A stretch of DNA of 64,000 nucleotides, taken from the NCBI RefSeq assembly GCF_014695385.1, contig NZ_JACJOD010000006.1:1-64000 (forward strand), read 5' to 3'. Position 1 is the stretch's first letter. The number at the start of each line of letters is the position of its first letter. A model generated the notes under the pieces. The model searched no databases. It was not told the DNA's origin and worked only from the letters and a program-made list of their open reading frames with translations. The position numbers were made by a program, and so were the translations under genes. Positions 1 to 64,000 of this stretch are shown piece after piece. The DNA comes from Trichocoleus sp. FACHB-46. Its GTDB lineage: Bacteria; Cyanobacteriota; Cyanobacteriia; FACHB-46.

Positions 1-115
1 GTGTTCATGGCACGGTGGAACCACACTGACCCATCCCGAACTCAGAGGTGAAACGCTGTAGCGGCGACGATACTTTGGGGGCAGCCCCACGGGACAATAG
101 CTCGATGCCAGGGTA
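1..115 (+). rRNA. rrf: 5S ribosomal RNA, 5' end cut by window
   Basis: The sequence matches the conserved 5S core: the CCGAACTCAGAGGTGAAAC block near position 35-55 and the closing AGCTCGATGCCAGG helix strand near 100-113. Only the first few bases of the usual 5' strand (TCCTGGTGT-like) are missing, so the gene starts just before the window. It is the last gene of an rRNA operon, followed immediately by an intrinsic terminator. The exact 3' end is uncertain by a few bases. Confidence 0.93.
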
Positions 116-129
116 ATAATCAAATAAAG

Positions 130-167
130 AAGGCCCCTTTGTATTTAATCAAAGGAGCCTTTTTTTG
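130..167 (+). terminator. Rho-independent terminator of the rRNA operon
   Basis: An AAGGCCCCTTT arm pairs with AAAGGAGCCTT across a loop of about 10 bases and is followed by a run of seven T. It sits 15 bases past the 5S gene, where an rrn terminator is expected. Confidence 0.9.
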
Positions 168-175
168 TTTTTAGG

Positions 176-1549
176 CTAATTGGGGGTGTCTAGGGTTTTG
201 ACTGTTAGAACTTGGGGCGGAGTTGAGTCAGGAGGGTAAAGAAAATCAACCTGAACGAGGCGGTGCTGGTTGCTAGGAATACTTAAGGTGACGAGTGGTT
301 CACCTTCTTCGCCTCGCCGTTGTACTAAATGGATATATTGAGTGAGCGGCCGATTGCTCTCATCGTTATAACGGATTCGAACGTTACCCCGAAAGAACAC
401 TTGACGAGCAGGTGGTTCTAGGAAACGTAGGCCCTGTTTACTGAGTGCATCTTCTTTGAGGGGTGTCTCTAGGGAAACGGTAACTCTCTGTGATTGGCTA
501 GTAGGATTGTGGAGCGGCAGAGTCAAGTTGTACTGAACTGCGTAGTTGCCGTGGGCTTGGTAGGCTGTATCGGAATAACGAGCTTGTATCGGAGCGCTCT
601 GGATTTGATTCGTCCCTAAAGTTCCAGCTAGTAATGTGCTGAGGCCATAGGAGAATGCTTGTCCTGCCGTCGGAATGGTTAGGAATTGGTTAGTGGGGCT
701 ATCGACAAGTTGAGATTGCCAGGTAGATCCTTGAGCGACTCCAGCGACTCGACTGTAAATTACTTGGCCTGTTTTGATATCTGGAGGTGTAGGAGTCCGA
801 TCGCGTGGTCCTGATAACTCACCATTGTTCAAGAGGCTTTCCCATTCCTCTAGTGTGGGAGCCCGTTCATTCCCATCTGCATTGGTCTGCGCAAACATCC
901 CTAAAGTAGCCAGATAGACTGGTCCGTTGCTCCTTAAGCGCATTAATGTAGAGCGACCATTGATAGGCGGATCGAGAGTTTTAACTGGGATTGGGAGATT
1001 GAGGAGCATGCGGCTTTCCCCGGGTGGGATCACCAGTTGTGCTGGGAAGTCAGCTTGCCTTCTGCCTCGCAAGATATCATTCATGGCGCGATCGCCTGGG
1101 CCTGCGTAGACGCTCCCAGTTGGATTTTCAATGTAGGGAGGTAGCTCAATAAAGGGGGCATCTGGTTGGCTGAGATAACTAGCGGCTTGCAGGATATCAA
1201 CGGTGACTGGTTGGCTGCTGGAGTTGTGGAGAATTGCACCTAAATACAGTGTCTTCAAATCTTCAGGGGTAGTCGCTTTAGCAATGTGATGTGCGAAGAG
1301 ATCGAAGCGGCCCTGAAGGGGGACATTAAGATGAGCCGCAGGAAAGCGTTTATTTGCAGAAGGAAAGGTCGAAAGTAGAATCCCTTCTTTCTGCACTACT
1401 TCCGGGCTATTGCTATTGAAGACTAAAACATCATCTAACTGACCAGGTAACGCCCTGACTTCTTGCAGACGCACAAATTCTTCCGAAGGCGGTGGGGAAG
1501 GCGTAGGAGTGGCTTGAGCCAAAGTGAAGAGGGGCAACAACGAGAACAT
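176..1549 (-). CDS. DUF3370 family exported protein
   Basis: 457 residues. The N-terminus is a short hydrophobic stretch ending in AQA, followed by a Thr/Pro/Ser-rich linker, so it is probably exported, though the signal is short and lacks a clear positive end. The body (LQEVRALPGQLDDVLVFNSN, then a region with GPGDRAMNDILRGRR) resembles the cyanobacterial DUF3370 family, which has no established function. The gene converges on the 5S rRNA gene; its stop is only about 10 bases past the rrn terminator. It follows the peptidase-like gene on the same strand with a gap of about 110 bp. Family assignment is from memory of the family's appearance. Confidence 0.75.
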   Translation of the reverse strand: MFSLLPLFTLAQATPTPSPPPSEEFVRLQEVRALPGQLDDVLVFNSNSPEVVQKEGILLSTFPSANKRFPAAHLNVPLQGRFDLFAHHIAKATTPEDLKTLYLGAILHNSSSQPVTVDILQAASYLSQPDAPFIELPPYIENPTGSVYAGPGDRAMNDILRGRRQADFPAQLVIPPGESRMLLNLPIPVKTLDPPINGRSTLMRLRSNGPVYLATLGMFAQTNADGNERAPTLEEWESLLNNGELSGPRDRTPTPPDIKTGQVIYSRVAGVAQGSTWQSQLVDSPTNQFLTIPTAGQAFSYGLSTLLAGTLGTNQIQSAPIQARYSDTAYQAHGNYAVQYNLTLPLHNPTSQSQRVTVSLETPLKEDALSKQGLRFLEPPARQVFFRGNVRIRYNDESNRPLTQYIHLVQRRGEEGEPLVTLSIPSNQHRLVQVDFLYPPDSTPPQVLTVKTLDTPN

Positions 1550-1660
1550 GTGGCAGTTTGCTCGAAACGTATCAATAATAAAAAGTTTACGGGGTGCGGT
1601 AAGTTTCTATATTTGCCTTTGAAAAAATTGATCGGTTGGAGTGAATTTGATCAATTTCAA

Positions 1661-2173
1661 TTACAGGCTCAGCAAGCGCTGCATAATTGTTAAGAAATCG
1701 GGCACGACGAGTTCTAGGTTTTGTGGAGTCAAAACTGGTACGTGAACAAAGAGGCAATGATTCTGGAGCTTTTGCTCTCTGCAATATTTCAAGAGCGAGT
1801 AATAAAGCCAATTACAAACAAATTGGCCAGCATCGTGACTGATGGCTGTTATGCGTAGGGCTGCGATTAAGGACTCTAAATCTAGAGGTGTGGTGATAAC
1901 CTCATCGCCATGCTTGCCATTGGACTCCACTGTGAGCAGACAGCGGCTTTCTGCCATGCCACAACAAAGGATGATGCTGGGTTGTAATTCATCTACTTTG
2001 GCTAGAAGCTGAGATGGGGCGATATTAAAATCGACTGGAATCTGGCGGAGAAAATGCAGTTGTTGGGGGTAAGGATTTTGGTGGGAGACTATTTCCAGTA
2101 AGTCATCAGAAGAGTTCGATTGCTGGTGGGGTTGCCAGGTGGCAAAAGAAGTGAGGAGAATGGTTTGTGGCAT
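1661..2173 (-). CDS. Pyroglutamyl-peptidase I-like protein (peptidase C15)
   Basis: 170 residues, shorter than the usual 200-215 of the family. The C15 landmarks are in order: CGMAESR (71-77) with Glu83 in the following VESN, SHDAGQFVCNW with Cys120 as nucleophile, and FVHVP with His144. These correspond to the Glu-Cys-His triad, so it may be active on N-terminal pyroglutamate. The segment between Glu83 and Cys120 is abbreviated, which accounts for most of the missing length and may change substrate choice. It diverges from hisH with a 62-bp gap that must hold both promoters. Confidence 0.78.
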   Translation of the reverse strand: MPQTILLTSFATWQPHQQSNSSDDLLEIVSHQNPYPQQLHFLRQIPVDFNIAPSQLLAKVDELQPSIILCCGMAESRCLLTVESNGKHGDEVITTPLDLESLIAALRITAISHDAGQFVCNWLYYSLLKYCREQKLQNHCLFVHVPVLTPQNLELVVPDFLTIMQRLLSL

Positions 2174-2235
2174 GAGAGGTAATCTACAACCAACTACAAT
2201 GAAAGTACTTTGAATCAGCGCAGGGATGTGGGTTA

Positions 2236-2880
2236 ATGGCAGTCATTGCAGTGGTCGATTATGACATGGGCAACTTGCACTCGGTTTGCAAAGGCTTGGA
2301 GCGAGCAGGAGCCACACCTCAAATTACCGATCGCCCTGATGAGATCGCTCAAGCAGATGCAGTTGTCCTCCCTGGCGTGGGAGCCTTTGACCCAGCAGTG
2401 CAACATCTGCGATCGCGCCATTTAGAAGCACCCATCAAACAAGCGATCGCCAGTGGTAAGCCATTTCTAGGCATTTGCTTAGGCTTGCAAATTTTGTTTG
2501 ACGGCAGTGAGGAAGGCCAAGAACCAGGCTTAGGAATTGTGCCTGGGGTGGTGCGTCATTTTCGCCGAGAGCCTGGAATTACAATTCCCCACATGGGTTG
2601 GAATCAGCTCAACTTGACGCAACCCCAATTACCTATCTGGCAAAGCTTGCCTGCTCAGCCTTGGGTGTATTTTGTCCACTCTTACTATGTTGATCCTATT
2701 GATCCTCAAGCGCGGGCTGCCACAGTGACGCATGGTTCCCAAATCGTGACAGCGGCGATCGCCCGAGACAATTTGATGGCGGTGCAGTTCCATCCCGAAA
2801 AGTCTTCTGATGCAGGCTTACAGATTTTAGCGAACTTTGTCAGTCAGGTTCGGACTGCCAGTTTAGTTGAATCACGATAA
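2236..2880 (+). CDS. hisH: Imidazole glycerol phosphate synthase, glutaminase subunit HisH
   Basis: 214 residues, normal length. It is the class I glutamine amidotransferase half of IGP synthase; it feeds ammonia to HisF in histidine biosynthesis. Visible landmarks are DYDMGNLHSV at the N-terminus, the oxyanion strand PGVGAF (46-51), the nucleophile elbow GICLGLQ with Cys81, and the triad His186/Glu188 in AVQFHPEKS. hisF is not in the window, as is common in cyanobacteria where his genes are scattered. rsmD follows 57 bp later on the same strand and may be co-transcribed. Confidence 0.96.
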   Translation: MAVIAVVDYDMGNLHSVCKGLERAGATPQITDRPDEIAQADAVVLPGVGAFDPAVQHLRSRHLEAPIKQAIASGKPFLGICLGLQILFDGSEEGQEPGLGIVPGVVRHFRREPGITIPHMGWNQLNLTQPQLPIWQSLPAQPWVYFVHSYYVDPIDPQARAATVTHGSQIVTAAIARDNLMAVQFHPEKSSDAGLQILANFVSQVRTASLVESR

Positions 2881-2937
2881 TTTCAATTATATTTTTCCCT
2901 GCGAGATGACTATGGTAAGCGATCGCTGCGTTGATCC

Positions 2938-3486
2938 ATGAGTTTAAGGATTTATGGAAATCGCCAACTAAAGACTCTGCCTGGGCAGATTACTCGACCT
3001 ACATCTGCTCGGGTTCGAGAAGCTTTGTTTAACATGTGGCAGGGAAAGGTGGAAGGCTGCCGTTGGTTAGATTTGTGTACAGGTAGCGGCGCGATGGGAG
3101 CAGAGGCACTGTGCCGGGGAGCTGCTTCAGTACTGGGGATTGAGCAATCGAGCCGAGCTTGTAGCTTGATTCGGCAAAATTGGCAGCAGGTAGCCAAACC
3201 AGAGCAGCAATTTCAGGTGTGGCGGGGGGATATCTTGCAGCGCTTGCCAGGAGCCGCCGGCCAACAGTTTGACTGCATTTATTTTGATCCGCCTTATGCT
3301 AGCGATTTGTATCAACCCGTTTTAGAGGCGATCGCGCATTATCAACTCCTAGCGCCAGGGGGCGAAGTAGCTGTGGAACATGACCCTCAAGGTTGGACAA
3401 TCGGTCAAATACCCACGCTGGAAGTTTGCCGTGAGAAAAACTATGGCAACACTGCCTTAACGTTTTACTGTCAAGCTACGACTTGA
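2938..3486 (+). CDS. rsmD: 16S rRNA (guanine-966-N2)-methyltransferase RsmD
   Basis: 182 residues, typical. It methylates G966 of 16S rRNA in the 30S subunit using SAM. Family marks are the N-terminal RPTSARVREALFN block (20-32), the SAM-binding LDLCTGSGAMGAEALCRGA loop (44-62) and the catalytic FDPPY (116-120). ATG start at 2938, directly behind hisH. A HIP1-type site sits just before the start. Confidence 0.93.
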   Translation: MSLRIYGNRQLKTLPGQITRPTSARVREALFNMWQGKVEGCRWLDLCTGSGAMGAEALCRGAASVLGIEQSSRACSLIRQNWQQVAKPEQQFQVWRGDILQRLPGAAGQQFDCIYFDPPYASDLYQPVLEAIAHYQLLAPGGEVAVEHDPQGWTIGQIPTLEVCREKNYGNTALTFYCQATT

Positions 3487-3604
3487 TATGCAGCCCTAGA
3501 AACCGATTTGGGCAATCTAGTAAGTAAAGGCAGGTTAACCCCTGTGTTGGGCCATATCTCAGGGCAATGTCAGCTTGGCGCGATCGCAAATCCTAGTCAA
3601 AAAA

Positions 3605-3647
3605 TTAGCCCTGACCTAGGAGGAAAACTCCGAAAAGGCCAGGGCTA
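3605..3647 (-). terminator. Intrinsic terminator downstream of petG
   Basis: TAGCCCTGACCT and AGGCCAGGGCTA form a stem with one G-T pair. Read on the minus strand it is followed by TTTTTTG. It lies just past the petG stop codon, and rsmD ends on the other side. Confidence 0.85.
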
Positions 3648-3660
3648 GATTTTATGGATT

Positions 3661-3774
3661 TTACAGGCCGAGCTGGTTGCCGCGACGGTACTGTAGGTAC
3701 GCTGCAACAAACAATCCAGCTAGGGTGATGGGAATCAAACCGAGAACAATCCCAGAAAGCAAAGGCTCTACCAC
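3661..3774 (-). CDS. petG: Cytochrome b6f complex subunit V PetG
   Basis: 37 residues starting at a GTG codon: [17 protein letters not shown] followed by [20 protein letters not shown]. This is the classic PetG sequence, a single transmembrane helix ending in a basic tail, needed for assembly and stability of cytochrome b6f in the thylakoid. A strong AAGGAGA ribosome site lies 6-7 bases before the GTG and fixes the start. A terminator follows. The divergent neighbour is cytM, so two electron-transfer genes share this promoter region (3775-3966). Confidence 0.96.
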
Positions 3775-3966
3775 GTCAAATCTCCTTATGACCGTTTGCA
3801 GTACGTTAACGTTTCTTGCCTGTTTCTCATACTACTAGTATTTCACCAAGTTGATTTTGTTGGTTGAGGTTATGTGAGGCCACAGGATTGTTGACTTTAG
3901 TCAGCCATCTGAGAAAACTCTCTCAGGTTGCCTGCACGCTTTGAAACTTTTAAGCTATGTTATTGA

Positions 3967-4383
3967 ATGAAAAATTCTTTGTATCTCTCGTTTACAGTTA
4001 GAAACCTTTTGGATAACCAGACGATTAAGCCCGAAATTTTAATTCAGAAGATCAGCTTAATTGCGCTGTCAATTTTGCTGACGATTTTGTTGGTGATTCT
4101 GGGTGTCCACCAATGGCAAGTTTCTGATCCTTACGTCAAGAGTGTGCTGTCTCTTAGAGGAGACCCAGTGCTGGGCCATGCCATCTTTCAAATGAATTGT
4201 GCTGGATGTCATGGGCTGGAAGCAGACGGTCGGGTGGGTCCAAGTTTGCGAAATATTTCTGGGCGAAAGTCAAAGTTGAAGCTAATTCATCAAGTGATTA
4301 GTGGCAGAACGCCCCCAATGCCACAATTCCAACCGAGTCCGCAAGAAATGACAGATTTGCTGAGCTATCTGGAAACGCTTTAA
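3967..4383 (+). CDS. cytM: Cytochrome cM, membrane-anchored c-type cytochrome
   Basis: 138 residues. An uncleaved-looking hydrophobic segment at 28-48 anchors the protein. It is followed by DPYVKSVLSLRGDPVLG, a CAGCH haem site (78-82), GPSL and a PPMP axial-Met segment (Met118). The short haem domain ending in LLSYLETL matches cytochrome cM, a conserved cyanobacterial cytochrome implicated in respiratory and photosynthetic electron flow under stress. The N-terminal 27 residues before the anchor are longer than in homologues I remember, so a later start is possible. Its position next to petG supports the call. Its stop abuts the stop of the convergent ABC gene with no gap. Confidence 0.88.
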   Translation: MKNSLYLSFTVRNLLDNQTIKPEILIQKISLIALSILLTILLVILGVHQWQVSDPYVKSVLSLRGDPVLGHAIFQMNCAGCHGLEADGRVGPSLRNISGRKSKLKLIHQVISGRTPPMPQFQPSPQEMTDLLSYLETL

Positions 4384-6114
4384 CTAGCCAATTTGGAATT
4401 GTTGGGCGTAGAAGCGAGCATAGCGATCGCCTTGCGCTAAAAGTTCTGCATGAGTCCCGGATTCCACCACACGGCCTTTTTCCAATACCAAAATGCGATC
4501 GGCGCGCCGGACAGTCGCAAGACGATGGGCAATGATGAATACAGTACGACCTTGCATCAGCCGTTCTAGCGCTTCTTGCACCAAAGCTTCAGATTCGGAG
4601 TCTAGAGCTGAGGTGGCTTCATCGAGGATGAGAATGCGGGGGTCTAGGAGCACTGCACGGGCGATCGCAATTCGTTGGCGCTGCCCTCCCGACAAATTAA
4701 CGCCCCGTTCTCCCACCCAGGTTTGATAACCTTCCGGGAGCTGAGTAATGAATTGATGGGCATTGGCAACTTTGGCAGCGGCTTCCACAGCATCCAGATC
4801 GAACTTAGCGCGACCAAAGGCAATGTTTTGGGCGATCGTCCCGGAAAACAAAATTGTTTCTTGGGGGACAATCCCAATCTGCTGCCGTAAACTTCGCAAA
4901 GTGACATCACGGATATCTACACCATCAATCAGCACTTGGCCTGCTTGAGGGTCATAGAAACGCGGCAGGAGATTCACCAAGGTAGTTTTTCCTGCTCCAG
5001 AAGCACCGACTAGAGCGATCGCTTCTCCAGGCAAAGCTAGGAGGCTGAGATTTTCCAGCACAGGCTGATCGGGTTGGTAGCTAAAACCAATGTTGCGACA
5101 CTCCACTTTGCCAGTCACCGCAGGCATGGACTGAGCATTCGCTTTTTCCGTGACAGCGGGCTGGATGGCAAACAACTCATAGATGCGATCGACAGAAGCT
5201 TCGCCTTGCTTGAATTCGTTGTAGTTATCGGTAATGTGCGCGATCGGATCGATCAGCAAGCCGACTCCTGCCACATAACTACCAAATTCAGCTCCAGTTA
5301 GGTTGCCTTGGGAGATCTGCCAACCCCCTAAAAGCAGCAACAACAACACACTTAGCGCGTAGAGAAACCCTACTACAGGAAATTGCACCGCCCGCAACCA
5401 AGCGGCTAGATATTTGGCTTGGCGATTGCGCTCTGCTTCGCGACTAAAGCGATCGATTTCATAGTCCTCGGCGGCAAAGGCCCGCACCAGACGAATGCCA
5501 CTAAACACTTCGGTGAGCAGTGAGGACAAGTCAGAAACTCGATTTTGACTGCTGCGAGAAAAAAGCAGCATTTTTTGACCAAACCAACTAATCAGAACCC
5601 CCATCAGGGGAGCAACAAGAAAGGTTGCGAGGGTCAGTTGCCAGTTGAGATAGATCATGTAGCCCAACACGACCACGAGTTGCAACACGCAAGGAATGAA
5701 GTCATGAAAGATCTTATTCACGACTTCGCCAATGCGATCGATATCTTCGGTCAGGCGGTAAGTTAAATCCCCAGTTTGCGCCGTTTCAAAATAGCTGAGG
5801 TTGAGGGTTTGTAGATGACTATAGACTCGCCGCCGCAGGTCATAGGCGATCGCCAAAGCAGCCTTAGCCATGAGCGAATCTTGCCCATACTGAGCTGTTT
5901 TCTGCACCAGAAACCCGACGGCAACCACCCCTGCTACTTGAGCTAGCTCCCTGATGTCTCCTTTAGCGGTGAGACTCAGCAACTTCCCTGCTAGCCAGAC
6001 TAAAGCAGGCCAAAAAGCAGTAAATATAAGCGTGCAAGCAAAAGCTCGAGCGATCGTGCGCCAGTGGGGTTTAAGGTAAGGCAGTAGCTGCCAATAGTGC
6101 GATCGTGTCTTCAA
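4384..6114 (-). CDS. ABC transporter, fused permease and ATPase (MsbA-like exporter)
   Basis: 576 residues, the size of a type IV half-transporter that works as a dimer. The membrane domain occupies about 1-310. The nucleotide domain has Walker A GASGAGKTT (370-378), the Q-loop VPQE, the signature LSGGQ (474-478), Walker B ILILDE (494-499) and the H-loop IIAHRL. Such proteins flip lipids or export lipophilic compounds; the substrate cannot be read here. It stands alone in the leftward direction, 83 bp downstream of the dedA-type gene, and may share its transcript. Confidence 0.88.
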   Translation of the reverse strand: MKTRSHYWQLLPYLKPHWRTIARAFACTLIFTAFWPALVWLAGKLLSLTAKGDIRELAQVAGVVAVGFLVQKTAQYGQDSLMAKAALAIAYDLRRRVYSHLQTLNLSYFETAQTGDLTYRLTEDIDRIGEVVNKIFHDFIPCVLQLVVVLGYMIYLNWQLTLATFLVAPLMGVLISWFGQKMLLFSRSSQNRVSDLSSLLTEVFSGIRLVRAFAAEDYEIDRFSREAERNRQAKYLAAWLRAVQFPVVGFLYALSVLLLLLLGGWQISQGNLTGAEFGSYVAGVGLLIDPIAHITDNYNEFKQGEASVDRIYELFAIQPAVTEKANAQSMPAVTGKVECRNIGFSYQPDQPVLENLSLLALPGEAIALVGASGAGKTTLVNLLPRFYDPQAGQVLIDGVDIRDVTLRSLRQQIGIVPQETILFSGTIAQNIAFGRAKFDLDAVEAAAKVANAHQFITQLPEGYQTWVGERGVNLSGGQRQRIAIARAVLLDPRILILDEATSALDSESEALVQEALERLMQGRTVFIIAHRLATVRRADRILVLEKGRVVESGTHAELLAQGDRYARFYAQQFQIG

Positions 6115-6197
6115 GGGGTAGCGTCCAGCAAGTGTTCTCTCCTTTGTCTGACGCTACCAGCTTTTGGCAGTTTCTGAATAATTCAGCTTTGGGAAAC

Positions 6198-6800
6198 TTA
6201 AGCGCGTTTCCAGTTCTTTTTGACCACCCAAATAATGAAAGCTGTAATCAGAATGCAGAGGACTACTTTAGAGAGCGGCCCGATATATTTATCCACCACA
6301 TGATAGTTTTGGCCAAGGGCGTAGCCTGCATAAGTCAACAGACTCACCCATAAAGTGGTGCCTAGGGTGGAGTAGATCAGAAACGGTACCATCGGCATGC
6401 CGCTGATGCCAGCAGGGAGAGAAATCAACGTCCGCACACCAGGAACCAGACGACAGAAAAATACAGCTTTGGCATTGTAGCGATCGAACCAGTCATCGGC
6501 TCGGTCAATGTCCTTGCTAGAAATAGATAACCATTTGCCATAGCGATCGGCTAGAGCTTTTAACCGCTCCTCGCCCAGTAATTTGCCTGCATAGTACCAA
6601 GGCAAGGCTCCCAATACCGTACCCAGAACCCCTGCTAAGACGGCATAGAAAAACTGCATTTTGCCCTGAAAAACTGTGAAGCCTGCCAGAGGCATGATCA
6701 GCTCAGATGGAATGGGTGGAAAAAGATTTTCCAAAAACATCAATAGACCAATACCCACGTAGCCTAGGGAGTTCATGGTGTTGGTAATCCACTCAGCCAT
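6198..6800 (-). CDS. DedA/SNARE-associated (VTT domain) membrane protein
   Basis: 200 residues, typical DedA length. The landmark ENLFPPIPSELIMPLAGF (24-41) is the re-entrant motif of the family, and FCRLVPGVRTLISLPAG with its conserved Arg and Gly follows. There are four or five hydrophobic segments, the last at about 170-195 before a basic tail. DedA proteins are linked to lipid carrier recycling (undecaprenyl phosphate or phospholipid flipping) in the cytoplasmic membrane. The ahcY terminator separates it from ahcY, so it likely has its own promoter. Confidence 0.9.
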   Translation of the reverse strand: MAEWITNTMNSLGYVGIGLLMFLENLFPPIPSELIMPLAGFTVFQGKMQFFYAVLAGVLGTVLGALPWYYAGKLLGEERLKALADRYGKWLSISSKDIDRADDWFDRYNAKAVFFCRLVPGVRTLISLPAGISGMPMVPFLIYSTLGTTLWVSLLTYAGYALGQNYHVVDKYIGPLSKVVLCILITAFIIWVVKKNWKRA

Positions 6801-6836
6801 CTGCTCAATTCCTCACAGGTAATTTAGAACATAAAC

Positions 6837-6863
6837 AAATGGGGCGCTGAGAACGCCCCAATT
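6837..6863 (-). terminator. Terminator-like hairpin after ahcY
   Basis: TGGGGCG and CGCCCCA form a perfect seven-pair stem with a seven-base loop. On the minus strand it is followed by TTTGTTT. The ahcY stop is about 25 bp away. Confidence 0.65.
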
Positions 6864-6885
6864 CAGAGAATGCTAAAAACTAGGT

Positions 6886-8175
<1,290 letters not shown>

Positions 8176-8276
8176 TTAGAATATTGAACTCACTGACTTA
8201 AACTAGACTAACCGCATTTGTTGATGATCTAACACCTGGGAGCAGGTCTGATTGGCGGCAAAGACTGCGGTAAAGA

Positions 8277-9908
8277 CTACAGGGGTTTCTCTTCAACCTG
8301 AGTTAAGTTTTCTGCTAGCAGGGGAGCAAGTTTGCTATTTAGGCGACCTGCCCGCACGAATTCTGCATAGGTATCGGCTTCGATCGCTGTTAGTTCTTCC
8401 CATAGAAGCTCATGGCTAAAATCGCGCAGATCCGGATACTCATTGTGGAGTTGGTCAATCTCACTCTGCAAATCGCTGAGCTGACCTTTGACCAGTGCAG
8501 TTTGATAGCGGTAAAATTCCGGGTCAATTTCGGGGCGATCGCTTTGCGTCAGGTGTTTTTTGACTCGATTAATCGCCACCCAACGAGCGATCGTTTCTAC
8601 ATATTTTTGCTGGATGGGTTGAGCGCTTAGGAGTCCTAGACGCTCTAGCAACGGTTTGACCGTGAGTCCTTGAACTAAGAGGGTGAATAGAACTGTGCCA
8701 AAGACGGTGGCAATGATTTCTTCTCGCTCTCCCAAAATTGTGGGCACGCTCAGGGCCAGGGCAATGGAAACCGAACCCCGCAACCCGCCCCACCACAACA
8801 CCGTCTGATCCGGTAAGGAAATGCCAGATTTAGCTACCCCATTACTCAGGGCACCTAAAGCATAGATGGCGATCGCACGGGAGAGGAGCATGGCCCCAAT
8901 CGTGATGGCGATCGTGCCTAGGTTCGCACCGAGCACCGAAAAATGAATTTGATCACCAATCAGCAAGAACACGATTGAGTTGACGAAAAAAGCTAAGAAG
9001 TCCCAAAACTCAGTCACTACCAGCCGAGTTCGAGGACTCATGCCAATCCGAGAGCCGATGTTGCCCAAAATGATGCCAGTCGTGACGACGCCGATCACAC
9101 CAGAACCACCCAAGTCTTCGGTAATCAAGTAGGTACCGTAGGCTGAAACAAGGGTCAGAGATTGCTCCACCAAGGGTAAATCAAACCGCTGGGTCAGATA
9201 GGAAATACCAAAGCCAATCAGACAGCCCACGCCAATCCCAATCCCAACCACCCCAATTAAACTGGCGAGCAGAGCTGAGATGTCCCAGTTGCTAGTGCCG
9301 AGGGGCAGGCCCACCAGAAACCCAAAGGCAACCACAGCCATGCCATCGTTAAATAGACTTTCGCCTTCCATCAAGGTGGTCAACCGTTTACCTGCGCCTA
9401 GCTCTCGAAACAAAGCAATTACAGACACCGGATCAGTGGCGGATAAGCTAGCCCCGACTAGCAGGGCTGTGGTCAAGGAGACACCTCCTAAGTAGATCAA
9501 CCCCCAAGCGACCCCAGCGATCGAAATCACCACCCCTAGGACTGCAAATAAGCAAATCGGGAGCAAGTCTTGCTTGAGGTTAAACCACTTGATATTCCAA
9601 GCTGCTTCAAATAACAGCGGTGGTAAAAAGATAGACAGAATTAGCTCTGGCGAAAGATTCACTAAGCGAATATCCATAAACGCCAGCCCTAGCCCCACAA
9701 TCACCAACAGCAGCGTGTAGGGAATTTGGCGAAACCAACTAATGATCCGGGGTAGGGTGGCCACACTTAAGGAAACAGAGAGCACCAAGAGAAACTGCTT
9801 GAGATTTTGCTCAATGGCTACTCCCTCTGTTACTGCTTCTATAGCCATAGTTACGAAGAATGAACAACAAATCACAATCGTGACTTGCTGCCATAGTGAC
9901 ATACTCAC
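8277..9908 (-). CDS. NhaP-type Na+/H+ antiporter (CPA1 family)
   Basis: 543 residues with about 12 hydrophobic segments. It carries the CPA1 marks SATDPVS (156-162) and ESLFNDG (183-189) with the acidic ion-binding residues, followed by a soluble tail of about 110 residues rich in charged helix. Length and tail resemble cyanobacterial NhaS1/NhaP antiporters, which exchange sodium for protons at the cytoplasmic membrane for salt and pH tolerance. I cannot decide which numbered NhaS paralogue this is. It transcribes leftward, away from the small-gene island at 10 kb. Confidence 0.9.
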   Translation of the reverse strand: MSMSLWQQVTIVICCSFFVTMAIEAVTEGVAIEQNLKQFLLVLSVSLSVATLPRIISWFRQIPYTLLLVIVGLGLAFMDIRLVNLSPELILSIFLPPLLFEAAWNIKWFNLKQDLLPICLFAVLGVVISIAGVAWGLIYLGGVSLTTALLVGASLSATDPVSVIALFRELGAGKRLTTLMEGESLFNDGMAVVAFGFLVGLPLGTSNWDISALLASLIGVVGIGIGVGCLIGFGISYLTQRFDLPLVEQSLTLVSAYGTYLITEDLGGSGVIGVVTTGIILGNIGSRIGMSPRTRLVVTEFWDFLAFFVNSIVFLLIGDQIHFSVLGANLGTIAITIGAMLLSRAIAIYALGALSNGVAKSGISLPDQTVLWWGGLRGSVSIALALSVPTILGEREEIIATVFGTVLFTLLVQGLTVKPLLERLGLLSAQPIQQKYVETIARWVAINRVKKHLTQSDRPEIDPEFYRYQTALVKGQLSDLQSEIDQLHNEYPDLRDFSHELLWEELTAIEADTYAEFVRAGRLNSKLAPLLAENLTQVEEKPL

Positions 9909-10018
9909 CCCTCAAGCTATCTAGATGCTATTGGATTGAACCAAGACGCTGTTAGTACAGAAATACTATAATGGTATCGAAGGCTAGCTCCTCAGTTTTG
10001 GTCGCAAAAATGGTCGAT

Positions 10019-10060
10019 TTTTCAGCGCTTTTTCAGCGCTTTCAGGGTGGTTATTACCCT
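10019..10060. promoter_or_regulatory. Tandem 11-bp repeats and inverted repeat, possible operator
   Basis: TTTTCAGCGCT occurs twice back to back (10019-10029, 10030-10040), exactly one helical turn apart, followed by a degenerate third start. Immediately after is AGGGT, seven bases, ACCCT (10044-10060). The site lies between the divergent antiporter gene and the first gene of the small-gene island, so it may bind a regulator of either. Confidence 0.45.
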
Positions 10061-10089
10061 AAAATACGACCTCTACATAGGCTCTATAT

Positions 10090-10133
10090 GTAGTGCTTAT
10101 AAACTACACTAGATCTAGTGAGATTCAAGTTCT
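10090..10133 (+). promoter_or_regulatory. Shared promoter/leader element, copy 1
   Basis: A 44-base element: GTAGTG, A/T-rich spacer, a TACACT -10-like box, the perfect palindrome CACTAGATCTAGTG (10107-10120), then AGATTCAAGTTCT. It aligns almost base for base with copy 2 (10556-10597), differing at six positions and one 2-base gap. Only four bases separate it from the ATG of the next gene. Confidence 0.7.
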
Positions 10134-10137
10134 AAAT

Positions 10138-10521
10138 ATGCAGATCGGTCGCTTTTTTTCGTTACAGCAAGGTCGCGTCGGTCAGTACCTATCACCCCGA
10201 GTTTTGGTCGTACGCAGCCCCTTTCAGAAGTTACCTAAATCGGGTGGACCTGTCGCAGCTTGCTACTTTGGTTTCGACAAGATGAGTAAGGCTCAAGCTT
10301 TCACTAAGTACCTGTCTGGTCTGGGTTACACCTATCAGCTCCGGCGCGGAAAGATGCTGTCTCAGTACGCCTATGAGATCGCTTTGCGGGAGCATACTGA
10401 CCTCGCAAAGGTCTTAGCCTATTGGGATCGGATGGACGTAAAACGGCCCAATTTGAGCGCTGGCCAAGCCAATATTCGCGATCGCGCCTTGCAAGTTGCA
10501 CCTCCAGTTTTGGCTGCTTAA
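10138..10521 (+). CDS. Hypothetical protein, first gene of the shared-leader cluster
   Basis: 127 residues from the ATG at 10138. A GTG at 10093 in frame is rejected because the region before the ATG is the shared leader element and not coding. There is no Shine-Dalgarno sequence; the ATG lies four bases after ATTCAAGTTCT. The protein is basic and compact, with RFFSLQQGRVGQYLSPRV at the start, a middle FGFDKMSKAQAFTKYLSGLG, and a helical Ala-rich end. No signal peptide, membrane segment or catalytic motif is visible and I do not recognise a family. The mix of a basic N-terminal beta-like region and helices would suit a small nucleic-acid-binding protein, but that is only a guess. Confidence 0.75.
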   Translation: MQIGRFFSLQQGRVGQYLSPRVLVVRSPFQKLPKSGGPVAACYFGFDKMSKAQAFTKYLSGLGYTYQLRRGKMLSQYAYEIALREHTDLAKVLAYWDRMDVKRPNLSAGQANIRDRALQVAPPVLAA

Positions 10522-10555
10522 GCAGCACGGAACGGGCCTGTTTTTCCTTGAAAAT

Positions 10556-10597
10556 GTGGTGGTAATACACTACAATAAATATAGTGATTCAAGTTCT
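10556..10597 (+). promoter_or_regulatory. Shared promoter/leader element, copy 2
   Basis: The same architecture as copy 1: GTGGTG, a TACAAT -10-like box at 10571-10576, TAGTG, then ATTCAAGTTCT ending six bases before the next ATG. CACTA and TAGTG form an inverted repeat with a nine-base spacer. Confidence 0.7.
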
Positions 10598-10603
10598 TGC
10601 GCC

Positions 10604-10882
10604 ATGACTAAGCACTACATTCTCAGCGTGGACCCAACTGCCAAATATGACTGGGACCGTTGCACCCTCCGCGACCCCATCACCGCCAATCGCCCTGACC
10701 TGGCTGAGCTAATTGCCGAGGCAGTCGGCGAAGCGGCTGGCTCTTATTTGGTATCGGTCAATATTGAAGTTCAGGTATTGGAGCAGACCGCACCGAATGC
10801 TCAAACGAAGCGTCTGCTTCCCAGCGATCTGGATGCGGCAGTGCGATCGCAGCGGGTGCAGTTAGAGGAACTAGCTGCGTAA
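10604..10882 (+). CDS. Hypothetical protein, second gene of the shared-leader cluster
   Basis: 92 residues from ATG 10604. Again there is no Shine-Dalgarno sequence, and the ATG sits six bases after the shared motif, which fixes this start over longer upstream in-frame codons. The protein is acidic, begins MTKHYILSVDPTAKYDWDRC, and continues with alternating helix- and strand-like segments. No signal, membrane segment or known motif is seen and the family is unknown to me. Codon use looks like that of neighbouring chromosomal genes (HIP1 in the coding end), so it is not obviously recent foreign DNA. Confidence 0.75.
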   Translation: MTKHYILSVDPTAKYDWDRCTLRDPITANRPDLAELIAEAVGEAAGSYLVSVNIEVQVLEQTAPNAQTKRLLPSDLDAAVRSQRVQLEELAA

Positions 10883-10955
10883 TTTAGGCTGATGCCTATT
10901 GCTCTCCGGGCTGGGTTGCTGTTCTACTCAGCCTCCTATTGATTCCTGACCCTTA

Positions 10956-10967
10956 CATTCAAGTTCT
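10956..10967 (+). promoter_or_regulatory. Shared leader core, copy 3
   Basis: CATTCAAGTTCT recurs 23 bases before the next ATG. The upstream palindromic part seen in copies 1, 2 and 4 is absent here. The following leader carries a weak TAGGGAAGA ribosome site. Confidence 0.6.
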
Positions 10968-10990
10968 TAGTTTGCTTAGGGAAGATATTT

Positions 10991-11365
10991 ATGAAATTCA
11001 GCATCAGCCAGTATCCTGCCGCGATCGCTCAAGCTGCTCAAGCCGTGAATGAGCTGGAGCACCAAATTGGGGAAGCCCGCCAGCATATTGCTCGCTTAGA
11101 AGGCAATGCTGATATGGTCGTGGCGTTTGAAACCAACCTAAAGAATGACAATCAGCGTAAGGCTCGCCGTTTTGAAGTCCTGCAAGTAAATCCTGAGTAT
11201 CAGCATGCGATGGATGCCCTGCTGCGCCTGAGCACCGAGAAATCTAACGCTTTGGCTCATCTAGAGTATCTGCGCAATGAGTTTAGCGTCGCCAAGCTGG
11301 AAACTCGTCTCGCGATCGCTCAGCAGCTCACTGGCTTGGAAACTCGCGAGTTTGTTGGGCTTTAG
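10991..11365 (+). CDS. Small coiled-coil hypothetical protein
   Basis: 124 residues, almost entirely helical by composition. Heptad-like repeats run through 15-55 (AQAVNELEHQIGEARQHIAR) and again 80-118. It has no signal, membrane segment, Cys or His cluster. It would suit a self-associating scaffold or adaptor. ATG 10991 with TAGGGAAGA upstream. A clear intrinsic terminator follows, so it ends its own transcript. Family unknown. Confidence 0.75.
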   Translation: MKFSISQYPAAIAQAAQAVNELEHQIGEARQHIARLEGNADMVVAFETNLKNDNQRKARRFEVLQVNPEYQHAMDALLRLSTEKSNALAHLEYLRNEFSVAKLETRLAIAQQLTGLETREFVGL

Positions 11366-11419
11366 TCACTTAACCGTTCAGCTTCTCTGCTCTCAAATCT
11401 GTTTTTGAGAGAAATGTAG

Positions 11420-11456
11420 TGGCAGTAGGACCCTTGTCCTGCTGCTTTTTTCTTTG
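11420..11456 (+). terminator. Intrinsic terminator after the coiled-coil gene
   Basis: GCAGTAGGAC and GTCCTGCTGC pair with one G-T pair around a CCTT loop, followed by TTTTTTCTTT. This splits the island into separate transcripts and implies a fresh promoter for the gene at 11588. Confidence 0.88.
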
Positions 11457-11538
11457 AAATCAAGCGGTATTTCTACACTTAATTACTTATAGAAATAAAT
11501 AGAAATAAAAAAGTGGCCCCCGCCGCGAGGTGAAGGTC

Positions 11539-11557
11539 ACTTAGTGATTCAAGTTCT
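11539..11557 (+). promoter_or_regulatory. Shared promoter/leader element, copy 4
   Basis: TCACT-T-AGTGA (11539-11549, perfect inverted repeat) runs directly into ATTCAAGTTCT, as in copies 1 and 2. It lies 30 bases before the next ATG, which also has a strong GAAGGAGG ribosome site. Confidence 0.68.
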
Positions 11558-11587
11558 TAATTTAAGCCTAGTAGATGAAGGAGGTTT

Positions 11588-11992
11588 ATGCAAGAAAATG
11601 TGGTGGAATTAATTCGAGAGCTGATGAAAACTCAGCAGATGAGTATTCGCAAAATTTCCGCGCGAATTGCTAAAGAGCATGGAGGCAGTGCTTTAGGCTA
11701 TACTCAGCAAATTAATCGGATTCTGAATGATTCGGACTACGATCCTAATTTTTCTACCGTTCAAAAAGTGCTTTCTGCCCTCAATTGTTCCTTCTGGCAA
11801 TTGACGACTTCTCAGACAAATTTCGACTTTAAAGCGATAGAAGGGCGTTTAGATCACTTAGATACAGAGCTTGCAGATTTAAAGCTGACGGTGGACCAAC
11901 TCCGGGGATCTGTTGAAGGATTGGTGCAAGAATTACGCCTTAGCCAGCCTGAAGTAAAGCGGCCATCAGCTTCTATTCATTCGTCTAGTTAG
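11588..11992 (+). CDS. Putative helix-turn-helix protein with C-terminal coiled coil
   Basis: 134 residues. The front (about 5-75) reads like an XRE/Cro-type helix-turn-helix: ELMKTQQMSIRKISARIAKE, then a recognition-like helix TQQINRILNDSDYDPNFST and VQKVLSALNCSFWQL. The back (85-120) is a short coiled coil (GRLDHLDTELADLKLTVDQL). It may be a dimeric regulator. It is the only obvious DNA-binding candidate in the shared-leader island, so it is a good guess for the factor that reads the shared elements. Start ATG 11588 behind GAAGGAGG. The next gene follows after seven bases. Confidence 0.75.
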   Translation: MQENVVELIRELMKTQQMSIRKISARIAKEHGGSALGYTQQINRILNDSDYDPNFSTVQKVLSALNCSFWQLTTSQTNFDFKAIEGRLDHLDTELADLKLTVDQLRGSVEGLVQELRLSQPEVKRPSASIHSSS

Positions 11993-11999
11993 TTTGATT

Positions 12000-12377
12000 A
12001 TGGATACAATTCTTACGCCGACAGAAATTTCTGATTTTCGCGCTGAACTGAGCGATTATCCTCAAGCTTTAGTGGCTTTAGATGTGATTGAGGACTGTGA
12101 GGGGGATCTGGAGGATGCGGCGATCGCCCTAGCAATCCAGGTTGGGCAACAACCTACCACCTCTGAGGGTTGGATCACGAGTTTAGCGAAGCGCTGGCGG
12201 CCCAGGCTATGCCAGGCAGAATTACGAGCCGATTTGGTGGACAACCGCGTGGCGACTACCATCACACAGCTAGTCGAGACCAAAGCGTTACCTTGGGAAC
12301 TGGCAACTCTCGTGAGCATCTACGCCGCTAAAGCTGGAATTGACGATTTTTGTAAGCCGCTGGAAGAAAAACTGTAG
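12000..12377 (+). CDS. Conserved-looking hypothetical protein, partner of the HTH gene
   Basis: 125 residues from ATG 12000 (an in-frame TTG lies six bases earlier). It is an acidic, all-helical soluble protein with no motif I recognise. The first half (ALVALDVIEDCEGDLEDAAI) resembles a small helical-repeat fold and the second half carries WITSLAKRWRPRLCQAELR. It starts seven bases after the HTH gene, so the two are almost certainly one transcript. It ends four bases before the stop of the convergent panB. Confidence 0.75.
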   Translation: MDTILTPTEISDFRAELSDYPQALVALDVIEDCEGDLEDAAIALAIQVGQQPTTSEGWITSLAKRWRPRLCQAELRADLVDNRVATTITQLVETKALPWELATLVSIYAAKAGIDDFCKPLEEKL

Positions 12378-12381
12378 GCTT

Positions 12382-13164
12382 TTATGGTTTAGGCGGAAAC
12401 TCCTGCGATCGCACCTCACTGGCAAAGCCTTGCACTGCTTGGGTAATGCTCTCTCGTAAGTTGGCGTAGGTTTTAACGAAAGGAGGTTGCCAACTGGAAA
12501 GCCCTAGCAAATCCGCTGTAACGAGCACCTGACCGTCGCAGTGCGGGCCAGCACCAATGCCGATAGTAGGAATAGTGAGTTTCTGGGTGATTTGCTGAGC
12601 TAAATCAGCGGGTATATGTTCTAAGACGATCGCGAAGGCTCCCGCTTGTTCGAGGGCGATCGCTTCTGCCAAAATTCGTTCTTTGGCTTCTACGGATTTG
12701 CCTTGTTGACGGTAGCCAAGTTGATGGACTGACTGTGGGGTCAGGCCGACGTGCCCCATCACGGGGATGCCAACCTGCACTAAATGAGTGACGGTATCCG
12801 CCATCGCTGGGTATCCGCCTTCTAGTTTCACGGCTTGGGCACCTGTTTCTTTGAGGACTCGCCCTGCTGACTGGATGGCTTGTTGCCAACTCTCCTGATA
12901 GCTTAAAAATGGTAGGTCAACGACAATTAGTGCTTGTTTGACTCCACGGCGAACTGCTTTAGCATGGTGCAGCATTTCTTCGAGAGTAATGGGCAATGTG
13001 GTTTCGTAGCCTAGTGCCACCATTGCTAGGGAATCTCCAACGAGGAGAATATCGGCACCTGCTTGATCCAGAATTTGAGCGAATGCGTAGTCCCAAGCGG
13101 TAAGTACGACGATGGGACGACCTTGCTGTTTCCATTGGCTCAACTGCTGGATTTTGACTGTCAT
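12382..13164 (-). CDS. panB: 3-methyl-2-oxobutanoate hydroxymethyltransferase (ketopantoate synthase)
   Basis: 260 residues, normal length. It makes ketopantoate from alpha-ketoisovalerate and methylene-tetrahydrofolate in pantothenate/CoA synthesis. Landmarks are [17 protein letters not shown] (metal and substrate site), [29 protein letters not shown] and [15 protein letters not shown]. The C-terminus is short and variable. It is transcribed alone, convergent with the shared-leader island. Confidence 0.96.
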
Positions 13165-13225
13165 ATTTACTTTGCTGAACGAAGTTCTAGTCTCACTTGT
13201 TTATGTGTGCGATCGCAACTAGGCG

Positions 13226-13334
13226 CTAAAACCAAGAGCTTGGAGACACTTGCCCCCAAACCCCCGCTGAAGGACGGCTGCGTCCTCCAGACCTCCTCCA
13301 GACGATTTGGACTGTGAGTGTTTTGATGCTTTAC
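13226..13334 (+). repeat. Dispersed GC-rich repeat, copy A, with CT-rich tail
   Basis: About 110 bases whose core has CCCCCAAACCCCC and a small hairpin around GACGGCTGCGTC (13273-13284), ending in a GTTTTGATGCTTTA-like block. It aligns along its length with 38081-38190 (same strand) and 43961-44067 (opposite strand). A pyrimidine tract continues to about 13445 (repeated CTCCTCACTCCTCA-like runs). Together with a short stretch before the next gene it fills the 353-bp gap between panB and the hydroxylase gene. Confidence 0.85.
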
Positions 13335-13517
13335 TTTTCCTATTCTTGCTCCTCACTCCTCATTCCTCACTTTCCACTCCTTGCATCCTTTCCTTCGGAA
13401 CGCTTCGCGAACATCCCTCCTCTTTCATCCTTACTTCTCCTTGCTCCTCTGGGCGGTTCGCGTAACAATTAAGAAAAATCACAATTTCTCAGGCTGTTTT
13501 ATTAAAGACGGTTAAGC

Positions 13518-14723
13518 ATGGCTGGGTTTGACTATGATTTGGCGATCGCGGGTGGCGGGATTGTTGGGACGCTGCTAGCTTGTGCGTTGCGGGATTCGGG
13601 GTTGCGGGTGGCGCTAATTGAGGCGCGACCTCGGACAGCGGGGTTGAGCAGACGGCAGGCTTACGCGGTGACGTTGCTATCGGGCAAGATTTTTCAGGGG
13701 TTGGGGTTGTGGCAAGAGATTCTGCCGAAGATTACGACGTTTTGCCAAATTCGGCTTTCGGATGCAGACTACCCCCACGCGGTGCGGTTTTTGCCGGAGG
13801 ATTTGGGTACGGAGGCGCTGGGCTATGTGGCAGAACACAACGTCATCATGCAGGCGTTGTATGAGTGCTTAGACAACAGCCCGAACATTACGGAATTGTG
13901 TCCAGCGGAGGTGGTGCAGGCGCACTATCAACCGGATGGGGTGGAGTTGCAAGTTAAGGTTGAGGGAGAAACTCGGCTCATTCGCACCCGTTTGCTGGTA
14001 GCGGCGGATGGGTCGCGATCGCCCATTCGTCAGGAGGCTGGAATTCGCACTCGTGGCTGGAAGTATTGGCAGTCATGTATTACTTGTGTGGTTCAGCCGG
14101 AAAAAGAGCACGGCAGCATTGCCTATGAGCGGTTCTGGCCAAGTGGCCCGTTTGCGATTTTGCCCCTGCCTGGAAATCGTTGCCAGATTGTCTGGACAGC
14201 TCCCCACGCAGAAGCGAAGGCAATGGCTGACCTAGACGATGGAGCTTTCCTTACAGAACTCTCTCGGCGCTATGGCGACCAAATGGGCAAGTTATCTCTG
14301 GCTAGCGATCGCTATGTGTTTCAGGTGCAGTTGATGCAGAGCGATCGCTATACGTTATCGCGTTTGGCATTGGTGGGAGATGCGGCCCACTGTTGTCATC
14401 CGGTAGGTGGTCAAGGCTTAAACATGGGAATTCGAGATGCGGCAGCATTGGCTCAGGTGTTGTTGCAGGCACACCAAAAAGGAGAAGACATTGGTGGCTT
14501 GAAAGTGCTGCGACGCTACGAACGCTGGCGCAAACTCGAAAACCTCACAATCCTCGGCTTTACCGATTTCCTCGATCGCTGTTTCTCAACTAATTGGTTG
14601 CCTTTGGTAATCATCCGCCGCTTAGGCCTCTGGCTGATGCGAACCCTCCGCCCCCTTAAGTACTTCGCTTTGCGATTGATGACAGGTCAAACTGGGCGAT
14701 CGCCACAACTAGCTAGACATTAG
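13518..14723 (+). CDS. UbiH/Coq6-type FAD-dependent hydroxylase
   Basis: 401 residues, the family's usual length. It has the FAD dinucleotide fold GGGIVGTLLACALRDSG (12-28), the second motif VAADGSRSPIR (161-171) and the flavin-site GDAAHCCHPVGGQGLN (287-302). Related enzymes hydroxylate quinone or other aromatic rings. In cyanobacteria, which make plastoquinone and not ubiquinone, the substrate is uncertain. The C-terminal 60 residues are hydrophobic and basic and may dock on the membrane. It stands alone, following copy A of the dispersed repeat. Confidence 0.88.
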   Translation: MAGFDYDLAIAGGGIVGTLLACALRDSGLRVALIEARPRTAGLSRRQAYAVTLLSGKIFQGLGLWQEILPKITTFCQIRLSDADYPHAVRFLPEDLGTEALGYVAEHNVIMQALYECLDNSPNITELCPAEVVQAHYQPDGVELQVKVEGETRLIRTRLLVAADGSRSPIRQEAGIRTRGWKYWQSCITCVVQPEKEHGSIAYERFWPSGPFAILPLPGNRCQIVWTAPHAEAKAMADLDDGAFLTELSRRYGDQMGKLSLASDRYVFQVQLMQSDRYTLSRLALVGDAAHCCHPVGGQGLNMGIRDAAALAQVLLQAHQKGEDIGGLKVLRRYERWRKLENLTILGFTDFLDRCFSTNWLPLVIIRRLGLWLMRTLRPLKYFALRLMTGQTGRSPQLARH

Positions 14724-14811
14724 CATTGATAGTATGTATGAAATGGTTAGCTAAGGTAAGCCATACTCATTGCTGTTTAGTGAATAATTGGTGGATATTT
14801 CTTGAACGTAT

Positions 14812-15609
14812 ATGTCTTCTGAGCCGAACACTAAAGCGATAATTAAGATAGAAGGGTTCAAAGCAAGAGCAGAAGAACTCAAGAAATTATCGCATCAACG
14901 ATATGGCCCCTCTTGGAAGAAATGGCATAGAGATGTTCAAGTTTTTCTAGAGCATACTTTTGGTGTTGGGTCTCGTCATATAGCTGATTTCAATAGCATC
15001 AGTTATTCGTTTAGCTTTGGCCCAGTTTCAGAGCAGGACGTTCAAAAGAAATGGATTGATAGTTTATCTATTGCCCAGGCAACTTTTGAATCGTTTGTAC
15101 ACGAAATAAACGAGTATGGCTTGCCAAAGACCCATCAAGATATTTCCGTTTCCACATTCGAAATCATGGAACGTTTATTAAAAAGATTTCATTTAGTTGC
15201 AAGACAGCTAAAAGAGAGGCATGGTGAACGTTCTACTCTTCAAATAGAAGATGAATATGATGTACAAGATCTTTTACACTCATTGCTAAAACTATATTTT
15301 GATGACATAAGGCCAGAAGAAGTATGTCCTAGCTATGCAGGTAGTAGCTCAAGAGTAGATTTCCTGCTGAAACCACAACGTGTAATGCTAGAAGTCAAAA
15401 AAACACGCAAGTCTTTAGAGGCTAAGGAAGTTGGAGAGCAATTAATTATTGATACCTCACGATACAGTGAGCATCCCGATGTTGATACATTAATCTGCTT
15501 CGTGTATGATCCAGAACTTCGTATTGGCAATCCTAAAGGACTTGCGGCAGATTTAGAGAGAAGAAGTCTGGAAAATCTTAATGTCAAAGTTTTGATTTTT
15601 CCAGAATAG
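14812..15609 (+). CDS. Predicted PD-(D/E)XK nuclease, stand-alone defence-type protein
   Basis: 265 residues. The C-terminal domain (about 145-265) carries SRVDFLL with Asp183, then MLEVKKT with Glu194 and Lys196, the spacing of a PD-(D/E)XK active site. It continues with GEQLIIDTSRYSEHP and CFVYDPELRIGNPKGLAADL, a pattern I associate with the DpnII/MboI-like restriction endonuclease C-terminal domain. The N-terminal 140 residues are helical and may give recognition or dimerisation. No methyltransferase is adjacent, so it is not an ordinary restriction-modification pair. The gene is visibly richer in A/T and AAA/TTA codons than its neighbours, a sign of transfer. Confidence 0.78.
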   Translation: MSSEPNTKAIIKIEGFKARAEELKKLSHQRYGPSWKKWHRDVQVFLEHTFGVGSRHIADFNSISYSFSFGPVSEQDVQKKWIDSLSIAQATFESFVHEINEYGLPKTHQDISVSTFEIMERLLKRFHLVARQLKERHGERSTLQIEDEYDVQDLLHSLLKLYFDDIRPEEVCPSYAGSSSRVDFLLKPQRVMLEVKKTRKSLEAKEVGEQLIIDTSRYSEHPDVDTLICFVYDPELRIGNPKGLAADLERRSLENLNVKVLIFPE

Positions 15610-15753
15610 CGGCTGGTTTAGCGATGAAGTTAGTCAAAGAAGCTTTAAAGGAATTACTCTTGGCGATCGCTTTTTAAAAGCTTTGTTTGAGTAACGATCC
15701 CATAAAGACAGAATAAATACCTTAACTTGGGTCGAGAATGAGGTGTTGATGGC

Positions 15754-16047
15754 ATGAGGACGCTAGAAGAAATTAGACAGTGGTTGGTACAGCATAAGGC
15801 TGTATTACAAGAGCGATATAAAGTTAGCGAATTGGGAATTTTTGGCTCTTATGTGCGGCAAGAGCAAACAGAAACCAGTGATGTTGATCTATTAGTAGAA
15901 TTTTCAGAGATTCCTAGTTTATTGAAGTTTGTTAACTTGGAGAATTATCTCAGCGATAATTTGGGAGTTAGAGTTGATCTGGTGCACAAAGCTGGTCTCA
16001 AACCCCGAATCGGAGAGCGGATTTTGAGAGAAGTGGTTTATTTATGA
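15754..16047 (+). CDS. mntA: MntA-type nucleotidyltransferase antitoxin
   Basis: 97 residues. The minimal nucleotidyltransferase motif GSX10DXD is perfect: Gly31-Ser32, then Asp43 and Asp45 in [10 protein letters not shown]. In the HepT/MntA (type VII) toxin-antitoxin systems this enzyme AMPylates a Tyr of the HepT toxin and so silences it. The toxin gene follows with a four-base ATGA overlap, the usual tight coupling. The region has lower G/C than the flanking core genes. Confidence 0.9.
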
Positions 16048-16391
16048 CCAGACGGCAACTTGAAGACTATTTACAGGATATTCTGGACGCGATTGTCGCT
16101 ATTGAGCAATTTACAGCAAATATTGAGTTTGACGCATTCTCACAAAATCTAGAAAAAATTTTTGCGGTTTCAAGAGCAATTGAAATTATTGGTGAGGCTG
16201 TGAAGCGAATTCCCGAGCCTGTCAGAAGTCAATATCCTAATATTCCTTGGAGGGACATTGCAGGAATGCGGGATAAGCTGATTCATGACTACTTCAATAC
16301 AGATGTAGAAATCATTTGGAGAGCGGTTCAGGAGGATATTCCAGAGCTACGAACTATGATTTCTTGCGTTCTAGAAGATTTAAGGAGATAA
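16044..16391 (+). CDS. hepT: HepT-like toxin (DUF86, HEPN RNase)
   Basis: 115 residues, standard size. It is a HEPN-fold protein with the catalytic RX4HXY motif Arg76-His81-Tyr83 in [11 protein letters not shown]. The Tyr is the residue modified by the antitoxin in studied pairs. HEPN toxins of this group cleave RNA or tRNA. It overlaps mntA by four bases. The pair stands 140 bp after a predicted nuclease gene, which suggests a small defence patch. Confidence 0.9.
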
Positions 16392-16500
16392 TCTCCTGCT
16401 TGCAGACGAACTAATTCTCGCGATCGCCTCTTTCAGTGCTTGTCCTGTAAGCAAGACTACAATTTTCGGCTAGACTACGGAAATCATTCGGTAGTTTGCG

Positions 16501-18912
16501 ATGAAAGACCAAGCCTGGGACGAGTTTTTGAGTGAACTGCCCCTGATATTAGCAGGGCCAATTCTGCAACATACAGACTCAGAATCAGTCACAGTTTGGT
16601 TAGCCCTGAGACAGCCGTGTCAAGTAGCACTCAAGATATACGAAACGACAGATCAAGGTGAAGTTTTAAGCGACTGCTTGTTAGAAGGAAGCCGCTCTAC
16701 GGTAGCGCTGGGCAAGTTCCTGCATGTCCTGGCAGTGACAGCTCATGCTACTAAGCAGCAGCTCACAAGCGATCGCATCTATGCTTACGATCTCCGGTTT
16801 GAAACCCTAGAGCCAACACCTATTTCCTATACGCTGCTACAAGCTTTATGTGCTGATAATTTTCCTACTGTCAGCATCAGCTACTTTACTCATGAGAAAC
16901 CAACTTTTGCTTTGTCTCCAGCTCGACTGCAAGATCTGCGAATAGCACAAGGCTCCTGCCGCAAACCTCATGGCAATGGCTTCGATGCCCTACCGCTACT
17001 CGACTGTCTGATTGAGGAGACGGCAAACCAACCTCGGCATCGTCCTCATCAGTTGTTTTTGACTGGAGATCAAATTTATGGAGATGATGTGGCAGATCCC
17101 TTGCTGTGGGTAGCCAGCCATCTCGGCGATGCGCTTCTAGGTTGGAAAGAGAAGCTACCCATAGGACGGCGGGAGCCGAATGACGTGGTTTATCGCACAC
17201 CTGACGAACTACCCGCCGGACAACGCGCTGAGGTGGCGACTACCCAGGCGGGCTTTACAGCAGGGTTAAGAAATCAACGTGCTAAGACAACGAGCCATCT
17301 CCTGAGTTTGGGCGAGTACTACGCATCTTATATCCTCGCTTGGTCTCCGGTTTGTTGGCCCAACCCTATCCCTTTGGGCAAAGAGATGCCTTGCGATCGC
17401 AAGGCAATTCGAGCTTGGGACCGAGAAGCTAGGGATATGCGGCAGTTTATTCATACCCTCTGGAAAGTGCGGCGGGCTCTTGCCAATGTTCCGATGTACA
17501 CCATCTTTGATGATCATGATGTTAGTGATGACTGGAACCTGAATCAAGCTTGGTGTTTGCGGGTGTTGGGCCGACCGCTAGGGCGACGAGCGGTGCAAAA
17601 TTCTCTGTTGGCGTATGCTGTGTTCCAAGCTTGGGGCAACACACCAGAGCAGTTTGCCGCAGGAAGCTCAGGCGAAAAATTATTAGCTGCGGCTCAAGCC
17701 TGGTCTGCTTCGGAGGGGACGGACAAAACAGCTTATGAGGCGATCGCTCGTCATGTGGGAATGCCTAGTCCTGACTCCCTCACAGGCTTACCCACCTTCG
17801 TCTCCGATGGACCTGTGCTGGTGTTAGAACGGCATCCGGAAGCTATCACTTGGCACTATACAGTCCGGAGCGCTTGCCACGAAGTTTTGGTGTTGGATAC
17901 GCGCACTTGGCGAGGTTATCCCGCCGATGAAAAAGCGATCGCTCCACCCATGTTGTTGTGCCCTCAAGCGTTCAAGCGGCAACTCACTTTACCTCTGCAA
18001 AATACAGACAGCCTCCAAGCTACCTTTATCATTGCCCCAACCAATGTGTTTGGGATGAAAGTGATTGATTGGATTCACCAGTGGCAGTTAAGCAAGAATA
18101 AAGTATTTGCTACAGATGTCGGCGATGCTTGGAACGTCAATACTGAAGCTCTAGCCCAACTCCTGACTACCTTGTTTGAGCAGCGCCAACAAGTGATCGT
18201 GATGTCTGGGGATATCCATTACAGCTCAGTGGTGCGTCTATCTCATCAAAGCAATCCACCTTCTACTGCTCCAGCCTCTGTCTTGGTGCAATTAACTTGT
18301 AGTGCGCTGAAGAATGAAGAAACTATAACTCGACTGATTCACACACGGTTAAAGGATTGGCTCCTACCAGAAAAGACACGTTACTGGATGGGCTGGAGCA
18401 ACTCGCCCGATATGGTAGAGCTTTCAACCAAACAGTTGCCCCGCCTCCGCCGTGGAGCCTTTTCTTTAACTGAAAAGCGTTCTGGCAGAGCGATCGCCTC
18501 TCTCAAAAAGGATAATCTTTCATCTACTCCACCCGATTGGACCTGTGCTTTAGAATGGGTGCCACGAGATCAGACGCGGATTTCTCCGTTTGGCGCTGAG
18601 GTGCCGTGGTTGCTACCTCCTTGGAGACGAGCAAGGAACATTAGACACCGCTGGTTACAACCTCTCTTGCTTTGGAGATATCGCTGGTTCCAGGATGGGC
18701 GAGAAGTCGTGGGATTAAACAACTTAGCAGTGATTCAGTTTGAGCCTACGGCTAGCAGTGGAGCTTATGCGATCGCTCAATATCTCTACTGGTTCTCGCC
18801 TTGGCAGCCAACTCAAATTGTTTATAGCTCCTTTGTTAGCTCCGTTGCTCCGAATCAAACGCTGCTGGCAAAGATGCAGCCTCCGCATCATCCTATAAAC
18901 CATCTTGATTGA
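16501..18912 (+). CDS. Large PhoD-like metallophosphatase
   Basis: 803 residues. An N-terminal beta-sandwich-like part (about 15-140, GPILQHTDSESVTVWLAL) precedes a metallophosphoesterase core: LTGDQIYGDD (187-196), TIFDDHDVSDDW (about 335-346) and MSGDIHYS (about 569-576). These are the PhoD metal-ligand motifs. PhoD enzymes are normally exported by Tat, but no signal peptide is present. The C-terminal 180 residues are an extension not seen in classical PhoD. It may therefore act on a cytosolic phosphodiester or lipid-linked substrate, unlike secreted PhoD. It follows the toxin-antitoxin pair and precedes a SUKH gene by 39 bp. Confidence 0.85.
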   Translation: MKDQAWDEFLSELPLILAGPILQHTDSESVTVWLALRQPCQVALKIYETTDQGEVLSDCLLEGSRSTVALGKFLHVLAVTAHATKQQLTSDRIYAYDLRFETLEPTPISYTLLQALCADNFPTVSISYFTHEKPTFALSPARLQDLRIAQGSCRKPHGNGFDALPLLDCLIEETANQPRHRPHQLFLTGDQIYGDDVADPLLWVASHLGDALLGWKEKLPIGRREPNDVVYRTPDELPAGQRAEVATTQAGFTAGLRNQRAKTTSHLLSLGEYYASYILAWSPVCWPNPIPLGKEMPCDRKAIRAWDREARDMRQFIHTLWKVRRALANVPMYTIFDDHDVSDDWNLNQAWCLRVLGRPLGRRAVQNSLLAYAVFQAWGNTPEQFAAGSSGEKLLAAAQAWSASEGTDKTAYEAIARHVGMPSPDSLTGLPTFVSDGPVLVLERHPEAITWHYTVRSACHEVLVLDTRTWRGYPADEKAIAPPMLLCPQAFKRQLTLPLQNTDSLQATFIIAPTNVFGMKVIDWIHQWQLSKNKVFATDVGDAWNVNTEALAQLLTTLFEQRQQVIVMSGDIHYSSVVRLSHQSNPPSTAPASVLVQLTCSALKNEETITRLIHTRLKDWLLPEKTRYWMGWSNSPDMVELSTKQLPRLRRGAFSLTEKRSGRAIASLKKDNLSSTPPDWTCALEWVPRDQTRISPFGAEVPWLLPPWRRARNIRHRWLQPLLLWRYRWFQDGREVVGLNNLAVIQFEPTASSGAYAIAQYLYWFSPWQPTQIVYSSFVSSVAPNQTLLAKMQPPHHPINHLD

Positions 18913-18951
18913 GTCTTTTCGCGGAGTAGGTATGTTTGGGAGGAGTGGTGT

Positions 18952-19539
18952 ATGTCAGCGTTGACCGAAGCTCTTAACCGGATTCTACATTGGCTGCAAC
19001 AGTATAGTCCTAATGCTATATCAGGTTTCGCACCAGGGTTGCCGCTGGTAGAGATTGAAACCAAGCTGAGCCAGTTACCTTTTCGGGTATCCCAGGAAGT
19101 CTATGAACTGTATCAATGCCGAAATGGCAACCCGTACGATGGAGTCTTCGTCTATCACCGCTTACTCGACTTAGACGGTGCCTTGGAGTACGCAGCGGCA
19201 ATTAATAAATCTTATTGGCGGGAAGTGCGAGAACAGGACGGAGATCCGCAATATCTTTTTCCAGTGTTGGACTTTGATGGGGAGTACTTTGCGGTTCCCG
19301 GGGGAGATGCCTCAAGTCCTCATACGTCTGTATTTCATATTGGTTGCGATGATGGCTCCCTTAGCCTTGCTTTCACCAGTCTGACAAACATGATGTTGGC
19401 GATCGCAGAGTGCTATGAAACCGGAATTTACACCCACATCAATGGAGATTTAGAAGTTGCAGATGTGGTGCGATTTGGTGAAGTTCGCCGCAAATACAAT
19501 CCAGATACTGTTGCCGCTCTCTATGCTGATGGTTGGTAG
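18952..19539 (+). CDS. SMI1/KNR4 (SUKH) family protein
   Basis: 195 residues. The SUKH signature elements are visible: an early LP-V-E-ETKLSQLPFRVSQEVYELYQCRNG block, then a long middle with DFDGEYFAVPGGD, and SLTNMMLAIAECYETGIY near the end. Bacterial SUKH proteins are commonly immunity proteins against polymorphic toxins, or otherwise peptide-binding adaptors. It starts 39 bp after the phosphatase gene and is likely in the same transcript. No toxin gene is immediately attached; the nearest candidate is the C2/Cys-His protein at 20953. Confidence 0.8.
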   Translation: MSALTEALNRILHWLQQYSPNAISGFAPGLPLVEIETKLSQLPFRVSQEVYELYQCRNGNPYDGVFVYHRLLDLDGALEYAAAINKSYWREVREQDGDPQYLFPVLDFDGEYFAVPGGDASSPHTSVFHIGCDDGSLSLAFTSLTNMMLAIAECYETGIYTHINGDLEVADVVRFGEVRRKYNPDTVAALYADGW

Positions 19540-19689
19540 CTGGACTCTAACTCCAAGATAATTAAGCATGAGCATCTAACATTGCACAGTGCTTGAGTGT
19601 ATAGGCAGATCTAAAACTGTAACAACCTTAGCTTGGGTCGTTGAAAGTGGCAGATTAGAACTAGATGAACCCTGCTTAAGTTGAGAACA

Positions 19690-20169
19690 ATGGCACTCTT
19701 TCGACATCTAGAACCGATCATTTCGCCGATGCTGTTGGTTGGTTTACTCGTTAATGGATCTACACCAGCACCTACCGCTGCATCTACACCAAAACCAACC
19801 CCTGCGGCGATCGCCCAATGTACGCTGGTTTACAGACCCAGTATTACCCTCAGCTATCGTCCAGAGCAGCAAGCCAAACTAACGATTCGGCGCGATCGCA
19901 AACCCGCTAAGATAACACTCAATAATTTTGAGTTTCAAGCTCTCTATTATGACGAGCCAGATCGTGGACAGTCGGTGCAACTAATTGTCACCCCAATCGT
20001 GAAACCAGGGGTCAACAATTTACCGATCGCCAGTCAGGTCTACCAGCTTCAATCTGGACAGCTACCCCGCAATCAATTTGGGAGAGGTCAAGGTTTTACG
20101 GGATCAAATTCCGTCTTCAATCCCAAAGATTTTAGTGAATTGCAATATTCCTGTGTCAGTAGCTCCTAG
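19690..20169 (+). CDS. Small exported hypothetical protein
   Basis: 159 residues from ATG 19690 (a TTG nine bases earlier adds three residues). The first 35 residues form a hydrophobic segment followed by an Ala/Thr/Pro linker ending near AIAQC, which looks like a signal peptide with a lipoprotein-like or plain cleavage site. The mature part is about 120 residues of beta-strand composition (TLVYRPSITLSYRPEQQAKL) with two Cys, one near each end, which could form a disulphide. No known family. It sits between two SUKH genes; the next start is 24 bp away. Confidence 0.72.
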   Translation: MALFRHLEPIISPMLLVGLLVNGSTPAPTAASTPKPTPAAIAQCTLVYRPSITLSYRPEQQAKLTIRRDRKPAKITLNNFEFQALYYDEPDRGQSVQLIVTPIVKPGVNNLPIASQVYQLQSGQLPRNQFGRGQGFTGSNSVFNPKDFSELQYSCVSSS

Positions 20170-20193
20170 AGTTCTACGAGTACAGCAGTGCGA

Positions 20194-20898
20194 ATGAAAC
20201 GGCGAACTTTTCTCACCTTGTTCAGCGGTAGCGTGCTAGCGCCAGCAGGCATAAACTACAGACAAAGCCAATCAGCCACAAAAATGGATGAACTTTGGTT
20301 GGATTTAGATCATTGGCTGAGCGAGCACCTCCCTGAAGTGCTGGCAGATCTCAATTCTGGTTGCTCTAGTGAACAACTCAGTGAGTTGGAGTATCGCTTA
20401 GATTGCAATCTCCCTGAAGACTTTAAAGCTTTTTATAGACATCACAATGGACAAAAGGGGAACACTACAGGACTATTTTTAGGACTGGAATTCTTGGATA
20501 CGGACAACATCTATAGTGAGTGGCTCGCTTGGCGTGACCTGGCTTTAGAAGATGAGGAGCTTGCAACTGCGATTGAGAGTGAATCTTTCCCTCAGGATGC
20601 TATTAAAACTTTATACATCAACTTGAAATGGATTCCGATCGCCCGTGATTGGACAGGCAATCATCTAGGCATAGATCTAGACCCTGGTCCTACAGGTACA
20701 TTTGGGCAGGTGATCAACTTCGGAGCTGATGAAGATAGGAAATTTGTGCTGGCTCCTTCGCTAACAGGCTTTATAGCTTGGATGCTCGATCAATATCAAT
20801 CAGGCAACTATCAAGCTAACGAGCGATCGCTAGCGCTTCAAGATCCGCCAAATCAGCATTTCTTGGATGTCGTCCCTTTGGTGTTTGGCGGCAACTAA
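20194..20898 (+). CDS. SUKH (SMI1/KNR4) protein with twin-arginine signal
   Basis: 234 residues from ATG 20194 (GTG at 20188 is the alternative). It begins MKRRTFLTLFSGSVLAPAG, a good twin-arginine (RRxFL) export signal. The rest is a SUKH domain: ELEYRLDCNLPEDFKAFYRHHNGQ (about 65-88), then WIPIARDWTGNHLGIDLDPGPTGTFGQVINFG, a classic SUKH core. An exported SUKH protein is unusual. If it is an immunity or binding protein it works outside the cytoplasm. It converges on the C2/Cys-His gene, with a long hairpin between them. Confidence 0.82.
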   Translation: MKRRTFLTLFSGSVLAPAGINYRQSQSATKMDELWLDLDHWLSEHLPEVLADLNSGCSSEQLSELEYRLDCNLPEDFKAFYRHHNGQKGNTTGLFLGLEFLDTDNIYSEWLAWRDLALEDEELATAIESESFPQDAIKTLYINLKWIPIARDWTGNHLGIDLDPGPTGTFGQVINFGADEDRKFVLAPSLTGFIAWMLDQYQSGNYQANERSLALQDPPNQHFLDVVPLVFGGN

Positions 20899-20900
20899 CT

Positions 20901-20945
20901 GTAGATCAGTTGAAGTAGGTGCTTCGTCTACCTCAACTGATCTAC
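20901..20945. terminator. Long hairpin between convergent genes
   Basis: GTAGATCAGTTGA-A-GTAG pairs with CTAC-C-TCAACTGATCTAC, 17 pairs with one mismatch and a nine-base loop. It lies between the SUKH stop and the stop of the gene at 20953. There is no strong T run on either side, but position and stem length suggest a two-way terminator or stabiliser. Confidence 0.75.
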
Positions 20946-20952
20946 AAGAGAT

Positions 20953-22053
20953 CTAATATCCAGTGACAACACCCCACATGTAGTCTTCGAAAGGGCCTTC
21001 ACCCAGATCCACCGAGTATTTGCGGCCCCAGCTATAGCAGTCGAAACGGATATGACCGCTGTCATGTTGATACCAAACCCCATCATCGATCTGCAAGTTG
21101 CCAAGATAGGACACCCAATGGTTGGGGTAGGCGATCGCAGGGGCAGAGCCTTGCAGCATGGAAGCGTCAATCAATAAGAAGGCAACACCACCTTGCTTTC
21201 GAGCCGCTTGAGCGCTGCGCATGGCATCGAACTCGCCATAGATAAAGGTTGATTCAAAATTCACTTGGTCATAACCTAGAATTTCGTAGATCCAGCCTTT
21301 CATCTCCCACGGAGTCGTGATACCTGCAATATTATTCACAAGTCCGCTAGAGCTAGCATCAACGGGAAAGACCAGGTTCTCAGTGTCTCGCAGCGTCGCA
21401 ATCAACATCCAATCGGCAACCGAAATACCGTCACGGACTTTGCTATTTCGCAACCCATCCGCAGGTCTAACCACTTTCGTGCGGCTCTGAAACTGCCCTG
21501 TTTCATACAAAGACTGACAGATAGAAACATAGCGAGCAGGCTGCTTAGACACTAACTCATATACGATCGCCGTAGGGCCACAAAAGGGTGTGTAGCTCTG
21601 GTTGACAGCGAAGGGATTGAGCACCGTAGCCCGAATATCGGCTAGGAGAGCGGCTTTTTCGATGTAGGGCCAAACACCAGGCTGAGGCGATCGCTCAAAG
21701 GCTGCGATCGCCGCTTGCACGGGGTCAACATCTGGGACTTCTACGACTTGATACCAGAGCTTGTAATTTGCGCCGTCTTGAGTAAAAGATACAGCGCTAT
21801 CGGTTATCCCTGTTTCAATTCTGGCTGAGCCTAAAAAATCATCTCCGTCTGGAGAATCTTCGTCCCACAGCTTAATATCGATGTTGTTTCTAAAGTTGTA
21901 AGTTCGATTGAGGGTCCAAGCTTGGCCGTTATTCAGGCTGGTCTTTAAATAAGGCTGAAGTGCTCCATCGGCAAAGACTTCGAGGCGGCACTCGTCGGCA
22001 CCCCAATCTTCTGATTCATAGCACTTCATTTGTTTGAGAATTAGCTGACGCAT
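20953..22053 (-). CDS. C2-like domain plus papain-like Cys/His protein
   Basis: 366 residues, no signal peptide. Residues 1-105 look like a C2-type beta-sandwich: LILKQMKCYESEDW, then IDIKLWDEDSPDGDDFLGSA with a calcium-loop-like run of Asp. After a linker, 125-366 contains QSYTPFCGPTAIVYELV with Cys158 at the start of a helix and AYPNHWVSYLGNL with His312 before a strand. This is the layout of a papain-fold (C39/NlpC-like) cysteine peptidase or related toxin domain. No specific family is recognised. Two SUKH proteins lie just across the hairpin, so an effector/immunity relation is possible but unproven. The gene is monocistronic on the minus strand. Confidence 0.72.
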   Translation of the reverse strand: MRQLILKQMKCYESEDWGADECRLEVFADGALQPYLKTSLNNGQAWTLNRTYNFRNNIDIKLWDEDSPDGDDFLGSARIETGITDSAVSFTQDGANYKLWYQVVEVPDVDPVQAAIAAFERSPQPGVWPYIEKAALLADIRATVLNPFAVNQSYTPFCGPTAIVYELVSKQPARYVSICQSLYETGQFQSRTKVVRPADGLRNSKVRDGISVADWMLIATLRDTENLVFPVDASSSGLVNNIAGITTPWEMKGWIYEILGYDQVNFESTFIYGEFDAMRSAQAARKQGGVAFLLIDASMLQGSAPAIAYPNHWVSYLGNLQIDDGVWYQHDSGHIRFDCYSWGRKYSVDLGEGPFEDYMWGVVTGY

Positions 22054-22480
22054 AAAAATCTCCTAGGCAGTGACAATTTTCAGGTTGATGATTCAAGCTT
22101 CATCGCCTGTCCCAGGAGTTTCTGAAACCATCCGCTAATTAATACCAAAAAAAGATCTGGCACACTGGCTGAGCTGAAGTTTCCATAGAAGAGAAATAAG
22201 CGATGGAGGACCAGGAAAACTGGGAGACGTTGCGATCGCACTATCGTACTTACTGCTTGCTCACACACAGCCAATTATTTAACTGCCCACCCCTCTTACC
22301 CTGACGAGCGGTGCTATTTTTGGACGATCGTTTTACACTGACCTTGGTTATTATCTGAATTTGCCTACCAACGGGGAGACGACAGCAACAACTAATAGCT
22401 GCTAAAACGTTACGAGTGTTGGCCCTTTAAGTCATGCCATCCCTCTGACTCTTCATTGTGTTTCTATCCGTGATAGCTAC
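22054..22480. other. Divergent intergenic region, 427 bp
   Basis: It lies between the C2/Cys-His gene (leftward) and a mechanosensitive channel (rightward), so it should hold two promoters. A 64-codon minus-strand reading frame (22080-22274) lacks a ribosome site and has an implausible composition. No RNA gene or repeat was recognised. Confidence 0.5.
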
Positions 22481-24112
22481 GTGAATCGGTATTTAGCAGC
22501 TTTCTCTCAGCTACTCAGGACGGCTGGAGTAGCGATCGCCTTAATCTGTTTATTGGTGCTGAGTCCGACTTTAGCTCAGGCGCAATCTACGGCAAAAGCA
22601 CCTGTAGTTCTAGATGGCCGCACCGTGTTTCGCGTCAGTGCTTCAGGAGATTTTAGCGCTCAAGACCGAGCCGATTTAATCAACTTGCAACTGCGAGAAG
22701 TGGTTCAAACTTTAGAACCAGCAGTCGTTGAGGTGGAAGAGCGCAATCAGTTACCTACCATTGTCATCAACGATCGCTATCTGCTGACAGTGACGGAGCG
22801 GGATACGATTCTGGCTCGCACGCCGATGGACCAAGCATTGCTCTGGGCAGAACAAATTCAGGCCTTAGTCCACGAATCCCAGACTGAGCGTGGCGATGAG
22901 TTTGTTCGAAAGGCGTTGCTGATCGCGGCTAGTGTTCTGCTAGTTGACTTGCTCCTGCATTTGTTGCTAGGGCGTTTTTGGCAGTACTCCTTGCGCCCTG
23001 GATTTCAGCGGCTGTTTCCCAACTTGAATGCAGTACCTGAGGGACAACCTCGTTTGCTCGATCTGCTGCTTTATCTAAGCTTGGCGATCGCTCGCAGCAT
23101 TCTCTGGCTAGGGTCAGTCTTCTATGTCATGAATCTGTTTCCGGTGTCCCGGCGATGGACCTACAGCGCTATCAGTGCGTTGATGACGAGTTTTACCGCT
23201 CCCATCATTAGCTTGGGCAAGCAAGCCTATTCGATCATCGATTTGCTGATTCTGGTGGGTTTGCTGCTAGGTTTAGTCGGTTTAGCGGGAGCCGTTACCA
23301 ATGTCCTGCGATCGCGAATTTTGAGTGTCTCTGGCATCAACCGCAGTGCTCAAGAAGCAGTTGCTATCATCACCAAGTACACGTTGATCTTCATTGGCTC
23401 CATTGTACTGCTGCAAATTTGGGGCTTGGACATCACCTCACTAGCGATCGTGGCTAGTGCCTTGGGAGTAGGGATTGGCTTTGGCTTTCAGGATATTGCC
23501 AAGAATTTTGGTAGCGGCGTAGTGCTGTTATTTGAGCGACCCGTGCAGGTGGGTGACTTTGTCGAGGTCGGAGAATATCAGGGCACGATTGAGCGCATTG
23601 GAGCCCGCAGCACGATTATTCGCACCCTCGACCAGATCTCGATCATTGTGCCGAATTCGCGCTTGCTAGAAGGAGAGGTGAAAAACTGGACCTACCATAG
23701 CTCCATTGTTCGTTTGCACCTGCCTGTGCACGTGGCCTATCACTCAGAACCTAATCTGGTGCGCCTCACGCTGCTAGAAGCGACCAAGGCTCATCGGGGA
23801 GTTCTAACTGTGCCGCCGCCCCAAGTCTGGTTTCAAGGATTTGGCGAACATGCACTCAACTTTGAACTGTTGGTGTGGACAGCGGAGCCAAGCAAGCAAT
23901 TTTTTCTAAAGAGTGAGCTTTACTTTCGTATAGAAGCACTACTACGGCAACGCCAGATCGAGATTCCTTTACCGCAACGAGATTTACATATCCGTTCTGG
24001 CTCGCTAGAACTCTCTCCTCAACTGCAAAAAGCAATTCTACAACTGTCAGCTAAGTTGCAGGTGGACGCTCTCGGTGAACCTGAGACTGCAAATAATGGC
24101 AACCATGATTAG
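22481..24112 (+). CDS. MscS-family mechanosensitive channel with signal peptide
   Basis: 543 residues from a GTG start. A signal peptide (hydrophobic 15-33, cleavage near AQAQS) precedes a periplasmic segment of about 110 residues. Several transmembrane helices follow at about 145-345, then the pore-lining and beta domain: GSGVVLLFERPVQVGDFVEVGEY and ISIIVPNSRLLEG, the MscS hallmark. These channels release solutes on osmotic downshift in the cytoplasmic membrane. It is distinct from the two shorter MscS paralogues at 49-51.5 kb. Confidence 0.9.
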   Translation: MNRYLAAFSQLLRTAGVAIALICLLVLSPTLAQAQSTAKAPVVLDGRTVFRVSASGDFSAQDRADLINLQLREVVQTLEPAVVEVEERNQLPTIVINDRYLLTVTERDTILARTPMDQALLWAEQIQALVHESQTERGDEFVRKALLIAASVLLVDLLLHLLLGRFWQYSLRPGFQRLFPNLNAVPEGQPRLLDLLLYLSLAIARSILWLGSVFYVMNLFPVSRRWTYSAISALMTSFTAPIISLGKQAYSIIDLLILVGLLLGLVGLAGAVTNVLRSRILSVSGINRSAQEAVAIITKYTLIFIGSIVLLQIWGLDITSLAIVASALGVGIGFGFQDIAKNFGSGVVLLFERPVQVGDFVEVGEYQGTIERIGARSTIIRTLDQISIIVPNSRLLEGEVKNWTYHSSIVRLHLPVHVAYHSEPNLVRLTLLEATKAHRGVLTVPPPQVWFQGFGEHALNFELLVWTAEPSKQFFLKSELYFRIEALLRQRQIEIPLPQRDLHIRSGSLELSPQLQKAILQLSAKLQVDALGEPETANNGNHD

Positions 24113-24486
24113 AAAACAAGATCCTTAAATGCTCAAGCTAAATCTGTAATTGAGCCTTGAATCATAGCAAGGAGATGCGCGATCGCCCTTTTGGGTGAAG
24201 GGTAGTAAGGGCGATCGCTTAGAAAGAACTTCTCGACACTCAGTATTAGGTAAAAAGCCAATCTTCTCGGCAATACTGCCAGAATGGTAACTCTTTTTAG
24301 AGAGAGTTAGTAGATTTTTGCTGACAATTTTAATTTTTATAACGCTTTGCGTTTTTAAGGTAATTCTTCTCGAAATTATGAGCTAAGCGCATAAAAAACG
24401 AAGCCCAACCTATTGAGTGATCTGCAATAAGCCCAACTAAAACTCTGTAGGTTCAAATTTCAAAATACTTATTCAGTAACCCCGAA
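24113..24486. other. Intergenic region with HIP1-derived hairpin
   Basis: At 24179-24218 GCGATCGCCCTT and AAGGGCGATCGC form a 12-pair stem with a 16-base loop. Each arm contains one HIP1 octamer. There is no T run on the plus side, so it is not a clear terminator. The rest of the 374 bp is AT-rich leader for the regulator at 24487. Confidence 0.6.
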
Positions 24487-25095
24487 ATGAACAGTTTAAT
24501 CAATGCCCCTGAAAGAACTGATCGATCCATTCAAGTTTTAGACCGACGACTAACCTCAAGATTAAAACCTGCTCTGTTGCAAGAAGCCATTGAAGGCTTT
24601 ATGGATGGCATTTTGCTCTTAACACCCGCTGGTGACTGGGTGCATGGCAATTCTTACGCCCGCCAAGTTTGTGGTCAGCTAACTCAGAACTTAACCCAAC
24701 CCCATCGTGCCCCTCAGCAAATTTGGCTGGTTTGTGAGGTTCTAGTGAAAAATCACCAACGAAGTAGCTCAGCCTTAGTTGTGGAGTCAGAAGTTACTAC
24801 GCCTAATTTCAATACTATTCGGGTGCGGGCTAGTTGGCTGAAGCCTGAGAACAGCGAATCTCCATTTGTATTAGTCACCCTTGAAGACCGGTATCAAGCG
24901 ATGCAAAATAAAGCGATCGCGGAAGTACAGCAATATCGTCTCACACCACGAGAAGCAGAAGTTTGGTTACTGTATCAAGACAACTATTCTTATAAAGAAA
25001 TTGCCACAAAGCTATACATCACAGTTAACACTGTGAAGCGGCATATGAAAAGTATTCATGCCAAAAGAAAGGGAGTTTTGGAAATAGAATCCTAG
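24487..25095 (+). CDS. LuxR-type transcriptional regulator with PAS-like front
   Basis: 202 residues. The C-terminal 50 (151-200) is a LuxR/GerE helix-turn-helix: RLTPREAEVWLLYQDNYSYKE, IATKLYITVNTVKRHMKSIHAK. The N-terminal part, EAIEGFMDGILLLTPAGDWVHGNSYARQVCGQL, reads as a PAS-like sensor domain (30-135). No phosphoacceptor receiver domain is present. Its target and signal are unknown. It lies convergent with the carboxysome operon, ending 33 bp from ccmO, but proximity does not prove it controls that operon. Confidence 0.85.
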   Translation: MNSLINAPERTDRSIQVLDRRLTSRLKPALLQEAIEGFMDGILLLTPAGDWVHGNSYARQVCGQLTQNLTQPHRAPQQIWLVCEVLVKNHQRSSSALVVESEVTTPNFNTIRVRASWLKPENSESPFVLVTLEDRYQAMQNKAIAEVQQYRLTPREAEVWLLYQDNYSYKEIATKLYITVNTVKRHMKSIHAKRKGVLEIES

Positions 25096-25128
25096 CGTGC
25101 GATCGCTTCCAAAAGCTAGCCAGTACGG

Positions 25129-25968
25129 TTAGAGTTCTTCTAATCGCTTCGGTAGCTTTTGGAGATCAGGAAGTTCTAACAAATCTGGTTCAGGTGCTTG
25201 GGCGGGAAGGGCTAGAGGCTGGACCTCAGTTCGCTCTAGCTCGACCAGTTCTTTCTCTTCTTCCTTGACTGGAATTGAGAGCAGGATTGGTAAAGGATCA
25301 GGTTTTTGTTCGATCCAGCAAGCCGCCGTTGGCAGCGTTGCTTCCAAGTCGTCTAAGGGGCGGGGAATCACCATGACGGCGTGCAATTCTCCGATCCGCT
25401 CAGCTTCTTGCATCCCGATCTCAACTGCGATCGCCACATCTGCTACAGAGCCACGAATAATTGCTGTACAGAGGCCAGCTCCAGTTGTCTCGTAGGCAGC
25501 TAACTGCACATCCGCCGATTTGAGCATGGCATCTGCGGCACCAACCATCGCCGGAAAGCCTCTAGTTTCCAGCAGACCTACGGCTAAGTTACTTAAACGG
25601 CTTTGGGAATTTTCTAAAGCTAACTCGGCTAAGCGAGTGCCGATGGGTAATACGGCTTCTAGGTTGGGTAGGGGTCGAGGAATGACTACGGCAGACACCA
25701 GTTCCCCAAACTTCTCAGCAGTTTCCGCCCCCATCTCCACCGCCAGGCGGACATCTGCAATTCTGCCCCGGACCACCGCAGTGCAAAAGCCACTGCCTGT
25801 TTTTTCGTAGCCAATTAAAGTCACACCCGCCGACTTGAGCATCATATCGGCAGTGCCAATGATGGCGGGAAAACTCTGGGTACAGACGAGACCGAGAGCG
25901 CTTTCCTTGAGGCTTTGGATGCGACGGAGCCGTTCAGAGGCAGGAGGAATGTTCGGAGGTGTCATCAT
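25129..25968 (-). CDS. ccmO: Carboxysome shell protein CcmO (double BMC domain)
   Basis: 279 residues with two bacterial-microcompartment domains in tandem. The first runs about 20-112 (ALGLVCTQSFPAIIGTADMM, VVRGRIADVRLAVEMG) and the second about 128-218 (AVGLLETRGFPAMVGAADAM, IIRGSVADVAIAVEIG). A Glu/Leu/Pro-rich tail follows. CcmO forms part of the facets of the beta-carboxysome shell. It is the last gene of the ccm operon here, 92 bp after ccmN, as in Synechococcus elongatus. Confidence 0.95.
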   Translation of the reverse strand: MMTPPNIPPASERLRRIQSLKESALGLVCTQSFPAIIGTADMMLKSAGVTLIGYEKTGSGFCTAVVRGRIADVRLAVEMGAETAEKFGELVSAVVIPRPLPNLEAVLPIGTRLAELALENSQSRLSNLAVGLLETRGFPAMVGAADAMLKSADVQLAAYETTGAGLCTAIIRGSVADVAIAVEIGMQEAERIGELHAVMVIPRPLDDLEATLPTAACWIEQKPDPLPILLSIPVKEEEKELVELERTEVQPLALPAQAPEPDLLELPDLQKLPKRLEEL

Positions 25969-26060
25969 CTAAACCTTAATCAGAACCTATAGAAGCGGAG
26001 TATTCGGGTCATGATTCTTCCTTAAATTGTAGAAGTCGTTAGCCGAATTCTCCGCCCTCC

Positions 26061-26735
26061 TTAGGCATCATTCGCTAAATCATCATTAATTGGTTGATTG
26101 AGCGCTTGTCGATGGGGTAAGAGCGTTCCCAACAACCGATTGATATAAGCCTGCCCATACACTTGAGTCGGTGGCGGCTCCGGAGATTTTGTTGCTAGGG
26201 CGGATTGATCTGGGGTCGGCTTCGAGGCTGCCTCTGGTGTTGCAGTGGTCTCGCTCGGTGCCGATGTCGTAGTTGCAGCAGTAACAGGCTCAGATTTGGC
26301 AGATGCAGGTTCAGGAGGTGTTTGCGCACTCACTCCTGAACCATTCTCCACAGCTACTTGACGGCTTGAATCTCCATACAAAGAGCCAGAGGGTAACAAC
26401 TGTCCTGCCTCAATCGCACAATTGAAGAGGGTAGCAGAGGAACCGATGCAGGCGTTCGCGCCAATGGTCACTTCACCGATGACTAGAACACCTGCACCCA
26501 AGTTCACGCCTTCTTGCAGCTCCAAAGTTCCTTTGTAAGCATGCAGGACGCTGCCCATGCCGATACATACTCCCGCATTAATGATGATCCGGCTGTTAGA
26601 TTCTGCTTGAATCAGCACTCCCGGTGCGATCGCAACGCTTGGATGAATTGTCACGTCACCCCGTACATAGATTTCAGGATTTGCAGGGGGGTGAAGTGGT
26701 GGCAAAGACATGAGCGTGGGCACCTCTAGGGTCAA
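26061..26735 (-). CDS. ccmN: Carboxysome assembly protein CcmN
   Basis: 224 residues. Residues about 15-120 are left-handed beta-helix hexapeptide repeats (VTIHPSVAIAPGVLI, GANACIGSSATLF). A Ser/Thr/Pro/Ala-rich linker follows. The C-terminus has the amphipathic encapsulation peptide VYGQAYINRLLGTLLPH (about 190-206). CcmN bridges the CcmM/Rubisco core to the shell through that peptide. 61 bp downstream of ccmM. Confidence 0.95.
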   Translation of the reverse strand: MTLEVPTLMSLPPLHPPANPEIYVRGDVTIHPSVAIAPGVLIQAESNSRIIINAGVCIGMGSVLHAYKGTLELQEGVNLGAGVLVIGEVTIGANACIGSSATLFNCAIEAGQLLPSGSLYGDSSRQVAVENGSGVSAQTPPEPASAKSEPVTAATTTSAPSETTATPEAASKPTPDQSALATKSPEPPPTQVYGQAYINRLLGTLLPHRQALNQPINDDLANDA

Positions 26736-26796
26736 ACAAGAATCGGCTGTATTAGGTGACCTTGGCAGATCAGAACCTCCACCGGAATTTACATCA

Positions 26797-28875
26797 TCAA
26801 CGCTGAGCGACTGCGGTAGGCTGCTGAATCAAGAGTTCCAACACCCGCCGCTTAGCTTTGGGGTCTACGCCAATTAAGCGGACATACTCCCCTTCATGCT
26901 CACCCGCGATCGCCCTGAGCGAAGCGAGCACTTCAGATTCGTTATTGCTTTGGATGGAGGGGCCACTCTTCCAAGAACTGGTGCGATAACGGCGCTCATC
27001 TGCGTACTCGGTACCGATGCGGCAACCTTGATTTAACAGTTGGCGAACCTGTTGTTGCACTTCCGCAGGCAAACCACTGCTGGAACCAGAGCTGGTTGCA
27101 GCGCTTCTATGGCCGTTGCTTGCAGAACTGCTGTAGCTGCTAGCACCATTGCTGCTGTGACTGCTGGCTTGACCACTAGGCTGACTATTCCGGCTGCTAT
27201 CGCCAGGACGTTGAATCACTTGTTCAACGACGCGACGCTTGGCTTGGGGGTCTACGCCGATTAAGCGGACATACTCGCCTGTATGTTCTGCCAAGAAGGC
27301 TTCCAAAGCTGCGATCGCCTGAGATTCGCTGCTGGCTTGAATCGAAGGACCGCTCTTCCAGGAGTTAGTGCGGTAGTGGCGCTCATTAGCGTACTCGGTG
27401 CCAATGCGACAGCCTTGATTTAGCAGTTGTCGAACTTGATCGCGTAGGTCTCCACTCACAGTGGAGCTAGCACTTGATGCTGAGCTAGAGGCACTGGAGG
27501 TAGCGACACTGCGGGTGGTGCTATGGGTCTGAGCACCAGACTCCTCGCCAGGGCGTTGAATAATGATTTCGCCTACCCGTTGTCTGCCTTTGGGGTTAAT
27601 GCCGAACAGTCGCACATATTCCCCCTGATGCTCGTTGAGGCAAGCTTCTAGATCAGCAAATACCTGACCTTCATGGGTGGATTGAATCGGAGAACAGCTC
27701 GTCCAAGAGTTCATCCGGAACCGACGTGCATCCACATGCTCCGTACCAATTTGATAGCCTTGGTTGATCAAGCTACGAATTTGCTGTTGGACATCAGCAG
27801 GGAGCTTGCTACCGCTAGCGCTAGCGGTGTAGCTGGATTGGTAAGTGCTGTGGTTGGCGTTGTTGCTACTACGGCTGGTGGCGCTGCTAGAGGCAGTTAC
27901 TTGCGGATCACCAGGACGCTGAATAATTAATTCAGAAACCCGCTGCTTACCCTTGGTGTCGATGCCGAACAGACGGACGTATTCCCCCTGATGCTCGGCT
28001 AGGCAAGCTTGTAGTGCCGCGATCGCTTGAGATTCGCTATTCGCCTGAATGGGAGTGCAGCTTTGCCAGGAATTGGTACGGAAGCGACGCTGATCCACGT
28101 GCTCAGCTCCAATTCGGTAACCCCCAGCCATAAGTTGGCGCACTTGTTGCAGTACTTCTGAACTTAGTTGCATAGTTGACTCTTGATGGTTGCGATTGCC
28201 AGAACCCTGATCTACCTTAGGGGTATCAAGCCCAGAGGTATGAGGCTCCGTTGATTTATTACGAATGGGTATGGTACAAGCAATATCTTCAGCAGAGAGA
28301 TAACCAGAACGCAGTGCACCGTTGATGCCCACCACGTGCCTCGCAAACTCAATATCCGAAGGTTCTACATCGGGGAGGCGATCGGCCTGATGCTGACTAG
28401 TAACGACTGCACCGGAGGGCACATACCGACCCGGCGGAATTTCCACATCCTGGATCAAAGCATGCATCATCACAATGCAGCCTTTGCCGATCCGAGCGTT
28501 AAACACTGTGGAGCGGAAACCAATAAAGCAGTCATCTCCAACATAGGCTGGCCCGTGAATCAAAGCCTTGTGCATAATCGAAGCATTGCTGCCGATCCAG
28601 ACAGAGTATTGATTCTGGTCATCCCCAAGCACTCGGCCCTTGTCTAGACCATGAATTACCACTCCGTCTTGAATAGTGGTACCCGAACTGATGTAGAACG
28701 GACTGCCCTCATTCGCTCGGATATGGGTTCCAGCAGCAACAAGGACATTGGCACCAATATGAACATCTCCAGTAATGTTGGAGACAGAGTGGACGTAAGC
28801 CGTCTCATGAATCTGCGGTTGGGCCAAGCTTTTGGACCACGGAGTGGGAGGGGCCGCAGGACTGCGGACTACCAT
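26797..28875 (-). CDS. ccmM: Carboxysome scaffold CcmM, gamma-carbonic anhydrase domain plus four Rubisco-small-subunit-like domains
   Basis: 692 residues. Residues 1 to about 205 are a gamma-carbonic anhydrase-like hexapeptide domain. Four SSUL modules follow, each beginning with a V/IRxLxxxGYRIG-like helix and a RRFRxNSW block, separated by Ser-rich linkers. The first two modules have a Cys after the NSWxS block (SCTPI, SCSPI), the last two have SGPSI. In known CcmM these modules bind Rubisco and nucleate the condensate. An internal Met at residue 235 (28171-28173), just before the first SSUL, could start the short M35-type form. Confidence 0.96.
28171..28173 (-). promoter_or_regulatory. 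Possible internal start for short CcmM
   Basis: This ATG would begin [15 protein letters not shown], right at the first SSUL module, giving a 458-residue four-SSUL protein. Short CcmM made from an internal start is known in other beta-cyanobacteria. An AAGAG stretch lies about 9 bases upstream, a weak ribosome site. Inference only. Confidence 0.5.
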
Positions 28876-29035
28876 AACTGATATCTCCTAACTGAAATAG
28901 CCATGCTGGCTTTCAGCAGTAATGGTTGATTAGGGCAGGTGTAGACCCGCCCCGACGAGAACTGCTGGCTCAGACTTGCAAGAACAGCCAACAATTCATG
29001 ACCCAGTTGGCTGCTAAGCAACTGTTAGTGGGCGA

Positions 29036-29338
29036 CTAACGATAGACCTCGTTCTTGCTATAAAGCCGGGAATTGTCAACCGTAACCGTGTCAATAATTG
29101 CCACTACAAGCGCATCAATCGGGCGCTTTTCTTGGCTAGAAGGCTGACGAGCTGCGCTTCCTCGGCTGATCAGTACCCATTCATCCAACCCTGCCCCGAC
29201 ACAATCTGCTGCTACCTCATACTCTGGTAAAAGGTTGCCATTTTCATCGATCAGCTGCAACAAGAGGAATTTACTACCCTGTAGACTGGGGTCTTTCTGT
29301 GTACTGACAACCGTGCCGCGAACTTTAGCAATTAGCAT
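29036..29338 (-). CDS. ccmL: Carboxysome vertex protein CcmL
   Basis: 100 residues, the standard length. It is the EutN/CcmL pentamer that caps carboxysome vertices: MLIAKVRGTVVSTQKDPSLQG, ADCVGAGLDEWVLISRGSAAR, and PIDALVVAIIDTV. It starts six bases after the upstream ccmK, so the two are translationally close. A 160-bp gap separates it from ccmM, in which nothing was recognised. Confidence 0.97.
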   Translation of the reverse strand: MLIAKVRGTVVSTQKDPSLQGSKFLLLQLIDENGNLLPEYEVAADCVGAGLDEWVLISRGSAARQPSSQEKRPIDALVVAIIDTVTVDNSRLYSKNEVYR

Positions 29339-29344
29339 TCAAGC

Positions 29345-29692
29345 CTAGGGTCTGGTGTAGGGGAGAGAGCGAGGACCATTTACGCTCTCGCGGAACTGTT
29401 CCACTGCCTCAGTGTAACGGATAGGTAACACGTACTCCAGGTTTTCGTGAGGGCGAGCAATCTGGTGGGTAGACAACACTTGCCCCCCATTCACCCGCTT
29501 CACAGATTCAATCCCTGCTGCGATAGATGCTTGGACTTCAGAAATGTCGCCGCGCACAATGACGGTGACACGACCACTACCAATTTTCTCGTAACCAACT
29601 AGGGTGACGCGAGCGGCCTTGACCATTGCGTCTGCGGCTTCCACAATCGCTGGGAAGCCTAAGGTCTCGATCATACCCACTGCAATTGCCAT
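29345..29692 (-). CDS. ccmK: Carboxysome shell protein CcmK (second copy, longer tail)
   Basis: 115 residues. A single BMC domain: [40 protein letters not shown], and a C-terminal [19 protein letters not shown]. It forms the hexagonal facets of the beta-carboxysome. It is nearly identical to the copy upstream except for a 13-residue longer tail ([15 protein letters not shown]), like CcmK1 relative to CcmK2. The numbering is inferred from tail length only. Confidence 0.95.
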
Positions 29693-29770
29693 GAGTTTTG
29701 ACTCCTTTCTCTCTTTGAGCGCTGGATTAAAAAATACTGAACCAAAGCTTGATAGCCTTGGCCGCCGGAA

Positions 29771-30079
29771 TCAGGTCCGGAACTGTTCCACCGCCTCGGT
29801 GTAGCTCATGGGCAACACATATTCTAGGTTTTCGTGGGGACGAGCAATGATGTGGGTCGATAGCACTTCACCACCGTTAACCCGCTTCACAGACTCCACA
29901 CCAGCCGCTACAGAAGCCTGAACTTCAGACACATCACCCCGCACGATCACGGTGACGCGACCGCTACCGATTTTCTCGTAGCCGACTAAGGTTACGCGAG
30001 CGGCTTTAACCATCGCATCTGCGGCTTCTACAACAGCTGGAAAGCCTCTGGTTTCAATCATGCCCACTGCAATTGGCAT
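29771..30079 (-). CDS. ccmK: Carboxysome shell protein CcmK (first gene of the operon)
   Basis: 102 residues, the length of CcmK2, the major shell hexamer. BMC landmarks: [40 protein letters not shown], and [17 protein letters not shown] good GGGAGATAA-type ribosome site lies before the ATG. It is the promoter-proximal gene, which suits a protein needed in large amounts. The two ccmK copies are 78 bp apart and are likely a tandem duplication. Confidence 0.95.
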
Positions 30080-30904
30080 CGCTTATCTCCCGGATTAGAT
30101 AAAAATATTGGAATGAACTGAGCTGAAAAATTCACGGAAAGGGTCATTGTTCCAGCGTCAGCGGATCTTTTAACATCCTGTGTTAAAGAATAGAGGACGG
30201 TCTATTCATTGGCAATATAAGACAAAATGATATTATCTAATAACGCTTATTATTAAATTTAATTAATTCTGCTTGAAGTGCTAACTCCATTGAATATTAG
30301 TTTTCTTTAAAAAATCAATTTAAAGGTCAATTTTGTGCATCTGAAAGTTTTTTAGCAAAAAACTTACTTTCTCAGGCGTTTTTTAGGCTTTTTGATGATG
30401 GCAACTATCTCGGCAAGCTGCGCCGCTGGACGTTTGTTAAAGCGCTCAGTAAAGGCTGAAATTGAAATCTGCCCTGGGTTAGAATCTTGAGCTGACATAA
30501 ATTTAGACCAACGAATTTAGTCGGGTGCTGGAGAGAAATCTAGCAAGAATTATGGATGTCCTTATGAGATGATGGATTAAATAAGGGATTGAGATCTCTG
30601 CTGCAATGAACGGGGCGACGTAATAGTCGAATCATCCCTGACCATAGCGGCAGATACGTTTGCGATCGCGTTGCTAAAAGGCCAAGTTATGATTACTTAT
30701 ATAAGTAAAAGTTAGGATTGCCTTTGATGATTTTTTGGCGAATAAACCCTAGATTTATCGGGGTTGAGGCGTTAAGCTGGATATTAATAAAGATTTAATC
30801 CACTGATTAATAGGCCACTTTTAACTGAGCTCTCTGGGGTTGGTTCGCTGACTCTGGGGAGTTTCTAAGCAGCACTAGATGGTGAAGTTTCAAGGGCGAT
30901 TTCA
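30080..30904. promoter_or_regulatory. Divergent promoter region between carboxysome and NDH-1MS operons
   Basis: 825 bp, AT-rich with runs of TTTAAATTTAATTAA-like sequence around 30240-30340. It must hold the promoters of ccmK (leftward) and ndhF (rightward). One small reading frame lies within it (30364-30498). No clear CcmR/CmpR-type palindrome could be fixed by eye. Confidence 0.6.
30364..30498 (-). CDS. Possible 44-residue basic protein
   Basis: MSAQDSNPGQISISAFTERF, then NKRPAAQLAEIVAIIKKPKK and RLRK. The composition is protein-like: acidic and polar front, amphipathic helix, and a strongly basic tail. It is in the ccm direction but 285 bp before ccmK. No convincing Shine-Dalgarno sequence is seen and no family is known to me. 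It could be real or chance. Confidence 0.4.
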   Translation of the reverse strand: MSAQDSNPGQISISAFTERFNKRPAAQLAEIVAIIKKPKKRLRK

Positions 30905-32776
30905 ATGAACCAGTTTCTCCTCCAGTCCAGCTGGTGGGTTCCCTTTTATGGGTTACTGGGTGCGCTCATTACCCTGCCGTGGTCAACCGGCATTGTGCGT
31001 CGCACCGGTCCCCGACCAGCCGCTTACCTCAATATTTTGATGACGGTTGTTGCCTTGGTCCATGGCACGTTGCTCTTCCGAGGGACTTGGAACCAAGCGC
31101 CACAGCAGTACATAGTTCATTGGCTGAGCGTGGCTGATTTAGACTTGTCCTTTGCCCTCGACATCTCTTCGGTTAGCGTCGGGGCGATGGAATTGATCAC
31201 AATTCTGAGCTTCCTGTCGCAGCTCTTTGCCTTGGGTTACATGGAGAAGGATTGGGCCTTGGCTCGCTTCTTTGCCTTGATGGGATTTTTTGAGGCAGCG
31301 ATGAGTGGCTTAGCTCTGAGTGACTCACTGTTTCTCAGCTATGGGCTTTTGGAACTCCTGACGCTGTCTACCTATTTGCTAGTAGGTTTTTGGTACGCTC
31401 AGCCCTTGGTTGTCACTGCGGCTCGTGATGCTTTTCTAACCAAGCGGGTAGGGGATTTGCTGCTGTTGATGGGGGTAGTGGCTCTCTCCAACATGGCGGG
31501 CAGCTTAAATTTTTCCGATTTATATGAATGGGCTGAAACAGCAAATTTATCACCTGTAACGGCAACGTTGCTCGGTTTGTCTTTGATTGCAGGGCCTGCG
31601 GGCAAGTGCGCTCAGTTTCCGCTGCACCTTTGGTTAGATGAAGCGATGGAAGGCCCGAACCCCGCTTCGGTGCTACGAAATTCTCTAGTGGTCGGTTGTG
31701 GCGCTTATATCTTGATTAAGTTACAACCCATTTTGGGCTTGTCCCCTGTGGTACTAGCCACGTTGGTGGTGTTAGGGGCAGTAACGGCGATTGGGGCTGC
31801 TTTAGTAGCGATCGCCCAAATAGATATCAAGCGGGCCTTGTCTCATTCCACCAGTGCTTACTTGGGTTTGGTGTTCATTGCAGTGGGTATGCAGTGGAGC
31901 GGGTTTGCCCTTTTGGTGCTGTTTACTCATGGAATTGCCAAAGCCTTGCTATTCATGAGTGGCGGCTCGGTAATCATCACCACCAACAGCCAGGATCTAA
32001 CAGAGATGGGTGGCTTGTGGTCCCGGATGCCAGCAACCACGATCGCTTTTTTGGTGGGGATTGCGGGTCTAGTGGGCTTATTCCCCCTGGGAGGCTTTTG
32101 GGCGCTAGAGCGAGGGGTGGATGTTTTCTGGACGGAGCACCCATGGATCGTAGCAATTTTGTTGATTGCCAATGCCTTGAGTGCCATTAATTTGACGCGG
32201 GTATTTCGCCTGGTGTTTTTAGGCGCTGCGCAGCCTAAATCTCGACGAGCTCCAGAAGTACCTTGGCAAATGGCAGTACCGATGGTGAGCTTGACCATCC
32301 TGACGCTGCTCGTACCCCTGATGATGCAAAAGCTGTTGTTGTTACCTGACTGGAGTTACTTGAATCTAGGGGCGGTCCTCCTACTAGTTCTTTCAGGTGC
32401 GATCGGTTGTGGGATAGGGGCAACGATTGGCTTGACCCGAACTTTGTCCAGACCAATTTTGATTCCATTGAGATTTGTGCAAGACTTGCTGGCTTACGAT
32501 TTCTACGTCGATCGCTTGTACCGCGTCAGTGTGGTGCTGAGTGTGGATGTACTGTCTCGGCTTACCTCTTGGTTCGATCGCTACGTGGTTGATGGCTTTG
32601 TCAACTTTGTGGGTATTGCCTCCATCTTTAGTGGTGAGACGTTGAAGTACAGTGCTTCGGGCCAAAGCCAGTTTTATGCTCTGATTGTTTTTCTGAGCAT
32701 TACCTTCTTGGGCTTGTTTATGAACAGGTCTCTTGTGAATGGCATCATCAATTTTCTGATGGGTTCATCAGCGTAA
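30905..32776 (+). CDS. ndhF4: NDH-1 subunit NdhF, CO2-uptake type (probably NdhF4)
   Basis: 623 residues with about 15 hydrophobic segments. It is the antiporter-like NuoL/NdhF subunit: GPAGKCAQFPLHLWLDEAMEGP carries the channel lysine motif, and a Lys/His-containing HSTSAYLGLVF helix follows. The start MNQFLLQSSWWVPFYGLLGA and the companion ndhD and cupB-type genes place it in a CO2-uptake NDH-1MS complex and not the respiratory form. F4 over F3 is preferred because of the 380-residue Cup protein and the absence of cupS. It is divergent from the ccm operon; ndhD starts 12 bp later. Confidence 0.86.
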   Translation: MNQFLLQSSWWVPFYGLLGALITLPWSTGIVRRTGPRPAAYLNILMTVVALVHGTLLFRGTWNQAPQQYIVHWLSVADLDLSFALDISSVSVGAMELITILSFLSQLFALGYMEKDWALARFFALMGFFEAAMSGLALSDSLFLSYGLLELLTLSTYLLVGFWYAQPLVVTAARDAFLTKRVGDLLLLMGVVALSNMAGSLNFSDLYEWAETANLSPVTATLLGLSLIAGPAGKCAQFPLHLWLDEAMEGPNPASVLRNSLVVGCGAYILIKLQPILGLSPVVLATLVVLGAVTAIGAALVAIAQIDIKRALSHSTSAYLGLVFIAVGMQWSGFALLVLFTHGIAKALLFMSGGSVIITTNSQDLTEMGGLWSRMPATTIAFLVGIAGLVGLFPLGGFWALERGVDVFWTEHPWIVAILLIANALSAINLTRVFRLVFLGAAQPKSRRAPEVPWQMAVPMVSLTILTLLVPLMMQKLLLLPDWSYLNLGAVLLLVLSGAIGCGIGATIGLTRTLSRPILIPLRFVQDLLAYDFYVDRLYRVSVVLSVDVLSRLTSWFDRYVVDGFVNFVGIASIFSGETLKYSASGQSQFYALIVFLSITFLGLFMNRSLVNGIINFLMGSSA

Positions 32777-32788
32777 GGAGGAGAGATC

Positions 32789-34357
32789 ATGCTCAGTGGC
32801 TTAATCTGGATACCTGTTTTGGGAGCAATTTTGGTGGCATTTTGGCCTCAAACTTTGGCTTCCCATCGTTATCGGACCCTGGCTTTGGTGTTTGCCATTA
32901 TCACCTTAGGTTTGTCGGTGGCATTGGCGAGTCAGTTTATCCAGCTCGAACCAGGACAACAGTTTCAAGAAGCACTACCCTGGTTAGATAACTTAGGACT
33001 GACCTATCGCCTGGGAGTCGATGGTTTGTCATTGCCCTTGGTCGTGATGAATTGTCTCCTCACTGGCGTTGCTATTTACAGCACTGATGGAGAAATTCAG
33101 CGGCCTCGACTTTACTATGGCTTGCTCCTGTTGCTCAGTGCTGCTGTGACTGGGGCGTTTTTAGCGCAGAATTTGCTGCTGTTCTTCTTGTTCTATGAAG
33201 TAGAACTAATTCCGCTGTACCTGCTGATTGCCATTTGGGGTGGAGCTCGTCGGGGTTATGCAGCTACCAAATTCCTGATTTACACCGCCATTTCTGGGGT
33301 GTTAGTTCTGGCTTCATACTTCGGCCTAGCTTGGCTGAGCGGCTCTTTCAACTTCGACTACGAAACTGTCATCGCCCATACGCTCCCACTGGGACAGCAG
33401 GTGGTGCTGCTAAGCCTGCTTTTGATAGGGTTTGGCATCAAAGTTCCTCTCTTTCCTTTCCATACTTGGTTGCCCGATGCTCACGTAGAAGCTTCTACTC
33501 CCATTTCAGTAATGCTGGCGGGTGTATTGCTCAAGCTGGGCACTTATGGCTTGCTGCGGTTTGGGTATGGTTTATTTCCTGACGCTTGGCAGGTGGTTGC
33601 ACCCTGGTTAGCGAGCTGGGCGGTTGTGAGTGTGCTTTATGGGGCATTAGCGGCGATCGCCCAAACCGACATGAAGAAAATGGTGGCTTACAGCTCCATT
33701 GCTCACATGGGTTACGTGCTGCTAGCGATGGCGGCGGCAACTCCTTTGAGCTTGATCGGCACTTTAATGCAAATGGTCAGCCACGGCTTAATTTCCGCCA
33801 TGCTGTTCTTGCTGGTGGGTGTGGTTTACACCAAGGCAGGTTCGCGTGACCTGAACGTCGTCCGAGGTTTATTGAATCCAGAACGCGGCTTACCCCTAAT
33901 CGGCACTTTGATGATTGTGGGAGTGATGGCGAGCGCTGGCATTCCTGGCATGGTCGGGTTTATCTCTGAATTCATTGTTTTCCGGGCCAGCTTCGCGGTA
34001 TTTCCGGTGCAGACGCTGCTCTGTATGGTGGGAACTGGCTTAACGGCGGTGTACTTTCTCTTGTTAATGAACCGAGCTTTCTTCGGGCGGCTCTCAGAAG
34101 CAGTGGAAAACTTACCCCCTGTCACATGGCGCGATCGCGCTCCTGCCATTTTTCTGGCAATCTTGATCGTGGTTTTAGGGATTCAACCTAAATGGTTGAC
34201 GATTTGGGGCGAAGCGACGATTACAGCGATGGCACCTGTCTCCGAAACTGTGGTGGTCAAAGCGACACCTATCCCTGAAGTGGCTGATCCGACTGAAAAG
34301 CTGCTAAAAGAAGCTCTACTAACTAGTTCAGCGGCGATCGCTCTGGAGGCGAACTAA
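32789..34357 (+). CDS. ndhD4: NDH-1 subunit NdhD, CO2-uptake type (probably NdhD4)
   Basis: 522 residues, about 14 transmembrane segments. NuoM/NdhD marks are LLLFFLFYEVELIPLYLLIAIWG (with the conserved Glu), FGIKVPLFPFHTWLPDAHVE and AIAQTDMKKMVAYSSIAHMG. A GGAGGAG ribosome site precedes the ATG. With NdhF and CupB it forms the distal membrane arm of the thylakoid NDH-1MS' complex that drives CO2 hydration. It is followed four bases later by cupB. Confidence 0.88.
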   Translation: MLSGLIWIPVLGAILVAFWPQTLASHRYRTLALVFAIITLGLSVALASQFIQLEPGQQFQEALPWLDNLGLTYRLGVDGLSLPLVVMNCLLTGVAIYSTDGEIQRPRLYYGLLLLLSAAVTGAFLAQNLLLFFLFYEVELIPLYLLIAIWGGARRGYAATKFLIYTAISGVLVLASYFGLAWLSGSFNFDYETVIAHTLPLGQQVVLLSLLLIGFGIKVPLFPFHTWLPDAHVEASTPISVMLAGVLLKLGTYGLLRFGYGLFPDAWQVVAPWLASWAVVSVLYGALAAIAQTDMKKMVAYSSIAHMGYVLLAMAAATPLSLIGTLMQMVSHGLISAMLFLLVGVVYTKAGSRDLNVVRGLLNPERGLPLIGTLMIVGVMASAGIPGMVGFISEFIVFRASFAVFPVQTLLCMVGTGLTAVYFLLLMNRAFFGRLSEAVENLPPVTWRDRAPAIFLAILIVVLGIQPKWLTIWGEATITAMAPVSETVVVKATPIPEVADPTEKLLKEALLTSSAAIALEAN

Positions 34358-34361
34358 ACCG

Positions 34362-35504
34362 ATGGTCAGTACTATCCAGCAACCCTCTAATCATCCTTTG
34401 GCGGAGTATGTGCATCGGCTAGAAGCGGGAGAAGCACTCCTTGCCAATAGTCAGGTTAATGTTTTAGAAGTCGTAGGTATCCTCAAGAGCTATGGCATTG
34501 TGCTGGATGCCTACTCTAAAAACTTGATCTATATTGCTGACCATCAGTTTTTGGAACTCTTCCCGTTTTTCAAATATTTCAATGGGGAAGTGTCTTTAGG
34601 AAAGCTGCTACGCTTCTGGAATCACGATCGGATTAATTACGAGTATGCCGAGTACGTGATGAAGACCATGTTATGGCATGGTGGTGGCGATCTGGATACT
34701 TACCTAGATTCACCGGAATTTTTAGAGCGGGCACAGCGGGTAATGCAAGCCAAGACCAAAAATAATTGGTTGGTGAGCGGTTTGCAACGGGTGTTTCCAG
34801 ACTTTTTGCCAGAACAGATTCGACAACTTGCCTATTACAAGGTGTTGGGACTGTTCTGGCGGGTAATGAGCGATATGTTCATTGACCTCTCGGATCGCTT
34901 CGATCGCAAGGAAGTTCAATCGATCGCAGAGGTGGTGCAACATGTGCAAGATGCTTTGGTTGCTGCTGCCAATCAACCTTTGGTTTACGCCGTCGAAGTG
35001 AAAGGTCAGGTGTATGACATTATTCCCGAATCGGCAGGGCTGACGTTCTTGATGGATGCAGCGGTTCCTTATGTAGATACCATTTTCTTCCGAGGCACCC
35101 CTTTTCTCGGCACGGTATCTTACAACGCTCAAGCCCAACAAATTCCAGTGTTTCAGGACCAGTTTATCTATGGAGCGCTGTATGCCGACCCACTACCGAT
35201 TGGTGGGGCTGGCATCCCTCCGACGCTGCTAATGCAGGATATGCGGCACTTCCTGCCAGATTACTTGCATGACATCTATCGGCAGGGACTCCGGGGGGAA
35301 GATGATCTTCGGGTGAAAATTTGTGAGAGCTTCCAAAAGTCGATGTTCTGTGTGACGACGGCAGCGATTCGGGGCTTGATGCCTCACCCACTCGATACAG
35401 AAGACCCGAAGCAACGCCAAGCTAATCGAGCCTATCTAGAAAAGTGGATGGATCGCTTTATTCCCTCTCGCTTGGAGATCGTGAACGTTCCAGATCGGTA
35501 TTAG
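34362..35504 (+). CDS. cupB: CO2 hydration protein CupB/ChpX-type
   Basis: 380 residues. It is soluble-looking and His/Asp-rich, with FFKYFNGEVSLGKLLRFWNHDRI, MLWHGGGDLDTYLDSP and FRGTPFLGTVSYNAQAQ. These are features of the Cup/Chp family that converts CO2 to bicarbonate on NDH-1MS complexes. Its length fits CupB (about 380) better than CupA (about 440), hence the constitutive low-affinity system. It is translationally close to ndhD. Its last bases overlap by three the stop codon of a small convergent reading frame. Confidence 0.86.
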   Translation: MVSTIQQPSNHPLAEYVHRLEAGEALLANSQVNVLEVVGILKSYGIVLDAYSKNLIYIADHQFLELFPFFKYFNGEVSLGKLLRFWNHDRINYEYAEYVMKTMLWHGGGDLDTYLDSPEFLERAQRVMQAKTKNNWLVSGLQRVFPDFLPEQIRQLAYYKVLGLFWRVMSDMFIDLSDRFDRKEVQSIAEVVQHVQDALVAAANQPLVYAVEVKGQVYDIIPESAGLTFLMDAAVPYVDTIFFRGTPFLGTVSYNAQAQQIPVFQDQFIYGALYADPLPIGGAGIPPTLLMQDMRHFLPDYLHDIYRQGLRGEDDLRVKICESFQKSMFCVTTAAIRGLMPHPLDTEDPKQRQANRAYLEKWMDRFIPSRLEIVNVPDRY

Positions 35505-35656
35505 CCAGAGGAGCGATGCATCAAGGATTTGATTGGTAACTTGAAGACCTCCCAAGCTGTGTAGCGCTGAGAAATGTCAATTCCCAAGGCTGTCTTGATG
35601 AGATATAGCCCATAAAGACAGATCAGAATCAGCAGCCCTTGTCGGAATCGTCTCAT
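35501..35656 (-). CDS. Possible 51-residue membrane protein
   Basis: MRRFRQGLLILICLYGLYLI, then KTALGIDISQRYTAWEVFKL and PIKSLMHRSSG. A positive N-terminus, one hydrophobic helix (7-20) and an amphipathic tail make a credible single-pass protein. It converges on cupB; the TTA stop overlaps the last codons of cupB. No strong ribosome site is seen, which is not rare in cyanobacteria. Too short for family recognition. Confidence 0.5.
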   Translation of the reverse strand: MRRFRQGLLILICLYGLYLIKTALGIDISQRYTAWEVFKLPIKSLMHRSSG

Positions 35657-35776
35657 AGCGGTTTCAGGATGTCAGTTGCAACTGTATGCTAGCCAATCGC
35701 TTTGGATGATTTATGAACTTGGCATCACAAATTGATGTCGTCTGAGTCAGCCATCACATTCCCTCTATGAAATAAA

Positions 35777-35810
35777 CCGCGATCGCTTTGAAGGGAAGTG
35801 GCGATCGCGG
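35777..35810. repeat. HIP1-flanked hairpin
   Basis: CCGCGATCGC and GCGATCGCGG form a ten-pair perfect stem with a 14-base loop. Both arms contain a HIP1 octamer, the same design as 24179-24218. It lies just past the end of the VOC gene and may help terminate it. Confidence 0.65.
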
Positions 35811-35844
35811 CTAGCGGGGAGAATCAGGCAATGGCTTTAACAAC

Positions 35845-36336
35845 TTAAACAGTAACAGCCGCAGGCCGTGGAATTGAAGCACCTGCAAAGAACTGCGCTA
35901 GGTTTTCGGGTTCCATGAAATTGAGATAGCAGGTAGCAAGAGGTGCGGGGAGAAGTTCTAGCATCAGTTTATTCTCAATCCAGAACTCGATTACCTGGAA
36001 GGGACCGCGATCGCAACGGACCGTGTGCCATCCTTCTCTTGTGCCGACTTCAGCAATTTGCTCTTCGCTGGCAGGAACAGAAATCGCCGCATGTACCGCA
36101 GTGAAGGGAGAAGTAAAGGCATTTTGGCTAAAGGTAACGGGGCCGGAGAAGCCTCCTGGCATCAACTCGGTGCCTACGGGATACAGCTCGATCATGGTGC
36201 CATACGCATCACCCGCAATCACCATGTAACTGTCGGGGTTAGAGGGGAAAGGGGCAACTTTACCGTTGAGCAGCTCAGCTAGAACTTGAGCAACGTGGAG
36301 CGGATTTTCAACGGGGATAGAAATATGATGAATCAT
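35845..36336 (-). CDS. VOC/glyoxalase-like protein
   Basis: 163 residues. The front MIHHISIPVENPLHVAQVLAE is a typical first beta-alpha unit of a vicinal-oxygen-chelate fold, with AYGTMIELYPVG supplying the Glu-bearing strand. The second half has FTAVHAAISV and QVIEFWIENKLMLELLP, the paired half-module. The enzymatic activity cannot be told. A good hydrophobic pattern and ATG with an AGAGGAAGA ribosome site support it. It is a single gene. Confidence 0.75.
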   Translation of the reverse strand: MIHHISIPVENPLHVAQVLAELLNGKVAPFPSNPDSYMVIAGDAYGTMIELYPVGTELMPGGFSGPVTFSQNAFTSPFTAVHAAISVPASEEQIAEVGTREGWHTVRCDRGPFQVIEFWIENKLMLELLPAPLATCYLNFMEPENLAQFFAGASIPRPAAVTV

Positions 36337-36648
36337 GGCAACGTCTTCCTCTGATCAATGGAGCAAGGGGGCAGTAGTTGTCAGATTGACTGACCCAACC
36401 CGATGATTGCAACATCTCGATCAGCGATCGCTTTTCCGCAAACCTACTGGTTGTTTGCCTAACTTTCACCCGATTGGATGACCCTCCGAGGAATGTGGAA
36501 CGCGATCGCACAATTCTAGGAGTGAGATTGGGAATTGCTCTTAAGGTCTACTTTTAGGTAGAGACGATAGATAGCTCTAATGGCAGACCTCAGAAGTTGA
36601 ACCCGGACATAGCATGGAGGCATCCCTTGATTATTAAGGAATGTAAAC
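36337..36648. other. Intergenic region before the HLIP gene
   Basis: 312 bp between the leftward VOC gene and the rightward hli gene. It should hold both promoters. Short reading frames on the minus strand have no convincing start. An AAGGAATG ribosome site lies immediately before the hli ATG. No recognised light-response element. Confidence 0.5.
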
Positions 36649-36849
36649 ATGCAGACCAACAAAGCAACTGAACTACCTCCTGTAGCTCCCGCATATAACG
36701 GCATTGACCGCAACGCATTTCTTTTGGGTTGGAAGCCTCAAGCAGAATTGTGGAATGGACGTCTGGCGATGATCGGCTTTGCTGCTTATCTGCTTTGGGA
36801 TTTAGCTGGATTCAGTGTTGTCCGTGACGTTCTTAACCTAGTCCACTAA
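36649..36849 (+). CDS. hli: High-light-inducible protein (HLIP/SCP)
   Basis: 66 residues, typical. It is a one-helix chlorophyll a/b-binding-like protein with ELWNGRLAMIGFAAYL (33-48), the ExxNGRxAMxGF chlorophyll-binding motif. HLIPs bind chlorophyll and carotenoid in the thylakoid and protect photosystem II assembly under strong light. AAGGA lies eight bases before the ATG. A strong terminator follows, so it is a single-gene transcript. Confidence 0.95.
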   Translation: MQTNKATELPPVAPAYNGIDRNAFLLGWKPQAELWNGRLAMIGFAAYLLWDLAGFSVVRDVLNLVH

Positions 36850-36920
36850 TCAACGCCCTCTTCATTAAGGGCAAAAACAAATTTAGGTTTCAGCTACAAA
36901 AATTAAATAATCAATACAAA

Positions 36921-36958
36921 AAAACTTCACATCTCCTCCAGAAGGTGTGAAGTTTTTT
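36921..36958 (+). terminator. Intrinsic terminator of the hli gene
   Basis: AAAACTTCACA pairs with TGTGAAGTTTT with a short T run (TTTTTT) after it. The A run on the 5' side would let it also work leftward for the gene at 36993. Confidence 0.9.
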
Positions 36959-36992
36959 CGTGTTCAAACTTTAGCGACTTTGACTATTATTC

Positions 36993-37163
36993 TTACAAAT
37001 AGTGATCGATGACTAAGGCAACTGCAACTGCAAAAACCAGGATGACAAAGGCAACGAACGGATCACGTCCTTGCAGCACAGAAAAGGTTGCAGCAAGGCT
37101 TGCTCCTACGGTTGCCGTGGCACCCGCACTCACCCAGTCTTTCTTGGAATTCTTATCGTACAT
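36993..37163 (-). CDS. Small membrane protein
   Basis: 56 residues from the ATG at 37163 (MYDKNSKKDWVSAGATATVG). An AGGAA ribosome site seven bases upstream fixes this start over a longer in-frame extension. A soluble polar front of about 12 residues precedes one long or two short hydrophobic helices (13-55) with DPF and IDHYL at the ends. It converges on the hli gene. Family not recognised; a small thylakoid or cytoplasmic-membrane protein is likely. Confidence 0.68.
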   Translation of the reverse strand: MYDKNSKKDWVSAGATATVGASLAATFSVLQGRDPFVAFVILVFAVAVALVIDHYL

Positions 37164-37223
37164 ATTTCCTAGCTGATAGGTTGATGGCAAGAACCTGCTA
37201 ATTCCAATCAATCTACCACTCAA

Positions 37224-37531
37224 GACTGAGCTGCTGATTTCGCTAGGGAGATCTTGTAATTAAGGTTGACGATCGTTCAGCTTTCTTAATGCAAACTGGT
37301 TGGCTAGTGACGCTTTAATCACGACTTATTCGTGTAGTGGAAGTATTTGTGTAGTGAAACGGTTGAAACTCAGACTTTAATGGGTTGCCAGGCTTCATAA
37401 AGTCGAAGATATAGCTAAAGGGGGGCGTTGAGCTAGGCATCTCTGCATTAGCCTGAGCCAAGCTTGCAAGATCTAACGGTTTCGTCACTTTAGTTATCTT
37501 CAGGTTGAAACTTAAATTTAGGAGATTATCT
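37224..37531. other. Intergenic region, 308 bp
   Basis: It lies between a leftward small membrane protein and the rightward gene at 37532. It shows a GTGTAGTG repeat (near 37330 and 37350). No RNA gene or reading frame is supported. Confidence 0.4.
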
Positions 37532-37765
37532 ATGTTTCTTAAGCAACAAAATGATGACGCTTTGATTGAAGTGATTTCCGTTGAAGACTTGGCTAATCCT
37601 ATGCACGATAAGGTGCAGGGTCGTATTCAAGATGGTCAAGAGGAGCAAGATCCAAAATCCTTTGCTAAAACAGAGCTGATTTTTCCTTCAGGTGAATCTT
37701 TGCCGCGCTGCTGGTTAGATAGTCATTATCGGGAGAACACTTCTCCTGCGGCAATGGCTTCATAA
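37532..37765 (+). CDS. Small acidic hypothetical protein
   Basis: 77 residues from ATG 37532, fixed by an AGGAG ribosome site nine bases upstream (an upstream in-frame start would add nine residues). It is soluble, with MFLKQQNDDALIEVISVEDL, then HDKVQGRIQDGQEEQDPKSF, and a Cys in SLPRCWLDSHY. I do not recognise a family. It is followed by a structured leader and the 47-residue membrane protein gene on the same strand, so the two may share a transcript. Confidence 0.7.
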   Translation: MFLKQQNDDALIEVISVEDLANPMHDKVQGRIQDGQEEQDPKSFAKTELIFPSGESLPRCWLDSHYRENTSPAAMAS

Positions 37766-37803
37766 CATAGGGCCTATGGTGTTGCTATGATCTATGTAGG
37801 CTA

Positions 37804-37875
37804 AACCCTGAAGACTCTATCCGAAGACAATTTGTCAGGGTTGAGCGTCTCAGACGGCTCTGAGTTTTCGGATAG
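37804..37875 (+). promoter_or_regulatory. Predicted pseudoknotted RNA leader
   Basis: Two perfect stems interlock. AACCCTGA (37804-37811) pairs with TCAGGGTT (37835-37842), eight pairs. CTATCCGAA (37817-37825), lying in the loop of that stem, pairs with TTCGGATAG (37867-37875), nine pairs. A hairpin (GAGCGTC, three-base loop, GAC-G-GCTC; 37843-37860) sits between. This is an H-type pseudoknot with an inserted hairpin. It ends 13 bases before an AGGAGGG ribosome site. No known riboswitch consensus was recognised. Confidence 0.62.
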
Positions 37876-37901
37876 GCAATTAGATTTAGGAGGGTAGTCA
37901 G

Positions 37902-38045
37902 ATGGCTAGCCATAATAAATTGTTGCATGAGGGTGTGCCAGGATCATCGGGTCATTCGTTGGCCTGGGAGGTGATGGTGGTTTTGGCTTGTGGTTTGGGG
38001 ATTTGGCTGGTAATGATGGTTTTCTTTGTGGGAGTGGTGGTTTAG
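37902..38045 (+). CDS. 47-residue single-pass membrane protein behind structured leader
   Basis: MASHNKLLHEGVPGSSGHSL, then AWEVMVVLACGLGIWLVMMV and FFVGVVV. A polar 20-residue front with two His precedes one hydrophobic helix that runs to the C-terminus. A strong TAGGAGGG ribosome site eight bases before the ATG supports the gene. The predicted pseudoknot lies just upstream. No family recognised; by size and design it could be a regulatory or stabilising micro-protein of a membrane complex. Confidence 0.72.
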   Translation: MASHNKLLHEGVPGSSGHSLAWEVMVVLACGLGIWLVMMVFFVGVVV

Positions 38046-38080
38046 GGTTTTGTCACGTTTAGGTTTGCCACGCTTAGCTT

Positions 38081-38190
38081 CTGGTAAATCCGAACCTTTG
38101 GGGCACTCGCCCCCAAGCCCCCACTGAGGGACGGCTGCGTCCCCCAGACCCCTTCCAGACGGGTTTAAGGTGTGAGCGCTTCGATACTTT
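38081..38190 (+). repeat. Dispersed GC-rich repeat, copy B
   Basis: It aligns with copy A (13226-13334) and the reverse of copy C (43961-44067). It shares the GACGGCTGCGTC core, a CCCCCAGACCCC segment and the closing GCTTCGATACTTT. A short CT-rich tail follows to about 38222. It lies in the 354-bp gap before the gene at 38400, where nothing else was recognised. Confidence 0.85.
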
Positions 38191-38399
38191 GGCTTCTAGC
38201 TCATTACCTTTCATTCTTTCCGACACGTCAAAAGGTAGAAGTCGCTGTCCTTCTGGGGATGGACGGAGAGTTTGTGTGGTTTCGTTACTTTGAAGACAGT
38301 AAACTTCTGGCACTGCTTTGGCACTCGTGTCCTGAGGTTTCGTAGCGGAGAGCTTTTGAGCGATCGCGATTAGCTGTTTTCAACACAAAGGAAGATTTC

Positions 38400-39524
38400 A
38401 TGCAGAGCAGTACGATGATGCTCCAGAACCCGAAGGCTGGAGTCAGCGTTGTATCCGAAGCTCAAGTAGCTCCCAACTACTTGGAATCGGAGCAACAATT
38501 TGTTCGGTTACTGGAACTAGAAGATCTGGACCAGAGAGTGCAGGCGGAGCCAGGATTGGTTCAGGATTTTGAGCGAGTTTTGGCGATCGCTTTAGATGCA
38601 GCTTATGTAAATGAGCAGCCTGAAGCAGAAGCGGCTCATCGGTTTGCACAGCGGGTGCTGTATCGGATTAATCGCCTCAAGTTTTTCTGGTATGACGATC
38701 TGCGTCATTACATCAATGAGCGAGCGTTCTATCTACAACAAATCCGTAACCGCATTGAGTCGGTTTGGCAGGTCTGGGAAGGCCAGCAATTGGATGTGTC
38801 AGCGTTGCGGCAGTTGGATCTGGCGGCGGTGAAGCAAGCGCTGATTGAGCGCTCTGATGCTGATCTCGATCCGCCGTTGAATGCGAGTAGCCGTTATCTC
38901 CGGGAAGAAGCGACTTTGGCGGGGTATCGTCGTTTGTTGGCGATCGCGTCGTTTGATGGTTTGGTGGAAGCGAGCCGACTAGTACGGATTTTGGGCGGTG
39001 CCAGCAATGAAGTGCATTGCACGTTGGTGCGGGTGTTGTTGGAAGAGTACGGCAACGGACGACTGAACCGCAAGCACTCAACTTTCTTTGCCAACATGAT
39101 GGCTGAGTTGGGCTTGAGCACAGAGCCAGAAGCATATTTTGACTTAGTGCCTTGGGAAGTGTTGGCGAGCATTAACCATAACTTCTTGCTAACTGAGTGC
39201 AAGCAGCACTACCTCCGTTACAACGGTGGCTTAGCTTATTTTGAAATTGCTGGCCCTTGGATTTATCGTAATTACATGACGGCGGCACAACGCTTGAACC
39301 TATCGGATACGGCCTCTGGCTACTGGGAACTACATATCCGCGAGGACGAGCGTCATGGTCGTTGGATGATTGATGATGTGGCGTTGCCTCTGGCCGATCG
39401 CTATCCCAATGAGGCTTGGCAGATTGTATTGGGATATGACCAAGAGAAGCTGATTGGCGATCGCGCGGGAGATGCAATGGTGCGATCGGTAAGAGAAGCA
39501 GATACGGCAGCGACGTTAGATTGA
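38400..39524 (+). CDS. Iron-containing redox enzyme of the heme-oxygenase-like fold
   Basis: 374 residues. The core is helical, with EVHCTLVRVLLEEYGNGRLNRKHS supplying Glu/His ligands and ELHIREDERHGRWM supplying Glu-Glu-His. This pattern is found in heme-oxygenase-like diiron proteins (PqqC/CADD/UndA relatives). The cyanobacterial members are unassigned 'iron-containing redox enzyme family' proteins. The reaction is unknown. An AAAGGAAGA ribosome site fixes the ATG at 38400. Single gene. Confidence 0.82.
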   Translation: MQSSTMMLQNPKAGVSVVSEAQVAPNYLESEQQFVRLLELEDLDQRVQAEPGLVQDFERVLAIALDAAYVNEQPEAEAAHRFAQRVLYRINRLKFFWYDDLRHYINERAFYLQQIRNRIESVWQVWEGQQLDVSALRQLDLAAVKQALIERSDADLDPPLNASSRYLREEATLAGYRRLLAIASFDGLVEASRLVRILGGASNEVHCTLVRVLLEEYGNGRLNRKHSTFFANMMAELGLSTEPEAYFDLVPWEVLASINHNFLLTECKQHYLRYNGGLAYFEIAGPWIYRNYMTAAQRLNLSDTASGYWELHIREDERHGRWMIDDVALPLADRYPNEAWQIVLGYDQEKLIGDRAGDAMVRSVREADTAATLD

Positions 39525-39542
39525 GATATAAGACCTAACCCT

Positions 39543-39630
39543 CGGCCCCTTCCCTAGTAGGGAAGGGGAGTTAAAGAATATATTGCAAAAACATATTAAA
39601 AGCCCCTCTCTTTTTAGGAGAGGGGTTTTG
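39543..39630. repeat. Paired hairpin repeat, possible terminator
   Basis: Two hairpins follow the enzyme gene. CCCCTTCCCT-AGT-AGGGAAGGGG is perfect. CCCCTCTC, an eight-base loop, GGAGAGGGG-TTTT comes about 60 bases later. The CCCTCGGCCCC and GGGGTTTTGGGGAGAGG wording is of a type widely repeated in cyanobacterial genomes, so I suspect a mobile repeat acting as a terminator between convergent genes. Confidence 0.72.
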
Positions 39631-39654
39631 GGGAGAGGTTCCACAGTGTAAGTT

Positions 39655-40374
39655 TTACAGCGCTGTCATCAACCGCATGAGTTCCGGGGAGACATCTTCC
39701 TTATCGGTGGTTTCTTGCTTGGTGAATAGCACTCCAGCTAGGAGATATAGGTTATCGGAGTAGAAGGCGCGCTTCTCTCGACGCATTTCAGCGATTCTAC
39801 TTTGCACTTTGGGGTCAGAGCTGTAGTAACCGAAGGATAAGGGTGAAATGATGAAGTCGGAAACGAAGTAGTTTTGCTCACTGGCGTAGTCTACCAATCC
39901 TTGAGGATCGGAATAGCTAGCGGCCATGACTAAGACATTTTTATGATTGCAAGAGAGTAGCTTCTTGGTGATAGTGATTCCATCAACGCCGCCATGTAGT
40001 AAAGGCTGATAAAGTTTGTTGTCTACAGCGGGTAAGTAAGGGGGATTTGAGATTAAGTAATCCGCCTGAAACTTAAGGGAATCGAAGAAGGATTTGCAGT
40101 GCACTTGGTAGCGCTCGCTTAATCCTTGTTCGCTAATCTTTTCGTTGGCAACGTCAGAAGCTAAAGGGTTGATTTCAAAGCCGTGAACAGTGCCTTCAAA
40201 TTCAGTTCTGAGTAAAGCTTGGATTACGGGACTACCGTCGCCTGAGCCAAATTCAATAATAGATTCTGAACCAACGCAATGCTTGAGAACTAGATTTTCT
40301 ATACAGTTTGAATAAAAGTTTGACTCTTCAGGACAGAAGAATATATCTTTTAGCGGTCTAGATGAGAGAAGCAT
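39655..40374 (-). CDS. SAM-dependent methyltransferase with NPPY motif
   Basis: 239 residues. SAM loop IIEFGSGDGSPVIQAL (38-53), an acidic strand end GFEINPLA, and the catalytic ISNPPYLP are visible. NPPY proteins methylate exocyclic or amide nitrogens in RNA, DNA or protein. The remaining motifs do not match HemK or a DNA methylase in a way I can name. Convergent with the gene at 38400. No partner gene is adjacent. Confidence 0.8.
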   Translation of the reverse strand: MLLSSRPLKDIFFCPEESNFYSNCIENLVLKHCVGSESIIEFGSGDGSPVIQALLRTEFEGTVHGFEINPLASDVANEKISEQGLSERYQVHCKSFFDSLKFQADYLISNPPYLPAVDNKLYQPLLHGGVDGITITKKLLSCNHKNVLVMAASYSDPQGLVDYASEQNYFVSDFIISPLSFGYYSSDPKVQSRIAEMRREKRAFYSDNLYLLAGVLFTKQETTDKEDVSPELMRLMTAL

Positions 40375-40679
40375 GAAGTATTTTAACTAAACACCTATCC
40401 AAAAGATAGTTGCTCAGCATTTCTGTAACCTCTGCCACCAGTTCTATATCTAAAGGTTTGGTTTGTCTGTTTGTGATTGGGATCATTGTTTCTCAAAGTA
40501 AAGAAAGTGATAATCTCTAGCTTCAAGAGGCGATCACTCCTTTAGCTCAACTAGTTACTAACTAAAGCAGTTATATCGCTGCTCATAACACATTTTGCTC
40601 AAAATGTTTGCTATTTGTTCCACAGCTTCAATAGGCGAAATAGTTTAACTTGAGCATTAGATGTGATGGCTCATTGGCG
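40375..40679. promoter_or_regulatory. Divergent intergenic region with inverted repeat
   Basis: It holds ACATTTT-GCTC-AAAATGT (40590-40607), a perfect seven-base-arm inverted repeat 73 bases before the nrtS-like ATG, and AGTTA-C-TAACT near 40545. Either could be an operator or start-of-transcript hairpin. No GTAN8TAC (NtcA) site was seen. Confidence 0.5.
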
Positions 40680-40949
40680 ATGAAGGGAATCAAAGGCTAT
40701 CTGGCTAGCTTGTTCGACAAAGAGTTTATTCCCACTGGCCTGAAAACAGCTTTATTCGTTGGCTCTCTCTTGTTTGTGATCAATCACGGTTCTGCGACGC
40801 TCCAAGGCAACATGACCCGCGATCGCTGGATTTCTGGAGCCTTGACTTATCTCATGCCTTATCTCGTCAATGTCTACGGGCAACATACCAGCCGCTGTCG
40901 AGGGCAGCAAAGTAGGCCCTTGATTGAAGTCAGTACACAGGAGATTTAA
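40680..40949 (+). CDS. nrtS: NrtS-type nitrate/nitrite transporter subunit
   Basis: 89 residues from ATG 40680 (a TTG start 30 bases upstream is rejected as a longer chance extension). It has two hydrophobic segments: ALFVGSLLFVINHGSATL and YLMPYLVNVYG, joined by QGNMTRDRWISGALT. The NHG and NMTxxRWxS wording is characteristic of NrtS, a small nitrate/nitrite permease described in marine Synechococcus. It likely works as an oligomer. The companion second NrtS subunit is not beside it. Confidence 0.8.
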   Translation: MKGIKGYLASLFDKEFIPTGLKTALFVGSLLFVINHGSATLQGNMTRDRWISGALTYLMPYLVNVYGQHTSRCRGQQSRPLIEVSTQEI

Positions 40950-41021
40950 ACAAGAATTATCTCGGCTCTCCTTTGAATTGATGCCCCCACGAATAAACTG
41001 AACCAACAGCAGTTTTGGGGA

Positions 41022-41792
41022 ATGAAGACGATGACAACTCATCAGTGGAACGCTGGCCTATACGATCGCAAACATAGTTTTGTCGCTGAGTATGGTGCGG
41101 CATTGCTGGATCTACTCGATCCGCAACCAGGTGACCAGATTCTTGATTTAGGCTGCGGTACAGGCCCACTCACTCAGCAAATCAGCGATCGCGGTGCTGA
41201 AGTTCTTGGCATTGATAGCGCCGCCAGCATGATTGCCCAAGCCCAGCAAAACTATCCCAACTTACGCTTTGAAGTCGCTGATGCCACCAACCTACCTTTT
41301 ATAGAAGAGTTTGATGCCATCTTCTCTAATGCAGTGCTGCACTGGGTCAAGCCACCCGAAGCTGCGATCGCTAGTATGTGGCAAGCACTGAAACCGGGAG
41401 GCCGCTTGGTGGTCGAGTTTGGCGGCAAAGGCAATGTGCAAGCGATCGCTTCTGCCTTAGAGCAAGGCTTGAAAGAGAGCGGCCATCCCAACCCCGAAGC
41501 CCTTAACCCTTGGTACTTCCCTAGCATTGGCGAATATACAGCCCTATTGGAAAAGCAAGGCTTTGAAGTCTGTTTTGCGGCGTTGTTCGATCGCCCTACG
41601 CCCCTCACCGACGCAGACGGCATCCAAAATTGGATCAAGATGTTCGCCCAGTCTTTTCTGCAAGCCGTTCCCACTGAACAACAAGCAACTTTTCTTGCCC
41701 GAATTGCTGAGCGCATCCGTCCTCAACTCTACCAAAACGGCATTTGGGTAGCCGATTACCGCCGGATTCGCGCGATCGCCCTCAAGCCTTAA
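41022..41792 (+). CDS. Class I SAM-dependent methyltransferase (Tam/UbiE-like)
   Basis: 256 residues. SAM fold marks: ILDLGCGTGPLTQQIS (motif I), VLGIDSAASMIAQAQ, RFEVADATNLPF, and FSNAVLHWVKPPEAAI (motif II-like) resembling trans-aconitate methyltransferases. The substrate is unknown. It is the gene after nrtS with a 72-bp gap. ATG at 41022 with GAAGAC upstream, and a second in-frame ATG three codons later is equally possible. Confidence 0.85.
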   Translation: MKTMTTHQWNAGLYDRKHSFVAEYGAALLDLLDPQPGDQILDLGCGTGPLTQQISDRGAEVLGIDSAASMIAQAQQNYPNLRFEVADATNLPFIEEFDAIFSNAVLHWVKPPEAAIASMWQALKPGGRLVVEFGGKGNVQAIASALEQGLKESGHPNPEALNPWYFPSIGEYTALLEKQGFEVCFAALFDRPTPLTDADGIQNWIKMFAQSFLQAVPTEQQATFLARIAERIRPQLYQNGIWVADYRRIRAIALKP

Positions 41793-41807
41793 ACCTAGCT
41801 TCTATCC

Positions 41808-42014
41808 TTAACCCAGCAAGAGTAAAGCGATTAGAAGAGCAGATGCGATCGCTAGGAATACTGTGCCTGGTCCACCCTCAGATTCTCTCGATTGAGTCAG
41901 GTCACGACGATAGTCACAATAGATGCACTGAAATAGGTCGTCCTCGCTGTGAATGCACCGCACCAAGCCTTTCTTGCCACACTTGGGACATGCCAATACT
42001 TCCGTTTCGGCCAT
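41808..42014 (-). CDS. Small zinc-ribbon membrane protein
   Basis: 68 residues from ATG 42014 (GGAG eight bases before; a longer start adds seven). MAETEVLACPKCGKKGLVRC and FQCIYCDYRRDLTQSR form a four-Cys zinc ribbon in the first 40 residues. A Gly-rich linker and one hydrophobic helix at the C-terminus (FLAIASALLIALLLLG) follow. A tail-anchored zinc ribbon of unknown role. It converges on the methyltransferase with 15 bp between. Confidence 0.8.
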   Translation of the reverse strand: MAETEVLACPKCGKKGLVRCIHSEDDLFQCIYCDYRRDLTQSRESEGGPGTVFLAIASALLIALLLLG

Positions 42015-42167
42015 AGATTTTGCTCCCGATCGCAACGCCCGATTACGATCTATTCCAACTCTGCCTATGTTGCGATCGCAGAGCTTACCTTCAAGCTAGA
42101 TCACTTTTAAATCACTCGCCTAAATTGCAACGCTTCCTCACAAGTTGCGTTACTGGGTGCCAAGCGA

Positions 42168-43892
42168 TTAGTGTCGAGCTAGTAGCGGAGCCGCCCTCAG
42201 TAGCGTTTGAGTGTAGGGGTGCTTCGGATTGTTAAAAATCTCCTTGGTTGAGCCGATTTCTACAATCTTGCCGCCATTCATTACGGCAATGCGATCGCAG
42301 AAGAAACGCGCCACCCAGAGATCGTGAGTGATGAAGAGATAGGTGAGTTCAAACTCCTGCTTTAGCTCCCGCATCAGCTCTAATACTTGCGTTTGCACCG
42401 TCGCATCCAGCATACTCACAGGCTCATCGCAGATCAGTAGCTTCGGGCGCGTAATTAGGGCACGGGCGATCGCTACCCGTTGTTGTTGGCCTCCAGAGAG
42501 ATCTGCTGGGTAGCGCTGGTAAAATTCCTCAGCAGGCGTGAGTCCCACCCGCTTCAGCATGTACAAAACCTGCTGCTTCACCTCAGCCGAGTTTGCCAAC
42601 TGGTGAATCACCAACGGGTCACCAATGCTCTGGCCCACCGTCATCAGGGGGTTAAGGCAGGCACGCGGGTCTTGAAACACCATTTGCATTTGTCGCCGTT
42701 GCTGTCGCATGGCCTCCTTAGAGAGGCGAGTCAGGTCTTGCCCCAGAAACTCCACCTTGCCGCTCGTAGGCCGAATCAACTGCAAAATTGTGCGCGACAG
42801 CGTACTTTTGCCACAACCCGACTCCCCTACCAAGCCCAGCGTCTCACCTGGGTACAGCTCCAGATTGATCCCATCCACCGCCTTGATCATTTGATCTTCT
42901 TTATTGAAGAATCGCGCAATGAAATTTTGCTCCAGTGTGTAGTGCTGCTTCAAATCTTCCACCCGCAGCAACGCTTCTGGGTTAGCCCAAGGATCGGGGA
43001 TCGCCCCTGATCTTTGGGCTTCATCGCTCGCGGAATCAGAACTCGAAAGATCTGGTAATGGAATCGGTGCATCCGCCGGAACCGCCTGAATATGCAGCGC
43101 CGACTCTAATAAAGCTTTGGTATAAGGATGCTGAGGTTTTTCCAGCACCGTAGCAGTCGGCCCTGTTTCTACCATCTTGCCGTCATACATCACCGCAATG
43201 CGATCGCAATACTCCCCCACCATGGCCAAATCGTGCGAAATCAGCAGCAGTGCCATCTCTCGCTCCGCACACAGTCGCGTCAGTTCCTGCAAAATCTGCG
43301 CCGAAACCGTCACATCCAAACTCGTCGTCGGCTCGTCCGCCACAATCAGCTTTGGATCAAGCAACAGCGCCAACGCGATCGCCACCCGCTGCCGCATCCC
43401 CCCACTAAACTCATGCGGGTACTGCGACCAACGACTCGCCGGAATCTTCACCGCCTCCAATGTTGCGATCGCCCGCTCCTTTGCGTCTCGCCGCGACAAC
43501 TGCGGCCGATGAGCTTGCAGCGTCTCCAGACAATGCTCTCCAATCGTCATCAACGGATCAAGCCGAGTCATCGGATCTTGGAAAATCAGCGCCACCGCCT
43601 CACCCCGAAACCGCCGCAACTCTCCTGGAGACAAATCAAACACTGACTGCCCCCGAAACGTCACCCGTCCCTCCACCTGACTGTTAGGAGGCAACAACCG
43701 CATCGCCGCCCGCCCCAACGTAGACTTGCCACAACCCGATTCCCCTACCAATCCCATGCGATCGCCCGGTCGCAGCGTAAACGACACATCATCCACCGCC
43801 CAATCGATTCCCCCATCAGCCTTCTGTCCCCGACTTGAAGCAGGGTAAGCAACTCGGAGGTTTTCTACAGAGAACAAAGCATCAGAGGGCAT
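42168..43892 (-). CDS. ABC transporter ATPase, fused DppD-DppF type
   Basis: 574 residues containing two complete nucleotide-binding domains (about 8-265 and 305-560). Each has GLVGESGCGKSTL, an LSGG or FSGG signature (FSGGMRQRVAIALALLLDP; DLSGGQQQRVAIARALITRP) and Walker B with DEP. The C-terminal oligopeptide-transporter tails (PHPYTKALLESA; KHPYTQTLLRAAP) identify peptide/nickel-type importers. The fused form resembles YejF/GsiA. No permease or binding protein gene is adjacent, so the partner must lie elsewhere. Confidence 0.9.
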   Translation of the reverse strand: MPSDALFSVENLRVAYPASSRGQKADGGIDWAVDDVSFTLRPGDRMGLVGESGCGKSTLGRAAMRLLPPNSQVEGRVTFRGQSVFDLSPGELRRFRGEAVALIFQDPMTRLDPLMTIGEHCLETLQAHRPQLSRRDAKERAIATLEAVKIPASRWSQYPHEFSGGMRQRVAIALALLLDPKLIVADEPTTSLDVTVSAQILQELTRLCAEREMALLLISHDLAMVGEYCDRIAVMYDGKMVETGPTATVLEKPQHPYTKALLESALHIQAVPADAPIPLPDLSSSDSASDEAQRSGAIPDPWANPEALLRVEDLKQHYTLEQNFIARFFNKEDQMIKAVDGINLELYPGETLGLVGESGCGKSTLSRTILQLIRPTSGKVEFLGQDLTRLSKEAMRQQRRQMQMVFQDPRACLNPLMTVGQSIGDPLVIHQLANSAEVKQQVLYMLKRVGLTPAEEFYQRYPADLSGGQQQRVAIARALITRPKLLICDEPVSMLDATVQTQVLELMRELKQEFELTYLFITHDLWVARFFCDRIAVMNGGKIVEIGSTKEIFNNPKHPYTQTLLRAAPLLARH

Positions 43893-43960
43893 AAGAGGAA
43901 GGATGAAGGAGGAGGGATGAAGGAGGAAAGGTAGTTAGGAGCCAGGGAGCAGAAGAAATA

Positions 43961-44067
43961 AAGGTATCGAAACGCTTACACCCAGCTCCGTTTGGAGGGG
44001 GCCTGGGGGACGCAACCGTCCCTCAGCGGGGGTTTGAGGGCAAGGGCCCCCAAAGGCTTGGTTTTAG
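43961..44067 (-). repeat. Dispersed GC-rich repeat, copy C
   Basis: The reverse complement aligns with copies A and B, including the core GACGGTTGCGTC and the opening CTAAAACCAAGCCTTTGGGG block. Its CT-rich tail runs to about 43895 (seen as an AGGAAGGATGAAGGAGG purine tract on the plus strand). It lies between two leftward genes. Confidence 0.87.
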
Positions 44068-44088
44068 AAAGACTTGGTTCTGGAAAAA

Positions 44089-44682
44089 CTAAGGCCCCTG
44101 ACTCATAGAAATATTCTTTAACGGCTCCGGCTTATCAAACCGCCGCATTAAATAGGCCACCCCAAAATCCCCATTCGGGTGCGCCTGCAAATATTCCGCC
44201 AACTCAAACACCCGCGCCGCCAACTCTGGCCCCAACTTATCAATTGTTGCCTGTTGCTCCGCGATCGCGTACTCCTTCTCTCGAATGCGAGTTTGCCACT
44301 CACTAGAAAAAAGCTGCTGAATTACCGTATGCAGCCCCATCTTCTCTAAAACATCCCATTCCCCGTGGTCGCACCAGATCCCGCCACAATCTAAACAGCG
44401 CTCCACATAAAAAGGAATTCTCACCCCTACCTTCGCCCGCGATAGGTAGCGACCACACTCCGGGCACAACGCAGCCTTCGTATCAAACGGAGACTGGACA
44501 AACTCCACATCCAGCACCTTCGGCAGTGCATCAACCGTTGGCTGAGGTTGATGAGCTTGCCAAGATTCGTACTCCGTCGCTGGAATCCAAGTACCTTGAC
44601 AATCAGGGCAGCACTTCGCTGCCAACGCAGGAGCCAGCGTACTATCTACCAGCTCTACTCGTCGATCTTTGGGACATTGCAC
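44089..44682 (-). CDS. Zinc-ribbon (TFIIB-type) protein
   Basis: 197 residues with two zf-TFIIB-like units. The first is MQCPKDRRVELVD with CCPDCQGTWI (1-35). The second is CPECGRYLSRAKVGVRIPFYVERCLDCGGIWCDHGEWDVL (about 70-112), where the CPxC and CxxCGGIW pattern with a following Asp is the family mark. A helical tail of about 85 residues follows. The role is unknown. The gene is the upstream neighbour of the fused ABC ATPase but is separated from it by repeat copy C. Confidence 0.82.
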   Translation of the reverse strand: MQCPKDRRVELVDSTLAPALAAKCCPDCQGTWIPATEYESWQAHQPQPTVDALPKVLDVEFVQSPFDTKAALCPECGRYLSRAKVGVRIPFYVERCLDCGGIWCDHGEWDVLEKMGLHTVIQQLFSSEWQTRIREKEYAIAEQQATIDKLGPELAARVFELAEYLQAHPNGDFGVAYLMRRFDKPEPLKNISMSQGP

Positions 44683-44754
44683 AGGCTAGCCTCTCTCCAG
44701 TAGAACTTGCCAATTTAACGATTAGGGTATCAGGTTGGGGAATCAGGGTAAACG

Positions 44755-45126
44755 TCACTCCTCACCCACCTGCAACAGCACATTGCAGTACCCAATCAGC
44801 AAATTCAGGCGATCGCTAATTTGCACCTGCCGCTGCTGAGCGGTACTCGATTGGCGAGCTGCTTGCAAGAACATGACGTCGGTTCCCATCAACTTGAGTT
44901 GTTTATTCATTTCAATTTGATAAGACTGTACGCGCTGTTCCACCGTTGTATCAGGATAATTTTCCCAACTGAGCGTTAGAACTTGACGCTGAAAAAACTG
45001 CTGGATCTCTTGAAATGCCACGATTAAGGCAGCGGGATCAGGCTTCGCTTGAGTCGCTTTAACTTGAAACTGCTCTAGCGATCGCAGAAATTCTTGATAG
45101 ATTTGGCGATGAGCCTCTGGCAACAT
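44755..45126 (-). CDS. patD: PatD-like protein (heterocyst frequency control family)
   Basis: 123 residues, all helical: MLPEAHRQIYQEFLRSLEQF, IVAFQEIQQFFQRQVLTL, YQIEMNKQLKLMGTDVMFLQAARQSSTAQQR, ending GYCNVLLQVGEE. It strongly resembles PatD, the small protein that binds FtsZ and modulates heterocyst frequency in Anabaena. PatD homologues also occur in filamentous non-heterocystous strains, so the presence of heterocysts is not proven. It is divergent from rsh and is preceded by a structured inverted repeat. Confidence 0.7.
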   Translation of the reverse strand: MLPEAHRQIYQEFLRSLEQFQVKATQAKPDPAALIVAFQEIQQFFQRQVLTLSWENYPDTTVEQRVQSYQIEMNKQLKLMGTDVMFLQAARQSSTAQQRQVQISDRLNLLIGYCNVLLQVGEE

Positions 45127-45510
45127 TCGGCGCGTCTTTAGTTAAGATTAGAATAAGAGTTTGTTCCTACTATTAAACCTAAGGTTTGATGCAGCTATGA
45201 GGCTGCGACCTTAAGGTTTAAAGGCAAGCTACCAACTTTAATTAAATCAACCTTATATTCGTTAGTATTTTTTAACTCAAATATCATCGTGATTTGGCTT
45301 CAGCGAGGCGGGGATCACGGTTTTTCGATTATTTTCCGTGGATTTGCACCGCAAGTCCCCTCTATTGCAACAGCTATCGCATCTCTATACAACCTCTATC
45401 ACAATAACTAATTGCTTACTGGCTGGGCATGCTTGTATATCTAAACACATTTAGATGCAGTAGAATCAGCCATACTCTACCGCCCCTTATTCTTCCCTCA
45501 CTTCCACAGC
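45127..45510. promoter_or_regulatory. Divergent region between patD-like and rsh genes, with two inverted repeats
   Basis: TAAACCT-AAGG and CCTTAAGGTTTA (45174-45220) form an imperfect stem enclosing a perfect GCAGC/GCTGC hairpin. A second site, ATCTAAA-CACA-TTTAGAT (45439-45456), has seven-base perfect arms and lies about 55 bases before the rsh ATG. Both are operator-like. No gene is seen. Confidence 0.6.
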
Positions 45511-47760
45511 ATGAACGTAACGGCAACAGTTCCCACTACCCCCTTTGTCGTTCCTGACTGGCTTCAGGAATGCTTACTCACCCAGCAAAAAGGTTCTGAG
45601 GCCAATGCGACTGGTCATTTTGAGGAAACAGACCTCATTTGTCGGGCATTCGAGTTTGCCTATCAGCTGCATGAAGGGCAATACCGCGCCTCCGGGGAAC
45701 CCTACATCGCTCATCCTGTTGCCGTTTCGGGGTTATTGCGAGACTTGGGGGGCAGCAGCGCCATGATTGCTGCGGGCTTCTTGCATGATGTCGTAGAAGA
45801 TACCGAAGTGACAGCCGAAGAGATTGAGGAACGCTTTGGCCCAGAGGTGAGACGGTTGGTGGAGGGGGTCACCAAGCTGTCGAAGTTTAATTTCTCTAGC
45901 AAGCGAGAACGTCAAGCCGAGAACTTCCGTCGTATGTTTTTGGCAATGGCTCAAGATATTCGGGTGATTGTGGTGAAGCTAGCCGATCGGCTGCACAACA
46001 TGCGCACCCTAGAGCATCTGCCAGATGCCAAGCGCCGTAGCATTGCCCAGGAAACCAGAGAAATCTTTGCGCCACTCGCCAACCGCTTGGGGATCGGTCG
46101 GTTTAAGTGGGAATTGGAAGACTTATCGTTTAAGTATCTAGAGCCAGAAGCTTATCGTGAAATGCAGCAGTTGGTGTCTGAAAAGCGCACCGATCGCGAA
46201 GAGCGGCTCAACAAAGTAGCAGAAATCCTGCGCGATCGCCTTCAGCAAATTGGAGTGCAGCATTCAGAGATTAGTGGTCGTCCTAAGCATCTCTATGGCA
46301 TCTATCAAAAGATGCAGCGGCAGCAAAAAGAATTCCACGAGATTTACGATGTGGCTGCGGTGCGGGTGATTATGCAAAACAACGATGAGTGCTATCGCGC
46401 TTTAGCCGTGGTTCACGACTCGTTCCGCCCGATCCCCGGTCGCTTCAAAGACTACATCGGCTTGCCCAAGTCCAACCGCTATCAATCTCTGCATACCAGC
46501 GTCATCGGACTGAACGGACGCCCACTAGAAGTCCAGATTCGGACTGTAGAAATGCACCATGTGGCGGAATACGGGATCGCCGCTCACTGGAAATATAAGG
46601 AAACAGGGGGCAGTAGTACGCTGCTGACAGCCTCTGATGAAAAGTTCACCTGGCTGCGGCAGTTACTAGAGTGGCAAAGTGACCTCAAGGATGCTCAGGA
46701 ATATTTAGAGAGCGTCAAAGATAACTTATTTGATGGCGATGTCTACGCCTTTACTCCCAAAGGCGATGTGGTGCCTCTCTGTCCTGGTGCGACCTCGGTT
46801 GACTTTGCTTACCGCATTCATACCGAAGTAGGCAATCACTGTGCAGGCGCTAAGGTGAATGGCCGCATCGTCACGCTAGATACGCCATTGCAGAACGGTG
46901 ATATTGTCGAAATTCTGACCCAGAAGAACTCACACCCCAGCCTCGACTGGCTGAACTTCGTCGTTACCAGTGGAGCCCGCAACCGCATCCGCCAGTGGTA
47001 CAAGCGATCGCACCGAGATGAGAATCTATTGCGGGGTCGAGAACTGTTAGAAAAAGAATTGGGCAAGAGCGGCTTTGATGCTCTGCTTAAGTCTCAACCC
47101 ATGCAAGTGACGGCAGAGCGCTGCAACTATCACAGTGTGGAAGATTTGCTAGCAGCTTTGGGGTATGGAGAAGTCACCCTCAGCTTGGTCGTTAACCGTT
47201 TACGAGAAACAGTCAAGGCGCAACAACCTGTAGTACCTGTGCCAGAAGTGTTGCCACTGCATACCAGCACTCGGCCTGTCCCTGTCGCCCCCACTAGCAA
47301 GTCGCCGATCGCCGGAGTCGAAGGGTTGCTGTATCACTTGGCGGGTTGTTGTAACCCCGTCCCTGGTGAGCGCATTATTGGGGTGGTGACGCGCGGGAGT
47401 CATGGCATTTCGATTCATCGTCAAGGTTGCCACAACAGCGACCAAATTCCCGGCGATCGCCTCGTTCCTGTGAGTTGGAACCCGATTGACGAGGAGCGAG
47501 CTAGACCTCAGAACTATCCGGTGGATATTCAAATTGATGTGATCGATCGCGTCGGGGTGCTGAAGGATATTCTGTCTCGTCTGACCGACAACAACATCAA
47601 CGTCCGCAATGCTCAAGTGAAGACCTTCCCCGACCAAACAGCGACGATCAACCTCGGCATTGATATTCGCGACCATGCTCAGCTAGAGCGTACCTTTAGC
47701 CAAGTTAAGAAACTGAGTGATGTGCTGAATATTCGTCGCCTGAACCAAATCGAAGATTAA
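45511..47760 (+). CDS. rsh: Bifunctional (p)ppGpp synthetase/hydrolase (Rsh, RelA/SpoT)
   Basis: 749 residues. Domains in order: HD hydrolase with YIAHPVAVSGLLRDLGG and GFLHDVVEDTEV (about 65-125), synthetase with RFKDYIGLPKSNRYQSLHTSV (about 310-330), TGS with DVYAFTPKGDVVPLCPG (about 410-425), a Cys/His zinc-like region (GCCNPVPGERIIGV, HRQGC, about 610-650) and a C-terminal ACT domain. Both active sites look complete, so it can make and destroy (p)ppGpp, the stringent-response alarmone. In cyanobacteria this single Rsh also links darkness to growth. A HIP1-rich region, single gene. Confidence 0.97.
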   Translation: MNVTATVPTTPFVVPDWLQECLLTQQKGSEANATGHFEETDLICRAFEFAYQLHEGQYRASGEPYIAHPVAVSGLLRDLGGSSAMIAAGFLHDVVEDTEVTAEEIEERFGPEVRRLVEGVTKLSKFNFSSKRERQAENFRRMFLAMAQDIRVIVVKLADRLHNMRTLEHLPDAKRRSIAQETREIFAPLANRLGIGRFKWELEDLSFKYLEPEAYREMQQLVSEKRTDREERLNKVAEILRDRLQQIGVQHSEISGRPKHLYGIYQKMQRQQKEFHEIYDVAAVRVIMQNNDECYRALAVVHDSFRPIPGRFKDYIGLPKSNRYQSLHTSVIGLNGRPLEVQIRTVEMHHVAEYGIAAHWKYKETGGSSTLLTASDEKFTWLRQLLEWQSDLKDAQEYLESVKDNLFDGDVYAFTPKGDVVPLCPGATSVDFAYRIHTEVGNHCAGAKVNGRIVTLDTPLQNGDIVEILTQKNSHPSLDWLNFVVTSGARNRIRQWYKRSHRDENLLRGRELLEKELGKSGFDALLKSQPMQVTAERCNYHSVEDLLAALGYGEVTLSLVVNRLRETVKAQQPVVPVPEVLPLHTSTRPVPVAPTSKSPIAGVEGLLYHLAGCCNPVPGERIIGVVTRGSHGISIHRQGCHNSDQIPGDRLVPVSWNPIDEERARPQNYPVDIQIDVIDRVGVLKDILSRLTDNNINVRNAQVKTFPDQTATINLGIDIRDHAQLERTFSQVKKLSDVLNIRRLNQIED

Positions 47761-47849
47761 GCCAAGGCGATCGCGCTACTAACCCAGCACACAAGTCAGG
47801 TGAATCAGTGGCAGGATGAAGGAGTCCGGACGACTACCTGTGATCTTGC

Positions 47850-49286
47850 ATGACCCCCGCTGCTCGTACCAATCCCTTCCTGGCTCTCAACTACGAACCT
47901 GCGTTTGAATCGCTGGGGGAAGACTACTCTGATGTGGTTGCTGCCGCTGCGTTTCCTGCCCAAACTTTGCGGTGGCGCAACGATGACCTCCTGCCCAAAA
48001 TCGGCCTCGACCCGCAAGCGGTGACAGACGAAGACTTCATTGAGGCGTTTGGGAGATTTGAGGGCCGCCAACCGCTGCTGGCAATGCGTTACCACGGCTA
48101 TCAGTTTGGCGAATATAATGCCTTTTTGGGGGATGGTCGCGGTTTCCTTTACGGTCAAGTGCGCGGTACTGATGGTGAACTCTACGACTTTGGCACCAAA
48201 GGCTCTGGCACTACTCCCTACTCTCGCGGTGGCGACGGCAGATTGACGCTAAAAGGTGGCGTGCGGGAAGTCCTAGCAGCAGAAGCACTCAACTATTTAG
48301 GCGTACGGACTTCTCGTTGCTTAAGCATGATTGAAACTGGAGAAAACTTGTGGCGCGGCGACGAACCCTCTCCGACTCGCTCCTCGGTAATGGTGCGCTT
48401 TAACCGATCGCATATCCGCTTTGGCACCTTTGAGCGATTGCATTACTTGAAACGCAAAGATCTGATTCAAAAGCTGCTAGACCATGTGATCGAATACTAC
48501 TATCCTCACTTGCAAGGAAAGAGCGATCGCTATGCCTTGTTCTATGCCGAGCTAGTGCAAAGAGTGGCGGAACTAGCAGCCCAGTGGATGTCGGTGGGAT
48601 TCTGTCATGCGGTGCTAAACACAGACAATATGTCAATCACCGGAGAGAGCTTCGATTACGGTCCTTATGCCTTTATGGATCGCTACGATCTGCGGTTTAC
48701 GGCAGCATATTTCGACTATTCTGGGCGCTATTGCTACGGCAACCAACCGGGAATCTGTCAGCTCAATCTAGAGATGCTACAAACACCTTTATCTGCGGTG
48801 ATGGCGATCGCGGATATGGAAGCGGGCTTAGCGAAGTTTGGTGACTATTACTATGCTGTCTATCGCCAACGCATGCTCAATAAACTCGGCTTCGCTGAGC
48901 TACCAGAAGCCGAGACCGATGAACTGATTAAACGGACGCTGCAATTGCTGGAAGTGTGTGAAGTGGGATACCACGCTTTCTTCCGTGAGCTAAAACAACA
49001 GTTCAACGCCAGTTGGCGAGAAGATGGCGGCATTCTCAACAACGCTGACTTCGCCACCACAGATGAGCAAAAAACCTGTTTAGACCGTTGGCGGCAACAT
49101 TATCACACCCTGCTAATCAGCCAGCCTATTGAGGAAATGGAGCACATCGCCCAAAGGCTCAACCGACATAACCCCACCACACCGTTGATCCGCCCCGAAA
49201 TTGAAGCGATTTGGGCACCAATCACCGAGGAAGACAACTGGCAACCATTCTATGATTTGCTAGCAAAGATTCGTAGTGGAAATTAA
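47850..49286 (+). CDS. selO: Protein adenylyltransferase SelO (YdiU/UPF0061)
   Basis: 478 residues. [31 protein letters not shown] (about 98-128) gives the Lys and Gly-rich loop of this pseudokinase-fold enzyme. It is followed by [18 protein letters not shown] with the conserved Glu, and [25 protein letters not shown] (about 252-276), the catalytic Asn-Asp metal motif. SelO AMPylates Ser/Thr/Tyr of proteins in redox stress. The bacterial enzyme may end with Cys; here the C-terminus is plain, so the redox Cys is absent. 90 bp after rsh, probably separate. Confidence 0.93.
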
Positions 49287-49309
49287 GGGCGATCGCGCTT
49301 CAATCAACG

Positions 49310-50416
49310 CTATATGGTGATGGGAGATTCAATATAAATTGTGGGTTCTTGTAGTACAAACTCAATACCGAAGTTTCTCAGTTGTTGAGAAATCTTAGTA
49401 TTGGCAACCTCTAGCAATCGCTTCCTGAGTTGCAGGGAGTTTTCACTAGAACCCAAGATAAAAAATGTGACTCTGGCTTGCGTCGCTTGAGGTGGAGCTT
49501 GTTGAGTAAAAGTAATATTGGTACTGCCTGGGTCAATCCCAAACACTGAATCTGTACTTTCGATAATTACTTGTTGTACTAAAGCTTGCTCTCGATCTTG
49601 CAGATTATTTAGGAAGTCTAGATAGAGCAAGACCATGATTTTCTTGCCCCTGGTAATATTTTCAATCTCTAGGTTAGCCAGTGTTGAATTTGGCACAATA
49701 AACAGCGTACTTTTAGCCGCAGTACGAATTTTGGTTGAGCGCAAACCAATGGATTCGACTCGACCAAATAAGCCGCTAGGTAAACGAATGTAGTCACCGG
49801 GTTCAAAGGGGCGATCGAGATACAACACCACAGTACTTAGCAATTGCTCCAGGGTTTTTTGGGCAGCAAAAGCGATCGCCAACCCCCCTAAACCTAAGCT
49901 TGCCATTAAGCCAATTAAGTTAAACTGCTGACTCTGAGCAAAAGCAAAGACAGCAATAAATCCAATTAAGACATTGGCTAACGTTTCTACCACCAGCAAC
50001 AGCTCATCGACTTCTCGCCCCACTTTCCGCACTAAATCAATGCCATAGGTGCGAACAAATTGCCGAAATAACCTAGAAGCAAGCCAAGCTAAACTTATAA
50101 CGACTGCTAGATCAATAAACGGCTTAATAAAGCCATAAAACGCAGGATAGACTCGAATCCAAGCTAGAGACCAGGAAATTAAAACGAATGTGCCAGCAAC
50201 CTTGAAAATTGGTTTGATTGGTTCAATTAAATGATCGTAAATTTCCGCAACTTGCTCTGGCGAAAACCGTCGAATTACTAACTTGACAATTTCAGGAGTG
50301 TAGCGGCCAACTAGTAAAGAGAGCAGCAAAAATAATAAGAAAACGGTTGCTCTTTGCAATATTGCTCTGGCAACATCAACTTGCAGGAAGCTAGAAACTG
50401 AATTAGCAATGTTCAT
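49310..50416 (-). CDS. MscS-family channel, tandem copy 2
   Basis: 368 residues. An N-terminal region with four or five helices ends in the pore helix, then LGLGGLAIAFAAQKTLEQLLSTVVLYLDRPFEPGDYIRLPS and FIVPNSTLANLEIENIT, the MscS core. It is closely similar to its upstream neighbour at 50423 (same AFAAQKTLEQLL block and the same ending EPTIYI-SPITI). The two genes are six bases apart and surely co-transcribed, a recent tandem duplication. Confidence 0.9.
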   Translation of the reverse strand: MNIANSVSSFLQVDVARAILQRATVFLLFLLLSLLVGRYTPEIVKLVIRRFSPEQVAEIYDHLIEPIKPIFKVAGTFVLISWSLAWIRVYPAFYGFIKPFIDLAVVISLAWLASRLFRQFVRTYGIDLVRKVGREVDELLLVVETLANVLIGFIAVFAFAQSQQFNLIGLMASLGLGGLAIAFAAQKTLEQLLSTVVLYLDRPFEPGDYIRLPSGLFGRVESIGLRSTKIRTAAKSTLFIVPNSTLANLEIENITRGKKIMVLLYLDFLNNLQDREQALVQQVIIESTDSVFGIDPGSTNITFTQQAPPQATQARVTFFILGSSENSLQLRKRLLEVANTKISQQLRNFGIEFVLQEPTIYIESPITI

Positions 50417-50422
50417 CTAGAT

Positions 50423-51517
50423 TTAGATGGTGATGGGAGCATCCACATAAATGGTTGGCTCTTCAATATCAAATGTAATGCCGTAGGATTTTAGTTTTTC
50501 TGTAATGGTTTGATTGGCAATGTCAAGAAGTTGCCGCCGCAGCGTCATCGAAACTTCTTCTGAGCCCAAAATAAAGAAGGTAACTTGAGCTTGCGATCGC
50601 GCTTGTCCTAAAGCATCGGTGAAATCCTTAAATGTGACAATCGTGTTTTGGGTATCAATGCCAAAAATATCATCTGTACTATCAATAATGATTTGCTGAA
50701 CTAAAGCTCGGTCAGCGATCGCAATGACTTGATAGAAATTCAAGTAAACCAAAGCCATCACTTTCTTGCCACCTGTGTAATTCTCAATCGTTAACTGTGT
50801 TAGAGAGCTATTAGGTACAATCACCAGCGTTCCTTTGCCAGATGTGCGAATTTTAGTTGAGCGTAAACCAATTGATTCTACCCGTCCAAATACGCCATCT
50901 GGTAAGCCAATATAGTCATCTACGACAAAGGGGCGATCGAGATATAAAACAATTCCTCCTAAGAGTTGTTCTAGTGTTTTCTGGGCGGCAAAAGCCACCG
51001 ATAAACCGCCAATGCCCAAGCTAGCAATTAAGCCAACGATGTTGATGCGGTGCGTTTGGGCAAAGAGTACGATCGCGATGATGACAATGCCAACGTTCGC
51101 CAGCAATTGCATCAAAATTAGGAATTCACTATTTGACTTCCGCCCGCTTTTAATAACTGCTTCTAAAATATAAAACTCAAAGAATTGCTTGAATAAACGA
51201 GAGACAAACCAACTTGCAGTAATGGTTAAACCGAGGCTGACGGGCACTTCAACAAACGCTTGCCCTCGTTTCTCCGGAATCAGCAGGGCCAGAAGTTCTA
51301 CCAACCCCAAAATCGCCACTACCCATCCGAGTTCCTGGTGTGGCCCCACAACTTTTTGGTAAAACTCTTTCACAGGCGGCGAAGCAAAGCGATCGAGCAT
51401 CCAGTTAACCCAGGCAGGAATCCGACGACTGCCAAACACTAGTAGCAGCCCCACCAATGCGAGCAAACTTAACTCAATTCCGGTGCCAGTGCCCAAAGCA
51501 TCCAACATTGAATCCAT
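50423..51517 (-). CDS. MscS-family channel, tandem copy 1
   Basis: 364 residues. The pattern is LGIGGLSVAFAAQKTLEQLLGGIVLYLDRPFVVDDYIGLPD and VIVPNSSLTQLTIENYT. It lacks a signal peptide; the first helix begins within the first 30 residues. As the first gene of the pair it probably carries the promoter. The two may form mixed heptamers or respond to different tensions, which is inference. The ATG lies 55 bp from the divergent gene at 51572. Confidence 0.9.
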   Translation of the reverse strand: MDSMLDALGTGTGIELSLLALVGLLLVFGSRRIPAWVNWMLDRFASPPVKEFYQKVVGPHQELGWVVAILGLVELLALLIPEKRGQAFVEVPVSLGLTITASWFVSRLFKQFFEFYILEAVIKSGRKSNSEFLILMQLLANVGIVIIAIVLFAQTHRINIVGLIASLGIGGLSVAFAAQKTLEQLLGGIVLYLDRPFVVDDYIGLPDGVFGRVESIGLRSTKIRTSGKGTLVIVPNSSLTQLTIENYTGGKKVMALVYLNFYQVIAIADRALVQQIIIDSTDDIFGIDTQNTIVTFKDFTDALGQARSQAQVTFFILGSEEVSMTLRRQLLDIANQTITEKLKSYGITFDIEEPTIYVDAPITI

Positions 51518-51571
51518 CCTCTTGGTGTTCTTATCTTAGAAGAACCCTGAACTTCTAGCTGCGATCAGACA

Positions 51572-52183
51572 ATGTCTCACTTCCTTGCTCTTGTTTTAAT
51601 ACCACCTGATGCCACTGCCATTGAAACTGAAGTAGCAAAACTCCTCAAGCCTTATTACAGTGAGCTGACTGTTGCACCCTACAAAGAGTATTTGAATCAG
51701 GTCGCCGTCGCACGTGAGGTGGAGCGATTGCAACAACTTCCAAAGCAAGCGATTGCAAAGTTAGCAGAAGATTGGGAAGTCGCTCAGGATGATTTAGAGG
51801 CGATGGCTAAGTATGAGTTGGACTGGTTTGAAGATGAAATAGCAGGTGTGGATGAAAAAGGCTCTTACAGACTCACAACCATTAATCCTTTAGGAAAGTG
51901 GGATTCGTATCGGTTTATTCAGGAAGAATCTAGAGAGTCAGGGGCACCTCTGCCTTATCCTTGCCTGGTAAGTACTTTACCGCCAGTAGTTCCCTATGCT
52001 CTTGTAACTCCTGATGGTCAGTGGCATGAAATTGGCATGGATGCAGGAATAAAAGCATTTGCTAGACAGCTACGCGGAGAGATAATACCGAGTCAAGACG
52101 AAACAGCATGGGACTTGGAAGTTGAGAGGCTGCTTCAGCAATATCCCAATTACTTAGCGATCGCGCTGGATTGCCATTGTTAA
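51572..52183 (+). CDS. Hypothetical protein, family not recognised
   Basis: 203 residues. It is soluble, with a first strand SHFLALVLIPPDA and a following VAKLLKPYYSELTVAPYKEYL. Later comes a conserved-looking GSYRLTTINPLGKWDSYRF and a YALVTPDGQWHEIGMDAG block. The region LSTLPPVVPYALVTPDG appears to be a beta-rich module. No motif points to an enzyme. Similar proteins with GKWDWYxxGGRW wording are known as hypothetical proteins in bacteria. It diverges from the MscS pair and precedes mnmE by 70 bp. Confidence 0.75.
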   Translation: MSHFLALVLIPPDATAIETEVAKLLKPYYSELTVAPYKEYLNQVAVAREVERLQQLPKQAIAKLAEDWEVAQDDLEAMAKYELDWFEDEIAGVDEKGSYRLTTINPLGKWDSYRFIQEESRESGAPLPYPCLVSTLPPVVPYALVTPDGQWHEIGMDAGIKAFARQLRGEIIPSQDETAWDLEVERLLQQYPNYLAIALDCHC

Positions 52184-52253
52184 ATAACTTCTATGATGAA
52201 TAGGCTAGCTAGTCGTCTCAGCCAGAAATAGAGCCTTCAGTTACGGAGCAGTT

Positions 52254-53645
52254 ATGTCTAGGGGAGTCACACAGGGAAAAACGATCGCGGCGATCGCCAC
52301 CGCCATTGTGCCACAACAAGGAAGCGTTGGCATTGTGCGTATGTCTGGAGCTGAAGCAGTCGCGATCGCCAAAACCCTATTTCATGCTCCTGGGCAGCAG
52401 ACTTGGCAGAGCCACCAAATTCTCTATGGCTATGTGCGCCATCCCGCAACCCAGCAAGTAGTAGACGAAGCCTTACTACTACTAATGCTGACTCCCCGTT
52501 CCTACACCCGTGAAGACGTGGTCGAATTTCACTGTCACGGTGGCATCATGGCGGTGCAGCAGGTTTTGCAGCTTTGCCTAGAACAGGGAGCACAACTGGC
52601 CCAACCAGGAGAATTTACCCTCCGAGCTTTCCTGAATGGCCGACTCGACCTTACCCAAGCCGAAAGCATTGCCGATTTAGTGGGAGCGCGATCGCCTCAA
52701 GCCGCCCAAACCGCTCTCGCAGGATTGCAAGGCAAACTCGCCTATCCCATTCGCCAACTCCGAACCACTTGTTTAGACATCTTGGCCGAAATTGAAGCCC
52801 GGATTGACTTTGAAGAAGACCTCCCACCCTTGAATGAGCCCGAAATTCAAGCCCAACTGCATCAAGTGGTGGCTGAAGTGACTCAGATTCTGGCCACTGC
52901 CGAACAAGGAGAACTGCTGCGGTCTGGCCTCAAAGTGGCGATCGTCGGTCGTCCCAATGTCGGCAAATCCAGCTTGCTCAATGCTTGGAGCCGTAGCGAT
53001 CGCGCCATCGTCACCGATCTTCCTGGCACCACTCGTGATGTGGTCGAATCTCAGCTAGTAGTCGGTGGTATCCCCGTGCAAGTGTTGGATACCGCAGGAA
53101 TCCGCGATACCGAGGATCAAGTAGAAAAAATTGGTGTAGAGCGATCGCGATCGGCAGCTCAAGCCGCTGATTTGGTGCTGTTCACATTTGATGCTCAAGT
53201 GGGCTGGACCGAGGCTGACCAAACCATCTATGACCAAGTGCAACACCGACCGTTGATTTTAGTCATCAACAAAATCGACTTAGTCACCACTCAACCGCTA
53301 GAATCCATTACTTATCCTGAAAACATCCGGCGAGTCGTTACCACAGCCGCCGCCCAGAATCAAGGAATCTCTGATCTGGAGCAAGCCATCCTCGCCACCG
53401 TCCAAACCGAAAATCTGCAAGCTGCCAATTTGGATCTAGCCATTAACCAACGCCAAGCCGCCGCCCTCACTCGTGCCAAAGCTGCCCTCCAGCAAGTTCA
53501 TGGGACGATGAGCGATCGCCTCCCCCTCGATTTCTGGACAATTGATCTGCGCGGAGCCATTCAAGCCTTGGGAGAAATCACAGGCGAAGAAGTCACCGAA
53601 TCTGTACTCGATCGCATCTTTAGCCGCTTTTGTATTGGTAAATAA
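52254..53645 (+). CDS. mnmE: tRNA modification GTPase MnmE (TrmE)
   Basis: 463 residues. The N-terminal formyl-THF-binding part begins [25 protein letters not shown]. The G domain has [12 protein letters not shown] (about 231-242), [13 protein letters not shown] and NKID, and the protein ends in the mark FCIGK with the catalytic Cys. With MnmG it modifies the wobble uridine of certain tRNAs. Complete and of normal length. Strong gene, single. Confidence 0.97.
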
Positions 53646-53738
53646 CCCCAGGAGCAATCTTCAAAAAATTCAAAGCAGAGGTGCAAGCTCAATAATTTTT
53701 GCTTGAATGACTACATCCCCATTAATGCAACCTGAGAT

Positions 53739-54515
53739 ATGCCTGCTGAACTCGCGTCCTTCAATCCCTGGCTAATTGCTCTAGCTCTTAACTCTGTTCT
53801 AGCAGCGATCGCCTGGTTCTCCCCCAAGAAACTTCTCACCCCAGCAGGTCTACTCCATGCTTGGTTCTTGGGTGTTCTAATTTGGGGAACATTGGGTTGG
53901 CAGGGATATGTAGTCGTGATGTTCTATTTCCTAGTTGGCTCTGCTGTAACTCGGATTGGCATGGCTCAAAAGGAAGCAGAAGGAATTGCTGAAAAGCGTT
54001 CTGGAGCAAGAGGTCCAGAGAATGTTTGGGGTTCTGCATTAGTAGGTGCTTTATGTGCGCTAGGAGCGTTTGTCATTCCTCTGCTAAACCCTGATAACAG
54101 CGCTCGTCTCTTTATCCCTCTCTTAATCCTCGGTTATGTAGCTAGCTTTAGCACCAAACTCTCGGATACCTCTGCCAGCGAAGTAGGAAAAGCCTACGGT
54201 AAGCGCACTTTCCTGATTACAACTCTGCAAGCCGTACCGCGTGGAACTGAAGGCGCTGTCAGTTTAGAAGGTACTTTAGCGGGCATCTTAGCTTCTGCCG
54301 CGATCGCCCTTGTCGGATGGGGCGTGGGTTTAATTAGTTTGTTAGGTGTTGCTTTGTGCATTATTGCAGCCTTCATTGCCACTAATCTAGAAAGTGTGAT
54401 CGGGGCTACACTGCAATCTAAATATGATTGGCTCACCAACGAAGTGGTGAATATCTTGAATACCTTGATTGGGGCAGTTGCAGCAATTTCACTAGCTTGG
54501 TTAATTTCTCCTTAG
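53739..54515 (+). CDS. DUF92/TIGR00297 membrane protein, VTE6-like
   Basis: 258 residues with six or seven hydrophobic helices. Marks are VGSAVTRIGMAQKE and SDTSASEVGKAYGKRTFLIT, the DUF92 signature, and VPRGTEGAVSLEGTLAG. The plant relative VTE6 is a phytyl-phosphate kinase of the tocopherol and chlorophyll-salvage pathway, and cyanobacterial members complement it. That role is likely here but not shown. No vte5-like partner is adjacent. Confidence 0.87.
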   Translation: MPAELASFNPWLIALALNSVLAAIAWFSPKKLLTPAGLLHAWFLGVLIWGTLGWQGYVVVMFYFLVGSAVTRIGMAQKEAEGIAEKRSGARGPENVWGSALVGALCALGAFVIPLLNPDNSARLFIPLLILGYVASFSTKLSDTSASEVGKAYGKRTFLITTLQAVPRGTEGAVSLEGTLAGILASAAIALVGWGVGLISLLGVALCIIAAFIATNLESVIGATLQSKYDWLTNEVVNILNTLIGAVAAISLAWLISP

Positions 54516-54832
54516 ATCCTTGCAGAAATAGAGACTGAGGCGATCGCATTCCTGAAGCGATATCATTAGTGCTGACCAAAAAAACAAGATTTATATCTGA
54601 GAACGAGTAATACCTAAAAGGCATTAAAATCTTTGAGGCTTCCGTAAAATCTCTGTGAATCTTTGTAGTTTCACTAGTCTCAGTTGAAAGCGAAAGCTAT
54701 ACCTAAACTGAGCCATATCAGCCCTCAATTTTTTGCTCATAAAGCCTAGTTGCGCTCTATTCTACCTGAGTGAGGGACCTAGAGCTTACTGCTAGTGTTG
54801 CAGATTGTCGTTATTTGCAAGGAAGATAATTT
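54516..54832. other. Intergenic region, 317 bp
   Basis: It lies between VTE6-like and the ELWxxDGT-repeat gene, both rightward. It is AT-rich with one HIP1-like core. An AAGGAAGATAATTT ribosome region precedes the next ATG. No RNA or small gene was recognised. Confidence 0.5.
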
Positions 54833-57800
54833 ATGCCTGCCCAGCTGTTCGATGCTAGTTTTTATCGTGCCTTTAATTCTGATTTGGCTGGACTTACAGA
54901 TGAGCAGGCATCTTCTCACTTCCTTACCTATGGCTTGAGTGAAGGTCGCATCTTCTCTCCCTTTGTCAACCTCCAATTCTATCAAGCTCGTAATCCTGAT
55001 TTGGCAGCAGCAGGTCTAACTAGCAATCAGCAGCTCTTCCAGCACCTGCAAGATTTTGGTGTTGCAGAAGGTCGAGCGTTTTCTCCCTTCTTAGATCTTG
55101 ACTTTTATCTCGCCAATAACCCCGATGTCAACCAAGCTTTTGCAGGAAGTCGCGAACAAGCATTCCAGCATCTACAGACCTATGGCTTGAGCGAAGCCCG
55201 CATTTTCTCTCCCTTTGTAGACCTCAACTTTTATCTCGCCAATAATCCAGATGTAGCTGCCTTCTATGGCAATAACCGATTTGGAGTATTGCAGCACTTA
55301 CAGATGTATGGGTTGAATGAAGGCCGAGCGTTTTCTCCGTTTGTAGATCTCAACTTTTACTTAGCGAATAACCCAGATGTGAATCAAGCCTTTGCAGGCG
55401 ATCGCCACTTGGCTTTACAGCACTTGCAAACTTATGGCTTGAATGAAAGCCGAAAGTTCACTCCCTTCTTTGACCTCAACTACTATAAGGCGAACAACCC
55501 AGACTTGATTGATGCTGGACTGAACAATACTCAGTTGCTACAGCACTTTCAGATGTACGGATTGCGGGAGAACCGAGTTTTTGCGCCAGCCTTTGACTTG
55601 AACTACTATCGCTCCCTCAATCCAGATTTAGTGGCGGCTGGGCTTAATGAACGAGGCATATATGAGCACTTCCAGCGACATGGTTTAGCAGAGGGCCGAC
55701 TGGCTTCTCCTAACTTTAATGTTCAAGTTTATCTGGCTAATAATTCAGATTTAATTGCAGAAGGTTTCAATAACCAGCAAGCCTACGAGCACTACCTAAC
55801 GTTTGGTCAAGGAGAAGGTCGTCCAGGCAGTGACTATGTAGGTGACTCTCTAGCTAGTGCTCGGTTAGTCGGATTGAGTGCTACTCCAAATAGCATCACG
55901 GATTTTGTAGGTGCTTCAGACACGGCAGATTGGTATCAGTTCACGCTTGATAGAGCAGGGGAATGGCGGCGATCGCTCAATGTGCAGAATGGTAAAGTGA
56001 CGTTACAACTTGCCCAAGATAGCAACAACAATGGCGCGATCGAACAAGGCGAAATTCTTCAAACTTTAACTGCTACCTCGGCTACAACTCTTGCAGACAC
56101 TGGCGGCATCCTGGAATCAGGCAACTACTATGTGCAAATTGCGCCTGCTAATTCTGAAACAAACACAAATTATTCCTTGAGTCTTGCAGTTAATCCTTCG
56201 CCTCTGTTGGCCAATAATACTGGACTCACTCTCAAAACAGGCTCGATGAGAGTGATTGATAGTAATCAATTACGAGTAGTAGATGCTGATACGAATGCAA
56301 CTCAGTTGATTTACACGCTCAAAGATGTGCCTCTTAATGGCAGTTTGCAGTTAAATGGTTTAGCCATAAGCGTGAATCAAACCTTTACCCAAGATGACAT
56401 TAATCAAGGTCGAGTCAGTTATCAGAACAATGGAGGAACTATAACCAGCGACTATTTTGGCTTTACGGTAACTGATGGGACAACTACCCTCGATAGCAAC
56501 TTTAACTTTTCTCTAGGTCGTAACCTGCCCAGCCTGTTAAAGGATATCAATCCCGGAGCAGGTAGTTCTGAGATCTATGATCTCACTAATGTTAATGGCA
56601 CGCTTTATTTTCGGGCAAATGATGGTGTTCATGGCAGCGAGTTGTGGAAGAGCAATGGCACGCCTGAAGGCACAGTTTTAGTCACAGATCTTAATCCAGG
56701 GGCATCATCCTCTAGCCCTATTTTCCTCACTAGTTTCAATGACAAGCTTTACTTTGCTGCTGCCATCAACAATGGCACAAGTTTCAGATCTGGTCTTTGG
56801 AGCAGCGATGGTACAGCAGAGGGTACAACACTTGTCAAAGAACTATTCATTGTCAATCACATGGATTCTCCACCTGAGAGTTTGCTAAACGTCAATGGTA
56901 TTCTCTACTTCAGTGTTTATGATGAAGTTACAGGTCATGAGTTGTGGAGAAGTGATGGTACGGCTGAGGGGACCGTCTTAGTCAAAGATATTGCTACAGG
57001 AAGTGGAGGCTCTCGTCCTTATGGTTTGACCAACGTTAATGGCACGATCTACTTTATGGCAGACGATGGCATTCGTGGGAGAGAGTTGTGGAAAAGCGAT
57101 GGCACGGTTGAAGGCACTGTCTTAGTGAAAGATATTAATCCAGGGTCATCATCCTCTGATCCTATATTTCTCATAAATGTTGATGGCACTCTTTTGTTTT
57201 ATGGTACTGACGGTATTCGTGGGAAAGAACTGTGGAAGAGCGATGGCACAGCTGAAGGCACTGTCTTAGTGAAAGATATTAATCCTAATTCTTTCTTTGG
57301 TTCTTCGCCCAATTTCTCAGGCTATGTCATTAACAACACTCTATACTTTTCTGCTAACGATATTACTCACGGCTTAGAACTGTGGAAGAGTGATGGCACA
57401 GCTGAAGGCACTGTCTTAGTGAAAGATATTAGTCCTGGTGCTAGTAGTTCCTCTCCTTTACCTGGCTATGTCATTAACGACACGCTTTACTTTGCAGCCA
57501 GGGATGGTAGCAATGAGCTTGGGCTTTGGAAAACAGATGGTACTTTAGCAGGCACAACTCTCATCAAGGATATTGACCTTTGGTTTCAGGGCCCGTTTGG
57601 TAGTGAGGCCAATCTGGTGAATATTGATGACACCCTATATTTCACAGGTGATGGTGGTTCTAATGGTATTGAATTATGGCAAACAGATGGTACTCCAGAA
57701 GGAACATCAATGGTTGCAGACATCTCGGTTGGTTCTGGGAGCTCGTACCCAACTTATCTAACTAACATTAATGGAACACTGTATTTTACAGCCAATGATG

Positions 57801-57853
57801 GCGTACATGGAGCTGAGCTCTGGATGATCGAGCCCAGTGTGGTAGCTGGATAG
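54833..57853 (+). CDS. Large repeat protein: N-terminal FYLANNPDV repeats, PPC-like, cadherin-like and ELWxxDGT repeats
   Basis: 1006 residues with three parts. Residues about 5-340 hold eight ~42-residue units, each a FDLNFYLANNPDV-like and then an FQHLQxYGLxEGRxFSPF block. Residues about 345-455 resemble a PPC beta-domain (DWYQFTLDRAGEW, ESGNYYVQIAPANS). Residues about 455-560 look like a CSPG/cadherin-like repeat (ANNTGLTLKTGSM). Residues about 565-1006 have eight full ELWKSDGTAEGT-type beta-propeller-like units and a last partial one. No signal peptide is visible; such proteins may leave by a type I route or by an uncleaved signal. It is probably a surface adhesin or matrix protein; function unproven. 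Confidence 0.85.
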   Translation: MPAQLFDASFYRAFNSDLAGLTDEQASSHFLTYGLSEGRIFSPFVNLQFYQARNPDLAAAGLTSNQQLFQHLQDFGVAEGRAFSPFLDLDFYLANNPDVNQAFAGSREQAFQHLQTYGLSEARIFSPFVDLNFYLANNPDVAAFYGNNRFGVLQHLQMYGLNEGRAFSPFVDLNFYLANNPDVNQAFAGDRHLALQHLQTYGLNESRKFTPFFDLNYYKANNPDLIDAGLNNTQLLQHFQMYGLRENRVFAPAFDLNYYRSLNPDLVAAGLNERGIYEHFQRHGLAEGRLASPNFNVQVYLANNSDLIAEGFNNQQAYEHYLTFGQGEGRPGSDYVGDSLASARLVGLSATPNSITDFVGASDTADWYQFTLDRAGEWRRSLNVQNGKVTLQLAQDSNNNGAIEQGEILQTLTATSATTLADTGGILESGNYYVQIAPANSETNTNYSLSLAVNPSPLLANNTGLTLKTGSMRVIDSNQLRVVDADTNATQLIYTLKDVPLNGSLQLNGLAISVNQTFTQDDINQGRVSYQNNGGTITSDYFGFTVTDGTTTLDSNFNFSLGRNLPSLLKDINPGAGSSEIYDLTNVNGTLYFRANDGVHGSELWKSNGTPEGTVLVTDLNPGASSSSPIFLTSFNDKLYFAAAINNGTSFRSGLWSSDGTAEGTTLVKELFIVNHMDSPPESLLNVNGILYFSVYDEVTGHELWRSDGTAEGTVLVKDIATGSGGSRPYGLTNVNGTIYFMADDGIRGRELWKSDGTVEGTVLVKDINPGSSSSDPIFLINVDGTLLFYGTDGIRGKELWKSDGTAEGTVLVKDINPNSFFGSSPNFSGYVINNTLYFSANDITHGLELWKSDGTAEGTVLVKDISPGASSSSPLPGYVINDTLYFAARDGSNELGLWKTDGTLAGTTLIKDIDLWFQGPFGSEANLVNIDDTLYFTGDGGSNGIELWQTDGTPEGTSMVADISVGSGSSYPTYLTNINGTLYFTANDGVHGAELWMIEPSVVAG

Positions 57854-57872
57854 GGATTAGGTTCGCGATCGC

Positions 57873-58772
57873 CTAAACACTCAAATATCGCCGCAGGAAG
57901 GTTTCGAGGGATTCCATTTTGATGTGGAAGGTAGATTCCAATCGCTCTATCTCCTTGGAAGTGCAGAAAAACTCATTAGCAAGGAGAGTTCGGAGAGTGC
58001 CCAAAGCCTTTTGGGTTCTGGAGTTAACTATACCAACTGCGGTTCTCACACTGTCGAATAGGAATAAGGGAGGGTTCACCACAATGGGATCGCGATCAAA
58101 GATGCGGCCAAAGATGGCAGGGATATCTGATCGCTTTAATATTTCGGGTCCACCCACCGCAAAGATTTGATTGTGAGCAGCTTCGTTAAAAACAGCATCA
58201 ACGCTAATTCTGGCGAGGTCGTCGGTGCTGACGATGGAGGAACGATTGTGAGGATCGCCAATCAAGAGATAGATTCCGGTGTTGCTAAACTGCTCGGCGA
58301 GAGGCAGCAAGTTAGACGAAAACCCAGAGGGCCGCAGGATGGTGTAGCTGAGGCCGCTGTTTTGTAGATAGCGCTCCACCGCAAACTTGGCTTTGAAGGT
58401 GGGAGAGTCTTCATAACCGCGATCGCCTCCTAGCACCGAAATAAAGACGAAGTGCTGCACCCCATTCGCTTTGGCGGCATCAATTAAGTCAATATTGGCG
58501 CGGTAGTCCAGCGTTTGGGCATCACCATCACTAGAGCCAGTAGCGCCGTGAGCGCTAATGACGTATTGCACACCCTGGCAAGCCTTTTGGATATCGCGTT
58601 CTTGTCGCAAATCGCCAATAAAGATCTCTGCGCCACGATGTTCTAGTTCGGCATAGCGGGAGGTTAGCCGCACAAACGCTCGTACCGTTTTTTCTTGCTC
58701 ACACAGCGTGTGGACAATTTTGCGACCTAGCCCTCCGGTGGCTCCAGTGACTAAAAACATAGGGGTACTCAA
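57873..58772 (-). CDS. NmrA-like atypical SDR (NAD(P)-binding)
   Basis: 299 residues. The Rossmann start FLVTGATGGLGRKIVHTLCE (6-25) and VQYVISAHGATG, then HFVFISVLGGDRGYED without a usual Tyr-x-x-x-Lys triad, mark the atypical SDR5 group. A Ycf39-like assembly factor is one possible relative. NADPH is suggested by the Arg-rich strand end AFVRL. Function unknown. It converges on the repeat protein gene and shares the leftward direction with xth. Confidence 0.82.
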   Translation of the reverse strand: MSTPMFLVTGATGGLGRKIVHTLCEQEKTVRAFVRLTSRYAELEHRGAEIFIGDLRQERDIQKACQGVQYVISAHGATGSSDGDAQTLDYRANIDLIDAAKANGVQHFVFISVLGGDRGYEDSPTFKAKFAVERYLQNSGLSYTILRPSGFSSNLLPLAEQFSNTGIYLLIGDPHNRSSIVSTDDLARISVDAVFNEAAHNQIFAVGGPEILKRSDIPAIFGRIFDRDPIVVNPPLFLFDSVRTAVGIVNSRTQKALGTLRTLLANEFFCTSKEIERLESTFHIKMESLETFLRRYLSV

Positions 58773-58830
58773 CTGGAAGGTGAACTATCTGATGCAGTGT
58801 AGCAAGTTCAGTTGAAGAGTTTGCAACTAT

Positions 58831-59637
58831 CTAAAGTGCGACCTCCAGTTCGACAGTTACAGGTGCATGGTCGCTAGGTTTCTCTAATTGGCGGGGGGCA
58901 ACGTCGATGGTGCAAGCGATCGCGCGTTCGTACAAGGCGGGAGTTAAGTAGTGATGGTCGATCCGCCAACCACTATTGCGTTGAAACGAGCCAGAGCGGT
59001 AGTCCCACCAACTAAAGTGCCCCCCATCCTCAGTAAATTTGCGAAACACATCAGCAAAGCCCAGCTCTAGAACTGTTTGCAAAGCGGCGCGCTCGTGATC
59101 CGAGGCCATAATGTGTTTTTCACGGCCCTTGGGGTTATGGATGTCTCGGTCTTCTAGAGCAATGTTGAAGTCGCCACAAACTAAAATTTTGGGTTGGCTG
59201 CTGTCTTTAAGGCATAAAGCTGCAAGATACTCGCGGAGAACCTGGAGCCAACGCAGTTTATAGACATACTTTTCGCTGCCCACTTCGGAGCCGTTGGGGA
59301 CGTATAAATTGACGATGCGAATGCCATCTAAAACCCCTGTAATCACTCGTTTTTGGGCATCAAGTTCACCTACTAAGCTTTCGCCTAAAATTGGGGTGAA
59401 TCCAGCGGTGATATCTTCTAAGGGAGTGCGGCTGATTAGGGCAACGCCGTTGTAAGACTTTTGCCCAGAAATGTAGAGGTGGTAGCCTAAATCGGTGAAG
59501 GGCGATCGCGGAAAGTCAGCATCTATAACTTTGGTTTCTTGCACACACAACACATCAACCGGATTGGCTTGCAACCAGTTGAGGACATGCTCTAGACGGG
59601 TGCGAATGGAGTTGACGTTCCAGGTGGCAATCTTCAT
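58831..59637 (-). CDS. xth: Exodeoxyribonuclease III
   Basis: 268 residues. Base-excision repair AP endonuclease of the EEP fold: MKIATWNVNSIRTRLEHVL, VQETK with the metal Glu (35-39), GDFNIALEDRDIHNPKG (about 157-173), WRIDHHYL, and SDHAPV at the end with the catalytic His. All catalytic residues are present. It is 58 bp from the SDR gene. Single-gene unit or a short operon with it. Confidence 0.96.
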   Translation of the reverse strand: MKIATWNVNSIRTRLEHVLNWLQANPVDVLCVQETKVIDADFPRSPFTDLGYHLYISGQKSYNGVALISRTPLEDITAGFTPILGESLVGELDAQKRVITGVLDGIRIVNLYVPNGSEVGSEKYVYKLRWLQVLREYLAALCLKDSSQPKILVCGDFNIALEDRDIHNPKGREKHIMASDHERAALQTVLELGFADVFRKFTEDGGHFSWWDYRSGSFQRNSGWRIDHHYLTPALYERAIACTIDVAPRQLEKPSDHAPVTVELEVAL

Positions 59638-59869
59638 GCAGGCTCAGCGATCGGGTCTTTAATTTTAGGGTGTTTCAGTCTCCCTTGGGGAGTATGCCAC
59701 GGGCTAGATGCCTTGACTAGTTCAGCTTGGTGAAATGCGAGATCAGTTTGAGCAGAGATAATAGGGGAGAACCTTAAACTTTGATTCCCTCTCGTTATGG
59801 AGAATGCAGAGTAGGGTGGTATGGCGCGTTAATAATGGCTGTGACCCTTGTGAGTTAGGAGGCGAGTAA

Positions 59870-60856
59870 ATGGAAATTCAGCGCCGGATGGCTGTGGCAG
59901 CTAAGGGCATCGTTTTAGGTATCGCGATCGCGCTCTTGGCCAGTTCTACTCAGTCTTTCGTCTCAAACTCCCCCGTCTCAGCTTCTAGTCCGGCGGTTTT
60001 GTCTGCGTCTGTTCCAGTGGCTGAGGCTCCTGCCGTTACCCCAGCTTCTAGCGTATCTCCTGGTGCCCCAGCCGTGGAGAAGGAGGTGCCTTATGTGGTG
60101 ACGCCGAATGAAGTCGTGGCTGAGATGCTCAAAGTGGCGAGAGTTACAGATCGTGATCAGCTCTATGACTTAGGCTCCGGTGACGGGCGGATTGTCTTGA
60201 CCGCAGCTCAGAAGTACGGCACTCGTGGGGTTGGAGTAGAACTCGACCCGAAGCTGATTCAAGAGAGTAATGCCAGCGCTCAAAAGGCGGGTTTGGGCGA
60301 TCGCGTCAAGTTTTTGCAGCAGGATTTGTTTCAAACCAACCTCCGCGATGCCACCGTAGTAACTCTCTACTTGTTGCCTGCCGTTAACCTTAAATTGCAG
60401 CCTAAGCTCTTGAATGAACTTAAACCGGGGTCGCGAGTGGTTTCTCATGCCTTTGATCTGGGCGACTGGAAACCCGATAAAACCTTAACGGTGAAAGTGC
60501 CTAAAACCGGCCGCATTCACGCGGTTTACTATTGGGTGGTGCCAGCGCAGGTAGCAGGCAATTGGCAAGGAACGCTAGCTACCCCGTTGGGAAGACAGCC
60601 AGTCAATCTGCTATTGCGCCAGCAATTTCAGCAAGTAACTGGTGTAGCGACAGCCGGAAATGCCACGTTGGCCATTAGCAATGCCAAATTGACAGGCAAT
60701 CAAATTAGCTTCACCACTAACAAAAAAGTGCAAGGTCAAGCGGCAACGATTCAGTTTACAGGGCGGGTAGAGGGCAACACACTGAAAGGAATTGCCACGG
60801 TCCAAGGGGCGGGTTTACTGACTGGGAAGTACAATTTGGTTGCTCAGCGTCGGTGA
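59870..60856 (+). CDS. Membrane-anchored or exported SAM methyltransferase
   Basis: 328 residues. An N-terminal hydrophobic segment (MAVAAKGIVLGIAIALLASS) looks like a signal or anchor, followed by an Ala/Ser/Pro-rich linker. A methyltransferase core then begins: YVVTPNEVVAEMLKVARV, with SAM loop LYDLGSGDGRIVLTAAQ (about 102-118) and VGVELDPKLI. The last 115 residues are a beta-rich domain with no recognised family. A methyltransferase beyond a signal peptide is odd, as SAM is cytosolic; a membrane anchor facing the cytosol would resolve this. Its end overlaps the cation transporter gene by 42 bp. Confidence 0.8.
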   Translation: MEIQRRMAVAAKGIVLGIAIALLASSTQSFVSNSPVSASSPAVLSASVPVAEAPAVTPASSVSPGAPAVEKEVPYVVTPNEVVAEMLKVARVTDRDQLYDLGSGDGRIVLTAAQKYGTRGVGVELDPKLIQESNASAQKAGLGDRVKFLQQDLFQTNLRDATVVTLYLLPAVNLKLQPKLLNELKPGSRVVSHAFDLGDWKPDKTLTVKVPKTGRIHAVYYWVVPAQVAGNWQGTLATPLGRQPVNLLLRQQFQQVTGVATAGNATLAISNAKLTGNQISFTTNKKVQGQAATIQFTGRVEGNTLKGIATVQGAGLLTGKYNLVAQRR

Positions 60857-61801
60857 CAGTTGCGTCGCGATCGCGGGCTGCGAAGGAGCGAGGATCATTT
60901 GCACTATGACCTCCTGAATACCGAATTCTTGCTGCATTTGCGTTTGAATTTGCTGCAACAAGCGATCGCGGGCTAGCCCATCTCTCAAGTTCACTTGTAA
61001 TTGCACACACAGCACTTCTTGTCCCAGAGCGACCGTCCAAAGCTTCAGAGCGTCAATGCTAACCACCGCTTCGTGCTGCATGAAAGTTGCTGCGAGGGTT
61101 GGGAGATCAATCTGCTGAGGGGTGCGTTCTAGCAGAATATTCAAACTTTGCTGAATCAGCGGAATGGCTCCAGTGGCAATAAATCCAGCCACAAGTAAGC
61201 TAATCGCACCATCGGCCCAGAGCCAGTGCAGCTTGCCGACTGCGATCGCTGCCAAGATGACGCCCACAGAACTAATGGCATCGGCCACCATGTGCAAAAA
61301 GGCTCCCCGCAGGTTCAAGTCGTGGTGACTGTCGTGATGCAAGAACCAGGCATTTAAGCTATTCACGCCTAAACCCACCACAGCCGTGATCAGCATGGGC
61401 AAGCTGAGGATTTCAGTCGGGGGAGATTGTAGACGGGCGATCGCTTCCCATCCGACCCAGCAGGCGATCGCGACTAAACTCAACCCATTGGCTAAAGCCG
61501 CTAAAATCTCCACCCGACGGTAGCCAAAAGGAGCTTGTTCAGAAGCAGGTAGACGAGCAATCCAGGTGGCTAACAGTGCTAAAGCGAGTGATAGCGTATC
61601 GGAGAACAAATGCCCTGAATCAGCCAGCAATGCCAAACTATGGCTGCGATGACTCACGACTAACTCCGCTAGCGAAAAACAACCCGTCAGGATGAGCGCT
61701 ATCCACAGTAAGCGCAGCTTCTGAATCGGGGTGCTGCCTGGGTCTAGAGAGGCAGTGGGGAGGGAGTGGTCGCAATGCGAGGAGTGATGATGGTGAAGCA
61801 T
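60815..61801 (-). CDS. Cation diffusion facilitator (CzcD/ZitB-like)
   Basis: 328 residues, six transmembrane helices. His-rich start MLHHHHSSHCDHSLP, metal-site helix SHSLALLADSGHLFSDTLSLALALLATWIA (with HxxxD) and LHMVADAISSVGVILAAIAV (second HxxxD) are the CDF signature. Exports Zn2+ or similar divalent ions in exchange for protons. The C-terminal cytosolic domain is about 100 residues. The gene converges with, and overlaps by 42 bp, the methyltransferase gene. Confidence 0.92.
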   Translation of the reverse strand: MLHHHHSSHCDHSLPTASLDPGSTPIQKLRLLWIALILTGCFSLAELVVSHRSHSLALLADSGHLFSDTLSLALALLATWIARLPASEQAPFGYRRVEILAALANGLSLVAIACWVGWEAIARLQSPPTEILSLPMLITAVVGLGVNSLNAWFLHHDSHHDLNLRGAFLHMVADAISSVGVILAAIAVGKLHWLWADGAISLLVAGFIATGAIPLIQQSLNILLERTPQQIDLPTLAATFMQHEAVVSIDALKLWTVALGQEVLCVQLQVNLRDGLARDRLLQQIQTQMQQEFGIQEVIVQMILAPSQPAIATQLSPTLSNQIVLPSQ

Positions 61802-61905
61802 TAATTGAGGAAACAGGGAGCCTTAAAGCGATCTACTCTAGAGTAGATGCAATTTCTCTGATGCAAGCTCCCCATATAATCACAATTTTCCCGAAAACTG
61901 CCGAT

Positions 61906-62361
61906 CTACCACTTTTTGTAAGGCAAGAATTTCCCAGACATCGTGAGTTTGACGCGATCGCCCTTCGGGTCTGTTTCCTTCTCTACATCCATCGTGAAGT
62001 CGATCGCACTCATGATGCCGTCTCCAAATTTCTCCTGAATCACTTCTTTCAACGGCATGCCATAGACCTGCATAATCTCGTAGAAGCGATAAATTAGCGG
62101 ATCGGTTGGTACTACTGGCCCTAGGCCTTTGAGGGGATATTCAGTCAGCTCAGATGCTACGTCTGGCCCTAATCCTAAAGCCTCCACTAATTTACTAGCT
62201 TCATCCTCAGAAGCACTCGCTTGGCGATAAAACAAGGCGGCAATCCAGACTTCATCGCGTCCCAGAATTTTTTCTAAATCTGTAAAACTCAATCCTTGAA
62301 TTTGCTTCGCAGCTAGTAGTTTCTGGGTAATTGCTGGAATCGTCATGAAAAATTCACTCAA
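61906..62361 (-). CDS. cynS: Cyanase (cyanate hydratase)
   Basis: 151 residues (or 146 from the ATG at 62346). It breaks down cyanate with bicarbonate to ammonia and CO2. The decamer active-site residues are present: Arg92 and Glu95 in YRFYEI, and Ser118 in GIMSAIDF. A perfect NtcA-type palindrome (GTAACTAAAGTTAC) lies upstream. The cynABD cyanate transport genes are not beside it. Two possible starts leave the N-terminus uncertain by five residues. Confidence 0.94.
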
Positions 62362-62681
62362 TATTCATCGATTCCACTAGTAACTAAAACTACACTACGT
62401 AGTTGTAACTAAAGTTACGGGTACATCCAGTTTGGTGTTAACGTCACCTCAGGAACATTTACCGCTTAAGCCAAGTCTAATGATTCTAGCTTCAGAGATA
62501 ACTCTAAAGGAGGATGCTCTGGTATCCCAAGAATCAGTATTTTTCACTCACAGTTTGAGTGTTGCGCGGCGGGAGCGGCATTTTCATACCTGATGGTAAT
62601 CTAGATAGTCGCTCTCATCACTGACCTGCATTGAGTAGAGACTACTGAAGAGAACTGGGATTGTAAGCAACAGGGGGCCAA
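62362..62681. other. Intergenic region before the 62688 gene
   Basis: It lies between cynS (leftward) and the small gene at 62688 (rightward) and contains the NtcA site near its left end. The rest is AT-rich with no gene or repeat recognised. Confidence 0.5.
62388..62418 (-). promoter_or_regulatory. NtcA-type operator of cynS
   Basis: GTA-ACTAAAGT-TAC (62405-62418) is an exact GTAN8TAC and a perfect palindrome. Next to it AACTAC-ACTAC-GTAGTT (62388-62404) is a second inverted repeat. NtcA regulates nitrogen genes, including cynS in other cyanobacteria. The centre is about 50 bases before the cynS ATG. A clean -10 TAN3T at 22 bases from it was not found, so the exact promoter is uncertain. 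Confidence 0.72.
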
Positions 62682-62687
62682 TTGAAC

Positions 62688-63089
62688 ATGACTACCGGAT
62701 CGAGGTCATTTCCACAATCCTTATCTCCTTCTAGAGCAAGTGTTCCATCTACCCATAGGACTGTACAGGCAAGCTATCCCTTGTCTGGGTCTGGTTCTAG
62801 TATGTCTAGTTTGGCCCCTCAACGGAGTGACTTTGACAAAAACAAAACTCACTTTATTGCTACCTATCGGGACTGGCCGATTTGGCTAGTGCATGTGCGG
62901 ATCAAACGCCAAACGGGCTTTGGCCAAAAATATCCTGTGTTGCAGTGGCAGCATCCCGCTGATCAAGGACAGGGAGGTCTACGCTACACCTATCAGATTC
63001 GCCCCCGGGAAAGTTTGAATCAAGCTTTAGAGATTGTGCGAATTTTGATTGACCAAACCATCGCGATCGCCCAACAACACGAATCCTAG
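62688..63089 (+). CDS. Hypothetical protein with conserved C-terminal module
   Basis: 133 residues from ATG 62688 (a TTG six bases before is possible). The first 50 residues are Ser/Thr/Pro-rich and disordered. From about 55 the text reads FIATYRDWPIWLVHVRIKRQ, TGFGQKYPVLQWQHP, with QALEIVRILIDQTIAIAQ as a terminal helix. The last 80 residues look like a compact beta-rich domain that I have seen only as cyanobacterial hypothetical proteins. Function unknown. Confidence 0.75.
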   Translation: MTTGSRSFPQSLSPSRASVPSTHRTVQASYPLSGSGSSMSSLAPQRSDFDKNKTHFIATYRDWPIWLVHVRIKRQTGFGQKYPVLQWQHPADQGQGGLRYTYQIRPRESLNQALEIVRILIDQTIAIAQQHES

Positions 63090-63101
63090 TTAACCAAATA
63101 G

Positions 63102-63761
63102 TTAACCGGATGCCAATTTGTGAGCATGGCGCGTGGTTTCGGGCAACCGCCACTTGGTGGTGCAGCGCATCACATAATCGATCGCAGTCAGCAGACTAAT
63201 GCGATGCCCTAACGAAATGTAGAGAGGTTTAGTGCCAACACGGGTCCGCAGCACGGCTCCAACCGTTTCACCCCGATGCTGAAGCGGTTGCCAAGCACCC
63301 CGCTCTTCTGGCACCTCGTCATGTTTTCCGACTAGTAAAGACTTACCAACTCCGACCGCAGGCAAATTCACTAGTAGCCCCAAATGAGCGGCAATCCCCA
63401 TCCGTCGAGGGTGAGCGATGCCATGACCATCACAGAGCAACAAGTCGGGGGGAGTGGCGATTTGTTCTAGCGCATCTAGGACAGCAGGAATTTCTCGGAA
63501 AGACAAAAAGCCTGGAATGTAAGGAAAGGTGGTGGGACGACGGGCGATCGCGTGTTCCACCAGTTGCAACTCCGGAAAACTTAAGACGGCGATCGCGGCA
63601 CGAGTAATGGTTCCACCTTCCTCAAAGCCCACATCAACCCCAGCGACGCGCTGCACCGCTCCTAGTTGGTCTTCCTTGATGATGTCACCGCGCAATTGCT
63701 GCTGAATTATAGTGGCTTCTTCAGCGGTGGCGGGCCAAGGATGCTGTTGTTGGATCTTCAT
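63102..63761 (-). CDS. nfi: Endonuclease V
   Basis: 219 residues. It cuts DNA next to deaminated adenine (hypoxanthine). RVAGVDVGFEEGG with Asp43, PYIPGFLSFREIPAVLDAL, and LLCDGHGIAHPRRMGIAAHLG with the second Asp and the His are all family marks. The start ATG overlaps the stop of the pentapeptide gene in ATGA, so the two are co-transcribed and translationally linked. The gene ends 12 bp from the convergent gene at 62688. Confidence 0.95.
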   Translation of the reverse strand: MKIQQQHPWPATAEEATIIQQQLRGDIIKEDQLGAVQRVAGVDVGFEEGGTITRAAIAVLSFPELQLVEHAIARRPTTFPYIPGFLSFREIPAVLDALEQIATPPDLLLCDGHGIAHPRRMGIAAHLGLLVNLPAVGVGKSLLVGKHDEVPEERGAWQPLQHRGETVGAVLRTRVGTKPLYISLGHRISLLTAIDYVMRCTTKWRLPETTRHAHKLASG

Positions 63762-64000
63762 AGAGAATGACTGTCGCGATGACCATCGGGCAGAATAGTA
63801 GTGCGATCGATATAGGCTGTTTCTAAATCCACGAGCTGAGCGCGATAGAGGTTACAACCAGCGAGCTGGGCTGCTTGAAGTTTGGCCTTTTCTAGGTTGG
63901 TGCGGCTAAGATTTGCAGAGGATAAATTTGCCTGACTCAGATCGGCATTATACAAATCTGCCCCAGATAGGTCGGCCCCAGTCAAATTCGCCCCTTGCAA
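63758..64000 (-). CDS. Pentapeptide-repeat protein, 5' part outside window
   Basis: 80 residues visible, C-terminal part only; the true start lies beyond 64000. The A(D/N)LXX pentapeptide pattern (GADLSGADLYNADLSQANLS) repeats about ten times, then ends in a non-repeat tail. These proteins form right-handed quadrilateral beta-helices, of variable role. The stop overlaps the nfi ATG by four bases. Confidence 0.9.
   Translation of the reverse strand: MQGANLTGADLSGADLYNADLSQANLSSANLSRTNLEKAKLQAAQLAGCNLYRAQLVDLETAYIDRTTILPDGHRDSHSL

Follow-up and report, generated by a model that had tools for sequence, protein, structure and literature searches.

A candidate minus-strand antisense RNA and its predicted target sites in the leaders of small genes of a filamentous cyanobacterium

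The window analysed here, a stretch of 64,000 nucleotides from Trichocoleus sp. FACHB-46, carries five small genes, g1 to g5, whose coordinates are given together with those of the associated features (Table 1). No accepted match was obtained for g1, g2, g3 or g5 in Pfam, PHROG or NCBIfam, and the predicted folds of g1 and g2 revealed no confident structural relative. Like g2, g3 is widespread in filamentous cyanobacteria. Further along the window, positions 14812-15609 encode a protein with a strong match to the DpnII-MboI restriction-endonuclease domain (E 1.7e-53).

Table 1. Features of the locus and of related leaders; the window genus is the genus from which the window derives.
Feature	Position	Strand	Remarks
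Palindrome TGTAGTG-N6-AACTACA	10089..10108	+	over the g1 promoter
Predicted target site, g1 leader	10122..10133	+	window genus only; 12 bp plus flank, -18.9 to -20.3 kcal/mol
g1	10138..10521	+	127 aa, no family match; predicted sRNA target in the window genus
g2 promoter TTGAAA-17-TACAAT	10548..10576	+	only sigma-70-like site found by scan in 9900-12500
Palindrome TGTGGTG-N6-CACTACA	10555..10574	+	over the g2 promoter
Predicted core target site TAGTGATTCAAGTTCT, g2 leader	10582..10597	+	16 bp of perfect complementarity to the sRNA, -23.0 kcal/mol
g2	10604..10882	+	92 aa, no family match; widespread in filamentous cyanobacteria; predicted core sRNA target
Predicted target site, g3 leader	10957..10967	+	window genus only; 11 bp, -13.5 to -14.2 kcal/mol; 23 nt before ATG
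g3	10991..11365	+	124 aa, probably coiled coil; predicted sRNA target in the window genus
g3 intrinsic terminator	about 11421..11456	+	separates g3 from the sRNA/g4 region
Predicted sRNA 5'-AGAACUUGAAUCACUAAGUGACCUUCACCUCGCGGCGGGGGCCACUUUUUU-3'	11507..11557	-	~51 nt; unpaired 5' seed, intrinsic terminator hairpin, U6
sRNA seed AGAACUUGAAUC	11546..11557	-	copy 4 read on the other strand; most conserved block of the RNA
sRNA -10 element TAGGCT	11565..11570	-	7-9 nt before the seed
sRNA -35 element TTGCAT	11588..11593	-	reverse complement of the g4 start ATGCAA; 17-nt spacer to -10
g4	11588..11992	+	HTH (XRE/Cro-like) protein, coiled-coil tail; start overlaps the predicted sRNA promoter
g5	12000-12377		no accepted family match
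Predicted T5/T6 target leaders	L231 (reverse strand); L232 5456, 9210; L233 5177, 8221		window genus

The window contains four perfect copies of the motif ATTCAAGTTCT and no others; they lie on the plus strand at 10123, 10587, 10957 and 11547, as the sequence-only reading of this DNA had stated, and the only match with a single mismatch is at 24529. The whole genome of 6.56 Mb contains 11 copies, compared to three of a reversed control pattern; the seven copies outside the locus are isolated and scattered, most of them lack a leader-like context, and one stands before another gene (T5, see below). Two congeners, with about 87% identity over the region, carry all four copies unchanged. Four copies within 1.4 kb are far beyond chance, and the counts together with the conservation in congeners rule out a chance origin of the repeats. 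Copies 1 and 2 had been described as aligning over about 42 bases with six differences; the alignment obtained here, with 46 columns, seven mismatches and a 2-nt gap, is slightly poorer. A CACT...AGTG inverted repeat was indeed found at copies 1, 2 and 4, but its loops differ (4, 9 and 1 nt), and the left arm at copy 4 forms the end of a far larger hairpin. Genera other than the window genus do not conserve the repeat, which rules out this dyad as an operator. Two possible origins of the motif were also discarded. GATTCAAGTTCT resembles the T-loop of a tRNA T-arm, but no tRNA-like fold surrounds the copies, and the copies of relatives keep only the motif. An IS200/IS605 end was considered in view of the TnpB insertion that separates g2 from copy 3 in the congener G001, but in other genomes the motif occurs without an insertion. 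The inserted TnpB-type (IS200/IS605-like) transposase gene lies at 2553-3764 of L095, and the four copies are intact in that genome.

On the minus strand, copy 4 looks like the 5' end of a compact and previously undescribed small-RNA gene and not like an ordinary leader. The predicted transcription start falls at AGAACUUGAAUC, and the RNA would extend from AGAACUUG, give or take 1-2 nt, to the U-tract. An independent terminator scan gave a minus-strand call at 11530-11518, the T-run being present only on that side. The intergenic region holds both a predicted promoter of its own for this RNA and an intrinsic terminator. In all 19 sequences of the set described below, a hairpin with a U5-U8 tract is found together with a TANNCT -10 box located 7-9 nt before the seed AGAACUUGAAU, with small departures from the box in G094 and G022. 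Among the 13 distinct sequences, T1, A2, C5 and T6 of the -10 box are invariant or nearly so while neighbouring positions vary, and in the alignment of the 19 the conserved columns are these four positions, the seed and the U-tract, whereas the spacers vary. The spacing between -35 and -10 elements amounts to 17-18 nt in the sRNA loci measured. Conservation of the -35 element argues only weakly for a promoter when taken by itself, since this element coincides with the g4 start codon and its conservation is therefore partly coding; TTGCCG persists at the same place in G104, a genome that lacks g4. The seed is unpaired in the predicted folds of nearly all 19 sequences. When the Rfam 15 covariance models were run against the region, no family was detected, the only hit being a chance match to mir-96 (E 0.3, far below the gathering score), and the papers searched contained no published record of the seed.

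An initial covariance model (R1), which worked but described the plus strand, was replaced by a minus-strand model (R2). The 19-sequence set goes back to a covariance search with the copy-4 region as it occurs in G104 (L028), enlarged by searches for g4. Of 390 cyanobacterial genomes, 19 from three families gave an R2 match to the sRNA gene at E<=1.5e-10, with one main locus each, and a gap separates these from the next matches at E 3e-4. A weak covariance match in G129 was dismissed as a chance terminator. The stem covaries: 10 cells are changed on both sides, a value reached by none of 500 shuffles, and the covariation score of 0.308 compares with at most 0.175 when the stem is slid. In G104, g4 has been lost, yet the copy 4 motif, the preceding hairpin, the -10 and -35 elements and the terminator remain. 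In G035 (L013; Myxacorys californica, judging by contig identity), g1-g3 lie on one contig and the unit of sRNA, g4 and g5 on another, and pairing between the sRNA and g2 would therefore be in trans. In this genome, which already has the main copy, contig C53 contains at 522-586 of L329 a second and weaker sRNA-like sequence (31.8 bits) with AACUUGAAUUAAUG, a hairpin and UUUU, possibly a paralogue or a chance match. In G094 (L131, g4 leader), the seed is degenerate (AAAACUCGAACC) while the hairpin and the g2 site are intact, and the sRNA is possibly decaying there.

The most extensive complementarity to the predicted RNA is found in the g2 leader. When the leaders of the 76 ORFs of the window were ranked by pairing with the sRNA, g2 came first, g1 second and g3 fifth. 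From the position of the g2 promoter, g2 transcription would start at about 10583, so the target site, 6 nt before the start codon, fills most of a leader of about 20 nt. The repeat had been presented as a promoter/leader element; it is a real conserved leader element, but a promoter element is ruled out by its position beside the ATG, at the predicted g2 start site or downstream of it. The site is also present before g2 in other sRNA-carrying genera wherever the g2 start is available, with a complementarity of 12-14 bp in most other genomes, often including a G-U pair where the target reads GATTCAGGTTCT. Predicted pairing between seed and g2 leader reached -14 to -23 kcal/mol in every genome tested, with the exception of G094, which is also the exception to the rule that a conserved unpaired seed is complementary to the translation-initiation regions of its targets.

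Cognate pairs of sRNA and g2 leader scored better than swapped pairs (p about 0.006 for nine representative genomes, one per genus or subgroup, shared ancestry being uncorrected), an advantage owed mainly to the window genus and G022. In the latter, AGUUC in the target faces GAAUU in the sRNA, which amounts to a compensatory change from G-C to A-U. Within family f16, ATTCARGTTCT precedes g2 in 13 of the 14 genomes with the sRNA and in 2 of the 16 without it (Fisher 2e-5, again uncorrected for shared ancestry); in G148 and G189 the g2 site is retained although no sRNA was detectable. The g2 leaders of clades without the sRNA still bear looser ATTCAAG variants, and part of the motif may therefore serve translation itself.

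The sites before g1, g3 and two distant genes are confined to the window genus. Outside it, the motif is missing from the leaders of g1 and g3, and the expectation that the motif accompanies these genes in relatives was borne out for g2, before whose orthologue it stands in nearly all sRNA-carrying genomes, but failed for the orthologues of g1 and g3. A survey of 16 genomes for further targets showed that most genome-wide GATTCARGTTCT sites lie inside genes, that GATTCAGGTTCT is also part of an apparent tRNA gene recurring across genomes, and that a few isolated leader matches occur in single genomes. Most of the extra targets suggested by these searches were dropped, and only T5 and T6, both in the window genus, had the appearance of genuine conserved leaders. 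The motif precedes T5, which encodes a coiled-coil protein, in each of the three window-genus genomes and T6 (MQPIRQGDVILIPV..., beside a DUF6745 protein) in two of them; it is absent from the T5 orthologues of other genera. T6 (the RQGDV... protein) looks broken in G001, where ATGTAA comes after the leader at 9210. Because the motif of g1, g3 and T5 is absent outside the genus, the pair of sRNA and g2 is most likely ancestral, with g1, g3, T5 and T6 added in the window genus. Target gain would thus be visible, from one target in most genera to three to five in the window genus, as would the consequences of RNA loss, the motif decaying once the sRNA is gone.

The reading that we favour, with a probability of about 0.8, is that copies 1-3 are target sites and copy 4 is the gene of a trans-acting antisense sRNA that represses translation. 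It draws on features observed directly in the genomes, namely the anatomy of promoter, seed and terminator, its conservation, the covariation of the stem, the complementarity and the co-occurrence of RNA and site; transcription of the RNA, its pairing in vivo and a repressive effect are what we infer from them. According to this proposal, the g3-g4 intergenic region would encode, on the minus strand, an RNA of about 51 nt, whose single-stranded 5' end AGAACUUGAAUC(ACUA) would pair with the complementary motif in the short g2 leader and, in the window genus, also with the leaders of g1, g3 and the distant genes T5 and T6. The duplex would cover the ribosome landing site and prevent 30S binding, so that the most likely outcome is a block of translation, with the mRNA being exposed to decay. 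Copy 4 would in addition be cis-antisense to any g4 leader transcribed through it. The same pairing could alternatively lead to activation or let the RNA act as a sponge. The four copies had been taken for equivalent leaders; copies 1-3 fit as predicted target sites, whereas copy 4, as the predicted sRNA gene, is not equivalent to them. The view that the genes form a coordinated unit holds, since the conserved leader repeat ties them into one regulatory unit, and this filamentous cyanobacterium probably controls a set of small genes of unknown function via one tiny RNA. A more far-reaching proposal, which we consider rather doubtful, is that an RNA of about 51 nt with its seed at the extreme 5' end is built into the very module that it controls, has recruited at least four further leaders in the window genus (those of g1, g3, T5 and T6) through the gain of target sites and, its promoter running through the HTH start codon, forms with the HTH protein an RNA/protein switch in which HTH expression and sRNA synthesis antagonise each other.

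Control by the helix-turn-helix protein encoded at 11588 had been suggested for the unit, and the motif could accordingly be bound, as DNA or as RNA, by a protein such as g4 that co-regulates these genes. Four exact copies near gene starts, the adjacent HTH gene and the promoter palindrome common to copies 1 and 2 would suit such a site. However, the motif lies in transcribed leaders at a variable distance from the start codon, copy 4 comes with a full minus-strand promoter, a terminator and a covarying stem, and the AGTG dyad is not conserved. The G-C to A-U change between seed and target in G022 fits base pairing and not a protein site. Moreover, the site is not tied to the HTH gene: G104 keeps both the g2 site and an intact copy 4 element, promoter and terminator included, without g4. 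Control by the HTH protein thus found no direct support, the predicted partner being an RNA, and we regard a protein site as improbable.

Slightly less probable still is a translation-initiation element, either an enhancer or a substitute for a Shine-Dalgarno sequence, that spread by duplication and needs no trans factor. It would account for the position of the motif 4-6 nt before the ATG of g1 and g2, neither of which has a clear Shine-Dalgarno sequence, and for the ATTCAAGG(G)TT variants before g2 in Nostoc and others. In contrast, g3 and g4 have purine-rich sites of their own, with the motif 23-30 nt off, and the promoter, hairpin and T-run of copy 4 as well as the disappearance of the exact motif from genomes that lack the sRNA would be left unexplained. 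A minus-strand RNA acting only in cis on g4, the matches at g1-g3 being functionless recombined leader copies, would agree with the overlap between this RNA and the region where a g4 leader would be, and with the joint retention of sRNA and g4 in most relatives. We consider it the least probable of these explanations, as different genera retain the g2 site along with the sRNA, G-U and compensatory changes included, and G104 has both sRNA and g2 site without g4.

To our knowledge, few trans-acting sRNAs of cyanobacteria have been described, most of them from a few unicellular models. Yfr1 of cyanobacteria is an RNA of 54-69 nt with an unpaired stretch that includes an ultraconserved sequence of 11 nt, a 3' hairpin and a U-tail (PMC2190773). 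The predicted sRNA resembles Yfr1 in being very short, in its unpaired conserved stretch, in its 3' hairpin and U-tail and in its single intergenic gene (PMC2190773). In Yfr1, however, a 5' stem-loop precedes the unpaired stretch with ACUCCUCACAC, whereas the predicted sRNA has AGAACUUGAAU as its conserved stretch, placed as a seed at the very 5' end, and a 3' hairpin only. With the defining undecamer and the 5' hairpin missing, the predicted sRNA is not Yfr1. PsrR1 and IsaR1 of Synechocystis are likewise trans-encoded, and PsrR1 pairs with the ribosome-binding regions of several mRNAs, a type of action that we propose for the sRNA by analogy; they differ in sequence, in their greater length (131 and 68 nt) and in their photosynthesis and iron targets, in contrast to the small unknown genes beside the sRNA here (PMC6202907). 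The antisense RNA of Tn10 (about 70 nt, pOUT promoter) is short and prevents translation of a neighbouring gene, as proposed here (PMC6202907). Unlike in Tn10, about 1 kb separates the sRNA gene from its main target g2, which in G035 is on a different contig, and pairing would be in trans through a seed of 12-16 nt. Since its gene and its core target are clear and its history of target changes can be seen, the system offers a natural case for the growth of an sRNA regulon, and it points to a common function for widespread unnamed cyanobacterial proteins.

The promoters of g1 and g2 have in common the palindrome TGTAGTG-N6-CACTACA, which overlaps the -10 element; these are the only two sites in the window with at most one mismatch. 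The dyad GTAGT-N8-ACTAC is conserved before g1 in other genera. The palindrome is probably a second element, of protein type, and would be a better candidate for a protein operator than the motif. There is no need to assume g4 as its ligand, since the palindrome is also present in L084/G141, a genome devoid of g4. Many relatives (L021, L028, L060-L069 and others) carry AGTAC..GTACT boxes beside the g2 -10 element, which the window genus lacks; these boxes resemble what we take to be the cyanobacterial LexA box.
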